A DNA stretch of 39,539 bases from positions 1 through 39,539 of IMG/VR virus record IMGVR_UViG_3300030106_005739; one strand, written 5' to 3'. A program made the translations under genes and the position numbers. Shown here piece by piece: positions 1-39,539 of the stretch. The stretch comes from a virus. Within the stretch, counting starts at the first letter, position 1, and each line of letters opens with the position of its first letter. The notes below the pieces were generated by a model, which made no database searches, was not told where the DNA came from, and saw nothing but the letters and a program-made list of their open reading frames with translations.

Positions 1-346
1 GGGGGGTGCTCTGGGACCTCGCAGTCGCACAACACGACTGGCGAAATTACCATGGTGATCATCACGTTTAAGTTTGATGAAACCAAGTGGCAGCCCGTGT
101 TTACCCTGACGGGGCTGCAATCCGCAGCCAAGATAGACCTAATATTCCCATCTGAAAGAATAGCCTCCAGCAGCGTAATCTCCGCGAACTGCTATTCAGA
201 CGCGGCACACACAACGCCAAGTGTGACCGGAGAGTACATTAAGATCATCATGGATGGCTCTGGCGCAGTGGGAGACTATACCGAGTGGAACCTTTCAGAC
301 TGGAAGAGAGATCCCCTTTTCTTCCTTCCGTTTTACACCACGGATA
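1..346. repeat. Terminal direct repeat, left copy (identical to 39194-39539)
   Basis: Bases 1-346 recur exactly as bases 39194-39539; I checked the first and last bases and the alignment of the blocks between. The repeat lies inside one open reading frame, and the frame is kept across the join (39194 minus 37244 is 1950, divisible by 3). This indicates a circular map of 39,193 bp. An assembly overlap or a circularly permuted headful genome explains it better than natural terminal repeats, which rarely interrupt a gene. Confidence 0.95.
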
Positions 347-1056
347 CGGGGGTGCTGGGCTCGCTAGGCATTAGCGACGTGAAGCTCTTTGTCGGGGATG
401 CTGGCGGCTCTCCTGCGATTTACCCTGGCTTTTATGCTTGGGAGCAGATGGTCGCCACTGGCAGCATGAGGACTGAGGACAACGTTGCTGTCCCGGTTGA
501 CTGGGCCTACAAGGGGAATCCTGTCAGAATTGACAAGGGAACAAGGATTAAGACCCGGGGCCTTGTCTCTACGGTTCAGTCTAGAGGCCCTGGCGTTATG
601 GCGGACCTTTTGAATCCCAACTGGGACTTTGGGCTGTTTAACACCCTTGCGTCGGCAGACCTCAAGGGCTGGACTTCTCAGGTCATTGACTACACGGGCG
701 CAGGAGACAGCACGATAACTGAGCCAGAGTCCATTGTTGAAATCAGAAACAAGACGGGAATTAGAACAAGGGTTATGCCCTCTGGCGGAACCCTGACAAC
801 AAGGACTTTTAGCAGCACAGGGGCCTCTGGGACTGCCGTTCCGACATGGGCCAACACAAGCGCCGCAGGCAACCAGGGCAACTTCCTTATCGACGATGAA
901 GAGGTTAGCGAAATTGTTACGTCAGACAGCGTAAAGGGAGACCAAGTCGCCTATATGCTCTTTGGCCACATCCAGAACCGGGCCCAGGCTTTTGGCCTGG
1001 GCTCTGTACGGGTGCTGTTCCGCGCACTTGGGTTCTTGAGAAGGACGGGGAAGTAA
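1..1056 (+). CDS. Large tail hub-like structural protein, C-terminal part (begins at 37244)
   Basis: This is the 3' third of the gene that starts at 37244; codon 1 of the window is in frame with it. An internal Met at 52 is not a real start, since the frame is open from base 1 and across the join. The sequence is rich in Gly, Ser, Thr and aromatic residues, as in beta-structured virion proteins. It ends in a basic stretch (GFLRRTGK) and TAA at 1054-1056, one base before the next gene's ATG. The tight packing fits one late structural operon. Confidence 0.8.
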   Translation, partial: GGCSGTSQSHNTTGEITMVIITFKFDETKWQPVFTLTGLQSAAKIDLIFPSERIASSSVISANCYSDAAHTTPSVTGEYIKIIMDGSGAVGDYTEWNLSDWKRDPLFFLPFYTTDTGVLGSLGISDVKLFVGDAGGSPAIYPGFYAWEQMVATGSMRTEDNVAVPVDWAYKGNPVRIDKGTRIKTRGLVSTVQSRGPGVMADLLNPNWDFGLFNTLASADLKGWTSQVIDYTGAGDSTITEPESIVEIRNKTGIRTRVMPSGGTLTTRTFSSTGASGTAVPTWANTSAAGNQGNFLIDDEEVSEIVTSDSVKGDQVAYMLFGHIQNRAQAFGLGSVRVLFRALGFLRRTGK

Positions 1057-1057
1057 G

Positions 1058-1642
1058 ATGCCAAACGTAATCAACTTTCACCTGCCAGAGCCGTCGCCAG
1101 CGGAGGTAAAAAACAACGGCCTCCAAAAAGATGACAGGGACTTGCTATACAGTCTCGGCCTTACAACAGACGCCAGCCCAATCTCAGAGCCCCGAATAAC
1201 CAACAACAGGCTTACCCTTTCTTCTGGGGAGTTTGCAGGGGCTACGCTTACAAAATACAACACCGTAATTAAGGCGGCCACCGGGGCGTCCTTGATGAAC
1301 GGCAAGCTGACAATTACAGAAGACGCCGTTCTTGACGGCGTGGAGTTTGTTTCTTCTGAAAAAAACGAAGGCGCCCTTGTCCTGGTAAAGACCGGAGCGG
1401 TGGCCGTTTTTCGGAACTGCACCTTCTCGAAAGAAACAGATACCATCACAAACGGGACGGCTATTTCTGTAGAAGCAGGGGCAAAGGCCATTGTCACCGG
1501 ATGCGTCTTTCGGGGCGGCAACGCCGTTGATGTTCCAATTGCTAACGCCGCAGCGGCAGGCGATGTCCAGGTGGTCGCAAGCTACAACAAAACCGGGGTG
1601 GCTTTTGGGGGCACAGTAACCCTTACGGCGGTAATCGAATGA
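1058..1642 (+). CDS. Probable beta-helix tail-associated protein
   Basis: 194 residues, ATG 1058 just after the hub gene's stop. After a polar N-terminus of about 50 residues come regularly spaced short strands and turns: GEFAGATLTKYNTV, LDGVEFVSSEKN, AVFRNCTFSKET, AIVTGCVFRGGNAVDV. The alternation of hydrophobic residues with N/G turns is the pattern of right-handed parallel beta-helices such as tailspike or pectate-lyase folds. It is short for a spike, so it may be a trimeric fibre segment or adaptor. The fold is an inference from the pattern; the family is not recognised. Its end overlaps the next start (ATGA). Confidence 0.6.
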   Translation: MPNVINFHLPEPSPAEVKNNGLQKDDRDLLYSLGLTTDASPISEPRITNNRLTLSSGEFAGATLTKYNTVIKAATGASLMNGKLTITEDAVLDGVEFVSSEKNEGALVLVKTGAVAVFRNCTFSKETDTITNGTAISVEAGAKAIVTGCVFRGGNAVDVPIANAAAAGDVQVVASYNKTGVAFGGTVTLTAVIE

Positions 1643-2520
1643 GTTGGAAAAAGCACCCTAGGCACCTGACTGATGAGCAGTTTTCCGACTCCACCACGAT
1701 TGACGGAAACCGCCTAGACAATGCAATGTCTGACATTGTTCGGCGCTTCAACGCCGTCGAAAAGGGCGACATCGCCAACAGGTTTGTGCAAACGCAGTTT
1801 GTGGCGGGCTGGTCTCCTCAGCAGGCTAGCGTCTCTAAGCACAGGTGGCCGTGGCTTGATGCCCTAAACCTTTCAAGCGGCGCCAGCGTGGCCGGGTCAG
1901 AGCCAAGCTCTGTTAACAATAGGTTTAGGACCAAGGGCTATTACACCCTTGGCATGGACTCTTCCATGGACACGGGAAGCACCTGGTCATGGTCCACGTC
2001 TTACTATTTCCACAAGCCCGCAGTGATGACCGACTTCGTGCTGCTTTTGCAGATTGACCACCCGTCCGCAGCGGCGAGAGGGTACACAAACACCTTTAAG
2101 TACGGCAGCGCCTCGCCAGAGGGCGTTGCGGAGAATGACGGCAACAAGGACTTTGCTGTGGTCATCTCCGCTGACAGTCCATTTGCGCCAGAAGACCGCA
2201 CCCAGAACAACGTCCTTCTTAGCAGGGTGGGCTTTGACATGGCGAGGGAGTGGGTTAACGGAATCGCCTTTAACTCCACAATAACCGACATGTCCCCGAC
2301 AAACCCTCCATGGGCTGTTGCGGACACGGGCGGCCTGTGGGGCATGTGCTTGCCGCTTAGGGATATCAACATCCCCATACCAAGAGACACGAGGCTTAGG
2401 GTGGACATCGTTATCCCAAAGTACGCAGACGCCAACACTGGCGGCTGGGGACGAACAAGCCCTTGGGCGCAGCAAAGATTCGACATGACGATGACTGTTC
2501 TTGAGGAGTTAGAGCCTTGA
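1639..2520 (+). CDS. Structural protein, probably tail or spike component
   Basis: 293 residues, ATG 1639 overlapping the previous stop by four bases. The N-terminal 50 residues (DEQFSDSTTIDGNRLDNAMSD, then VRRFNAVEKGDI) look helical and would suit attachment to the tail. The rest is Trp- and aromatic-rich, with likely beta strands, and no catalytic motif that I recognise. It is followed by a structural gene starting inside its stop codon (TTGA), which implies coupled translation. Virion role is inferred from the neighbours. Confidence 0.6.
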   Translation: MSWKKHPRHLTDEQFSDSTTIDGNRLDNAMSDIVRRFNAVEKGDIANRFVQTQFVAGWSPQQASVSKHRWPWLDALNLSSGASVAGSEPSSVNNRFRTKGYYTLGMDSSMDTGSTWSWSTSYYFHKPAVMTDFVLLLQIDHPSAAARGYTNTFKYGSASPEGVAENDGNKDFAVVISADSPFAPEDRTQNNVLLSRVGFDMAREWVNGIAFNSTITDMSPTNPPWAVADTGGLWGMCLPLRDINIPIPRDTRLRVDIVIPKYADANTGGWGRTSPWAQQRFDMTMTVLEELEP

Positions 2521-4352
2521 GCAAGATTGACCGGAAAAGGCTTTCAAGGGGCGCGGGGCTCACTCCTGAGCACATCTTTGACCCCATTACCGATGGATCA
2601 TCGACGGGAGCGGCTTACCAGATTAACCAGGCCAACATCGAGCCCGACCAGCTTCAGACCCCGAACGCCCCTTTCCGGGTAAGCCTGCATATTCCCTACA
2701 TCGCTAGCGACATTTCTGATGACCCAGACCAGGCGCTTTTTGGCGTTCCGTTTACCCTTCCTCCGCTTCAGGAGTTTTTTAGCATATCCTCCGCGACCGC
2801 CACTGCGGGCTTCCTAAGAACGCCAGACGTGACCGACACCACTCCAAGGATTATCCTGGACGAGGTGTCTCTTTCTTTTGATCAGCGCGCGGAGGGCTGC
2901 GCTATCGCTGACCAGTTCTGGAATCAATCGGCCACGAACAGGACTGGGCAGGCGTCAGAGCAAGGAAAGATGTCTTTTGACGGCGCTTCGGATCTTAGCT
3001 TCCGAGTCTCAATCAGAGAAAAGACCCCGATGATGTTCACGGCAACAGCCTTCCCCTCGACCCACGACATTGAGTCGGTGGAGATCGGCAAAGAGGTCTT
3101 CGGCACAGACATCAGCAGCAACAGCTTTACTGGCGACTTCCTGCGAAACAACCCCTTTGTCACTACAGACATCAACAAGTCGATAAACCCCTACTCGACC
3201 TATATGTTTATCATTGATGTCAAAAACATCATGGACCCCACGCTTGCCAACAAGACGCTCTGCTTGCCGAGCGTCAACGTAAGCATGAGGTTTAGGCACC
3301 CGCTAGTGACCAAAGATACCGGGGCCACCATCCAGAACATCCCCACGGCCGCAACGCCCAACAATCAGGGAGTTCCTGCCAGCAGGGCGTCCAAGAGCAA
3401 AAGCATCACGATTACCGAGCCTGTTGCCGGAAACATCATTACAGCCGACGGCGCTGGCGGCGTCTCAAACGAGCTAGCGGCCATCGACAAGGTGTTTAAA
3501 GACGGCCTTAAGGGCGGCTATGACAGGCAGGGGATGCCCCCTGCCCTAGAAGAACTTCAAGACAGCGCAGGGTATGAGGTCATTGCCGTGCCCCTGTTTA
3601 ACAACAGGGTTAACGGCGGAGTTCTTGAAAACACCGTTAACGATGAGCCTTTCGCCTCTGGAACAAACACCACGGCCATTTGGGATAACAGAATTATCCC
3701 CTTGTCCCACCCGGTCACGGTCCATCATGTAATTTTGGCATGGAATTGGTCAGTGTTTTTTCCTTCTGACAACACCACGGTGCTGCCTGGGCCTGACGCC
3801 CAGCTAACGCCTAACACGTCTACGTTTACGGTGGAGACAGGCGTGGCGGCAGGCACCATGCTGCGCTCTGATGCCTACTCCTACAACCAGCTTGCTTATC
3901 TTTCGATCAACCAGCCAAGCGCGACGGCTAGCACGCCAGTCCCTCAGTCAACGTGGAGCGTTGGGGCTATCGACCGAATAAAATTCCGCGAGCAATCCCT
4001 TAAAAGAAAGGGCTCTAGCGGCTCATATGACCAGACGGGCCTTAATGCGTGGGACTGGGAGCTTCACCAAGTCCCCATTCTGGGCGGCGGCTCTCCGGCG
4101 GGTACGGGGTATTATGCCCAAGGTAAGCCTTTTTATCTTGGAAGAAACTGGAGCCTTAACGCAGCCAGAAACAATGTATATAACATTGGTGGAAGCTCGG
4201 TTGCTCCGCAAGACCCCGGATGCGAGCAGTTTATCGAGGTTCGCATGAAGATTGGCGACTCGGCAGGCCTCCAAGCCCTAACCACAAACTCATTGGTCTC
4301 CGGTTACGGAGGCCACTTTGTCTACATCATCTGCAAGAAACACCTGACGTAG
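2517..4352 (+). CDS. Large structural protein, tail or appendage, function unknown
   Basis: 611 residues. The start is TTG at 2517, overlapping the upstream TGA (2518-2520); a GAGGAG ribosome-binding site lies about eight bases before it, and the first in-frame Met is far inside the protein. Composition is Ser/Thr/Asn/Gly-rich with many aromatic residues and no membrane segment. It ends GYGGHFVYIICKKHLT. It has no motif I recognise. Its place between a tail protein and internal virion candidates suggests a fibre, spike or head-decoration role, but that is only context. Confidence 0.6.
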   Translation: MSKIDRKRLSRGAGLTPEHIFDPITDGSSTGAAYQINQANIEPDQLQTPNAPFRVSLHIPYIASDISDDPDQALFGVPFTLPPLQEFFSISSATATAGFLRTPDVTDTTPRIILDEVSLSFDQRAEGCAIADQFWNQSATNRTGQASEQGKMSFDGASDLSFRVSIREKTPMMFTATAFPSTHDIESVEIGKEVFGTDISSNSFTGDFLRNNPFVTTDINKSINPYSTYMFIIDVKNIMDPTLANKTLCLPSVNVSMRFRHPLVTKDTGATIQNIPTAATPNNQGVPASRASKSKSITITEPVAGNIITADGAGGVSNELAAIDKVFKDGLKGGYDRQGMPPALEELQDSAGYEVIAVPLFNNRVNGGVLENTVNDEPFASGTNTTAIWDNRIIPLSHPVTVHHVILAWNWSVFFPSDNTTVLPGPDAQLTPNTSTFTVETGVAAGTMLRSDAYSYNQLAYLSINQPSATASTPVPQSTWSVGAIDRIKFREQSLKRKGSSGSYDQTGLNAWDWELHQVPILGGGSPAGTGYYAQGKPFYLGRNWSLNAARNNVYNIGGSSVAPQDPGCEQFIEVRMKIGDSAGLQALTTNSLVSGYGGHFVYIICKKHLT

Positions 4353-4361
4353 GAACAGCTA

Positions 4362-4988
4362 ATGTCGGAAAAAGTAGTCAAGCAAACGGCAGCGCAGCAG
4401 GCGCTTTCTGGCATGCCCGCCATTTCTCAAGCGGTCGAAACAGCGGGCCAGCAGGCCGTTGAAACCGCGCGAGCGGCCCCTGGGATTCTCGGGTCTGCTC
4501 GACAGGCCGCTCTTCGTTCTACCGCCAGAGAGGCGGGTCGGTCTGCGGCCATGGGTCGGCAAGCGGGAGGCTGGGGCATGGGCTCTTCTATGCAGGCCCT
4601 GGCGGCTAACCTGGCTGGTCAGCAGGCCATGGCTGGCCAAAGGCTCCAGTTTGCAGAAGCAGACACGGCGGCCCGACAAGCCGCCGCGCAGGCCGGGCTT
4701 GACTACTCCATGTTCCAGGAGCAGAGGGCTGCTGACTCAGCAGCGGCTGTGGCTGACATTCCTATTCAAATGCTGAATTACGCGGGGCAGACGAAGAGCC
4801 CTCGCGCAAGGGTCGAGTTTGCCCTCTCCCAGGCACAGGCGGCGGCGACAGCGGCAGAGCAGGAGACGTGGATGGCCCAGGCGCTTCTGCACACGGGGTC
4901 CGGCGGCCCCGGCGCTCTCAGAAACATTATCCTTGGAAGAGGGTACGACACCAGCATTCCTGCCATAGCGGCTTACGTGTACGAGTAG
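4362..4988 (+). CDS. Ala/Gln-rich probable internal virion protein
   Basis: 208 residues, ATG 4362. The sequence is about one-quarter alanine with many Gln and Arg residues (TAAQQALSGMPAISQ, AREAGRSAAMGRQAGGWGMG) and is likely mostly helical. Small Ala/Gln-rich helical proteins commonly sit just before the large ejection proteins in short-tailed phages (T7 gp14-like position). The two following genes, 693 and 1058 residues, complete the pattern of three internal proteins. The role is inferred from order and composition, not from a recognised domain. Confidence 0.55.
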   Translation: MSEKVVKQTAAQQALSGMPAISQAVETAGQQAVETARAAPGILGSARQAALRSTAREAGRSAAMGRQAGGWGMGSSMQALAANLAGQQAMAGQRLQFAEADTAARQAAAQAGLDYSMFQEQRAADSAAAVADIPIQMLNYAGQTKSPRARVEFALSQAQAAATAAEQETWMAQALLHTGSGGPGALRNIILGRGYDTSIPAIAAYVYE

Positions 4989-4997
4989 GGGTTTTAA

Positions 4998-7079
4998 ATG
5001 GCAAGAGTCACATTTGGAGGGCCCACGCGGCGCAGGGAAAGAACCCGCATTCAGCCCAGCAGGCCCAGCCCCCAGAAGCGCCGAAACTGGTACGAAGACC
5101 CTGGTCAAATCCTGGGCTGGGTGCGCCTTGCAGAGGCCCTTGCGGCCCCTAAAGGCCTTATCGCTCGCGGCGTAAGGGCCGCGCAGCGTTGGCAGCTTGC
5201 TAGCGCCGCAGAGGACAGGAAGGAAGAGGCTTTAGCGGCAAAGAGAGAAGCGGAAGAGGTAGATGCTATGATCCAAGGGGGATTCCCCGAAGGGTCAAAC
5301 GAAGCCATGATTGCCAGGGAGGAGGCGCGAATTCGGGAGGCTCGCGGAGAGGCCGCAGCCCAGGACTTTAAAGCGTCGCCATACGCAACCAGGCTTGGCT
5401 TGCCCCCGCTGCCGCCGCCAGAAATTAACGTTGCGGTTGACCCTCTTTCTGGCCGAATCCTTAGCCCAGAAGAGCTTCGCTTGGGCGAAGAAGATTCCCT
5501 AATAAACACATGGGCCCCAAGCACGGGAATGATTCCCTGGCACCAAGAGGAAGCGCCCGCAGCACAAGCTCCGTTGCCAAAGGCTGGCTCCCTGCCGAAA
5601 GGATCAATAGGCGACATTGACGATGCCGAGCGATCTGGCATGTCTCCGCCTGAGCTTCTTGAGCAGTTTGGGGACGTTTACGCAAACACACTGCTTACCC
5701 GGCTAAAATACGACAGGTCCAGAGACAAGGCCATGCGGCACCTCCAGGAGGCTGGAATAGTTCTGCCGCCACAGGGGCAAGCCACCAAAGAGGCATCGCC
5801 GGAAACCCAAGAGCGCCCGTCTCCGTTTCCGGAGGTTGGAGACAGGCAAGCGGCCTTGGGCTACCGTGCGGCTAGAAGGGCTCAAGAAGAGTCACAGGCG
5901 GCAAAGGCCAAAGAGGTCGAGGACTACGCCGCTGACATGAGTCTCTCTACGATTGAAGAGGTCTACAAAGACTTCTCCAAGTTTGCGGGCGGGAAGAAAG
6001 GCCCCCTCGATGCTGAAGACTTTGCCGACTTCTACGAGCAGCTAAAGTTCATAACTGACCGAGACCCCGCCCTTGTCGAAGGCCTCTCCCTGGACCCCGT
6101 AGGGACAAAGCGTCAAATCCTCAAAGACGCCATGGCCTACTTTAAGTTCCTCAACATGGGCGGCGACCCGAAGGCCGCCGAGAGGCGGGCAAATCAAGAC
6201 AAAAACCTTAGACTCAGGAACGAGGCGCTGGAGGCCAGGGCAAAGAAAAGAGCAGCCGATGCCGAAAAGGCAAACCGCGCCCCAGGCCCGCCAGTCTCCA
6301 GGGACCTTCCGGCAGGGGCGCCAGACTGGAGAACAGACCTACAGAATTGGGCGAAGTGGAGGGATGATGGACATGGGGACACTTATGACCTCTTCGACGT
6401 CCCAGCTTACTTAGTGAGCACAGAAGGGCGCTCTGGCGATGCAATTAACGAGGCAAGAAAGAACCTCATATCCTTCCTGGAAGGGGAAGACGGGTGGGGC
6501 AAGCCCAAGGGCAGGTGGACCACTCGCCAGAGAAAGATCTTCGAGAATGAAGCAAAGAGGCTCAGGAGCTACGGCCCCAGCCTAGATAGAGAGCCGCAGG
6601 TCGGAGGCGGGCAACCCCTAGGCGCCGAGCGGGATGGCGATCTCTTCTATTGGAGTGTGGACGGAAGGGGCAGAAAGGGAACGCTAGCGGACGTTGTAAG
6701 GGGCAAGATCTTTACCGACGCCGAAGTGATAGACATGATGGTCGAAGATGGAGACACAAGGGAAGATGCAAAAAAAGCAGTCGAAGAGGCAAGGAAGGCC
6801 AAGAAGTCTAAGACAACCCAGAGAACAAAGAACGCATGGTCTGTGATCCAAGACTTTAGCGTGGCCGATCTCCAAGGCAACAAAAGCGATGTAGAAGCCA
6901 GGCTCGATACCGGCTTCTTTGGAAGAAACAAGTGGGACAGGCTTACCGATTCAAAAACCCAGACGAAGATCCGAGAAGCGATTAGCGAAATCTTGGCCGC
7001 AGAGGAGGTGGAGGACGTGCCTCAGGCCTGGATAAACATCGCCAACAAGATTAAAGCCCTTGGAATCCGTGGTCTTTAA
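4998..7079 (+). CDS. Large charged protein, probable internal virion or ejection protein
   Basis: 693 residues, ATG 4998. The N-terminus is very basic (MARVTFGGPTRRRERTR). Residues about 60-120 are Ala/Glu/Arg-rich and likely helical. A proline-rich stretch (LPPLPPPEI) lies near residue 135. The remainder is strongly charged with many Lys/Glu pairs and no catalytic signature seen. Its stop TAA (7077-7079) abuts the ATG of the next gene. The start region shares 16 bases, TTTAAATGGCAAGAGT, with the next gene's start, giving both the same MARVT beginning. The virion role is inferred from size, charge and position. Confidence 0.55.
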   Translation: MARVTFGGPTRRRERTRIQPSRPSPQKRRNWYEDPGQILGWVRLAEALAAPKGLIARGVRAAQRWQLASAAEDRKEEALAAKREAEEVDAMIQGGFPEGSNEAMIAREEARIREARGEAAAQDFKASPYATRLGLPPLPPPEINVAVDPLSGRILSPEELRLGEEDSLINTWAPSTGMIPWHQEEAPAAQAPLPKAGSLPKGSIGDIDDAERSGMSPPELLEQFGDVYANTLLTRLKYDRSRDKAMRHLQEAGIVLPPQGQATKEASPETQERPSPFPEVGDRQAALGYRAARRAQEESQAAKAKEVEDYAADMSLSTIEEVYKDFSKFAGGKKGPLDAEDFADFYEQLKFITDRDPALVEGLSLDPVGTKRQILKDAMAYFKFLNMGGDPKAAERRANQDKNLRLRNEALEARAKKRAADAEKANRAPGPPVSRDLPAGAPDWRTDLQNWAKWRDDGHGDTYDLFDVPAYLVSTEGRSGDAINEARKNLISFLEGEDGWGKPKGRWTTRQRKIFENEAKRLRSYGPSLDREPQVGGGQPLGAERDGDLFYWSVDGRGRKGTLADVVRGKIFTDAEVIDMMVEDGDTREDAKKAVEEARKAKKSKTTQRTKNAWSVIQDFSVADLQGNKSDVEARLDTGFFGRNKWDRLTDSKTQTKIREAISEILAAEEVEDVPQAWINIANKIKALGIRGL

Positions 7080-10000
7080 ATGGCAAGAGTGACCCCACAG
7101 CAACAAGCAATGCTCGATGCCGCCCGTCAGTTGATGGAGGAAGAGCAGGTTGACGATGCCCCCTTAAGGGAGAGGCTCTTCTATCTAGGGGCACACCCCG
7201 AAATGGGGGGTGCGCCAGGAACGCCTTTCCAGCCACAGGCCAGGGTGTATCCAGAACCCCCTCCCCCGCCAACAGAGGATTACGTCTACGAGATGGAGCC
7301 TCTGGTTATCGAAGACACGAGGCCAAAATACACTCCCGCATACGGCCCTTCGCCGTCGTGGGAGAGAGCAAGGGAGCGGGCCAGAGAGTCCGAAGGAGGC
7401 CTTAGCTCTGTCGCTGACTTTGCTGGAGGCTTTGTAAGGGGCGCTGGCTCCGAAGCTGCCGGGATGATTGAGTCCCAGGTCATGGGCGGCCTGGGCGTTG
7501 TTGACCCCGAGTTCGACCAGATGGCCAAGGACTGGCGGCAGGAAACAGAACAGCAGGAAGAGGAACTCCAGTCGCTGCTGGCAGGAGACCCAGAGCTTTT
7601 AGACAGCATGCAAAGAGAGGCCAAGGACCTCTGGTCGTCCATTACGGGCATTGCAGCGCCAGCCCCTAGCCCAGAAGACACGCCCCAGAAAGACCCGACA
7701 GCCAGAAGCATCAGAAGGGCACCGCCAACGCCACCGGAAAAAACCGGAGAGCAAATGGGCGAGCAGATGCTTCGCAGCATCCTGGTTGACCAGGGCATCA
7801 TGTTTTCGGACCTTCGGGACTACGGCCAAGCCTACCCCTTGGCAACCTTGTTGACTCTTAGCCCCGCAGCACTTGAGAAGATAGCTAAGCTCCCAGGGAT
7901 GTCCAAGAAGGCAGTTGTGGAGGCCCAGGAAAGACTCAAAAAGCTCCTGGAAAACCGAAGCGCCAAACAGGCAGATGAGCTTGCAAAGAGAACCGAAAAG
8001 GCCCTGATGGAGGCCAAGGACAAGGAGGGCCTAGAGCAGGCCTTTAGGCAGATTGAGGAGAACGACGGCATCTCGATGCTAAAAGCGCGCTCCGCCTCCA
8101 CATCTCCGTCTTTCGAGTCGGAGTTCAACCTCCTTGTGGACAACACTCCCTACACTGGCCCTGCCCTTGTTGGCGCCGCCAATCAGGCAGAAACAAAAAG
8201 GCTTCGCGAGCTATTTGGGCTGCCCAATAGGACGGGCAAGAAGGGCGAGTCCATGGACCAGGCCCTGGAAAACGCAAAGCTCCTGCTTGTCACAGAGGGT
8301 GCTGATGTAGTTCCAAAAATGGAGCTACAAGCGTTCTTGGACGCAGCCAGAAAGGGAGAGCACATCCTGACGGCAGACCAGCAGTTTGCTGGCCTGCTCT
8401 ACGTTAAAGCCATTGGGAAGCAGAAAGATAAAATCTTGGATGACCTTTCCAAGACCCCTGCGATTAATTTGAGAGAGCGCAAACGACTGGACGACAAGAT
8501 GTCTGTCCTTCTTGCAACCCAAGAAGAAGTTATGGAGGCGCTTGAGGAAAGCGGCTCTGCCTGGGGAAGGGCTGGCCGAGGCCGCCAGATGTTCCTTGAG
8601 ATGTTTGATGAGATTACAGAGAGCAAAATCATCAAGCTGGCCGAGTCACAGCTAGGAAGGGACCTCAGTCTCAAAGAAGCCGACAGCCTTAAAAAGAGGT
8701 TCAACAAGGCCAACAAGCAAAAGAAAAAAGCAAAGAAGGCCATCGAGAAGGCCGACGAAAGGCTTGAAGAACTTAAGCAGGCCGAAGAGGAGCTTAACAA
8801 GGCGCTTCCTGGGGCGGATAGGCGGAAGAAGCAGAAGGCTAGGGCAGCAATCAACAAAGAGAGGAAGAAGGTCCAGACTGTAAAGGCCAAAGCCTCTCAA
8901 AAAGCCGCTGAAGCATCGGCGGCAGAGCTATTTGCTGCACAGCCTTGGTGGTGGCGATGGGGCCAGAAAGTCACCGGCACATCGAGAGCCCTTCAGGCCT
9001 CTATGGATGCCAGCGCCGCTGGGCGGCAGGCAGTCCAGATGTTTAAAGAACATCCATGGCTGTCCTTGCAGGCGTTCAAGAAGGCGGCAAGAGCAACATG
9101 GGACCCTGCCTATGCTACAATTTTGCAAGAAGAGCTTTTGACCTCTGACTATGCCAAATACGCAGACAGGGCTGGGCTGTACATTGCAGACGTGCAGGGC
9201 GTAAGGGGCATGTCTGGAAGGTCTGGCGCTTTGACCGCTGGAGAGGAGGCGTTTGTTAACAACGCCGTTGGCGACATTCCTGTTGTCGGCGGCATGCTTG
9301 ACGACGCGCTTCAGATGTCTGAGCGGAATTACTCCACAATGCTGAATCAGATCAGAGCCTCGGTGTTTGACAAGTGGACGAGGCTAGACGGCGAAGGCCT
9401 TTTAAGTGCAGCAAACTATATGGGCGACGCCGTAGAGGACGCTGGCGGGGTTCTTCGAGTCTCTCCAGAAGACGCTCAAAAACTTGCAAGAATCATCAAC
9501 TACAGCACCGGAAGAGGAGACCTGTCCTGGGTTGGTCCCAAGGGAAAAAGGGCGCTGTCTACCATATTCTTTGCGCCAAGGTTTGCAGCGTCTAGGTTTC
9601 AGTCCCCAATCAGAGACACCATTGACATTGTTTCCGCTGCTGGCAACGCCGTGGCTGGGCAGCCCCTTTCTGCTGCCCAGAAGATTCAGCTACGAAGATA
9701 CGCCAAGCAGTTGGGGGCAAACCTGACTATCAACTCCTCCGTGGCGATGGCTACGTCAGACGCAGGCTGGGAAGAGGGGATGGCCGGCTTCTTTGATTCG
9801 TCAGACCCAGGGTTTCTTTCTGTTGTAATCAGAAACCGAGACACTGAAAGGATTATCGACACGTCTGGCGGCATAGCGTCTACATGGAGGTACCTGCCTG
9901 GGCTGTGGGACCTGTTTGTGGAAGAGGGCGAGGCTGAAAGCCCAAGGATAGACAGGCTAATATCCAACAAGGTTGTTGGCCCGATTGCCCTGATTGGCAA

Positions 10001-10256
10001 GGCGGTGACTGCAAAGGGCTACCGTGGCCAAAGGCTGTGGGACGAGACGGCGGGGATTATGGAAAAGGCCAGTGTCCTTGCCCAAGAGGCAGCCCTCTTG
10101 GGCGTCCCAATTACCGCTCAAGAGCTTGGCCGCCAGTTGTTTGTGCACACCGAAAACCGTGGCCTTGAGTTCACCGAAAGGGACCTGACCGACTTGATTG
10201 CCCCAGCGGCAATGAACTTCCTTGGGCTGTCAAATTACGAAAGGCTAAGAGAATGA
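7080..10256 (+). CDS. Very large internal virion protein with LPD38-like C-terminal region
   Basis: 1058 residues, starting directly after the preceding stop with little ribosome-binding site, so it is probably translated by reinitiation. Residues 60-66 are polyproline. Residues about 533-617 form a highly charged, Lys/Glu/Ala-rich segment likely to be coiled coil. The C-terminal third has SERNYSTMLNQIRASVFD (about 745), INYSTGRG (about 805) and FFAPRFAASRFQ (about 830). From memory this motif order resembles the large polyvalent protein associated domain LPD38 found in phage giant proteins. No lytic or protease motif is visible. Ejection into the host with the DNA is a reasonable inference; the domain match needs a profile search. 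Confidence 0.6.
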   Translation: MARVTPQQQAMLDAARQLMEEEQVDDAPLRERLFYLGAHPEMGGAPGTPFQPQARVYPEPPPPPTEDYVYEMEPLVIEDTRPKYTPAYGPSPSWERARERARESEGGLSSVADFAGGFVRGAGSEAAGMIESQVMGGLGVVDPEFDQMAKDWRQETEQQEEELQSLLAGDPELLDSMQREAKDLWSSITGIAAPAPSPEDTPQKDPTARSIRRAPPTPPEKTGEQMGEQMLRSILVDQGIMFSDLRDYGQAYPLATLLTLSPAALEKIAKLPGMSKKAVVEAQERLKKLLENRSAKQADELAKRTEKALMEAKDKEGLEQAFRQIEENDGISMLKARSASTSPSFESEFNLLVDNTPYTGPALVGAANQAETKRLRELFGLPNRTGKKGESMDQALENAKLLLVTEGADVVPKMELQAFLDAARKGEHILTADQQFAGLLYVKAIGKQKDKILDDLSKTPAINLRERKRLDDKMSVLLATQEEVMEALEESGSAWGRAGRGRQMFLEMFDEITESKIIKLAESQLGRDLSLKEADSLKKRFNKANKQKKKAKKAIEKADERLEELKQAEEELNKALPGADRRKKQKARAAINKERKKVQTVKAKASQKAAEASAAELFAAQPWWWRWGQKVTGTSRALQASMDASAAGRQAVQMFKEHPWLSLQAFKKAARATWDPAYATILQEELLTSDYAKYADRAGLYIADVQGVRGMSGRSGALTAGEEAFVNNAVGDIPVVGGMLDDALQMSERNYSTMLNQIRASVFDKWTRLDGEGLLSAANYMGDAVEDAGGVLRVSPEDAQKLARIINYSTGRGDLSWVGPKGKRALSTIFFAPRFAASRFQSPIRDTIDIVSAAGNAVAGQPLSAAQKIQLRRYAKQLGANLTINSSVAMATSDAGWEEGMAGFFDSSDPGFLSVVIRNRDTERIIDTSGGIASTWRYLPGLWDLFVEEGEAESPRIDRLISNKVVGPIALIGKAVTAKGYRGQRLWDETAGIMEKASVLAQEAALLGVPITAQELGRQLFVHTENRGLEFTERDLTDLIAPAAMNFLGLSNYERLRE

Positions 10257-10891
10257 GAACACCGCCCCGGCTAGAGGACCTTCACCCATGGCTCCGATGG
10301 CGAATCAACGACATCGCTGTATCCCATCGTATTTCGCTCCCTGACGCATCTTTGTGCCTTATATGGGGCCATAGGTCTGTAGAGGAGCAAAAGGCCGCCT
10401 ATGCGGCAAAACGGAGCAAGCTAGACGGTGTTAGGAAGTTCTCTCTTCATAACTATCGGCCGTCCCTAGCGGCCGATCTCTGGGTATATACAGGGTCAGA
10501 TGATGATGACCCTATTCTCTATGAAGGGAGGCCCTCTAAGAAAGAGGGCCTCAGTCTACAGTTACTCCAGAAGGGTAGTCTGAAGAGATATTATATACCT
10601 TTGGGCGCGCTCGCGCGTGAGGCAGGCCTTGAGGCAGGCGCCCTGTGGCGCACGTTCCGTGATGGCCCCCATGTCCAGGTGCCCAAGAAAGGGCGAATGA
10701 AGCTCTTGCAGGATGTATTAAATTCCAGAGGCTTTGATGTTGGCGTGGCTGATGGCATCATCGGGCCCAAGACGAAGGCGGGCATCGAGAAGGCCGCAGA
10801 TTTGTCTGGCGAGCGAGGCTATTTTCGCTCATCTTTGATGCCGGTAACGCCAGCCCTTTGGGCCTGGCTGCATGAGGGTGGTGGACAGTGA
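10253..10891 (+). CDS. Endolysin: M15-type peptidase with C-terminal peptidoglycan-binding segment
   Basis: 212 residues, ATG 10253 overlapping the previous stop (ATGA). The N-terminal domain carries the metallopeptidase M15 (VanY/L-Ala-D-Glu endopeptidase-like) motif order. This is GHRSVEEQ at 39-46, SLHN...AADLW with candidate zinc ligands His66 and Asp75, and GPHVQV with His140 as the third ligand. Residues about 152-184 (LQDVLNSRGFDVGVADGIIGPKT) match a peptidoglycan_binding_1 repeat. Such enzymes cut peptide cross-links of the wall at lysis. There is no signal peptide, so a holin is needed for export; holin candidates follow within 3 kb. Confidence 0.85.
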   Translation: MRTPPRLEDLHPWLRWRINDIAVSHRISLPDASLCLIWGHRSVEEQKAAYAAKRSKLDGVRKFSLHNYRPSLAADLWVYTGSDDDDPILYEGRPSKKEGLSLQLLQKGSLKRYYIPLGALAREAGLEAGALWRTFRDGPHVQVPKKGRMKLLQDVLNSRGFDVGVADGIIGPKTKAGIEKAADLSGERGYFRSSLMPVTPALWAWLHEGGGQ

Positions 10892-11769
10892 TTGGCGTTC
10901 CCTTTGGGAAATACTCAAGGAAAAGCGGAGGCCCCGCCAGGAGCCCTCTCCGCAACAAGTCTTCCGGTGGCGGTGCTGGCGGCTGGAGCACAAAGTCCTG
11001 GGCGTTTGATGGCAACCTCGACTACGTAGTTGCAGATGGCGTCGCCCACGGCACGGACAATTTCGACTGGCAGGACGAGGCACACAGCGTGTCCGTGTGG
11101 TTTAAGACCACGACCACCTCGCAGCAGGCTTTGTGGTCCTTTGGCCACTCAAGTTCAAGCGTCAAGTTTTGGTATCTTCAGATCCAAGGCGCATCGGGCG
11201 GCGACGCTGCCCGCGTCAAGCTGTTCGGCAAGGTCAGCAACACACAAGGGCTGTTCGGCAAAAACGACGCAACGAGCAGCCCGCATGGCGAAACCGGGGC
11301 TATCTGGGTCCAATCAGACGACACCAACGGCATCAACCCTGCCGATGGGAACTGGCACAACGTCATCGTCACCTTCACCGGACAGGCCAGCACGGCCCAA
11401 GCGGTGAAGATGTACATTGATGGCAACTACGTTGGCTTTTCAAAGTCGAGAGGCAGCGACCTTGAGGTTGACGACTTTACCATTGGCGCCTTCCGGACGG
11501 ACGGAGGCAACGAAATGGGGCAATACTTCCGAGGGAACATTTCTCAAATCAGCATGTGGACAAGCGCGCTGTCTGCCGAGAACGCCACCGCCGTGTACGC
11601 AATGGGCAATTCTATGGACACCAGAGACCTAACCCCCGCACCAATCCACCTGTATCGGTTTGGAGACGGAGATGACAACGGCCCAGGCACCCTGACCGAC
11701 TACGGTTCTGGTGACAAAGACGGCACTGGCGAGGGCGACCCCACGGTCGTTCCGGATTCACCACCATGA
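10888..11769 (+). CDS. LamG/concanavalin-like lectin-fold protein
   Basis: 293 residues. The start is GTG 10888, overlapping the endolysin stop (GTGA). Residues about 38-245 have the strand order of LamG_3/concanavalin A-like domains: SVSVWFKTTTTSQQALWSFG, DGNWHNVIVTF, VKMYIDGNYVG, FRGNISQISMWTSALSAENA. This fold binds sugars or forms adhesins on phage tails and capsids. A Gly-rich N-terminal tail and an Asp/Gly-rich C-terminus flank it. A host-surface binding or decoration role is likely but inferred. The next gene starts inside its stop codon. Confidence 0.8.
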   Translation: MIGVPFGKYSRKSGGPARSPLRNKSSGGGAGGWSTKSWAFDGNLDYVVADGVAHGTDNFDWQDEAHSVSVWFKTTTTSQQALWSFGHSSSSVKFWYLQIQGASGGDAARVKLFGKVSNTQGLFGKNDATSSPHGETGAIWVQSDDTNGINPADGNWHNVIVTFTGQASTAQAVKMYIDGNYVGFSKSRGSDLEVDDFTIGAFRTDGGNEMGQYFRGNISQISMWTSALSAENATAVYAMGNSMDTRDLTPAPIHLYRFGDGDDNGPGTLTDYGSGDKDGTGEGDPTVVPDSPP

Positions 11770-11978
11770 GCGACTGGAACGACAAGCACTATCTTATCTG
11801 CTCGGTTGACGACGTTGACGAACACCTCGCCAACCCGGCCTGCCTCACCAGAACGCCCAGGAAGAGCCTGGACGGCCTGCTGTGCATCATCAAACTTACG
11901 GAGCCCGTTGAGGGCTCTATTGACCACGAAACAGCTTTTAACACCATGTCTACAGCGGCATGGAACCCAAACGCCTAA
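11766..11978 (+). CDS. Small hypothetical protein
   Basis: 70 residues, ATG 11766 overlapping the lectin-like gene's stop (ATGA). The sequence starts MSDWNDKHYLICSVDDVDEH and is mixed polar and hydrophobic without membrane segment. It is translationally coupled to its upstream neighbour, suggesting a companion of the LamG protein, for example a small virion or assembly protein. No family recognised. Confidence 0.6.
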   Translation: MSDWNDKHYLICSVDDVDEHLANPACLTRTPRKSLDGLLCIIKLTEPVEGSIDHETAFNTMSTAAWNPNA

Positions 11979-11990
11979 CAGGAGGGCATC

Positions 11991-12413
11991 ATGGGATACG
12001 GAACAAGAGAAATTGCCAACCTGCCAGTGGTTAATCGCTACTTCACCATTGAGCAGCTTCCGCAGAGCCACGAAACGGCCAAGACCGGCCTTAGTCTGGT
12101 AGGCGCCATCAACACTCGCCTGGCCGCCAACACGACACTTAACCCCAGGCCAGTCAACTTTTCCGCTATCGTTATCTCTAACGATCACGCCACGGTAAGC
12201 TTTTACCTGCGAACTGCTGGGGCAGACATTGCCGACAAGGGAATTGTGGTTGGGCCAGGAGAGAGCTTGTTCTTGGCATTTGACGGGCAGCCGGTCAGCA
12301 GCCCCACTCCAGCAGGAGAGTCTCCGGCAGCCGGAGCCGCTCCCGCCAATGAGCTTGTCTATCAGTCTGTTGGGACTGGCACCACCGCCGTCAGCGTTGC
12401 CGTATACTACTGA
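11991..12413 (+). CDS. Hypothetical, probably beta-structured virion protein
   Basis: 140 residues, ATG 11991 with a clear AGGAGG ribosome-binding site at 11981-11986. The pattern (VNFSAIVISNDHATVSFYLRT, KGIVVGPGESLFLAFDG, TTAVSVAVYY) predicts a compact beta sandwich with a Pro/Ala-rich linker near residues 103-115. Short proteins of this kind often decorate phage tails or capsids. That role is inferred from fold pattern and late-operon position; the family is not recognised. Its stop overlaps the next ATG by one base. Confidence 0.6.
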   Translation: MGYGTREIANLPVVNRYFTIEQLPQSHETAKTGLSLVGAINTRLAANTTLNPRPVNFSAIVISNDHATVSFYLRTAGADIADKGIVVGPGESLFLAFDGQPVSSPTPAGESPAAGAAPANELVYQSVGTGTTAVSVAVYY

Positions 12414-12715
12414 TGGAAACGGACCTCGCAAATACCCTGATAGAGCAGGGGATTCTCGGGCTCTGGTGCATGTTTATGATTTTCTTGTACCACCAGGGCA
12501 ACAAGAGGACTGATCGCATCGAGAAGCAGCGAGAGCGAGACCGCAAAGAGGCGGACGAGCGCATCGATACCCTCATCAGCAAGGTCGATGATGTCATCAC
12601 CAGGCTGGACATGTTCACCTCCCGCTTCGATGAGAAGCTGCAAGAGGACAAGATGCAGAGGATGATTCGAGAGGCTAGCCGTGGCCGCGTCAAAACGGAG
12701 ACCAAAATCCAATGA
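12413..12715 (+). CDS. Small membrane protein with coiled coil (holin or spanin candidate)
   Basis: 100 residues, ATG 12413. A single hydrophobic segment at about residues 12-28 (LIEQGILGLWCMFMIFLY) is followed by a long, strongly charged helix (about 30-85) with heptad-like spacing, IDTLISKVDDVITRLDMF. This plan, one N-terminal membrane helix then coiled coil, is shared by BhlA/UviB-type holins and by inner-membrane spanins. Its place shortly after the endolysin supports a lysis role. I cannot decide between holin and spanin from sequence alone. Confidence 0.6.
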   Translation: METDLANTLIEQGILGLWCMFMIFLYHQGNKRTDRIEKQRERDRKEADERIDTLISKVDDVITRLDMFTSRFDEKLQEDKMQRMIREASRGRVKTETKIQ

Positions 12716-12984
12716 GCGCCAAGAAGACAGCCAGGAAGTCAGCGGCGAAGTCTCTGCTTAAGCGGCACGGGGTCAAGGCCTCTGGTGTTCCTGTGCGAAC
12801 CCCCAGCCACCCCACCAAAAGCCACAAGGTGGTCTACAAGGGAAAGCTCATCCGGTTCGGAGAGCAGGGGGCCAAGACCAATCAGAGCGCCAAGCAGCGC
12901 AAGGCCTTCAAGTCTAGGCACCGCAAAAACATCGCCAGGGGGCCAACAAGCGCAGCCTGGTGGGCAAACAAGGTGAAGTGGTAA
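12712..12984 (+). CDS. Small basic protein with WANKVKW C-terminus
   Basis: 90 residues, ATG 12712 overlapping the upstream stop (ATGA). It is very rich in Lys and Arg. The N-terminal 20 residues are KKTARKSAAKSLLKRHG-like. The C-terminus KSRHRKNIARG...SAAWWANKVKW is a motif I recall from small hypothetical proteins of other phages, often in similar late positions. Nucleic-acid binding or capsid association is possible from charge, but the function is unknown. It sits inside the run of lysis candidates. Confidence 0.65.
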   Translation: MSAKKTARKSAAKSLLKRHGVKASGVPVRTPSHPTKSHKVVYKGKLIRFGEQGAKTNQSAKQRKAFKSRHRKNIARGPTSAAWWANKVKW

Positions 12985-13280
12985 TGGAACTATCCTGGGA
13001 CAGACTCACCATGGTGCTCGTCATGTCGGCCCTCGCCGCCAGCACCGTGACTCAAATCTTCAAGGCCCTGTTCAAAGACGCCTACCTCCAGGACTCCAAG
13101 GTCCGAAGACCCTTGCTTCGTGCTATCTCTGGCGTCTGTGGCGCTGTGTTCGGCTGGTGGCTAGAAGGCCCGATGGGAATCGTCATCGGAATCGGCGCTG
13201 GTGGCATCACCACCACCGTAGTGGCTGCCATCAAGGACCGAATCAAGTCCGGTAACGCTAAGATAGATGAGGACTTCTAG
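12984..13280 (+). CDS. Two-segment membrane protein, holin candidate
   Basis: 98 residues from ATG 12984, which shares an A with the previous TAA. A GTG at 12960 lies in frame but has no better ribosome-binding site, so the ATG is preferred. Hydrophobic segments lie at about residues 8-25 (TMVLVMSALAASTVTQIF) and 50-85, a long Gly-rich stretch GVCGAVFGWWLEGPMGIVIGIGAG that could form one or two helices. The tail is charged (DRIKSGNAKIDEDF). Size, topology and position after the endolysin make it the best holin candidate here. No named holin family is recognised. Confidence 0.65.
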   Translation: MELSWDRLTMVLVMSALAASTVTQIFKALFKDAYLQDSKVRRPLLRAISGVCGAVFGWWLEGPMGIVIGIGAGGITTTVVAAIKDRIKSGNAKIDEDF

Positions 13281-13594
13281 TGTTCAACGTAGTCCTCACC
13301 ATGGCAGCAGCCATCGTTATCCTTATCGGCCTCTGGAGGAGGTCCGAGAAGATGCGTGCTGAGTCTGAGGCCGACTACGCCGCTCTGGTGGTCGCCTCTA
13401 AGGCGTCTATGGACGCCGCTGCTGAGGCAAAAGCTGTGCTTGATGAGCAGGAGAAAGAGATACGCTCTCTCCAGAAAGCTCACTCTGTAATTAAGAAGAG
13501 CCTCAAAGAGGCATCCGAAGAAGTTGACAGGTCATCTGGAAGCCCAGCCAAGATTGCTGGGTTGTGGAACAAGGCGTTCTCAGGAGAAAAATAA
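13280..13594 (+). CDS. Membrane-anchored coiled-coil protein (inner-membrane spanin-like)
   Basis: 104 residues; the start is GTG 13280, overlapping the upstream TAG by one base. One N-terminal membrane helix (VVLTMAAAIVILIGLW, residues 4-19) is followed by an almost wholly helical Glu/Lys/Ala-rich region to about residue 80 (EAKAVLDEQEKEIRSLQKAH). The plan is that of Rz-type inner-membrane spanins. Such proteins pair with an outer-membrane partner in Gram-negative hosts; 14804-15187 could be that partner or another membrane lysis factor. Assignment is by topology only. Confidence 0.6.
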   Translation: MFNVVLTMAAAIVILIGLWRRSEKMRAESEADYAALVVASKASMDAAAEAKAVLDEQEKEIRSLQKAHSVIKKSLKEASEEVDRSSGSPAKIAGLWNKAFSGEK

Positions 13595-14664
13595 TGGCTA
13601 GAGATCCAGACCTCAGAGAATACGAGCAGATGACAGAGGTCTTAGAGCGCCCTGGCGGCCCCAATTGGCGCTGGCAGCGAGACGCCCTCAAAAAGTCGAT
13701 TGAGAGACACACGCCAAACTGGAAACGAGTTCAGGCGGCTCAGGCTGCCATCGGCAACATGCGAACCGGGCCTGGGTTCTCAGACGCGGCAGCCGAGAAC
13801 TTGCTAAGAAGCGCCGGAATCCAGGTCAAAAGAGTGACAGGGCAGGCTCCAATGGCGATCCACCCCCTCACAGGTCGCCGGGTGTCTGCTGTCGCGTTGG
13901 CCTCGGAAATCGATAGCATTGCAAGCGCCTTTCCCGACACGGCCAGCCCACAAGCAAGATTTAAACTAGCCGCCGAGGCGCTCAGGACGGGCGATATTCC
14001 AAACGAGGTTATTGGGCGCAGGGCTTTCAGTGACAGTGTGAGCCTCGAAGAGGCTGCCTCCAGGCAGCAACGCTTGAGCCAGGAGGCCATTGAGCAAGCG
14101 CGCGGAGAGGCGGCAGATACCCACCTAAAAAGAAACCTGAGAAACTTTAAGCAAAGACAGCGAGTCGCTGCCGACATCGCTGACCCCTCCGTCATGGAGG
14201 GGATGAGAAAAGGAATAGACAAGGCAGACAAGGCTGCCGTCCGTAGGCTGGCCGCCACTGCATTGCGAGGAACCAGAGGGCTAGCCGGTGGTGCCCTTGG
14301 CCTTGTTGGCTCAACGCCCGCCGCAGTTGCCTTGAGAGCAATGGAACGGCCTGATGACATGACCGTCGCAGAGGACTACCGCCAAGACGAGGCCCTTGCC
14401 GCAGACGTGCTTGGCCTTGCCCAGCGCTCCGAGATGCCGGTCTTTAGCATCTCTCCGGAGAGAAGGGCTGCCGCCATGATGGCAATCAGGTCGGGGAGAA
14501 CCGGGCTCCGGCCCCCTCCGGTCGACGGGGTGATACAGGACGCCATCACAGATGAAGAAATCCAATTCGTCCTAAGAGACATGGCCGACCCAGGAAACCC
14601 CACCGTAAGCAGGCCTCGATACGAGGTCGACAAAGCCGCACCCCGCACAACGGAGCTAAAATAA
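13594..14664 (+). CDS. Hypothetical helical protein
   Basis: 356 residues from ATG 13594, whose A is shared with the upstream TAA; AGGAG at 13582-13586 is well placed. An in-frame GTG at 13564 would lie inside the upstream gene without its own signal, so it is not used. The protein is Ala/Arg/Glu-rich and likely mostly helical. A small-residue, hydrophobic stretch LAGGALGLVGSTPAAVAL lies near residues 230-247. No domain is recognised. Late position suggests a virion or morphogenesis role. Confidence 0.6.
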   Translation: MARDPDLREYEQMTEVLERPGGPNWRWQRDALKKSIERHTPNWKRVQAAQAAIGNMRTGPGFSDAAAENLLRSAGIQVKRVTGQAPMAIHPLTGRRVSAVALASEIDSIASAFPDTASPQARFKLAAEALRTGDIPNEVIGRRAFSDSVSLEEAASRQQRLSQEAIEQARGEAADTHLKRNLRNFKQRQRVAADIADPSVMEGMRKGIDKADKAAVRRLAATALRGTRGLAGGALGLVGSTPAAVALRAMERPDDMTVAEDYRQDEALAADVLGLAQRSEMPVFSISPERRAAAMMAIRSGRTGLRPPPVDGVIQDAITDEEIQFVLRDMADPGNPTVSRPRYEVDKAAPRTTELK

Positions 14665-14804
14665 TGCCTGTCGTAATCAATCCCAAGACCAAGAAAGCCA
14701 AGCACCTTAGCTATTCCAAGAAAGGAAAAGCAGCGGCCAGAAGGGCCGCAGCTAAGGGGATGATCGTCAAGAACATGAAGAAGACTAAGAAGTCCTCTTA
14801 CTGA
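14664..14804 (+). CDS. Very small basic protein
   Basis: 46 residues, not long enough for usual ORF cut-offs. ATG 14664 shares its A with the preceding TAA and the TGA stop overlaps the next ATG at 14804, so it fits exactly between two coupled genes. The sequence starts MPVVINPKTKKAKHLSYSKK and is about 40 percent Lys/Arg/Ala, ending KKTKKSSY. Small Lys/Ala-rich proteins of this type recur in phages, possibly binding DNA, but the role is unknown. Confidence 0.75.
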   Translation: MPVVINPKTKKAKHLSYSKKGKAAARRAAAKGMIVKNMKKTKKSSY

Positions 14805-15187
14805 TGACACCCTCTGTCGTGCTCGTAATGGCCCTTCTAACGGCTTTGCCGTGCAAAGAGGCATACAACCTCGAACATGGCGTCAAAGCGCCGTGTAGCG
14901 GCATCCTCGTGCCGCAGGACGAGGCCCTGTCATGCCTTAGGACAATCAGGGTCGACCTGCCGACATGCCTTGAGGACGTAAGCTACTGCCACAAAGAGTG
15001 TGGTGTGAAGCTGGACGGCCTCGAAGAGATGCGTAAGATAGAATCTCGCCGGGCCGACAAGCTGGAAAGTCTCTGGAGGGGGTCTACCCAGCCAAAGGCC
15101 TGGTATGAGCACCCCGCCGTGCCATTCACCGGCGGGGTGCTCGTCACTTCTTTTGCCGTTTACGCTTGGAGCGAAGCTCGGCGGTAA
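14804..15187 (+). CDS. Small exported/membrane protein of the lysis region
   Basis: 127 residues, ATG 14804. It has a hydrophobic N-terminus resembling a signal sequence (MTPSVVLVMALLTALPC). A Cys-rich, charged middle follows, with Cys near 17, 31, 44, 55, 62 and 66. A second hydrophobic segment near residues 105-122 follows WYEHPAVPFTGGVLVTSF. The phrase APCSGILVPQDEALSCL followed by a helical region and a Trp-x-x-x-Pro membrane helix resembles small phage membrane proteins, often annotated as spanin-like, that I recall from Gram-negative phages. It is the last gene of the plus-strand block and is followed by hairpins. Confidence 0.6.
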   Translation: MTPSVVLVMALLTALPCKEAYNLEHGVKAPCSGILVPQDEALSCLRTIRVDLPTCLEDVSYCHKECGVKLDGLEEMRKIESRRADKLESLWRGSTQPKAWYEHPAVPFTGGVLVTSFAVYAWSEARR

Positions 15188-15201
15188 GCCCTGCTAGCCT
15201 C

Positions 15202-15236
15202 CACCACAGCCCCCATTGCTTGGGGTTCGGGTGGTG
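15202..15236. terminator. Hairpin after the last plus-strand gene
   Basis: Outer arms CACCAC (15202-15207) and GTGGTG (15231-15236), and inner arms CCCCA (15211-15215) and TGGGG (15221-15225), form a two-tier dyad 15 bases after the stop codon. No T-tract follows. It may act as a rho-independent-like or processing hairpin for the late transcript. Low confidence as a true terminator. Confidence 0.35.
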
Positions 15237-15288
15237 CATGCAGAACTGTATGAACAGGCTGATTCTGGTCATTGTCCTCTCGTAAGGT

Positions 15289-15352
15289 GGGGGCCCTTGG
15301 AGGCGCTATTTCTGTGCTCGCAGGATACAGCGCTTGTGTTCCAAGGGCCCCC
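15289..15352. ncRNA. Long structured hairpin in the convergent zone
   Basis: A perfect 13-base inverted repeat, GGGGGCCCTTGGA at 15289-15301 and TCCAAGGGCCCCC at 15340-15352, encloses a second pair GCGCT (15303-15307) and AGCGC (15329-15333). This gives a 64-base stem with an internal loop. It would fold on either strand. It lies in a region without genes and is too long for an ordinary terminator. It could be a regulatory RNA, a bidirectional terminator or a protein-binding site; the sequence does not decide. Confidence 0.45.
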
Positions 15353-15515
15353 GAACAGAGCATCCCTCCATCGAGTTACCGTGGTGCTCTGTCATCGCTA
15401 TGTGAGTGAGAGTGGCTAAAGGGGCATTCCATGGCAGGGCCATAATCCCCCGCGACCCCAATGGCCTTCCTACTTACCAAGCTGCCGGTCCTGGCGCGCG
15501 ACCTCTTGGCTTTCG

Positions 15516-15533
15516 CCGCTGCTCTCGCAGCGG
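15516..15533 (+). terminator. Possible weak intrinsic terminator
   Basis: CCGCTGC (15516-15522) and GCAGCGG (15527-15533) form a 7-bp GC-rich stem with loop TCTC, followed on the plus strand by GGTTCTTGCG. The T-tract is short and interrupted, so termination would be weak. It is the best terminator-like structure for plus-strand transcripts entering the convergent zone. Confidence 0.35.
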
Positions 15534-15610
15534 GGTTCTTGCGCTAATTTCGCCCCCATTTAAGGAGACTTAACTCCGTAGGCAATCCCCCAGCGCAAGG
15601 CAATGACGGG

Positions 15611-15877
15611 CTAGCCGTCATCGTCATCGTCATAAGCATCCGGGTCGGGCTGCTCAGAACGGAACTTCTCAATCTCTTCTTTCCACTCGTCTATACAATG
15701 CTCGATGACGTGCTGGCTAGAACTGAACTCCCGGAAGTCGGGAGCGATGTGAAGCTCCTTGCAGGCCATTGTGCACTCGAACATCCAGTCTTCGGCCTCG
15801 TTTAGCAGGTCCAGCGCCTGCTGTAGATGGGAGAGAGCGTCCTCCATGGCCTGTAGCTCTTCGGTTGGATGTAGCAT
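15611..15877 (-). CDS. Small acidic hypothetical protein
   Basis: 88 residues; ATG at 15877 shares its A with the TAA of the upstream gene, so the two are coupled. It is helical and acidic (EELQAMEDALSHLQQALDLL) and ends in a run of Asp (YDDDDDG). A strongly acidic tail can mimic DNA or bind host proteins, but no function is recognised. It is the last gene of the minus-strand block; its stop codon lies inside a small dyad, ATGACGG/CCGTCAT, at 15602-15620. Confidence 0.65.
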   Translation of the reverse strand: MLHPTEELQAMEDALSHLQQALDLLNEAEDWMFECTMACKELHIAPDFREFSSSQHVIEHCIDEWKEEIEKFRSEQPDPDAYDDDDDG

Positions 15878-16194
15878 TACATTTCTCCTCTGAACTTTTG
15901 GTCAGCCTCTCTGGCCTCCTCCTCTGAAGGGACGTATGGAAGCCAGTCAGCGTGCTGCTTGAGCACCGCCTCTGCCCCTTCCAAGGCCTCGCGTCCGTAC
16001 TTTCCCACCATCAACTCTGGATAGAGGTGCCAGCACAATTTGAACAGCGCCTCAAGCGCATCGTAAAAGTTGGGACCCTCTTCTTCGCCAGTAGGCATTC
16101 CGAAGTCCCGTCCATTCTTTTTCATTCCACCCATGACGTACTCCTCTGTAGCGTCGTCTTCACTAAAGTTCAGACGACGCGTAAGGGTTCGCAT
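15877..16194 (-). CDS. Hypothetical protein
   Basis: 105 residues. The start at 16194 lies about 30 bases inside the 3' end of the helicase gene. A later Met at residue 21 is possible, but the upstream ATG gives the usual short overlap of this operon. The protein is mostly helical, with EALFKLCWHLYPELMVGKYGREALEGAEAVL in its middle as its most conserved-looking part. No family recognised. It sits downstream of the helicase and is probably co-transcribed with it. Confidence 0.6.
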   Translation of the reverse strand: MRTLTRRLNFSEDDATEEYVMGGMKKNGRDFGMPTGEEEGPNFYDALEALFKLCWHLYPELMVGKYGREALEGAEAVLKQHADWLPYVPSEEEAREADQKFRGEM

Positions 16195-17509
16195 CGCTGA
16201 ACTGCATTTTACGTCCCACCCACATCACCTCGTCCCGGTTGATGTGCCGGTAGAGGCCGTGTCGGAACTTGTCTACGCCAATCTCAGCATGAGATGGCGA
16301 CCCCTCTCCCACCCTATGTGGAAGCCAGGGAACCAGGGTCAGGTCAGCATCGTCCTCGATGGAGCCCGTCCCCTTGGAGTCTGAGATGTGGGGCCGCTTC
16401 TTGGTCCGCTTGGCCTCAAGAGTAGGCTGGGACAGCATGATGACCACACACCCAAGCTCCACAGCCAGCAGCTTGAGCCCTCGGCTATTTGCCGATAGGC
16501 CGTCTGACTGGCTGGCATCACGGCGGCTAGAGCCGCCACGCATTAGCTGTAGGTAGTCTACGACTATGACCATTGGCTTGCTGTGCTGAGCAGCAAGCCT
16601 CCTGGCGTTACGCCTGATGGCCGGGATGGACCCACAGGATGGGCCAACGACCTCGATGGGCATAGCGCACACCTGGTCCGCTGACCCGTGAATCCTGGAC
16701 AGCGCCAGGGGGTCAAGCCCAGGCTGCGCTTGGTCCTGCACAGACACCCCGCTCAGTGCGCCGACAAGCCTGCCGTACACCTCTGTAGCGGACATCTCGT
16801 AGGAGCAGATGAGCACGGGGTGCCCAGCGGTGGCAGCAGACAGCGCGAAGTTGTTGACGGCCAGGGCGCTCTTGCCATGGCCAGACGCACTCATCACAAC
16901 CACCTGCCAGCCAGGGCGGAAGCCGCCCCCAATCATCCGGTCCAGGACGGCGATGCCGCTGGGGATGAACTCATCCACCAGGGTTCCCTCCTGGATTCCA
17001 ATGACCTTTCGGATGTGCTCTGCTACGCCGTCGAACGAGGACACGGTGTCCCCGTTGTTGCCCCTGCTGTGCAGCACGCGGAGCGCCTCCTCGCTCTGGT
17101 CGAGCGCCTCGTTGGCGGGCAGGTCAGTGTACCCAAGGCGCACCACCTGCTCACCAGCGTCAATGATGGCCCGCTTGAGGCTCTTCTCGATGACCAGTTC
17201 GCAGTAGCGATTGAAGTGGCGAGTGTTGGCCGCCTTGGACAGAACCTTGTCCAGGGTCAGCACTCCGCCAAACCGCTCCCACCGACCACACTCCACGAGG
17301 TAGTCCTTGATGGACACCTCGTCAAACGTGCCGTGTCTCTGGTGTAGGGCTCGCATGGTGTCGAAGAGGATGCCGTACCTCTCGACGTAGAAGTCCTTGC
17401 GACCGAGGCCTGAGCCCTGGGCCTCGTCCATTAGGTTGGGCTGCACGAGGAGGCCTGCAAGCAGGCACTCCTCGGCATCCACGCACCTGGGCATGATTGG
17501 CTCACTCAC
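16163..17509 (-). CDS. dnaB: DnaB-like replicative helicase
   Basis: 448 residues, close to the usual DnaB length. The N-terminal domain (about 1-150) is followed by a RecA-like helicase domain. That domain has Walker A SASGHGKSA at 207-215, Walker B VIVVDYLQL at 314-322, the LSQ motif at 359-361, and the GSIEDDADL segment near 382-390 that in this family normally reads GSIEQDAD. It would unwind DNA ahead of a host polymerase, since no phage polymerase or primase is seen. Start ATG 17509 overlaps the upstream gene's end by eight bases. The replication cluster is minus strand and contiguous. Confidence 0.93.
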   Translation of the reverse strand: MSEPIMPRCVDAEECLLAGLLVQPNLMDEAQGSGLGRKDFYVERYGILFDTMRALHQRHGTFDEVSIKDYLVECGRWERFGGVLTLDKVLSKAANTRHFNRYCELVIEKSLKRAIIDAGEQVVRLGYTDLPANEALDQSEEALRVLHSRGNNGDTVSSFDGVAEHIRKVIGIQEGTLVDEFIPSGIAVLDRMIGGGFRPGWQVVVMSASGHGKSALAVNNFALSAATAGHPVLICSYEMSATEVYGRLVGALSGVSVQDQAQPGLDPLALSRIHGSADQVCAMPIEVVGPSCGSIPAIRRNARRLAAQHSKPMVIVVDYLQLMRGGSSRRDASQSDGLSANSRGLKLLAVELGCVVIMLSQPTLEAKRTKKRPHISDSKGTGSIEDDADLTLVPWLPHRVGEGSPSHAEIGVDKFRHGLYRHINRDEVMWVGRKMQFSDANPYASSEL

Positions 17510-18008
17510 CCTCCATTACCTCCGTGTAGTCAAAGTGGTGCTCAATATCGTGAATTGTGATGGTGTCATCGCTCTGGTCGACCACATCGCCAAACAGTGT
17601 GCAAACCCTACGCGGCACGGAGGCCTTCCCTCTGACGAATTGCGACCCGAGACGGGTAAGCGCCCACTTGCCGCTGCTTTTCTTTTTCGGGTCATCATTT
17701 GGCCCCTTCTGAATGAGGCCCCACCACCGTAGGCTAGCTAGCTGGTTGCTTCGAAGCAGCCATTTTGGCCCTTTCGTGATGTCCACCAGCACCGGGAGCA
17801 GGATGTCGTAACTGTAAGACTCTTTGGCCAGCCACAGCAGGCCTCTAGCCATCGTTTTGTTGATGGTTCTCCAGTAAGCCTGGGCCCAGCGGTCACAACA
17901 CGGGCAGTGGATGCCCTCTTTTACCCCATCACGGAGCCTGGTCCGGGCCTCTGCTAACGTTGTGCCACTGGTGAACATTTCCAGTTGTGCTTCCATCATT
18001 TCCCCCAT
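17502..18008 (-). CDS. Conserved phage protein with CPCC zinc-like motif
   Basis: 168 residues, ATG 18008. Near residues 34-40 is HCPCCDRW, a knuckle that could bind zinc with other ligands. It is followed by helical segments, then LRSNQLASLRWWGLIQK, which resembles a winged-helix recognition region. I recall relatives with the same order (cysteine knuckle, basic helices, LRSNQ...WWGL) in replication regions of other phages, all of unknown function. DNA binding at the replication fork or helicase loading is a plausible inference given that the helicase gene follows with an overlap. Confidence 0.65.
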   Translation of the reverse strand: MGEMMEAQLEMFTSGTTLAEARTRLRDGVKEGIHCPCCDRWAQAYWRTINKTMARGLLWLAKESYSYDILLPVLVDITKGPKWLLRSNQLASLRWWGLIQKGPNDDPKKKSSGKWALTRLGSQFVRGKASVPRRVCTLFGDVVDQSDDTITIHDIEHHFDYTEVMEGE

Positions 18009-18529
18009 CGGATGACAGGAGACTCGTAGGTCTCCAGGTGAGCGCCGTCCACAGACTCGCCCGCCTTGAGGGCGGAGCGCAGGGCGGACTTGTCTACTGA
18101 CTTCTTGATAAACTCCTCAGGGAGCTTGTCCTGGCTCTTGATGACAACCTCTTGCTTGAGGTTGGCAGGGTAGTACCGAATCCAGGAGCCGTCGGAGGTC
18201 TTGGCCTCTGTCTCCTGGGTCACGGTGAACCGCGCCTCCATGAGCATCAGGGCGGTGCCCTCAATCCTCTCCAGGGCCTTCTCCCTGCTCAGGCGTCGCT
18301 GCTTGAAGGCGTTCTCCTCGCTCTTGAGCGAGTCAATCTCCATCTTCATCCGGCTTCGGACGAAGCGGAGCGCGAGGAACTTGTCGTCAGCAAGCTCGAC
18401 CTCCTTGTCCAACTCTCGTTGGGCTCGGTCGATAGCCTCGTCGCCGTCGGCCATCATCAGGTCCGACACCTTGTCCCAGAGGGACATGGCGATGTCGAAC
18501 GAGGACTTCTTTTGGTTCTGTTCAGTCAT
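17996..18529 (-). CDS. Gp157-like phage protein
   Basis: 177 residues, ATG 18529. The central region (about 40-95) is a charged coiled coil, FVRSRMKMEIDSLKSEENAF. The C-terminal third reads LPEEFIKKSVDKSALRSALKAGESVDGA. That order (coiled coil, basic beta strands, then a VDK..LK.ALKAGE.V.GA motif) is typical of the siphovirus Gp157 family (Pfam PF05565), which travels with annealing proteins and SSB-like proteins. Its molecular role is unknown; a proposed link to phage resistance exists for the family founder. The gene context here matches. Confidence 0.75.
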   Translation of the reverse strand: MTEQNQKKSSFDIAMSLWDKVSDLMMADGDEAIDRAQRELDKEVELADDKFLALRFVRSRMKMEIDSLKSEENAFKQRRLSREKALERIEGTALMLMEARFTVTQETEAKTSDGSWIRYYPANLKQEVVIKSQDKLPEEFIKKSVDKSALRSALKAGESVDGAHLETYESPVIRWGK

Positions 18530-18875
18530 TGTACTGCCCCATGTCCAGTGTCACTCCGTGAACTTTGCAGACCGAGCGAAGACGGAGGACGTTCTTCATT
18601 CGCACGGGCTTGCCCCTCAGCCAGTTGCTGACGGACGTTGAGTGTACGCCCACCAGGACGGCCACGCTTTGCTGGTTGAGACCAGTCTTCTCCATCAACT
18701 CCCTGACGGCGGCCGAGTGGTCGCCCATGGGCTGCTCTTGGTTAGCAGCGATAGGTGGTGGGAAAGACAAGGGGACTGGCTTGTCGGCCAGCCCCCGAAG
18801 GTCTGTAGCAATCTCCTCCAGTAGCGTAGCTACTTGAAGGAACTTCTCTGACATCAGCTTGATGTGTTGTTCCAT
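18522..18875 (-). CDS. XRE-type helix-turn-helix protein (C-terminal domain)
   Basis: 117 residues, ATG 18875 with AGGAGAG just upstream. The N-terminal half is helical and polar. Residues about 56-112 form a helix-turn-helix of the XRE/Cro type, VRELMEKTGLNQQSVAVLVG and VHSTSVSNWLRGK. It therefore has the DNA-binding domain at the C-terminus, unlike the usual phage repressor. Placed inside the recombination and replication cluster, it may regulate that operon or help recognise an origin; neither is shown by the sequence. Confidence 0.75.
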   Translation of the reverse strand: MEQHIKLMSEKFLQVATLLEEIATDLRGLADKPVPLSFPPPIAANQEQPMGDHSAAVRELMEKTGLNQQSVAVLVGVHSTSVSNWLRGKPVRMKNVLRLRSVCKVHGVTLDMGQYND

Positions 18876-18884
18876 TGTTCTCTC

Positions 18885-19430
18885 CTAGAAAGGAATGTCG
18901 TCATCGTTCTCCACGGGATGCGTGGGCTTCACTGCGTTGGCCGCCCCAGCGGGTGCTGGCTTGAACCGCTTCACGTTGGTCTTGTCGCCGTACTGTTCGC
19001 TAGAGCGAATCTGCGTCTCCAGAGTCAGCACCTTGCCGACAAGCTCAGACGGCTCGTCCCAATCGGGATGACCACAGGCAAAGCCCATGGCTGCCATCTT
19101 CTCTCGGCCAATCCGCAGAGCGGTCGGCTTTGAGTGCAGGTAGAGCGACCAGTTCAGGATTTCATATCCTGAGTGGTTGCCCTCCAGGACCTTGAACTTG
19201 GTGAACAAGTTCAGGGACGGGTCTCCGACACCAACGGTGCCGTTCTTGGCGTCCTCGTCTCCGCAGTCCACGAGGTACTGCACCGACTCTCTCGACACAG
19301 TGTCCATGTTCTTCACGGGAACGAAGTTGCACTCGATAATCTCCACGACATAATCCCCGTTGGGGATTGTGCCGACTCGCGTCTGAGTGGATGGCCCGTC
19401 GGGCGCAAAGTTTGAGGACCGAAATCCCAT
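18885..19430 (-). CDS. DUF669-like single-strand DNA-binding protein candidate
   Basis: 181 residues from ATG 19430. An in-frame ATG six bases earlier touches the AGGAG (19437-19441) with no spacing, while 19430 has the normal six. The middle region (GDPSLNLFTKFKVLEGNHSG, then LNWSLYLHSKPTALRIGREK) resembles the DUF669 family found beside annealing proteins. The C-terminus is VENDDDIPF, the acidic tip typical of bacterial SSB proteins, which recruits partner proteins. Both context (next to the annealing protein) and tip support a role in coating single-stranded DNA. Confidence 0.75.
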   Translation of the reverse strand: MGFRSSNFAPDGPSTQTRVGTIPNGDYVVEIIECNFVPVKNMDTVSRESVQYLVDCGDEDAKNGTVGVGDPSLNLFTKFKVLEGNHSGYEILNWSLYLHSKPTALRIGREKMAAMGFACGHPDWDEPSELVGKVLTLETQIRSSEQYGDKTNVKRFKPAPAGAANAVKPTHPVENDDDIPF

Positions 19431-19440
19431 AGTCATCTCC

Positions 19441-20076
19441 TTATTGGTTGGCTGAAAGCCAGTCGTTGTAGGACGCCTTTCCGGCGTCTGAGTTGATGTA
19501 GTCGAGAAGTCGACTGCGCTGGTCGGAGGTCATGTTCCTGGGCTGTCGACGCCCGAGCGACTCGCACCATGCGGCCACGTCGGCATACTCCAGACCATTC
19601 ACACCAAGCTCCTTCTCGAAGAGCGCCTTGTCCTTGTCCCAATCGGGGTCAGACGGGGCGAACTTCCGAGTCATGTCCTGGACGTACTTGTTGTCATCGA
19701 ACTTGCCCAGGAACACATCGGCATTGAAGCCGAGGTAAGACAGGCACTTCGTGATGCCGTCGGTGACGCACTTCTTGAAGGCGTCCTCGTCAGGCCTGTC
19801 GCCATACCCCAGAGACTTCTGACCAAACTGCTCAACGCAGTTGTCGGTGTCGCCGTGCCACAGCGTGACCTTGATGACCACCGTGCCGTTGCCGGGGTAG
19901 ATGGGCTCGCCAGTGTACCAGCCCCAGCCGATGCCAGCAGGCCCGAAGACCTCCGTTGCGGCTCTGACCTGATACATCTGGTCGATGGCGGTGAAGCCGC
20001 CACGACTGTTCACTTGCTTGGTGTGGCCTGGGTCTGTCTCACAGACTTGGTTCCATATCTCCATGTTGTTAGCCAT
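19441..20076 (-). CDS. Single-strand annealing recombinase, Rad52/Sak-like
   Basis: 211 residues; ATG 20076 shares its A with the upstream TAA, preceded by AAGGAG. The N-terminal part has a beta-strand-rich core (GGFTAIDQMYQVRAATEVFG, WGWYTGE). Residues 96-131 carry DEDAFKKCVTDGITKCL and SYLGFNADVFLGKFDDNKYV, the helix-and-loop signature I know from phage Sak/Rad52-type annealing proteins. It would anneal complementary single strands during replication or repair. The next gene encodes an SSB-like partner. Exact subfamily (Sak, Sak3, Erf) is not decided. Confidence 0.85.
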   Translation of the reverse strand: MANNMEIWNQVCETDPGHTKQVNSRGGFTAIDQMYQVRAATEVFGPAGIGWGWYTGEPIYPGNGTVVIKVTLWHGDTDNCVEQFGQKSLGYGDRPDEDAFKKCVTDGITKCLSYLGFNADVFLGKFDDNKYVQDMTRKFAPSDPDWDKDKALFEKELGVNGLEYADVAAWCESLGRRQPRNMTSDQRSRLLDYINSDAGKASYNDWLSANQ

Positions 20077-20267
20077 TAGGCTTCTCCTTTGTTTTTTGAC
20101 AGATAGACGATGTAGCTGATGGCATCTTCAGCCTTGCTAAACTTCAGCCATGGGTCGTTGTTGATTCTCAACTCGAAAGGCTGTGGGTCGGACGTGCCGA
20201 GGTTCCACAGCGAAAGGCCAAGCGCCTCCATGTGTATGAGGACTTGGCCAAGGTGCTGGTTTGACAT
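20076..20267 (-). CDS. Small hypothetical protein
   Basis: 63 residues, ATG 20267 with a weak GAGG upstream. The sequence MSNQHLGQVLIHMEALGLSL is followed by LWNLGTSDPQPFELRINNDPWL, and the C-terminal AEDAISYIVYLSKNKGEA is helical. No domain recognised. It is coupled to the annealing-protein gene by a shared TAATG. It is preceded on its strand by the first hairpin of the intergenic family (20297-20330) but lacks the common start leader. Confidence 0.65.
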   Translation of the reverse strand: MSNQHLGQVLIHMEALGLSLWNLGTSDPQPFELRINNDPWLKFSKAEDAISYIVYLSKNKGEA

Positions 20268-20296
20268 CCGTAGCGCCTCGTTTGAAAGGGTGGTTA

Positions 20297-20330
20297 GTAT
20301 ACCCCCTTCACCGTAGTTCAGGGGGTATAC
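20297..20330. repeat. Intergenic hairpin family, copy 1
   Basis: Arms GTATACCCCC (20297-20306) and GGGGGTATAC (20321-20330) pair perfectly over 10 bp; a T-A pair extends it. The outer five pairs differ from most copies (GTATA instead of GTGTA) and the partner arm changes to match. No T-run follows on either strand. Confidence 0.85.
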
Positions 20331-20339
20331 GTAAGGCCG

Positions 20340-21092
20340 TTATCGAGCGAACATCGTCTCGACAATTCCACGAAAGGCAATCTGGATATTATCCAGTTGG
20401 CCGAACTTGCTGGCAGTGAACTGCTCAAGCTCCGTCAGGCGCTCTTCGATTGCCTTGAACCGAAGCTCGGCGCCCTCCAGTCGCTCCATGGTCCGCCGCT
20501 CGAAGTGCTCCAGGTCGGAGACCCTCGGCTCCACTTCGGCCATGTCGCGGAGGTCGCACGGCAGGTTTGCGAGCAAATCCTGGACGCTTTGGATACTCTC
20601 CTCCACCAGTTCGACCTGGCCATGGACATACTCCTGGGTTGCCAGGTCGGCGGCAGGAAGGCCGTTCTTGCTGCCGGTGACGTTCTCGATATGCTCAAAG
20701 CGCTGCTCCAGAGCCGCCTCCACGGCGATGACGTACTCCTTGCTGGCAAACTCGGCCCGAAGGTCATCGGTGGCCACGTCGACACTGGCGTCGACATACT
20801 CGCCAACGGTTTCGGTCCAGTCTCGGTACTCAAGACACTCCTCCACCTTGTCAGAGATGTCGGTGTCGCAGAAGAAGTCCTCTGCCTGACCGTAGGCCAG
20901 TTCACTCACCCGGTGGTGGAAGTCCTCGCTGTCGAGAACGTGCTCGGTCACTAGCTCGTGGTCAGAGGGCTCGATGTCCTCCTGGACCTTCGCAACGATG
21001 GCGCTGACAAGCGCCTGAGCCAGGGACTCGATGGTCGGGTTGTCGTTCTGAGAAGGCGTCTCCGCCACGTTGTTTGTGTTTGCAGTCTCCAT
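20340..21092 (-). CDS. Large acidic coiled-coil protein
   Basis: 250 residues, ATG 21092. The N-terminus is Asn/Thr/Glu-rich. The whole protein is acidic and helical, with long heptad-like stretches (EAALEQRFEHIENVTGSKNG, VEPRVSDLEHFERRTMERLE, LRFKAIEERLTELEQFTASK). No membrane segment. It may be a scaffold, an inhibitor or a structural filament of the early phase; no family recognised. It is the longest gene of the cassette region. It does not use the common leader, although a family hairpin lies 46 bases upstream. Confidence 0.7.
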   Translation of the reverse strand: METANTNNVAETPSQNDNPTIESLAQALVSAIVAKVQEDIEPSDHELVTEHVLDSEDFHHRVSELAYGQAEDFFCDTDISDKVEECLEYRDWTETVGEYVDASVDVATDDLRAEFASKEYVIAVEAALEQRFEHIENVTGSKNGLPAADLATQEYVHGQVELVEESIQSVQDLLANLPCDLRDMAEVEPRVSDLEHFERRTMERLEGAELRFKAIEERLTELEQFTASKFGQLDNIQIAFRGIVETMFAR

Positions 21093-21137
21093 GACTGATG
21101 CTCCATTGTGTTGGGCCGTGATTGGCCAAGGGGTTAT

Positions 21138-21170
21138 GTGTACCCCCTACACTTCGTTAGGGGGGTACAC
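21138..21170. repeat. Intergenic hairpin family, copy 2
   Basis: Arms GTGTACCCCC (21138-21147) and GGGGGTACAC (21161-21170), perfect over 10 bp, followed by the family flank GTAAAGGGCT on the plus strand. It lies between the structured RNA at 21181-21353 and the 250-residue gene. Confidence 0.88.
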
Positions 21171-21180
21171 GTAAAGGGCT

Positions 21181-21353
21181 GTTCGCTCCCCTCTCCCGCG
21201 ACCCAGGAATTGAACCTGGACGGCGCTTACCCCTTATGGGGCTTGCTCCACCTTGGGACCAGCCAAGGCGCGTCTACCCGGCTCGCAACTGGTTAGGAAG
21301 CGTGCCGCCCGGACGTCTCCGGGTTCCGCCAGCCGCGGGAGAGAGGAGCGAAC
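21181..21353 (-). ncRNA. Structured tRNA-like RNA, 173 nt
   Basis: Read on the minus strand, 22-base arms (21332-21353 and 21181-21202) pair with only two G-U wobbles. Just inside the 3' arm is a perfect T-arm, 5-bp stem CCAGG/CCTGG with loop TTCAATT (21203-21219), matching the B-box consensus GGTTCRANYCC. Just inside the 5' arm is TGGCGGAACCCGGAGACG, like a leucine-tRNA D-arm. Extra hairpins lie at 21308-21323, 21251-21268 and 21230-21241. About 143 nt separate the tRNA-like acceptor ends, too long for a standard tRNA, and I cannot place a 7-base anticodon loop. It could be a chimeric or decayed tRNA or a novel structured RNA. Confidence 0.6.
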
Positions 21354-21361
21354 AATCTTTG

Positions 21362-21715
21362 TCACCTGACCCGGTACAGGCCGGGTCGAATCTCCTCCAG
21401 AGGAGAATGAAGAAAGCCCTCATCGACGTAGGGCACCTTCATCATGATGTCTCCGTTGGAGTCGCGCCAGATTTCCCAGACGAAGCCTCCACGGGGGTCG
21501 CCTGTCGAACAGACGAACCGCACAGCGGAGAGGTCTCCGTCGACGTAAATCCTGGCGCTGTTCAGCCAATCGAGGGCATCTCCCTCCTCTGGCTCGTAGC
21601 CGTTCTCGGCTGCTGGGTTGGTGATACGCACTTCGCAGTTGCCGTCATAGCACTCGATTTGTGCGCTTGTGCCGCCGTCGATGTCGGCGTCTGAGTTGAT
21701 GAGAAGGAATGACAT
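21362..21715 (-). CDS. Small acidic cassette protein
   Basis: 117 residues from ATG 21715, chosen because it directly follows the common leader AACGGAGATTCCCA; a longer frame would start inside the hairpin upstream. The protein is acidic, with a probable beta-rich core (AQIECYDGNCEVRITNPAAE, ARIYVDGDLSAVRFVCSTGD, GFVWEIWRDSNGDIMMKVPY). It resembles small soluble phage proteins of unknown function. Part of the cassette array; the tRNA-like RNA follows nine bases after its stop. Confidence 0.7.
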   Translation of the reverse strand: MSFLLINSDADIDGGTSAQIECYDGNCEVRITNPAAENGYEPEEGDALDWLNSARIYVDGDLSAVRFVCSTGDPRGGFVWEIWRDSNGDIMMKVPYVDEGFLHSPLEEIRPGLYRVR

Positions 21716-21741
21716 TGGGAATCTCCGTTGTTGTGGGGTTA

Positions 21742-21775
21742 GTACAACCCCCTCACTGTTGTTCGGGGGGTGTAC
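21742..21775. repeat. Intergenic hairpin family, copy 3
   Basis: Arms GTACAACCCCC (21742-21752) and GGGGGGTGTAC (21765-21775) pair over 11 positions with one A-G mismatch. The outer five pairs are GTACA/TGTAC. The family leader and start codon follow on the minus strand. Confidence 0.8.
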
Positions 21776-21791
21776 GTAAAGGCTGCCAGCC

Positions 21792-22109
21792 TCACTCCTT
21801 GAGCTTGGCATCCTCCGAAGGAGGCAGAATTGCCTCGAAGATGTCGTAGTTCAGGTCGTTTCGGACCTGGCGTAGCTTGTGGTGCCAGTACTTGCCGTCG
21901 TGGGTGAACCCATACCGCTCAGGCCTGTCGTCCATGCGCCAGAAGACCCAATTGGGGCATCCGGTCACGATGTCGATGACCTGCTGTTTCCACACATGCT
22001 CTGGGAGGTCGGTGTCGACCTCACACAGGGCGGCTACGATTGGGTAGGCCATGTCTGCTTGGGCGCAGTGTGCCTCCCATGCTGCTTCTTCTCTTTGCTC
22101 TCGTGTCAT
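21792..22109 (-). CDS. Small cassette protein, Trp-rich
   Basis: 105 residues, ATG 22109 after the leader AACGGAAATTCCCA (one base off the consensus GGAGA). It has helical N-terminal half (EQREEAAWEAHCAQADMAYP) and a middle with VTGCPNWVFWRMDDRPERYG followed by FTHDGKYWHHKLRQ. It is soluble and near neutral. No family recognised. It lies between hairpin copies 3 and 4 in the cassette array. Confidence 0.7.
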   Translation of the reverse strand: MTREQREEAAWEAHCAQADMAYPIVAALCEVDTDLPEHVWKQQVIDIVTGCPNWVFWRMDDRPERYGFTHDGKYWHHKLRQVRNDLNYDIFEAILPPSEDAKLKE

Positions 22110-22137
22110 TGGGAATTTCCGTTGTTGGTTGGGGTTA

Positions 22138-22170
22138 GTATCCCCCCTTCATTTCATTCAGGGGGGATAC
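22138..22170. repeat. Intergenic hairpin family, copy 4
   Basis: Arms GTATCCCCCCT (22138-22148) and AGGGGGGATAC (22160-22170), perfect 11 bp. The outer pairs GTATC/GATAC differ from neighbours at two positions, with both arms changed. Loop TCATTTCATTC. Confidence 0.88.
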
Positions 22171-22181
22171 GTAAAGGGCTG

Positions 22182-22508
22182 CTACGCTTGGTACCAGCCA
22201 GCGGGGACCATGGAAATGGGAAGGCTGTCGAGCATTTCGCCAGCCTCGTTGAAGAGGCGTCGTGCGTCTGCTTCGTGGTCGCTTCCGTCGAGCACGAACT
22301 TGCGGCACATCATGAGCGCGGTTCTCGCATATGCCTTGGCGTCTCTTGCCATCATAATGGCATCGACTTGGGCCGTTGCGCTGTCCTTGCTGGCCTTGAT
22401 TTTGGCGTGCTCCAGGTTCCAGGAAGCAGCCTCGATGATGAGGGCAGTCGCCTCCTCGGTTCCGGCGTCGAAGCCGTCGGTGTGTGAGTGTGAGCAGCAG
22501 TTTTTCAT
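22182..22508 (-). CDS. Small helical cassette protein with Cys/His N-terminus
   Basis: 108 residues from ATG 22508, directly after the common leader AACGGAGAACCCCA. The N-terminus MKNCCSHSHTDGFDAG has a Cys-Cys and two His that could bind a metal. The remainder is Ala-rich and helical (ATALIIEAASWNLEHAKIKA, AIMMARDAKAYARTALMMCR). No family recognised. It lies between hairpin copies 4 and 5. Confidence 0.7.
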   Translation of the reverse strand: MKNCCSHSHTDGFDAGTEEATALIIEAASWNLEHAKIKASKDSATAQVDAIMMARDAKAYARTALMMCRKFVLDGSDHEADARRLFNEAGEMLDSLPISMVPAGWYQA

Positions 22509-22538
22509 TGGGGTTCTCCGTTGTTGTTGTGGGGTTAA

Positions 22539-22572
22539 GTACACCCCCTACACTTCGTTTCGGGGGGTGTAC
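22539..22572. repeat. Intergenic hairpin family, copy 5
   Basis: Arms GTACACCCCC (22539-22548) and GGGGGTGTAC (22563-22572), perfect 10 bp, loop TACACTTCGTTTCG. Family flanks are present on both sides. Confidence 0.88.
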
Positions 22573-22585
22573 GTAAAGGGCTAGG

Positions 22586-22975
22586 CTACTCGTTGCATCG
22601 GTTCCGCTGTGCTTCGGCGTCAGCCTCGAACTTCAGTTCGGCCTCGATGGCATCGGTCAACTCGTCTTCGATGCCGTGAGCCCAAAGCTCGACGGCGCAA
22701 GACAGGTAGAAGACCGCGAGGCCTGACCACGATTGGCCAGCGGGCGGCTGTGGAAGCTCCCCATAGGCGTCCTCGATGAATTGAAGCACGTCGTCGCCGT
22801 GCTCGTTCATGGTCTGCTTGGCGTCATAATAGGTCACGGCGGGCATGTATGCCCCAGAGGCGCAGCCTCCTTGAATGATGGCGGCGACGTCTGCCGCAAA
22901 AATGTTTTGCTCGATGAACGCTGGCACGTCCACGAGGTCAGCGATTTCTTCGTCGTAGTTCCACAGTGTGTCCAT
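22586..22975 (-). CDS. Cassette protein of a recurrent phage hypothetical family
   Basis: 129 residues, ATG 22975 after leader AACGGAGAAAATCCC. The segment VPAFIEQNIFAADVAAIIQG and then GCASGAYMPAVTYYDAKQTM, followed by HGDDVLQFIEDAYGELP and LAVFYLSCAVELWA, is one I recall from small hypothetical proteins in many phages. It is acidic, soluble and mostly helical. Function unknown. It lies between hairpin copies 5 and 6. Confidence 0.75.
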   Translation of the reverse strand: MDTLWNYDEEIADLVDVPAFIEQNIFAADVAAIIQGGCASGAYMPAVTYYDAKQTMNEHGDDVLQFIEDAYGELPQPPAGQSWSGLAVFYLSCAVELWAHGIEDELTDAIEAELKFEADAEAQRNRCNE

Positions 22976-23006
22976 GGGATTTTCTCCGTTGTTGTTGGGG
23001 TTGTTA

Positions 23007-23039
23007 GTACACCCCCTTCGTTTTACTCAGGGGGTGTAC
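23007..23039. repeat. Intergenic hairpin family, copy 6
   Basis: Arms GTACACCCCCT (23007-23017) and AGGGGGTGTAC (23029-23039), perfect 11 bp. The full 33-base unit, loop included, is identical to copy 7, suggesting recent duplication or recombination between them. Confidence 0.9.
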
Positions 23040-23048
23040 GTAAAGGGG

Positions 23049-23279
23049 TCAGTCGGGCTGAAGCCTCGCTTGTGCATCTTTTGCCTCATGCAGTGTGGCA
23101 AGCATCATCCGATATGCGACGTGTGCATACTCACGGTCAAGCGCGACTCCCCCGGTTGGCTCTCCGGCATCCTCTGCCATGCGGAAAGACTCTTCGCACT
23201 CCAGGATGTCTTGGTATTGGCCCTCAATGGATGAGCGGAGCGCTTCGACAATCACGCTTAGTTGGTCAAAGGTAAACAT
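23049..23279 (-). CDS. Small helical cassette protein
   Basis: 76 residues from ATG 23279, which directly follows leader AACGGAGATTCCCA; the longer frame to 23333 would begin in the decayed cassette upstream. The sequence starts MFTFDQLSVIVEALRSSIEG and continues with an acidic helix and EYAHVAYRMMLATLHEAKDA. It is probably a two- or three-helix bundle. No family recognised. The cassette's own upstream hairpin is missing or decayed (23280-23336). Confidence 0.7.
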   Translation of the reverse strand: MFTFDQLSVIVEALRSSIEGQYQDILECEESFRMAEDAGEPTGGVALDREYAHVAYRMMLATLHEAKDAQARLQPD

Positions 23280-23402
23280 TGGGAATCTCCGTTGTTGTTG
23301 GTTGTTGCAGCCGGGGGGCGAGGTCCGGTTCAAGCCCTACACGCCTTGTGGGTAGGTACGCCCTTGAGTGCTCATTTCTGGTTTCTCCGGTTTTGGGGTT
23401 AA
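23280..23402 (-). pseudogene. Decayed or near-empty cassette
   Basis: Here the regular hairpin-leader-gene pattern fails. After copy 7 and a degenerate leader (CGGAGAAACCAGAA) an ATG at 23375 opens only 12 codons (MSTQGRTYPQGV) and stops at 23337. The expected hairpin before the next gene is replaced by a GC-rich stretch with a CCGG...CCGG dyad, then the normal leader for 23279. The simplest reading is a cassette that has lost its gene and most of its hairpin. A real 12-residue peptide cannot be excluded. Confidence 0.45.
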
Positions 23403-23435
23403 GTACACCCCCTTCGTTTTACTCAGGGGGTGTAC
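23403..23435. repeat. Intergenic hairpin family, copy 7
   Basis: Arms GTACACCCCCT (23403-23413) and AGGGGGTGTAC (23425-23435), perfect 11 bp; identical over all 33 bases to copy 6, about 400 bp away. Confidence 0.9.
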
Positions 23436-23442
23436 GTAAAGG

Positions 23443-23724
23443 TCAGAGCCACTCGCCGTCGAGCTTCATGGCCGTGCATCCTGCGTTGGGCATCCCGAAG
23501 TCGTAGAGGGGCTCAAGCCCGTCAAAGTCTCCGTAAATCATCCCTTCATAGTAGCAGTTCCCATCATCGTCATACATGCTGAAGCGTGTGGGATTGTCGG
23601 TCACGTCGTCGCTGGCGTTGTAGGGGCCGCTCATGCCCTTGGCATTGCAGCAGGTGCCCTCAGGCTCCCCCTCGTCTGCGATTCTGTCCTTGGTGATGGT
23701 CCACCTGTAAGGCGCTGATTTCAT
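23443..23724 (-). CDS. Small acidic cassette protein
   Basis: 93 residues, ATG 23724 after leader AACGGAAAACCCA. The sequence begins MKSAPYRWTITKDRIADEGE and contains FSMYDDDGNCYYEGMIYGDF. A strand-rich domain with this WTITKD...MYDDDG.YYEG order is one I recall in small phage proteins of unknown function. It is acidic with four cysteines. It lies between hairpin copies 7 and 8. Confidence 0.75.
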   Translation of the reverse strand: MKSAPYRWTITKDRIADEGEPEGTCCNAKGMSGPYNASDDVTDNPTRFSMYDDDGNCYYEGMIYGDFDGLEPLYDFGMPNAGCTAMKLDGEWL

Positions 23725-23752
23725 TGGGTTTTCCGTTGTTGGTTGGGGTTAA

Positions 23753-23786
23753 GTGTAACCCCCTCACTTCGTTCAGGGGGTTACAC
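23753..23786. repeat. Intergenic hairpin family, copy 8
   Basis: Arms GTGTAACCCCCT (23753-23764) and AGGGGGTTACAC (23775-23786), perfect 12 bp. An extra A-T pair relative to other copies is matched in both arms. The TAA stop of the mini-gene 23781-23891 falls inside the arm. Confidence 0.9.
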
Positions 23787-23891
23787 GTAAGGTCTCGGCT
23801 CTGGCGTCTTGTCTGTACCGGGCGACGCCACCCGCTGGTCTGGGGATTTTAGGGTGAGCGGCGACCAGCCTGCTGCTCGGTGGTGGTCCAT
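23781..23891 (-). CDS. Mini-gene of 36 residues in the cassette array
   Basis: ATG 23891 follows a perfect copy of the common leader (AACAACGGAGATTCCCA), which strongly suggests translation. The peptide starts MDHHRAAGWSPLTLKS and ends TPEPRPYV. Its stop TAA (23781-23783) lies inside the arm of hairpin copy 8, so translating ribosomes would open that hairpin. It is basic and proline-rich with no recognised motif. It is too short for common ORF cut-offs. It could be a remnant, but leader and spacing match active cassettes. Confidence 0.55.
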   Translation of the reverse strand: MDHHRAAGWSPLTLKSPDQRVASPGTDKTPEPRPYV

Positions 23892-23922
23892 TGGGAATCT
23901 CCGTTGTTGGTTGGGTTGGTTA

Positions 23923-23956
23923 GTGTACCCCTCTCGTTTTACTTCGAGGGGTACAC
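23923..23956. repeat. Intergenic hairpin family, copy 9
   Basis: Arms GTGTACCCCTC (23923-23933) and GAGGGGTACAC (23946-23956), perfect 11 bp. The core CCCCTC/GAGGGG replaces CCCCC/GGGGG with matching changes in both arms. Confidence 0.9.
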
Positions 23957-23965
23957 GTAAGGGCC

Positions 23966-24565
23966 TCAGTCGAGGAGTCGCCGCCTCTCGTGAAGGGTTC
24001 CGAGGTACAGGCGTGCGGCCTCAATCCACCACCGGGGCTCAACCTCGCTGTATTGCTTGCGACGCTCCGCCTTGCAGGCCCGTTGGAAGTCGGCTTGGGC
24101 CGCCTTCTTCAGCCGTGCCACCGTCTTGTAGGCGTCGTTGTACTGACCGGGGAACCCGGTCACGTAGTCAGCCTTGACCGCTCGGAGCGAGGCGCTGTCT
24201 CTCATGAGAGAGAAAACGTTGTCCCGGCAGAATTCAAGCACATCCGCAGTTGTGGCCCCAAGGGCCACGCACTCGTTAGCCACGGCCCGGAACTTCTCGC
24301 GCTCGGCGTTCTTCTCGGCCTGGAGCCGCTTCGCGAGGCGGACAGCGCCCTCAAGGTCCTTGAGTCGGCCGTTTTTTGTCTCGTCGTAGCCGTCCTCGCG
24401 CTCCTTGATGTAGGTCAGTTGGCGGCGGAGCCTGTCCAGTTCCCAGGACCGGAACCGCGGCCAAAGGCCGCCGCCAATGCCCAAGAGGCGCTTGTGCTCT
24501 TTGAGCAGGGCCTCGATGCGGTCCATTTCCGCTTGGTCCATTCGATTGCAGCGTCTTTTTGCCAT
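23966..24565 (-). CDS. Basic coiled-coil cassette protein
   Basis: 199 residues, ATG 24565 after leader AACGGAGATTCCC. It is Arg/Lys/Glu-rich with long helices (MDRIEALLKEHKRLLGIGGG, DLEGAVRLAKRLQAEKNAER, KTVARLKKAAQADFQRACKA). The N-terminus MAKRRCNRMDQ is basic. No enzyme motif or membrane segment. Its basic charge sets it apart from its acidic neighbours and could allow nucleic-acid binding. No family recognised. It lies between hairpin copies 9 and 10. Confidence 0.7.
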   Translation of the reverse strand: MAKRRCNRMDQAEMDRIEALLKEHKRLLGIGGGLWPRFRSWELDRLRRQLTYIKEREDGYDETKNGRLKDLEGAVRLAKRLQAEKNAEREKFRAVANECVALGATTADVLEFCRDNVFSLMRDSASLRAVKADYVTGFPGQYNDAYKTVARLKKAAQADFQRACKAERRKQYSEVEPRWWIEAARLYLGTLHERRRLLD

Positions 24566-24592
24566 GGGAATCTCCGTTGTTTTGGTGGGTTA

Positions 24593-24625
24593 GTGTACCC
24601 CTCTCACTTTCAGTGAGGGGTACAC
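24593..24625. repeat. Intergenic hairpin family, copy 10
   Basis: Arms GTGTACCCCTC (24593-24603) and GAGGGGTACAC (24615-24625), perfect 11 bp; an alternative extension CACT/AGTG exists in the loop. Family flanks are present. Confidence 0.9.
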
Positions 24626-24635
24626 GTAAAGGGGG

Positions 24636-24992
24636 CTACCACTCTTCGTTTTCCCCCATGTGCTTGACGGGGCAGAAGAGGCCTCGTAGGCCTCGACGGG
24701 TTCCGGTCCACACATAGGTGGGCCACAGGACGCCGTTGTGACGGTTGGTTGCCAGAAATCCCTTTGGGATAAGGTTCTCAGAGCCCCACCCGTATGCTCC
24801 ATCGGTTACACAGTAACCCTCGTGAGTCGTGATGACTTCCACCCCTTCGGGGGTGTGGGTGATGACGTATCGGAACAGGCTTGAGCCGTCATGGTCGTTC
24901 CGCCAGTCGTCAGTGAACCGGATGGTCTCCCCTTCGGGGACAGTGATTTTCACAGGGGAGCCGTTGACGGTTTTCCAGAAGCGGTAGTTCAT
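24636..24992 (-). CDS. Cassette protein, beta-rich
   Basis: 118 residues, ATG 24992 directly after leader AACGGAGAATCCCA. The sequence alternates short strands and turns: MNYRFWKTVNGSPVKITVPE, ETIRFTDDWRNDHDG, VITHTPEGVEVITTHEGYCV, GVLWPTYVWTG. It is likely a small beta barrel or sandwich, soluble and without catalytic motif. No family recognised. It lies between hairpin copies 10 and 11. Confidence 0.7.
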   Translation of the reverse strand: MNYRFWKTVNGSPVKITVPEGETIRFTDDWRNDHDGSSLFRYVITHTPEGVEVITTHEGYCVTDGAYGWGSENLIPKGFLATNRHNGVLWPTYVWTGTRRGLRGLFCPVKHMGENEEW

Positions 24993-25021
24993 TGGGATTC
25001 TCCGTTGGTTTGGGTTGGTAA

Positions 25022-25054
25022 GTGTACCCCCTTCACTCTGTTCAGGGGGTACAC
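25022..25054. repeat. Intergenic hairpin family, copy 11
   Basis: Arms GTGTACCCCCT (25022-25032) and AGGGGGTACAC (25044-25054), perfect 11 bp, loop TCACTCTGTTC. Leader and ATG 24992 follow on the minus strand. Confidence 0.9.
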
Positions 25055-25064
25055 GTAAGGGGTC

Positions 25065-25283
25065 TCAGAATCCGAATTCGGCCCTTGCCTGCTCCAACAT
25101 GTACCCAACCTCGGCTTCATGGGTATCGATGGCATCTTCGATGTTTTCAGGGTCCATTACATATCCACAGAGGTAGGCGTATTCTCCGGTGGTCCACAGT
25201 TCGCCGTTGGCGAACAGTTGGTAGGTTTTGGTTCCGCGCTTCGTGGTCTTCACTGGCTTCGTTGACGGCTTCGTGTCACTCAT
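25065..25283 (-). CDS. Small cassette protein
   Basis: 72 residues from ATG 25283, directly after leader AACGGAGAATCCCA; an upstream in-frame Met at 25376 lies beyond the hairpin and is not used. The N-terminal 20 residues are basic (MSDTKPSTKPVKTTKRGTKT). The remainder is acidic and aromatic (YQLFANGELWTTGEYAYLCG, then EAEVGYMLEQARAEFGF). No family recognised. It lies between hairpin copies 11 and 12. Confidence 0.7.
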   Translation of the reverse strand: MSDTKPSTKPVKTTKRGTKTYQLFANGELWTTGEYAYLCGYVMDPENIEDAIDTHEAEVGYMLEQARAEFGF

Positions 25284-25312
25284 TGGGATTCTCCGTTGGT
25301 TTTTGGGGTTTA

Positions 25313-25345
25313 GTGTACCCCCCTCACTTTGTTCGGGGGGTACAC
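25313..25345. repeat. Intergenic hairpin family, copy 12
   Basis: Arms GTGTACCCCCC (25313-25323) and GGGGGGTACAC (25335-25345), perfect 11 bp. The sixth C-G pair replaces the T-A of other copies in both arms. Confidence 0.9.
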
Positions 25346-25354
25346 GTAAAGGGC

Positions 25355-25681
25355 TCATCGGAAGTAGCAGGAACATCGCTCGATGTGGCCCTTGCTATGC
25401 AAGAGCTTCTCGGTCTCATCGTAGTCCTCGTCCGTAAGCTCTGCCGGGTGCGGGGTGCCGCAGTTCTCGCACTCTGTCATCCCACGCTCTTGGAAGATGG
25501 CGATGAGGGGAGCCAGGTACCCTGGGTTGTCGTAGTCCTCGGGAATCATCTTGGCCTTCTCGGCCAAGTTGGCGAGGTCTTCGGGGGTCATGTGGTCGTT
25601 CAGCGAAAGCTGATAGGCACAGTTGAGCAGTCGCTGGTCCATGGTGGGCCACATCATCGCTTTGGTTCGTGCATCGTACAT
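25355..25681 (-). CDS. Cassette protein with four-Cys zinc-like motif
   Basis: 108 residues from ATG 25681, following leader AACGGAGAAGTCCCA; the longer frame would start inside a hairpin. The N-terminal 70 residues are helical (DQRLLNCAYQLSLNDHMTPE, DLANLAEKAK). Then comes TECENCGTPHPAEL with a CxxC pair and, near the end, ERCSCYF with a CxC. Together these four Cys, with a nearby His, could bind one zinc ion. No known domain recognised. It lies between hairpin copies 12 and 13. Confidence 0.7.
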   Translation of the reverse strand: MYDARTKAMMWPTMDQRLLNCAYQLSLNDHMTPEDLANLAEKAKMIPEDYDNPGYLAPLIAIFQERGMTECENCGTPHPAELTDEDYDETEKLLHSKGHIERCSCYFR

Positions 25682-25719
25682 TGGGACTTCTCCGTTGGGG
25701 TTGTTTTTGGTTGGGTTAA

Positions 25720-25753
25720 GTGTACCCCTCTCACTATCGTTCGAGGGGTACAC
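25720..25753. repeat. Intergenic hairpin family, copy 13
   Basis: Arms GTGTACCCCTC (25720-25730) and GAGGGGTACAC (25743-25753), perfect 11 bp, loop TCACTATCGTTC. It shares the CCCCTC core with copies 9 and 10. Confidence 0.9.
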
Positions 25754-25762
25754 GTAAAGGGG

Positions 25763-26017
25763 CTAGGGGAGGCAGAGGTAGAGGGCGAGCCAGGCATCTT
25801 CGATGCCGTATTCGTCCCACATGTGGTCGACGTCACCGGGACTGACGACCCCTATTGCGACGTCGTGAGCGTTGACCCACTGGACGACCACGGAGAGCGT
25901 GCTCTCCGAGGTCAGGGCCGGGTAGGTTCGGGCGAAGAGGCACCCGGAGTCGCGGCCGATGCGGTTGGCGGCGGCGGCCAGGGCTCGGCGGTCGGAGGGG
26001 TCGAGTTCGGTCAGCAT
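25763..26017 (-). CDS. Small cassette protein
   Basis: 84 residues, ATG 26017 after leader GACGGAGAAATCCC. It starts MLTELDPSDRRALAAAANRI and continues GRDSGCLFARTYPALTSES, then VVVQWVNAHDVAIGVVSPGD. It is acidic toward the end, with Trp-rich HMWDEYGIEDAWLALYLCLP. Probably a small mixed alpha/beta domain; no family recognised. It lies between hairpin copies 13 and 14. Confidence 0.7.
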   Translation of the reverse strand: MLTELDPSDRRALAAAANRIGRDSGCLFARTYPALTSESTLSVVVQWVNAHDVAIGVVSPGDVDHMWDEYGIEDAWLALYLCLP

Positions 26018-26047
26018 GGGATTTCTCCGTCGGTTTGGGGGGGGTTA

Positions 26048-26079
26048 ACACTCTCCCCCCACTAAAGTGGGGAGAGTGT
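26048..26079. repeat. Intergenic hairpin family, copy 14 (divergent)
   Basis: Arms ACACTCTCCCC (26048-26058) and GGGGAGAGTGT (26069-26079) pair over 11 bp, and ACT/AGT can extend the stem past a CC bulge. The sequence differs from the other copies at most outer positions, yet pairing is kept. Confidence 0.88.
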
Positions 26080-26091
26080 GTAAGGGTCGGC

Positions 26092-26394
26092 CTAGCTGAG
26101 GTCGGCCAGCAGCCAGTCGGCGACATCGCCAGCCGTAGGCTGGCCTTCGGCCGGAGCTTCGCTCCAGTCGTAGTCGTCCCAACTGACCCAAGGGTCAGTT
26201 ACGGGGCAGAAGCGCCGGATGTCAGCCAGGGTTTCCCCAGCCTTCGGCTGGTCTGCCGACTCCCCGTGAACTCCCGAAGGGAGTTCGACCTCCTGCTTCT
26301 GGCTCATTCGCCAGGCTTCGCCTTCCAGGCCTCGCTTCGCAGCTTCAGCCATAGCCTCGAACATGTCGCTGGTAATCTCGGATGCTTTCAGCAT
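26092..26394 (-). CDS. Small acidic cassette protein
   Basis: 100 residues from ATG 26394, directly after leader AACGGAGAAATCCC; the longer frame to 26463 lacks a ribosome-binding site. The N-terminal half is helical (MLKASEITSDMFEAMAEAAK, RGLEGEAWRMSQKQE). The C-terminal half is acidic with repeated Trp (CPVTDPWVSWDDYDWSEAPA) and ends DVADWLLADLS. No family recognised. Strong acidity would suit interaction with a basic host protein, but nothing shows this. Confidence 0.7.
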   Translation of the reverse strand: MLKASEITSDMFEAMAEAAKRGLEGEAWRMSQKQEVELPSGVHGESADQPKAGETLADIRRFCPVTDPWVSWDDYDWSEAPAEGQPTAGDVADWLLADLS

Positions 26395-26414
26395 GGGATT
26401 TCTCCGTTGTGTTG

Positions 26415-26482
26415 CTCCCCTTCGGGGAGGTTGAGCTTTGTGCTCTGGTCCAGTTCCAAGCATAGCTTAGCTATGGACCAGA
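26415..26482. other. Compound hairpin leader between the first two early genes
   Basis: Three dyads lie in the gap before ATG 26394. TCTGGTCC (26444-26451) pairs with GGACCAGA (26475-26482) over 8 bp and encloses CATAGC/GCTATG (26461-26466, 26470-26475; one G shared between the two). A short CTCCC/GGGAG stem with a CTTCG loop sits at 26415-26429. This gap is larger and more structured than the other intergenic gaps of the array. Confidence 0.55.
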
Positions 26483-26486
26483 ACAC

Positions 26487-26504
26487 CCCCCCCTAAAGGG
26501 GGGG
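26487..26504. repeat. Intergenic hairpin family, copy 15 (core only)
   Basis: CCCCCCC (26487-26493) and GGGGGGG (26498-26504) with loop TAAA. Only the C-run/G-run core of the family is kept; outer arms and the GTAAAGG flank are absent. It follows the stop of the first early gene by 20 bases. Confidence 0.6.
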
Positions 26505-26523
26505 CCTGGCTATGTGCGGGGGC

Positions 26524-26703
26524 CTAGAGGCGGCTGTGGGCCCAAGCGGCCAGGTCTGCACGGTCGAGCTTACGGGAGTCGGCGATGACGTCCACGGCGA
26601 GGCTCGTGGCGATGTCCTCGGCGAAGCCGTGCTCGTCCACGATGAAGTCACGCTCGTCTCGGATGGCGTCGATGAGGGCGTTAATCTGGTCTGCAATGCT
26701 CAT
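26524..26703 (-). CDS. First minus-strand early gene, 59 residues
   Basis: ATG 26703 follows the common leader (CCAACGGAGAATCCC), and the frame runs to TAG at 26524-26526. At 59 residues it falls just below common ORF cut-offs, while a longer overlapping frame at 26493-26696 has no start signal. The sequence MSIADQINALIDAIRDERDF, then EDIATSLAVDVIADSRKLDR, is acidic and helical with an Asp/Ala-rich middle. No family recognised. It is the gene closest to the proposed minus-strand promoter at 26765-26792 and so is probably expressed first. Confidence 0.75.
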   Translation of the reverse strand: MSIADQINALIDAIRDERDFIVDEHGFAEDIATSLAVDVIADSRKLDRADLAAWAHSRL

Positions 26704-26764
26704 GGGATTCTCCGTTGGGCCGTTGGGCCGGTTGTTGTGGGGGGTTGCCCCGTTTGGTGAGTCA

Positions 26765-26792
26765 ACACTAGCAGGCTGATTTGTGGTGTCAA
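26765..26792 (-). promoter_or_regulatory. Probable promoter of the minus-strand early block
   Basis: On the minus strand a perfect -35 box TTGACA (26787-26792) is followed after 16 bases by TAGTGT (26765-26770), with TGC just before it as in an extended -10. Transcription would start near 26758 and read first into the 59-residue gene at 26703 and then the hairpin array. It is sigma-70-like, consistent with host RNA polymerase since no phage polymerase is seen. Confidence 0.55.
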
Positions 26793-27129
26793 TGGCGAAG
26801 TTGCCAAGGCGCGCGCAGACCGCGCACGAAGAACGCAGGCTACACGCGTCACTGAGCTAAAGCTCAGGGCGGGCCGGGGCGCACGATTCTTGGCGCACAG
26901 TCGGTGTGTGGCGGGGCCAGGGTCGGGGTCGAGAGAAAGGCGAGTAATTTCGTGGAGGTGCTTGGGAGGGCCCCTCCTTTATCAGCGCCTACATCGCGCC
27001 CACGGGCCGGGATCGGAGATCCCCAACGCGTACATGCGAGATGGCCCTGAGCCCCACAGAATAGGGCCTAGAATCGATTTGTGGGGCAAATTGGTACTAG
27101 GGCCAAGGGGTGAGGCCGAAAGTGCCGCC

Positions 27130-27156
27130 CTCGGGATTTTCGGAGAAAATCCCGAG
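27130..27156. promoter_or_regulatory. Long perfect palindrome in control region
   Basis: CTCGGGATTTTC (27130-27141) and GAAAATCCCGAG (27145-27156) are perfect 12-base inverted repeats around GGA. As DNA this could be a dimeric repressor or initiator site. As RNA it would form a 12-bp hairpin, but no T-run follows on either strand. The half-site does not recur elsewhere in the region by eye. Confidence 0.6.
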
Positions 27157-27439
27157 TGTGTGCATGACCCGCGCAGGAAAGGCGCGCACCGGGCCGCGCA
27201 TCTCTCCGCGCATTGCTATCTTCGTGCCAAGTGCAAAGTTGGCATGGGTGTTGCTTCGTGTGGGCGAGCGCGTAAGGCGGGCGAGCGGGGGTGCGGGTGC
27301 CTGCCCGGGCACCCGGGTGCGTGCGATGCATGATGCGTGCCAGGGCGGGTGCCTATGTGCGTTTCGTGGCTGCGTTCCGTGCGTTTTTGACCAAATTACC
27401 GCGCCGATATTTTCAACAACCCCTTTGCCCTTTTGTCCC

Positions 27440-27452
27440 ACTTATGATAAGT
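27440..27452. promoter_or_regulatory. Likely operator of the XRE regulator
   Basis: ACTTAT G ATAAGT is a perfect 13-base palindrome ending eight bases before the ATG of the small XRE protein. Its centre TATGAT looks like a -10 box, so a bound regulator would block its own promoter. Binding by the adjacent protein is inferred from position. Confidence 0.5.
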
Positions 27453-27459
27453 AAGCCGT

Positions 27460-27675
27460 ATGGCTAAGAAACGAAAGCGAGACGAGGAAGGGTTTTTCAA
27501 CCGTGTTCGGGAGATCAGAGAAGAGCGTGGGATATCCCAACATGAGCTAGCTAGGCTCGCGGGTGTATCACAGCCTTTCCTGTCACTCCTGGAAAACGGG
27601 AAGACTGGTGGTTCTATCGATACCTGGAAGATGCTCGCTGTATCTCTAGGTACGACTATAGATGACCTGTTGTAG
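27460..27675 (+). CDS. Small XRE/Cro-like transcription regulator
   Basis: 71 residues, ATG 27460. After a basic start (MAKKRKRDEEG) the whole protein is one HTH_3-type domain (about 12-70): VREIREERGISQHELARLAG, VSQPFLSLLENG, TWKMLAVSLGTTIDDLL. It lacks the C-terminal dimerisation or protease part of CI repressors and is Cro-sized. It is the first gene of the plus-strand block and probably binds the palindrome at 27440-27452. No integrase is present, so a lysogeny switch is uncertain; it may time the early-late change. Confidence 0.85.
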   Translation: MAKKRKRDEEGFFNRVREIREERGISQHELARLAGVSQPFLSLLENGKTGGSIDTWKMLAVSLGTTIDDLL

Positions 27676-27682
27676 GTATATG

Positions 27683-27707
27683 CTCTCCTCCCTTGGGGGG
27701 AGGAGAG
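27683..27707 (+). terminator. Hairpin after the XRE gene
   Basis: CTCTCCTCCC (27683-27692) and GGGAGGAGAG (27698-27707) form a perfect 10-bp stem with loop TTGGG, eight bases after the XRE stop. It is followed by alternating A/T (27708-27729), not a T-run. It may act as an attenuator between the regulator and the nuclease gene, or protect the XRE mRNA end. Confidence 0.5.
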
Positions 27708-27746
27708 ATATATAAATATATATATATATCTACGCGGGCGCGCGCG
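27708..27746. other. A/T-only tract followed by G/C-only tract
   Basis: Bases 27708-27729 are purely A/T, mostly alternating TA. After CTA, bases 27733-27746 are purely G/C, mostly alternating CG. The AT tract melts easily and holds TATAAAT, which could serve as a -10 box; the CG tract could adopt Z-DNA. The pair sits between a strong hairpin and the nuclease start. Confidence 0.5.
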
Positions 27747-27752
27747 AGGTGA

Positions 27753-28199
27753 GTGGTTTTGGAAGGTCCGTATTTGATGTTGGGGATAGACCCTGGGTAT
27801 TCGGGATGTGTCGTTAGTCTTCACCGTGAGACTGGTGAGGTTGATGGGTTGATCAACCTGTCTGAGACCCCACACGACATTGCTGAGTTCGTCAGGGCTA
27901 GGTCGTTGTCCATCGACAAGGCGTATCTGGAGAAGGTGGGGGCTATGCCCAGACAGGGTGTGTCGAGCACGTTTAAGTTTGGCACCTCGTATGGCTTTTG
28001 TTTGGGGCTGCTTACTAGCCTGCTTGTTCCGTTTGAGGAAGTTACCCCTGCCAAGTGGCAACAAGCGATGAAGTGCAGAAGCGGTGGCGACAAGAAGATT
28101 ACGAAGGCTGCTGCTCAGAGGCTTTTCCCCAGGATGAAGGTGACTCACAAAAACGCTGACGCGCTGCTTATCGCTGAGTACGGAAGGCGGGTTGGGTGA
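27753..28199 (+). CDS. RuvC-like Holliday junction resolvase
   Basis: 148 residues from GTG 27753. TTG 27759 and ATG 27777 are alternatives; GAGGTG at 27746-27751 best suits TTG 27759. The catalytic acids of the RuvC fold are in order: Asp13 in LGIDPGYSG, Glu60 in YLEKVGAMP and Asp136 in KNADALLIAEYG. The TFKFGTSYG loop and TPAKWQ motif are also typical of phage RuvC relatives. It would cut branched DNA during recombination or before packaging, working with the annealing protein and terminase. Its end overlaps the next start (GTGA). Confidence 0.85.
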   Translation: MVLEGPYLMLGIDPGYSGCVVSLHRETGEVDGLINLSETPHDIAEFVRARSLSIDKAYLEKVGAMPRQGVSSTFKFGTSYGFCLGLLTSLLVPFEEVTPAKWQQAMKCRSGGDKKITKAAAQRLFPRMKVTHKNADALLIAEYGRRVG

Positions 28200-28621
28200 T
28201 CTTCAAAGTGTTGCTTGTCTGCGCTCACGCCTTCTCCTGGTCAGACCTGCCAGTTGAGAGATACGGCGTCTGTGTAGGCGTGGGCACAGCCGCCATCCAA
28301 GGCGGCGTGGATATAGAGCTTGCCGTAGCCCTGGCGTACACAGAGTCGAGGTTTAACCCTGCCGCCAGAAGCCCACGAGACGCTGTGGGGCCGCTTCAAA
28401 TACGCCCTGTGTTCCACTGCCCTGGGAAGACAGAGAAGGGCTGTGACTTGATAAAGGCAGGCATAGAGGCCATTATCCGGTACCAAGACAAGTACGGGCC
28501 TCGGCTAAAAGAAGTGCTTTGTCATTGGAACTCCGGGAACCGTTGTTATCGTCGGAGTCGGTTGTTTGCCAACATCGTACTAAAACGTAAACGGGCGCTT
28601 GTGCGCGCCCAGGAGAAGTAA
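28196..28621 (+). CDS. Lytic transglycosylase (SLT/goose-type lysozyme-like)
   Basis: 141 residues; the start is GTG 28196, overlapping the upstream stop. A hydrophobic N-terminus (MIFKVLLVCAHAFSWS) could be a weak signal sequence. The SLT motif order is clear: catalytic Glu50 in LAVALAYTESRFNP, then AVGPLQI at 63-69 and HWNSGN at 110-115. It would cut glycan strands of peptidoglycan. Its early position, far from the endolysin, suggests it might be packaged in the virion or act in another phase. Its end lies just before a basic-protein gene. Confidence 0.85.
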   Translation: MIFKVLLVCAHAFSWSDLPVERYGVCVGVGTAAIQGGVDIELAVALAYTESRFNPAARSPRDAVGPLQIRPVFHCPGKTEKGCDLIKAGIEAIIRYQDKYGPRLKEVLCHWNSGNRCYRRSRLFANIVLKRKRALVRAQEK

Positions 28622-28622
28622 A

Positions 28623-28892
28623 ATGGCTGAGAAGAAAGCTGCTGCAAAGAAGGCCCCCGCCAAAAAGGCTGCCCCTAAGAAAGAGGCTCCTGCGAAGGTT
28701 GGCCGTCCCAAGGAGTTCGGCAAGGTCACTGACCGAGACCTCCTCCCCCAAGAGCAGTCCGTGCTTCTTGCCGCAGTCAAGCGCTCTGGAAAGACCGTCG
28801 ATGAGGCTGTCGTTGCGCTTGTTCGCCAGGGCCTCTCTTCTCGGATGGGCACTGTTGCGCTTAGCCGTGTTATTGCGCGCTGGAGCAAGTAA
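28623..28892 (+). CDS. Histone-like basic small protein
   Basis: 89 residues from ATG 28623, preceded by a perfect AGGAG; a start 24 bases earlier would lie inside the upstream gene. Residues 1-30 are Lys/Ala/Pro-rich (EKKAAAKKAPAKKAAPKKEA), like the tails of histone H1-like bacterial proteins. The remainder (VLLAAVKRSGKTVDEAVVAL) is helical, possibly a small DNA-binding head. It lies directly before packaging genes, so a role in DNA condensation or terminase regulation is possible. Confidence 0.65.
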   Translation: MAEKKAAAKKAPAKKAAPKKEAPAKVGRPKEFGKVTDRDLLPQEQSVLLAAVKRSGKTVDEAVVALVRQGLSSRMGTVALSRVIARWSK

Positions 28893-29416
28893 TGGCTGTC
28901 GACCTGATGTGGAAAGCCGTCGAAGATGACGACGGCGAGGTCACTCTTAACGTCGGTCTGGACGTGGACCCCGTTGTGGTGCTGGTAGAGGGCACGCTTG
29001 CGGCCACGCTGTCCGAGGTTAATGGCATCATTGAGGACTTTAAGGACTTCCTTACGAAGGAAAGAGCGAAAGACCCCACTCGCCTGTTCAAAGAGACTGA
29101 CGCCACCTACCACGCCGTAAGGTATTCCGTGGAAAACGGCTACACCTTGTGCAAAACGGCGGAAAAAGGCGCGATCAGGCCTAAGCAAAATGACTGCCTC
29201 ATCTTGATGAAGGAGTTCATTAACCGCTTGGCGCTGAACAAGTCAGGAGATGACAGCTTCGACAACCGAGCGTTCATTACTGACTGCATCGACTGGATGT
29301 CAGCCACGCATTTCTGTCTTCTTGAGCAGGTAAAGAGGTCCGATCGACGCGTCGTAAAGCGCGCCTTTAAGGCCAACAGGCCCATTCCGTTTATTGAGTC
29401 GTCAGTGGAGGCGTAA
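28892..29416 (+). CDS. Hypothetical protein before the terminase
   Basis: 174 residues; ATG 28892 shares its A with the preceding TAA. The N-terminal 60 residues are acidic with beta character (DDGEVTLNVGLDVDPVVVLV). The remainder is helical and mixed-charge, with CLILMKEFINRLAL and ITDCIDWMSATHFCLLEQVK. No domain recognised. It shares the start words ATGGCTGTC with the terminase small subunit gene that follows directly after its stop. Confidence 0.65.
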   Translation: MAVDLMWKAVEDDDGEVTLNVGLDVDPVVVLVEGTLAATLSEVNGIIEDFKDFLTKERAKDPTRLFKETDATYHAVRYSVENGYTLCKTAEKGAIRPKQNDCLILMKEFINRLALNKSGDDSFDNRAFITDCIDWMSATHFCLLEQVKRSDRRVVKRAFKANRPIPFIESSVEA

Positions 29417-29908
29417 ATGGCTGTCAGGTTTCCAAACAAGTTCTCAGGCGCTCTTGCAGACAAGATTTGTGAGGGAACCAAGGCCGGTTACACGCGAAAA
29501 GCGGTCTGTGACACCGTGGATATCTCTGTCGACACGTTGCGGTCTTGGCTGAGAAAGGGCGCAGAAGACTCTGCGCCTGATCTCCTAAAGAAGTTCCGCC
29601 GAGATTTCGACAAAGCAGAAAAAGAGGCCACCATCTACCTGATGGACACCATCAAGTTTCACTCGAAAAAGGACTGGAAGGCCGCTGCTTGGCTGCTTGA
29701 GCGCACCCGCAACGGCTTTAAGCTTCGCAGCCGCATGTCCCAAGAGACCCAGCGGCGCATTGACGAGCTAGCTGTCCAAAAAGCAGAGCTTGAGCTTGAG
29801 TACATCCAGGCCAAGACCAAGGCCCTAAAGGGCGGGAGCATCACTCCCGAGCAAATCCTGGAGTTGCTAAACGACTCCCCAAAGCAGGAAGAGAAACCTG
29901 TCCACTGA
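29417..29908 (+). CDS. terS: Terminase small subunit
   Basis: 163 residues, ATG 29417 immediately after the upstream TAA. The N-terminal helix-turn-helix (CEGTKAGYTRKAVCDTVDIS, VDTLRSWLRKG) is the usual DNA-recognition domain. A helical middle follows (FDKAEKEATIYLMDTIKFHS), then an oligomerisation-type coiled region and an acidic C-terminus (ILELLNDSPKQEEKPVH). It recognises the packaging site and activates the large subunit. Its stop lies inside the N-terminus of the large subunit gene if the CTG start there is right. Confidence 0.85.
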   Translation: MAVRFPNKFSGALADKICEGTKAGYTRKAVCDTVDISVDTLRSWLRKGAEDSAPDLLKKFRRDFDKAEKEATIYLMDTIKFHSKKDWKAAAWLLERTRNGFKLRSRMSQETQRRIDELAVQKAELELEYIQAKTKALKGGSITPEQILELLNDSPKQEEKPVH

Positions 29909-31514
29909 CGCCAAGATAAAGGCGGAGATTCAGAAGTGCGCGAACGACTTCCACTATTTTTGCCGCTACCTGAAGATCGTCGACAAGAGAGGCCGCCTAA
30001 CGCCGTTTGGGATGAACGACGCACAGGAGAGGTTTGTCGGTCTTGTGGAAGACGACCCGTGGATTTACATCCTGAAGGCTCGTCAGCTTGGCATGACGAC
30101 GGTAGTGGCAGCACGCTTCTTCTGGCGGGCCCTTCTGACGCCGAACTTCAAGGTGTGTGTGCTTGCTCACAAGTACGAGTCCGCACAAGCGATATTTGAG
30201 GTCTACAGGCGGTACTACACCTACCTGCCTGACTTCCTGAAGTTCCCAACAGAGAAGGCAAACGTCCGAGAAATGGCGTTTTTCCATGGCGGCATGGTCA
30301 GGGTGGCTACCGCCAACTCCGATTCTGCCCGTGGCACCACCTATCAGGCCCTTCACTGTTCGGAGTTTGCCTTTTGGGGCGATGTTGACCGCACTGTAGC
30401 GTCTGCTTTCCAGACTGCGGGCCCAGATGCCGAGATTGTGCTGGAAACGACCGCTAACGGCCTAAATGACGCCCACAAGATGTGGCATGAGGGCAACGGG
30501 TTCTCAAAGGTGTTCTTCCCGTGGATGGAAGACAGGAATTATGTCTCCTCAAAGCGCCCTCAGAAGCCTGATGAGCGCATCAAAGAGATGGTCAAGGAGT
30601 TTGAACTGGATGACTACCAGTCAAACTGGGCCCACGAGACGCTTCGCACCAAATGCGTAAACAACTGGAACACGTTTATGCAGGAGTACCCTGCATCTGC
30701 GGAACAGGCGTTTATCACAAGCGGCGAGAAGTTTTTTGACATGCTTTTCCCGCACGCTCAGGCCCACAGTGGCTACAAATGCTACCGGGAGCCGAGCAAG
30801 CACCGTGTTTATTCGATGGGGGTAGATACCGCTTCAGGATCACCCTCTGGCGACTTCAGCGCCTTTGCTGTAATGGACGTGACAGACAAGAAAAACGTCG
30901 AGGTCGTTTCGACCTATTACCAGCGAACCCCGCCTCACGCTTTTGCGGAGCGGGTTTTGAAAGAGGCGAACAAATATGGGTGCCTGGTGGTTGTGGAGTC
31001 CAACTCCTATGGCCTATCTATTCTTGAATACTTGGTCAAAAAGCAGTTCGCCTACATCTTCAAGCGTACGCAGTACGATAAGATGGCCGAGCGGTGGGTC
31101 GAAAAGATAGGCTTCAACACCAATTCTTCGACGCGCCCCGTGATGCTGAGCCGTCTTCACGAGTTCGTTGCTAAACAGATGCTGCCCATCAACGATGAGC
31201 GCATGAAGACGGAGATGAACACCTTCGTCTATAACGACAAGGGAAAGCCAGAGGCGATGGCTAAGAAGCACGATGATATGGTGTTTGCCCACGCTTTGGC
31301 CCTGATGGGTCTTGACCAGATCGAACCTATCGCTCAAGATCGCCAAAGAGCCCCAGAGTTCACAAATGTGCGCGATATATTGCGATACGAAATGGAAAGT
31401 GGCAGGCTCTACGACGGAGGGACTCGTGACTACGAAGAAAGTAGGTGGGGCACCCCTCTGGAACAATCCTCGCCGTTAGATACGGCGTTGAACGACTCGC
31501 CTTCCAGGCGTTAA
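29898..31514 (+). CDS. terL: Terminase large subunit (CTG start proposed)
   Basis: 538 residues if started at CTG 29898; ATG 30012 would cut off the typical N-terminus IQKCANDFHYFCRYLKIVDK. No ATG, GTG or TTG exists in frame between the stop at 29868 and 30012, while AGGA (29886-29889) sits eight bases before the CTG. ATPase motifs: Walker A KARQLGMTT at 60-68, Walker B ALHCSEF ending near 157, coupling ETTANG at 183-188. Nuclease acids: Asp310 in MGVDTASG, Glu367 in VVVESNS, Asp459-460 in KHDDMVFA. It cuts and pumps DNA into the prohead. A frameshift from the small subunit is an alternative. Confidence 0.93.
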   Translation: MSTDAKIKAEIQKCANDFHYFCRYLKIVDKRGRLTPFGMNDAQERFVGLVEDDPWIYILKARQLGMTTVVAARFFWRALLTPNFKVCVLAHKYESAQAIFEVYRRYYTYLPDFLKFPTEKANVREMAFFHGGMVRVATANSDSARGTTYQALHCSEFAFWGDVDRTVASAFQTAGPDAEIVLETTANGLNDAHKMWHEGNGFSKVFFPWMEDRNYVSSKRPQKPDERIKEMVKEFELDDYQSNWAHETLRTKCVNNWNTFMQEYPASAEQAFITSGEKFFDMLFPHAQAHSGYKCYREPSKHRVYSMGVDTASGSPSGDFSAFAVMDVTDKKNVEVVSTYYQRTPPHAFAERVLKEANKYGCLVVVESNSYGLSILEYLVKKQFAYIFKRTQYDKMAERWVEKIGFNTNSSTRPVMLSRLHEFVAKQMLPINDERMKTEMNTFVYNDKGKPEAMAKKHDDMVFAHALALMGLDQIEPIAQDRQRAPEFTNVRDILRYEMESGRLYDGGTRDYEESRWGTPLEQSSPLDTALNDSPSRR

Positions 31515-32435
31515 ATGGGGGACCAAATGGCTTTTTTGACCGATGAGGCGCGCGAGCAGATAGGGGCTTTTCTCGACGGAGAAATGTCTGATGTTGATGT
31601 GCAGCAGGAGTCTGAGCCCGAGGTCGAAGCATCGTCTGAACCCGCAGAAGACGTTAATCAGGAAGCGGGGGTTGAGGCTCAATCTGAAGAGCCAGAAGAA
31701 GCACAGGCTGAGCCTTCTCAGGAGGCGTCTTCCGAACCTGACGGCACGGAAGACACTGAAGAGGAGGCATCGGGCCACCGGGTACCGTATAGCCGGTTCA
31801 AGCAAATGGTCGAGGCTCGGAACGCTCTCCGGGTAGAGGCCAGCGAAATGAAGGCGAGACTCGAAGCTCTTGAGGAGCAAGCGAAGATCGCCCAACAAGT
31901 TCGGTCTGTGCTTCCACAACAGCAGCCTGTCCAGCAGGCGCAGCAACAGGAAGACCCAGGGCTCTTCGGAGAACTCCTGGCCGACCTTGAGGGGCAACAG
32001 CAGCCAGAGCAGGCTGCGGACCCTCGCGTTGATGCGCTTATGGAGAGGGTGCAGCAACAAGAAGTAGCAATCGCTCGCAGAGAGTTGGAGGTCGAAGTCG
32101 CGTCAGCGATGGAGGCTTACCCTGGCGTTCCGCGAGAGGTGCTGCTTCAAGCCGTCGTTGCCGACCCCGATGCTGCCGTGATCAAGGTGGCGGAGTCCTA
32201 CAGTACCCATTTGGCCCAAATCGAAGAAGCAGCCATCGCTCGCTATCTTGAGGAAAACCCGGCACCTGCTGTCGAGACCCAAGAGGTGGCAGAGAAACCA
32301 AAAGCCGCGCCGCGACCCACAAGGTCTGGCGCTGCTGACTCAGATGTTGCTACCGGAGAGTTTAAGCCAAAAAGTATTAAGGAAGGCTCCGACGCCCTGC
32401 GGAAAGCATGGGGGTCTCTCAACCCCTTTTCTTGA
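31515..32435 (+). CDS. Probable capsid scaffolding protein
   Basis: 306 residues, ATG 31515 directly after the terminase stop; ATG 31527 is an equally possible start. Residues about 20-85 are extremely acidic (Glu/Ser/Ala-rich). RVPYSRFKQMVEARNALR follows, then a coiled coil (EMKARLEALEEQAKIAQQ), a Gln-rich stretch, and a basic C-terminus (KSIKEGSDALRKAWGSLNPF). Acidic N-terminus, coiled coil and basic capsid-binding tail directly before the major capsid gene is the classic scaffold plan. No prohead protease is seen nearby. Confidence 0.8.
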   Translation: MGDQMAFLTDEAREQIGAFLDGEMSDVDVQQESEPEVEASSEPAEDVNQEAGVEAQSEEPEEAQAEPSQEASSEPDGTEDTEEEASGHRVPYSRFKQMVEARNALRVEASEMKARLEALEEQAKIAQQVRSVLPQQQPVQQAQQQEDPGLFGELLADLEGQQQPEQAADPRVDALMERVQQQEVAIARRELEVEVASAMEAYPGVPREVLLQAVVADPDAAVIKVAESYSTHLAQIEEAAIARYLEENPAPAVETQEVAEKPKAAPRPTRSGAADSDVATGEFKPKSIKEGSDALRKAWGSLNPFS

Positions 32436-32451
32436 TTCATAGGAGCGCAAA

Positions 32452-33792
32452 GTGAGCGCAACACGCACTACACTGGACAGCCTGCTCAAGGACTTCTACC
32501 TTGGGCCGGTCCAGGAACAGCTAAACAATGAGATGCTCGTACTTCAGATGTACGAGAAGATGTCCGTCGACTGGAGTGGTCGTCAGACCATTATTCCAAT
32601 TCACACCGGGCGAACCACTTCTGTGGGCTTTGCGGCCGAGTCTACCGGCGCTGGCGCTGGTGGCGTTCTGCCAACTGCCGTCAACCAGACCTACAATAAC
32701 CTTACGGTTACTGCGGTCTACCTTTACGGCACGTTCCGCATTTCTGGCCCGGCAGTTGCCTCGGCCAAGAACGGCGGAAAGGGCGCGTTCATCGGCTGGA
32801 TGGAAGCCGAGATGGACAAGCTCGTCACTGACGTGAAGAACCAGGCCGATTACCAGATGGTAAACGGTGGAGACATCCTGGGCTTCATCACCAGTTCCGT
32901 AAACAACGCCACGCAGTTGTTTACTGGTGATTACGGCTCTATCGCGCCTGCTGATACGGTTGATATTCACATTGGCTGGGGCCCTGGCTTTGATTCGGCC
33001 GGAAACCCCGTCAACACCACCTATCTTGCTCGCTCAATTCTCGGTGCGACGATTGCCGGCGGTGGTGTCAATGAGACGGCAGGAACGCTTACCTTTACGG
33101 GTGCTCAGGACACGACTGTTGCGGAGCTTAACATGGCGGCCTCTGGGCAGCCCGCTGTTGTTCGCGCTAGGTCGGGCCTGGCTGCCGCGCAGGCTGAGCC
33201 GGTTGGCATTATGACCAACCTGTTCGGAGGAAGCACGGCAACCACGGCAGATGGCGTTATGGAGCACTTCGGTGTTGTCCGAAGTGGCGCTGCTCGTGCT
33301 GTGGCGCTTGATTCGGTCGCGATGTGCGCCCAGGAGACGCCAACGGCTGCTGGTCTTGCGGACCTTACGGTCGAGCGTCTCCAGCGAGTTCTCGATGAGA
33401 TCTCCGTTCTCAGTGGTGAGGAGCCCAACGTCCTCATTTGCCATCCGTCGATTCGGTCGAACTACGTTTCGCTCCTTACGGGAACCGGGCTTTACGCCAC
33501 GAGCCGTGGAAGCGCGACGAAGGGAGACGGCGGCTTCCTGGACCTGTCGTTCGGAAACATCCCCATTAAGTTTTCGCGACACTGCCCGCGCGGCATGGTG
33601 ATCTTCATGAACACCAAGACCTGGAAGCTCCTCCAGCTTCAGAGCGGAGGCTTTGCTGACCTCGACGGAACCACGGTTCTGCGAGCCAGCGGCGCCGACG
33701 CCTGGGAAGGCTTCTACCGCTGGTACTACAATACGGTCTGCGTGCGGCCTAACGCCAATGGCGTCCTGGTCGGTGTTAACGTCTGGACCTAA
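32452..33792 (+). CDS. Major capsid protein
   Basis: 446 residues; the start is GTG 32452 with AGGAG at 32441-32445. The N-terminus MSATRTTLDSLLKDFYLGPV, followed by QEQLNNEMLVLQMYEK and GRQTIIPIHTGRTTSVGF, is typical of HK97-fold phage capsid proteins of this length. The C-terminal part (WKLLQLQSGGFADLDGTTVL, FYRWYYNTVCVRPNA) fits the P-domain and A-domain end. Scaffold upstream and portal downstream agree. Codons are more C- and T-rich at third positions than in neighbours, as expected of a highly expressed gene. Confidence 0.9.
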   Translation: MSATRTTLDSLLKDFYLGPVQEQLNNEMLVLQMYEKMSVDWSGRQTIIPIHTGRTTSVGFAAESTGAGAGGVLPTAVNQTYNNLTVTAVYLYGTFRISGPAVASAKNGGKGAFIGWMEAEMDKLVTDVKNQADYQMVNGGDILGFITSSVNNATQLFTGDYGSIAPADTVDIHIGWGPGFDSAGNPVNTTYLARSILGATIAGGGVNETAGTLTFTGAQDTTVAELNMAASGQPAVVRARSGLAAAQAEPVGIMTNLFGGSTATTADGVMEHFGVVRSGAARAVALDSVAMCAQETPTAAGLADLTVERLQRVLDEISVLSGEEPNVLICHPSIRSNYVSLLTGTGLYATSRGSATKGDGGFLDLSFGNIPIKFSRHCPRGMVIFMNTKTWKLLQLQSGGFADLDGTTVLRASGADAWEGFYRWYYNTVCVRPNANGVLVGVNVWT

Positions 33793-33826
33793 TTAGCCTC
33801 CAAATAGCTCCATAGGAGGCTAGTCC

Positions 33827-34006
33827 ATGCAAGAGGTCCTCATTATCACGTCGTTGGTGGTGGGGACCTCTTTGCTTGGGCTGTTAAACGTCCTGGTGCT
33901 TTTGCACATTAGGAAGGAGCGAGACGAGTGGCGCTCTTTGCAGGAGCGCCGAGAGGAGTACGAGGCAGAAGCCCCTATCCTGGAGGCCATCTATGGAGAT
34001 CGGTAA
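33827..34006 (+). CDS. Small membrane protein behind the capsid gene
   Basis: 59 residues, ATG 33827 after a perfect AGGAGG (33814-33819). Residues 4-27 form one hydrophobic segment (VLIITSLVVGTSLLGLLNVL), followed by a charged helix (IRKERDEWRSLQERREEYEA). It overlaps the next gene by 14 bases in another frame. It falls just below a 60-residue cut-off. No family recognised; position between capsid and portal genes is unusual for a membrane protein. Confidence 0.75.
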   Translation: MQEVLIITSLVVGTSLLGLLNVLVLLHIRKERDEWRSLQERREEYEAEAPILEAIYGDR

Positions 34007-34637
34007 AGACATCAGGGGCGCCGCAACGTCAGGGCGGGGCTACGCCGCCAAAATGGCCCTAGACGATGAAGAGCGGAAGCGCCAGTTGATGGCGACTCCG
34101 CCTATCCAGTTTAGGCAGCCTGCTCCACAAAAACGCCAACTGACTCCCGAGCCCGACCCTCGCCAAGAAGAGCAGGAAAAGATTAATCAGGCTGTTGCCG
34201 CCGACCAGACAAGAACAGACGTTGAAAACGCTTTACGGCTTGCCGCAACGGGCGCTTCTTTTATTCCAGGCGTGGGCCCCGTGGCATCTCTTGCCACAGA
34301 GGCGTTTATCCAGGGAGGCCGAGCCGCCATGCCCGGCGCTGTTCAAGAGCTTAAAGAAGAGCAGGGAGGCCCAAGCGACACGGGTAGCAGGGTCTTGTCA
34401 GGGGCCACGTCTGCTACCAAGGCGCTTAGCGCCTATGATGCCCAGCAGACCAAGTTTGATGAAGAGGCCATTGGAGCCCAGTTGGACGCGGCCATCGCGA
34501 AGAGAACTCCAAGGGGCATGGCTGAGGCAGAGTTTTTGAGCACAGACGTGGGCCGCAGGGCATATCTGGGAAAAAGCTACGGCAGAGATCCTTCTTATAT
34601 GAGCGTTTTTGAAGAATGGCTGGACAGGAATAGGTAA
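33993..34637 (+). CDS. Hypothetical protein between capsid and portal
   Basis: 214 residues, ATG 33993 inside the end of the preceding small gene. The N-terminus is polar and basic. Residues about 60-75 are Gln/Glu-rich. Residues about 80-105 are a small-residue hydrophobic stretch (ALRLAATGASFIPGVGPVAS). The C-terminus is charged (RDPSYMSVFEEWLDRNR). A Gly-containing amphipathic segment of this type can insert in membranes, so a minor virion or ejection protein is possible. Not recognised. Its stop overlaps the portal start by one base. Confidence 0.6.
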   Translation: MEIGKDIRGAATSGRGYAAKMALDDEERKRQLMATPPIQFRQPAPQKRQLTPEPDPRQEEQEKINQAVAADQTRTDVENALRLAATGASFIPGVGPVASLATEAFIQGGRAAMPGAVQELKEEQGGPSDTGSRVLSGATSATKALSAYDAQQTKFDEEAIGAQLDAAIAKRTPRGMAEAEFLSTDVGRRAYLGKSYGRDPSYMSVFEEWLDRNR

Positions 34638-36538
34638 TGGCTGAGTTCCCAACTGACATGCGGGCCAAGCTGTCCGCCTCACGCACCGCCAAAACCCAAG
34701 AGCAGCGCCTTTGGGATTTGGGCCTGCGGTTCCTTGAGGGGCGTCAGTGGCTGCGGTTCGATAAAAACCTAGACCAGTACGTGGCCTCTCGTTCGCGAGA
34801 AGGCCAAGCAAAGGTAACGGTCAACCTTCTCCTGAACATCTATCGAAATGTTCTTAGCCGGTTGGAGCTAAGCTACCCGTCTGTGGTCGTTCTTCCGGCC
34901 AGCCCTTCAAGCGAAGACGTTGTTAAGGCGCAGTCTTCTGAGGCTGCGCTTAAGTACTACTGGTCGTCCAACCGGATGGAAAACGTCCTGGGAGAGGCTG
35001 TTCGGTGGCTTTTGACCACTGGAACGTGCGCCCTTCACTCGTATTACGACCCTGACGACCAGACCGTAAAGACCGACACGTTTGGCGCTTACGACATCTT
35101 TTTCGAGCGTGGCGTCAACAGTCCTGATGATAGCCAGTGGATTGCTGTTCGGACGTTCCACCCAAGGAAGTCCTTGGAAGAGGCGTATCCCGACAAGAAA
35201 GAGATGATCGAGAAGGCTGGGATTGTAAACGAGAACGACTATAGCTCGTTTTACAATTCAGACTTTACGGGCCCTCCCGTCGACCGCGTTGAGGTCTTTG
35301 AGATTTACTGGCGAGACGGCAAGCACGCCATCATGGTGGGCGACGGGTATCTGTACAAAGAGGACAAGGTGCCTGTGGGCATCCTTCCTGTTCAGATTAT
35401 CCGATACACCGAGGTGCCCCGCCGCCTGTGGGGCGTCAGCCTTATCGCCCCGCTTTTGGACTTGCAGCTTCTGTACAACAAGGCCAGGTCCCAGATTATC
35501 CACAATGTGGAGTTGATGGGTAATCCCAAGTGGGTCATTCCGAAGACCGCTGGCGTGTCAAACAACTCCATCACCAGCCGCCCTGGGGAGAAGATTTACT
35601 ACAACCCCGCTGGCGGTCGGCCTGAGCAGATTAGCCCCTCTCCGCTGCCTTCGTACATTATCGACAATGTGCAGCGTTTGCAGTCAGAGATGGGCGATGT
35701 GGCCGGTCTTCACTCCGTGTCGCTTGGCAAGCGAGCGGTCGGCGTTACGTCTGGCAAGGCCATTGAGGCCTTGGCCAGCCAGGATACCAGCCAGCTTCAG
35801 GGGTCCATGGCCGCGATTGAGCGCGGCGTGTCAAAGATGGCCTCTGTGGTACTTCAGTTGATGAAGGCCTACTATACCGAAGAGAAGATGATGAGGATGC
35901 TGGACAGCTACGGGCAGGTTACGTTCCGCGCCATCCAGGCTACTGACTTGGTGGAAGACCCTGAAATCTTCATTGAGGCTGGCTCGCTGTTCCGCAACGA
36001 GGCCCAGGACAGGGACACCAAGGTCCTGGAGCTTCTTCAGATGGGCCTTATCCCACCCGATATGGCGCTTCAGGAGCTTTCGTTCCGCACCGGCAATGCC
36101 TTTGTGTCGAAGAAGGTTGCTGCGATGGCCCATGCTCAGGAGATTTTGCAGCTTGTTAAGGAGGGGGTTGGAGATCCCCAAATCCTCCGAAACGACGATC
36201 TCCAGGCGTTTGAGCAGGTCTTCAGCGACTTTATGAAGACTGGCGAGTACTATGATCTCGACATGGCAATCCAAGACAAGATCATGCAAGTCCTCGTAGC
36301 CGTCGTAGCAGGACAGCAAAACCTTGATGACATGCAGTATGGCCAGCTTCTCGCTGGCCAGGTGGTCTACCCACGGCCCCCACAGCCGCCTCAAATGGGC
36401 CCAATGGGGGCTGGGGCCCAGATTCAAGGCCAAACGGCTCCTGGGGCACAGCAACCGGGGTCTATCGCAGGATCTGAACGGGCTGGGACTAACAGGGCTG
36501 AGGCGATGATTTCCCCGGCGCCAGGAGGTGTAGTGTGA
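34637..36538 (+). CDS. Portal protein
   Basis: 633 residues, ATG 34637. The sequence shows the portal plan: a helical N-terminus with FLEGRQWLRFDKNLDQYV, then NLLLNIYRNVLSRLELSYPS. A strand-rich wing follows (ALHSYYDPDDQTVKTDTFGA, YDIFFERG). Next is the long stem and clip region (RLQSEMGDVAGLHSVSLGKR, AVGVTSGKAIEALASQD), where the VTSGKAI phrase is typical. The C-terminal 70 residues are Pro/Gln/Gly-rich and probably disordered. The dodecameric ring would be the DNA gate for packaging and the base for the adaptor. Size fits portals of short-tailed phages. Confidence 0.88.
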   Translation: MAEFPTDMRAKLSASRTAKTQEQRLWDLGLRFLEGRQWLRFDKNLDQYVASRSREGQAKVTVNLLLNIYRNVLSRLELSYPSVVVLPASPSSEDVVKAQSSEAALKYYWSSNRMENVLGEAVRWLLTTGTCALHSYYDPDDQTVKTDTFGAYDIFFERGVNSPDDSQWIAVRTFHPRKSLEEAYPDKKEMIEKAGIVNENDYSSFYNSDFTGPPVDRVEVFEIYWRDGKHAIMVGDGYLYKEDKVPVGILPVQIIRYTEVPRRLWGVSLIAPLLDLQLLYNKARSQIIHNVELMGNPKWVIPKTAGVSNNSITSRPGEKIYYNPAGGRPEQISPSPLPSYIIDNVQRLQSEMGDVAGLHSVSLGKRAVGVTSGKAIEALASQDTSQLQGSMAAIERGVSKMASVVLQLMKAYYTEEKMMRMLDSYGQVTFRAIQATDLVEDPEIFIEAGSLFRNEAQDRDTKVLELLQMGLIPPDMALQELSFRTGNAFVSKKVAAMAHAQEILQLVKEGVGDPQILRNDDLQAFEQVFSDFMKTGEYYDLDMAIQDKIMQVLVAVVAGQQNLDDMQYGQLLAGQVVYPRPPQPPQMGPMGAGAQIQGQTAPGAQQPGSIAGSERAGTNRAEAMISPAPGGVV

Positions 36539-37236
36539 CAATCAAGGAGATTGCGGAGCTTCTTCGCGCATACACGGACGAGCCTGACGAAACGTTCATG
36601 TCGGACAATGACGTCAAGGCGTTCCTGGCTCAGGGCTACCGGGAGTTCCGAGACCTTGTTACCAAGATTGACCCCAACGCCTACGCCATTGCCGCCACAT
36701 TTACACTGACGAACACGTTCTTCATCGACCTCGCTACAACCAACGTCACGTTTACCGACCTGACCGTCGGCAAGGTCCTGGGCAACTCGGCAACAGATGG
36801 GAAAAAGCTAGGGCAAATTATTGCCCTGGCAAGCACGTCGAGCACAAACCCATCGGGCCAATACATCTACATCCCGGTTTCATCCAGCCAGGCGCTTCAG
36901 ACCACATCGTCAAGCTACATGCTGGCTGGCTCGAATCTAACCGTGTCCGGGAATGTCACATCCCTTTTCTCGATGGCTTATGTTCCGATGCCGATCTCCA
37001 CGCTGTGGAGCAACCTCGCGTCTACCGACGAGCTTGATGACTTTGGAATGTTCCATGACGTGGTGGCCCTGTTGGCTTATAAGCAGTACGCCATCCGTGA
37101 CGGGGCCATTAACGAGGTCCTTATGGCCCAGCTTCAGGCTCGCATTGCCGACCTTGAAGAGGGAATCACACATCGAAACCTTGATGCACCTCACTACGTG
37201 CAGCGCGTAATGGGCGGTATCGACACGTTCTACTAG
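36535..37236 (+). CDS. Head-to-tail adaptor protein
   Basis: 233 residues; the start is GTG 36535, overlapping the portal stop (GTGA), with AGGAGG at 36522-36527. Helical ends (MTIKEIAELLRAYTDEPDE, NDVKAFLAQGYREFRDLV; FHDVVALLAYKQYAIRDGAI) surround a Ser/Thr-rich beta insert (residues about 60-145). The plan and position directly after the portal are those of connector or adaptor proteins (gp4/gp11-like). It would bind the portal and carry the tail hub encoded next. The assignment is by context and general plan. Confidence 0.7.
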   Translation: MTIKEIAELLRAYTDEPDETFMSDNDVKAFLAQGYREFRDLVTKIDPNAYAIAATFTLTNTFFIDLATTNVTFTDLTVGKVLGNSATDGKKLGQIIALASTSSTNPSGQYIYIPVSSSQALQTTSSSYMLAGSNLTVSGNVTSLFSMAYVPMPISTLWSNLASTDELDDFGMFHDVVALLAYKQYAIRDGAINEVLMAQLQARIADLEEGITHRNLDAPHYVQRVMGGIDTFY

Positions 37237-37243
37237 GCCGAGC

Positions 37244-39539
37244 ATGGCAACACGGGCACAAGAAGCTGAGATCTTACAGGGCGGGACCGACGCCGGGTCC
37301 ACGACCCCCGGCGCTTTTGTGCTCAACATGCTTGATGACGAGGGCTCTTGGAAGGTCCGCCAGGGCTTTGGTCAGGTTGCCCAGTTCGACACAAGCATGA
37401 GCCAGAACATTGCTGGCGCTACCACTGATTGGGGGTACCAGAAGCACCTTGGCTCTCACTACATGAAGACGAACTTCGGGCACGAGCAGATCATCACACT
37501 GCTAGCCAGCAAGAACATCACGTCTTCAGGGGAGAGATACCAAGAGATTCATTACCTCTATTCGGTAAACATCTACGATGTGACTACCGGGGAGCGGTGG
37601 GAGGAGATGGTGTTTCGGCAGACGTGCGAAAACGCCAACCCGACTACAAACGACAACACCAGCAACGCCTTCTCCATCCCGAAGTGGCATGGGGTCTACG
37701 AGACCTCTTGGGACAAGTCCTATCAAGCATGGGCAAGCGCCCAGTCAGGCGCTAAAAAGGTCGGCTTCCACAAAGAGGCAGTGCTAATCGGAGGGCAGAC
37801 CCCTCCTTTCTTTGTGGAATTTGGAGACATCCTGTACTTCGGGACCAAAGAAACAGGCCTCTTGGCTTACATCCCGTCCGTCTTCAAGGGGAACCGAAAC
37901 AAGTCTGTAAACGACGTTTACAGGCACGAGTGGAACGACCCCTACTCTGAGTCGGCGGTTATCCGCCGAGTCCCAATGGTTCCAGGAATCGAGAAAGGAA
38001 ATTTTGATTATTACAACCAAGGAAACTTTCCGACGCCGTCGTGCGCCACAAAGTTTGTCAACCGGCTCGTCTATGGCTCTGGGAAGTTCATCTTTTTCAG
38101 CGACCCCGGATTTGTATCCAGCACTGTCATCGAAAACACAGTCGAAATACCTTGTGACGGAGACATCACGGCGGTGTCTGAGGTCGGTGGCTCAGTCATT
38201 ATTTTCACGCAGTCTGAGACCTGGGCTTACAGGCCTTCGACCACGTTTATCGCGACGGCAGGCGTCCTTGAAAGGATAAGCTCTAACGTCGGATGCCTGT
38301 CTCCGGCGGCAACTACAAAGTTCGAGGGTGGTCTGTATTGGGCCGACGTAAACGGCTGCTACACGATGTCGAACGCCCTGCAAGCGCAGGAGATTTCCAC
38401 CCCAATTGCAGAGTTCTTCTCTAGCTCCCTGTCCAACCCTGTTACGTCGTACTACGCACGAAACGGCCTAACCACTCTGGACACACAGCAGCCAAGAACC
38501 TCATTGAGAATGGACACAGACGGAGTTTCGTTGTCCTACGCACCTTCGCTGGGCGTTTTGTTCGTAAACGTTCCCGGGCAGAACACCACCCTGTGCATGA
38601 CGGGTAGCGGATGGTCTGTTTGGTCCTATACCAGCGTGGTGTACACAGGCGGCGGTGCCGCCGACATGGTTGGAATCAGGGGCGGAGGAGACACCGATAA
38701 CCCTGAAGGGCCAATTAATCGCCCCTGGATTGTCACATCTCCTAACGATGTCTGGCTTGTCGGAAACCTCGACAAGCAGACCATGAATGACTCTGTTACG
38801 CCTGACCGTGCGGACAACCTGTCATCCTCCTACTGCATTATGCGGTATGGGATGGGAGGGGGCATCGACAGGAGTGTAGATAGCTGGGACGTTGACCCCC
38901 TAAACAAAAAGGGAAGGGAAGACAGCCGGGAGTTCTGCGGAAAGTACAACCGCTTTGGCGTAAGCAGCTATCCCGCTGGAGCAGCCCAAAGCTATCAGCC
39001 AGACGGAACTGTCTTGTTTGAGCGTCCGCTAGAGATGCCGCAGTCCACTGTTTTTGCGAGTGGCAACTACAGCGGGGCCACCGCTGACGAAGGCAGGGGG
39101 CCTGCCATATCATCAAGCGCGAACACAAGGCTTTCCCTTGTGCCTGTTTTTGGCGCGTTTTCTTGGACCGCAATTGATGTCACGAAGGCTGGCGGGGGGT
39201 GCTCTGGGACCTCGCAGTCGCACAACACGACTGGCGAAATTACCATGGTGATCATCACGTTTAAGTTTGATGAAACCAAGTGGCAGCCCGTGTTTACCCT
39301 GACGGGGCTGCAATCCGCAGCCAAGATAGACCTAATATTCCCATCTGAAAGAATAGCCTCCAGCAGCGTAATCTCCGCGAACTGCTATTCAGACGCGGCA
39401 CACACAACGCCAAGTGTGACCGGAGAGTACATTAAGATCATCATGGATGGCTCTGGCGCAGTGGGAGACTATACCGAGTGGAACCTTTCAGACTGGAAGA
39501 GAGATCCCCTTTTCTTCCTTCCGTTTTACACCACGGATA
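37244..39539 (+). CDS. Large tail hub-like structural protein, N-terminal part (continues at 1-1056)
   Basis: The frame opens at ATG 37244, eight bases after the adaptor gene stops, and runs off the end of the window without a stop. Joined through the terminal repeat it continues to 1056, giving about 1001 residues. The N-terminus begins MATRAQEAEILQGG. The middle part has repeated beta-strand-rich segments such as GSVIIFTQSETWAY and GGLYWADVNGCYTMSNA. By eye these resemble the beta-propeller blades of short-tail hub or nozzle proteins (P22 gp10 or T7 gp12 type). That likeness is inference. The position directly after portal and adaptor fits a tail hub attached to the connector. No signal peptide or membrane segment is visible. 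Confidence 0.75.
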   Translation, partial: MATRAQEAEILQGGTDAGSTTPGAFVLNMLDDEGSWKVRQGFGQVAQFDTSMSQNIAGATTDWGYQKHLGSHYMKTNFGHEQIITLLASKNITSSGERYQEIHYLYSVNIYDVTTGERWEEMVFRQTCENANPTTNDNTSNAFSIPKWHGVYETSWDKSYQAWASAQSGAKKVGFHKEAVLIGGQTPPFFVEFGDILYFGTKETGLLAYIPSVFKGNRNKSVNDVYRHEWNDPYSESAVIRRVPMVPGIEKGNFDYYNQGNFPTPSCATKFVNRLVYGSGKFIFFSDPGFVSSTVIENTVEIPCDGDITAVSEVGGSVIIFTQSETWAYRPSTTFIATAGVLERISSNVGCLSPAATTKFEGGLYWADVNGCYTMSNALQAQEISTPIAEFFSSSLSNPVTSYYARNGLTTLDTQQPRTSLRMDTDGVSLSYAPSLGVLFVNVPGQNTTLCMTGSGWSVWSYTSVVYTGGGAADMVGIRGGGDTDNPEGPINRPWIVTSPNDVWLVGNLDKQTMNDSVTPDRADNLSSSYCIMRYGMGGGIDRSVDSWDVDPLNKKGREDSREFCGKYNRFGVSSYPAGAAQSYQPDGTVLFERPLEMPQSTVFASGNYSGATADEGRGPAISSSANTRLSLVPVFGAFSWTAIDVTKAGGGCSGTSQSHNTTGEITMVIITFKFDETKWQPVFTLTGLQSAAKIDLIFPSERIASSSVISANCYSDAAHTTPSVTGEYIKIIMDGSGAVGDYTEWNLSDWKRDPLFFLPFYTTD
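39194..39539. repeat. Terminal direct repeat, right copy
   Basis: This is the second copy of the 346-base sequence found at 1-346. Joining the two copies restores a single uninterrupted reading frame from 37244 through the join to 1056. The copy shows no hairpins or other terminus signals of its own. Confidence 0.95.

What the first reader, a model, noticed from the sequence alone, without database searches (positions are those of the whole stretch)
20297..26504. Array of co-varying intergenic hairpins between small minus-strand genes
Fifteen gaps or leaders carry the same kind of hairpin, 10-12 bp with a C-run/G-run core. The outer pairs differ between copies (GTGTA/TACAC, GTACA/TGTAC, GTATA/TATAC, GTATC/GATAC, ACACTCT/AGAGTGT). 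The core also varies (CCCCC, CCCCTC, CCCCCC), with the partner arm changed to match in nearly every case. Matching changes are strong evidence that pairing in RNA is selected. None is followed by a T-run, so simple intrinsic termination is unlikely. The layout recalls the start-associated sequences of Cluster K mycobacteriophages and the RNase III sites between T7 early genes, but these sequences match neither that I recall. This may be an undescribed RNA control or processing element.
Basis: partly seen in the sequence, partly recalled or inferred. Interest (0 to 1): 0.88.

Follow-up and report, generated by a model that had tools for sequence, protein, structure and literature searches.

The report
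Capped gene-boundary hairpins in phages
A phage places the same kind of hairpin, with a free-to-vary stem but a fixed G·A-mismatch cap, before nearly every small early gene; the same hairpin turns up in dozens of other phages and is not in the RNA-family database, so it looks like a common but uncatalogued gene-boundary signal.

Summary
Shuffles give at most 1 where 13 are found.

The conserved part is the cap, not the C/G run: stem, tandem G·A mismatch (U-GA / GA-A), 2 bp, 3-5 nt loop. Stems change completely, with compensation. The hairpin fills 14 of 16 gaps over 50 nt in the leftward early cluster and no overlapping or near-touching junction.

It is not confined to this phage. A GA/GA pattern hits 41 IMG/VR contigs; a matched AG/AG control hits 0. 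Further copies with other stems lie on the same strand in 26 contigs. Cultured phages HMO-2011 and CRP-1 carry weak but well-placed copies. No Rfam family reaches threshold.

Best explanation: an mRNA gene-boundary element (processing or stabilisation) ahead of an A/C-rich leader and Shine-Dalgarno. It is not a cluster K SAS/ESAS. Mechanism unproven.

The parts
26048..26079 (-). hairpin copy, stem ACACTCTCCCC/GGGGAGAGTGT; cap Watson-Crick variant
25720..25753 (-). hairpin copy, GTGTACCCCTC [GA]AC(GATA)GT[GA] GAGGGGTACAC
25313..25345 (-). hairpin copy, GTGTACCCCCC [GA]AC(AAA)GT[GA]; RNAfold -24.9 kcal/mol with UUUA/UAAA lower helix and bulged C
25022..25054 (-). hairpin copy, GTGTACCCCCT [GA]AC(AGA)GT[GA]
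24593..24625 (-). hairpin copy, cap replaced by Watson-Crick pairs (CTCACT GAA AGTGAG)
23923..23956 (-). hairpin copy, 3x2 cap GAA/GA; precedes a short ORF of about 30 codons
23753..23786 (-). hairpin copy, GTGTAACCCCCT/AGGGGGTTACAC
23403..23435 (-). hairpin copy, GTACACCCCCT [GA]GT(AAA)AC[GA] (inner pairs swapped); precedes a 12-codon ORF
23007..23039 (-). hairpin copy, GTACACCCCCT [GA]GT(AAA)AC[GA]
22539..22572 (-). hairpin copy, GTACACCCCC/GGGGGTGTAC, altered cap
22138..22170 (-). hairpin copy, GTATCCCCCCT [GA]AT(GAA)AT[GA]
21739..21774 (-). hairpin copy, GTACACCCCCC/GGGGGTTGTAC with one C·T mismatch (coordinates approximate)
21138..21170 (-). hairpin copy, GTGTACCCCC/GGGGGTACAC, altered cap; its gap also holds the tRNA-like element
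20297..20330 (-). hairpin copy, GTATACCCCCT [GA]AC(TACG)GT[GA] with a UNCG-type loop
20268..26091 (-). modular gaps: of 16 gaps over 50 nt in the leftward cluster 26703-15611, 14 hold the hairpin (13 of these gaps are 70-81 nt, one is 269 nt); overlapping or near-touching junctions lack it; one 28-nt gap holds the 16151 copy
   Evidence: gene starts chosen by hand
21713..25299 (-). start-associated sequence ACAACGGAGAWTCCCAATG at gene starts downstream of the hairpins (10 matches in the window with up to 3 mismatches, 0 expected)

Best explanation
The element is a reusable gene-boundary cassette of phage early operons: stop codon, hairpin, A/C-rich unstructured leader, Shine-Dalgarno, start codon. 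In the transcript it folds into a duplex of roughly 17-26 bp (about two helical turns), often with a single bulge, capped by a tandem G·A mismatch, two more pairs and a 3-5 nt loop. Most likely it acts after transcription: the stable stem separates neighbouring translation units and forms a processing or end-protection site (host RNase III is the obvious candidate enzyme, a protected 5' or 3' end the alternative), while the A/C-rich leader keeps the ribosome site open. Shown here: the structure, its compensatory change, the cap invariance, position and polarity, and recurrence across phages. Inferred: transcription as one mRNA, processing or stabilisation, the enzyme, and the role of the cap.
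For: Covariation in the window and across 14 hairpins from four phage lineages: 99.4% of cells pair, score 0.974 against 0.298 shuffled, both GA dinucleotides invariant. With 122 matches (80 distinct) 96.3% of cells pair. Of all 2x2 internal-loop hairpins in 989 kb of loci, GA/GA (22) and its reverse complement TC/TC (21) dominate; the next type has 6. GA/GA pattern 41 viral contigs against 0 for the AG/AG control. Same-strand Shine-Dalgarno/ATG ORF downstream: 95/103, opposite strand 7/103, random positions 152/610; median 32 nt to ATG; leader 42% A, 28% C, 11% G. Stem median 21 bp by RNAfold. Hairpin in 14 of 16 gaps over 50 nt and in no overlapping junction. All 32 loci with two or more copies carry them on one strand only and with different stems. 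No terminator call at the hairpins on their strand.
Against: No G·U pairs among 946 aligned cells is unusual for an RNA-only constraint. No transcript data. Bacterial RNase III is not known to need a specific apical cap (general knowledge), so cap conservation is unexplained by that enzyme alone. Gene direction and replication direction cannot be separated within one phage.
Confidence: 0.45

Rival explanations
1. DNA-level element: a dispersed palindrome (REP-like or Bpu-like, or a T4 PeSL-like shuffling cassette) spread and recombined as DNA, its arms kept perfect by template switching or because a single-stranded DNA hairpin is recognised. Placement between genes reflects tolerance and use as a recombination joint.
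For: 0 G·U and 2 A·C among 946 aligned cells. L116 and L112 have nearly identical flanks (0.97 and 1.00) but a compensated C-G to G-C flip with no intermediate. The cap matches the Cycas mitochondrial Bpu consensus CCTGAGCGTAGCGAAGG, described as mobile (PMC8297867). Identical copies recur within one contig (L121).
Against: Strict polarity relative to genes (95 against 7 of 103), spacing to the start codon, and the A/C-rich leader are not expected of a neutral DNA repeat; arm homogenisation alone would also erase the G·A mismatches.
Confidence: 0.25
2. Binding site for a phage- or host-encoded RNA-binding protein that reads the G·A cap and co-regulates early genes (translational repressor, antiterminator such as nut/put, or stability factor).
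For: The cap is invariant while stems are free, which fits a protein reading the apical motif on a duplex handle; many genes of one operon share it.
Against: No candidate RNA-binding protein was identified among the window's early proteins that were searched. The pyrimidine flank CCTTTAC is not a convincing boxA.
Confidence: 0.2
3. Intrinsic terminators or attenuators.
For: Stable GC-rich hairpins just after stop codons in the window.
Against: No T-run follows; A/C-rich leaders follow instead; no terminator called at them on their strand; AT-only stems in L058/L059; one copy lies across the end of a coding gene.
Confidence: 0.05
4. Palindromic double-stranded DNA operators or promoters read by a protein, as proposed for cluster K ESAS.
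For: Within one phage the arms resemble one another and sit upstream of genes.
Against: Stems differ completely between copies and phages while complementarity is kept; an operator should keep its sequence. No sigma-70-like promoter pairs at the hairpins.
Confidence: 0.05

Closest known systems
Extended start-associated sequences (SAS/ESAS) of cluster K mycobacteriophages (PMC3203893)
   Same: Repeated, one orientation, upstream of start codons of small non-structural genes in unusually long gaps, inverted repeats with a short spacer plus a conserved start sequence.
   Different: The authors state that ESAS arm changes do not generally support RNA pairing; here they do. The SAS consensus is absent; this phage has its own start motif.
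RNase III sites between T7 early genes (from general knowledge)
   Same: Intercistronic hairpins in a polycistronic early mRNA, duplex of about 20 bp.
   Different: No cleavage data; the tandem G·A cap and per-gene repetition are not a T7 feature that I recall.
T4-type PeSL mobile regulatory cassettes (Arbiol 2010; text not held, cited from memory)
   Same: Stem-loop cassette between small plastic early genes, probably shuffled with them.
   Different: PeSLs pair a terminator stem-loop with an early promoter; no T-run and no sigma-70-like promoter was found here.
Bpu elements of Cycas mitochondria (PMC8297867) and similar dispersed hairpins
   Same: Same cap layout, T[GA]GC(GTA)GC[GA]A, at the tip of a stem.
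   Different: Most Bpu copies are identical or nearly so, carry AAGG terminal repeats and proliferate; phage stems vary freely and sit at gene starts.
GA-cis RNA, RF02987
   Same: Sub-threshold match over one hairpin.
   Different: 23.4 bits against a gathering score of 34.7, E 0.16-0.99, one copy only: not a member.

Membership tests
Cluster K SAS/ESAS | 13-bp GGGATAGGAGCCC near start codons | tested here: not met
   11 matches with up to 3 mismatches against 14.2 expected; none in the start-codon position of the array's genes
Cluster K SAS/ESAS | 17-bp inverted repeats of conserved sequence whose arm changes do not pair | tested here: not met
   Arms change together; the paper reports the opposite for ESAS
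T7-type RNase III processing site | Intercistronic duplex of about two helical turns | tested here: met
   Median 21 bp enclosing the centre, range 10-29; in gaps
T7-type RNase III processing site | Cleavage by RNase III | not testable with these tools
   Needs RNA-end mapping or in vitro cleavage
Intrinsic terminator | GC-rich hairpin followed by a T-run | tested here: not met
   No call at the array hairpins on their own strand
T4 PeSL cassette | Early promoter coupled to the stem-loop | tested here: not met
   Only two sigma-70-like sites in 12.8 kb, none at a hairpin; promoters of other types not covered
Any Rfam 15 family | Gathering score | tested here: not met
   No match in the window above threshold; only tRNAs in 17 related loci
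Bpu/REP-like dispersed repeat | Tandem G·A cap on a stem | tested here: met
   Cap identical in layout to the Cycas Bpu consensus, compared by eye
Bpu/REP-like dispersed repeat | Near-identical copies, terminal AAGG repeats or an associated transposase | tested here: inconclusive
   Stems vary and the flanks printed show no shared AAGG repeats; a transposase was not searched for systematically

The most novel reading that the evidence does not exclude
A widespread, undescribed class of phage RNA element: a capped two-turn hairpin, recognised through its tandem G·A tip by one conserved factor, that punctuates early polycistronic mRNAs and travels with small accessory genes as a plug-in expression cassette across unrelated phages.
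Probability: 0.35. Interest if true: 0.85.

Novelty: new variant of a known kind. Interest (0 to 1): 0.72.

Why it matters
Early phage genes are the least understood part of phage genomes. A structural signal that marks their boundaries gives a handle for finding such genes, for calling their starts, and for testing how phages process or insulate early mRNA. Weak but well-placed copies in cultured HMO-2011 (SAR116) and CRP-1 (Roseobacter) make it testable. The rule 'cap fixed, stem free, no wobble' also poses a clean question about whether RNA or DNA pairing is maintained.

Tried and rejected
DNA similarity of the array to phage records: none. DnaB-helicase relatives, 7 loci: no array. Terminase relatives (62-94% identity): no capped hairpin in the DNA held; the two closest do not cover the array; L017 has two uncapped intergenic hairpins with their own shared flanks. 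Exact-stem pattern in IMG/VR: 0. Flank-plus-loop pattern gave 8 contigs, 7 without a model match, 1 (L032) the key relative. The GC-rich hairpin as a blastn query against phage records: only chance-level hits. Genome contigs: 34 pattern hits in 257 Gb, near the chance level I estimate; mostly single copies; L180 looks like a phage contig, L158 probably cellular. Cultured phages screened: only HMO-2011 and CRP-1 positive, weakly (E 0.006-0.014). Papers giving the hairpin sequence: none in phages. Lambda nut/boxA idea: dropped, poor boxA match by eye. N4-type DNA-hairpin promoters: dropped, no large virion RNA polymerase ORF.
Full report
1. What was checked. The window is a 39,539-base IMG/VR virus record whose last CDS runs into the sequence of its first bases. 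It encodes a P22-like portal, a terminase large subunit, a DnaB helicase, a Gp157-family protein and a protein of an exonuclease/annealing family. The finding lies in a leftward cluster of small genes (26.7 to 15.6 kb) upstream of the replication genes.

2. On the minus strand the region has 13 inverted repeats with arms of 10 or more where shuffles give at most 1. The covariance model of the 15 aligned copies, run with filters off, recovers those 15 and no further clear one.

3. Anatomy. Each copy has a stem of 9-12 bp, usually extended below a bulged C by UUA/UAA pairs, and a tip that reads U-GA-NN-loop-N'N'-GA-A: a tandem G·A mismatch, two pairs, then 3-5 nt. The two inner pairs co-vary (AC/GT, GT/AC, AT/AT), and loops include GAA, AAA, AGA, TACG, GATA and TTTA. 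Two copies replace the G·A tandem by Watson-Crick pairs. After the hairpin come an A/C-rich leader and a conserved start sequence ACAACGGAGAWTCCCAATG (10 matches, 0 expected). The gaps are modular: of 16 gaps over 50 nt, 14 hold the hairpin, and 13 of those 14 are 70-81 nt long (the other is 269 nt). The two without it are 127 and 54 nt. Junctions that overlap or nearly touch never hold it (gene starts chosen by hand).

4. Relatives. Proteins of this phage gave few relatives, none with the array in the DNA held. A pattern of flanks and loop, with a free stem, found contig L032 (IMGVR 3300006916_007999), an unrelated 41% GC phage fragment with hairpins of the same kind before its small genes. 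Relatives of its GP88-family gene added L058/L059 (L059 30% GC; AT-only stems, tips GA-AT-GTAT-AT-GA) and L062/L074/L075. Fourteen hairpins from these four lineages align with both GA dinucleotides invariant and every stem pair changing on both sides: 99.4% paired, covariation 0.974 against 0.298 for shuffles and at most 0.391 for slid partners.

5. Specificity. In 989 kb of loci, hairpins with a 2x2 internal loop below two pairs are GA/GA 22 times (TC/TC 21, its reverse complement); no other type exceeds 6. In loci chosen by protein only, the figures are 14, 13 and 6. Scanning IMG/VR for CCCCTGAACN{3,4}GTGAAGGGG gave 41 contigs; the same pattern with AG/AG gave 0. Model R2 then found further copies with other stems in these contigs. 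All 26 pattern-selected contigs with two or more copies have them on one strand and with different stems; so do all 6 loci not selected by the stem pattern. Cultured HMO-2011 (SAR116) has two weak matches and CRP-1 (Roseobacter) one, all before Shine-Dalgarno/ATG sequences.

6. Position and polarity. Of 103 copies with enough flank, 95 are followed within 140 nt by a Shine-Dalgarno/ATG ORF on the same strand and 7 on the opposite strand; random positions give 152 of 610. Median distance to ATG is 32 nt; the leader is 42% A and 11% G. RNAfold gives a median of 21 bp enclosing the centre.

7. The awkward result. Among 946 aligned cells in 80 distinct hairpins there are 911 Watson-Crick pairs, 0 G·U and 2 A·C; in hairpins not found through the stem pattern, 0 G·U of 360. 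The model was trained on perfect stems, which biases against wobble somewhat, but other mismatches were recovered. RNAfold on wider flanks counts 21 G·U of 1955 pairs. RNA elements normally tolerate wobble. So co-variation alone does not prove RNA selection: a requirement for perfect duplex, a DNA hairpin, or template switching between arms are open. L116 and L112, with nearly identical flanks, differ by one compensated C-G to G-C flip. Single-strand DNA of either strand also folds.

8. Mechanism. Sense-strand placement between stop and start, a two-turn duplex, and the unstructured leader fit a post-transcriptional gene-boundary element: processing (RNase III as candidate) or end protection, plus insulation of ribosome sites. 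The G·A cap may serve as a folding nucleus or a recognition point. None of this has been measured. Main rivals are a DNA-level dispersed cassette and a protein-binding regulatory hairpin.

9. Compared with the known. Cluster K ESAS share the layout, but their authors report that arm changes do not support pairing, and the SAS consensus is absent here. T4 PeSLs couple a stem-loop and a promoter (from memory; the paper is not held); no promoter was found here. The tip matches the mobile Bpu element of Cycas mitochondria, perhaps by convergence on a stable cap. Rfam has no family above threshold. I found no paper describing it, in a library limited to open licences.

10. Limits. Only one negative-control pattern could be scanned; hosts of most contigs are unknown; gene calls are by ORF and Shine-Dalgarno; E-values of the models are rough; no expression data exist.

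Noticed in passing
window 21180-21360 (-): tRNA-like element inside a 269-nt gap: T-arm CCAGG-TTCAATT-CCTGG next to a 7-bp acceptor-like stem that continues into a stem of about 23 bp, with extra arms between; RNAfold -108 kcal/mol, z -6.2. ARAGORN finds no tRNA at default settings and no convincing tRNA or tmRNA at lowered thresholds.
   Followed up: partly
L182 (HMO-2011) 1-70 and 1200-1300; L185 (CRP-1) 990-1090; L145; L075: In these phages a second small palindrome (GTCCGctgtCGGAC, GTCCAatgtTGGAC or GTCCAacatTGGAC) lies between the capped hairpin and the Shine-Dalgarno, with its own matched arm changes.
   Followed up: no
L017 2953-2985 and 1158-1189 (-): The 62% terminase relative has two intergenic hairpins of 13-14 bp without the G·A cap, sharing TTAGCGC and CGGTG flanks with each other.
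   Followed up: partly
window 26397-26523 (-): Leader of an early gene carrying a chain of different hairpins (C7-TTTA-G7, TCTGGTCCA..TGGACCAGA, CTCCCC-GAA-GGGGAG) instead of the capped one.
   Followed up: no
window 23334-23370 (-): A 12-codon ORF (MSTQGRTYPQGV) with its own capped hairpin and Shine-Dalgarno-like sequence, a possible leader peptide or micro-gene.
   Followed up: no
L170, L174, L175, L178: Spirochaete MAG contigs carry CCCCTGAAC..GTGAAGGGG hairpins with shared GC-rich flanks, perhaps a chromosomal repeat with the same cap.
   Followed up: no
window 1 and 39539: The record's end repeats its start within one gene, consistent with a complete circularly permuted or terminally redundant genome.
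   Followed up: no
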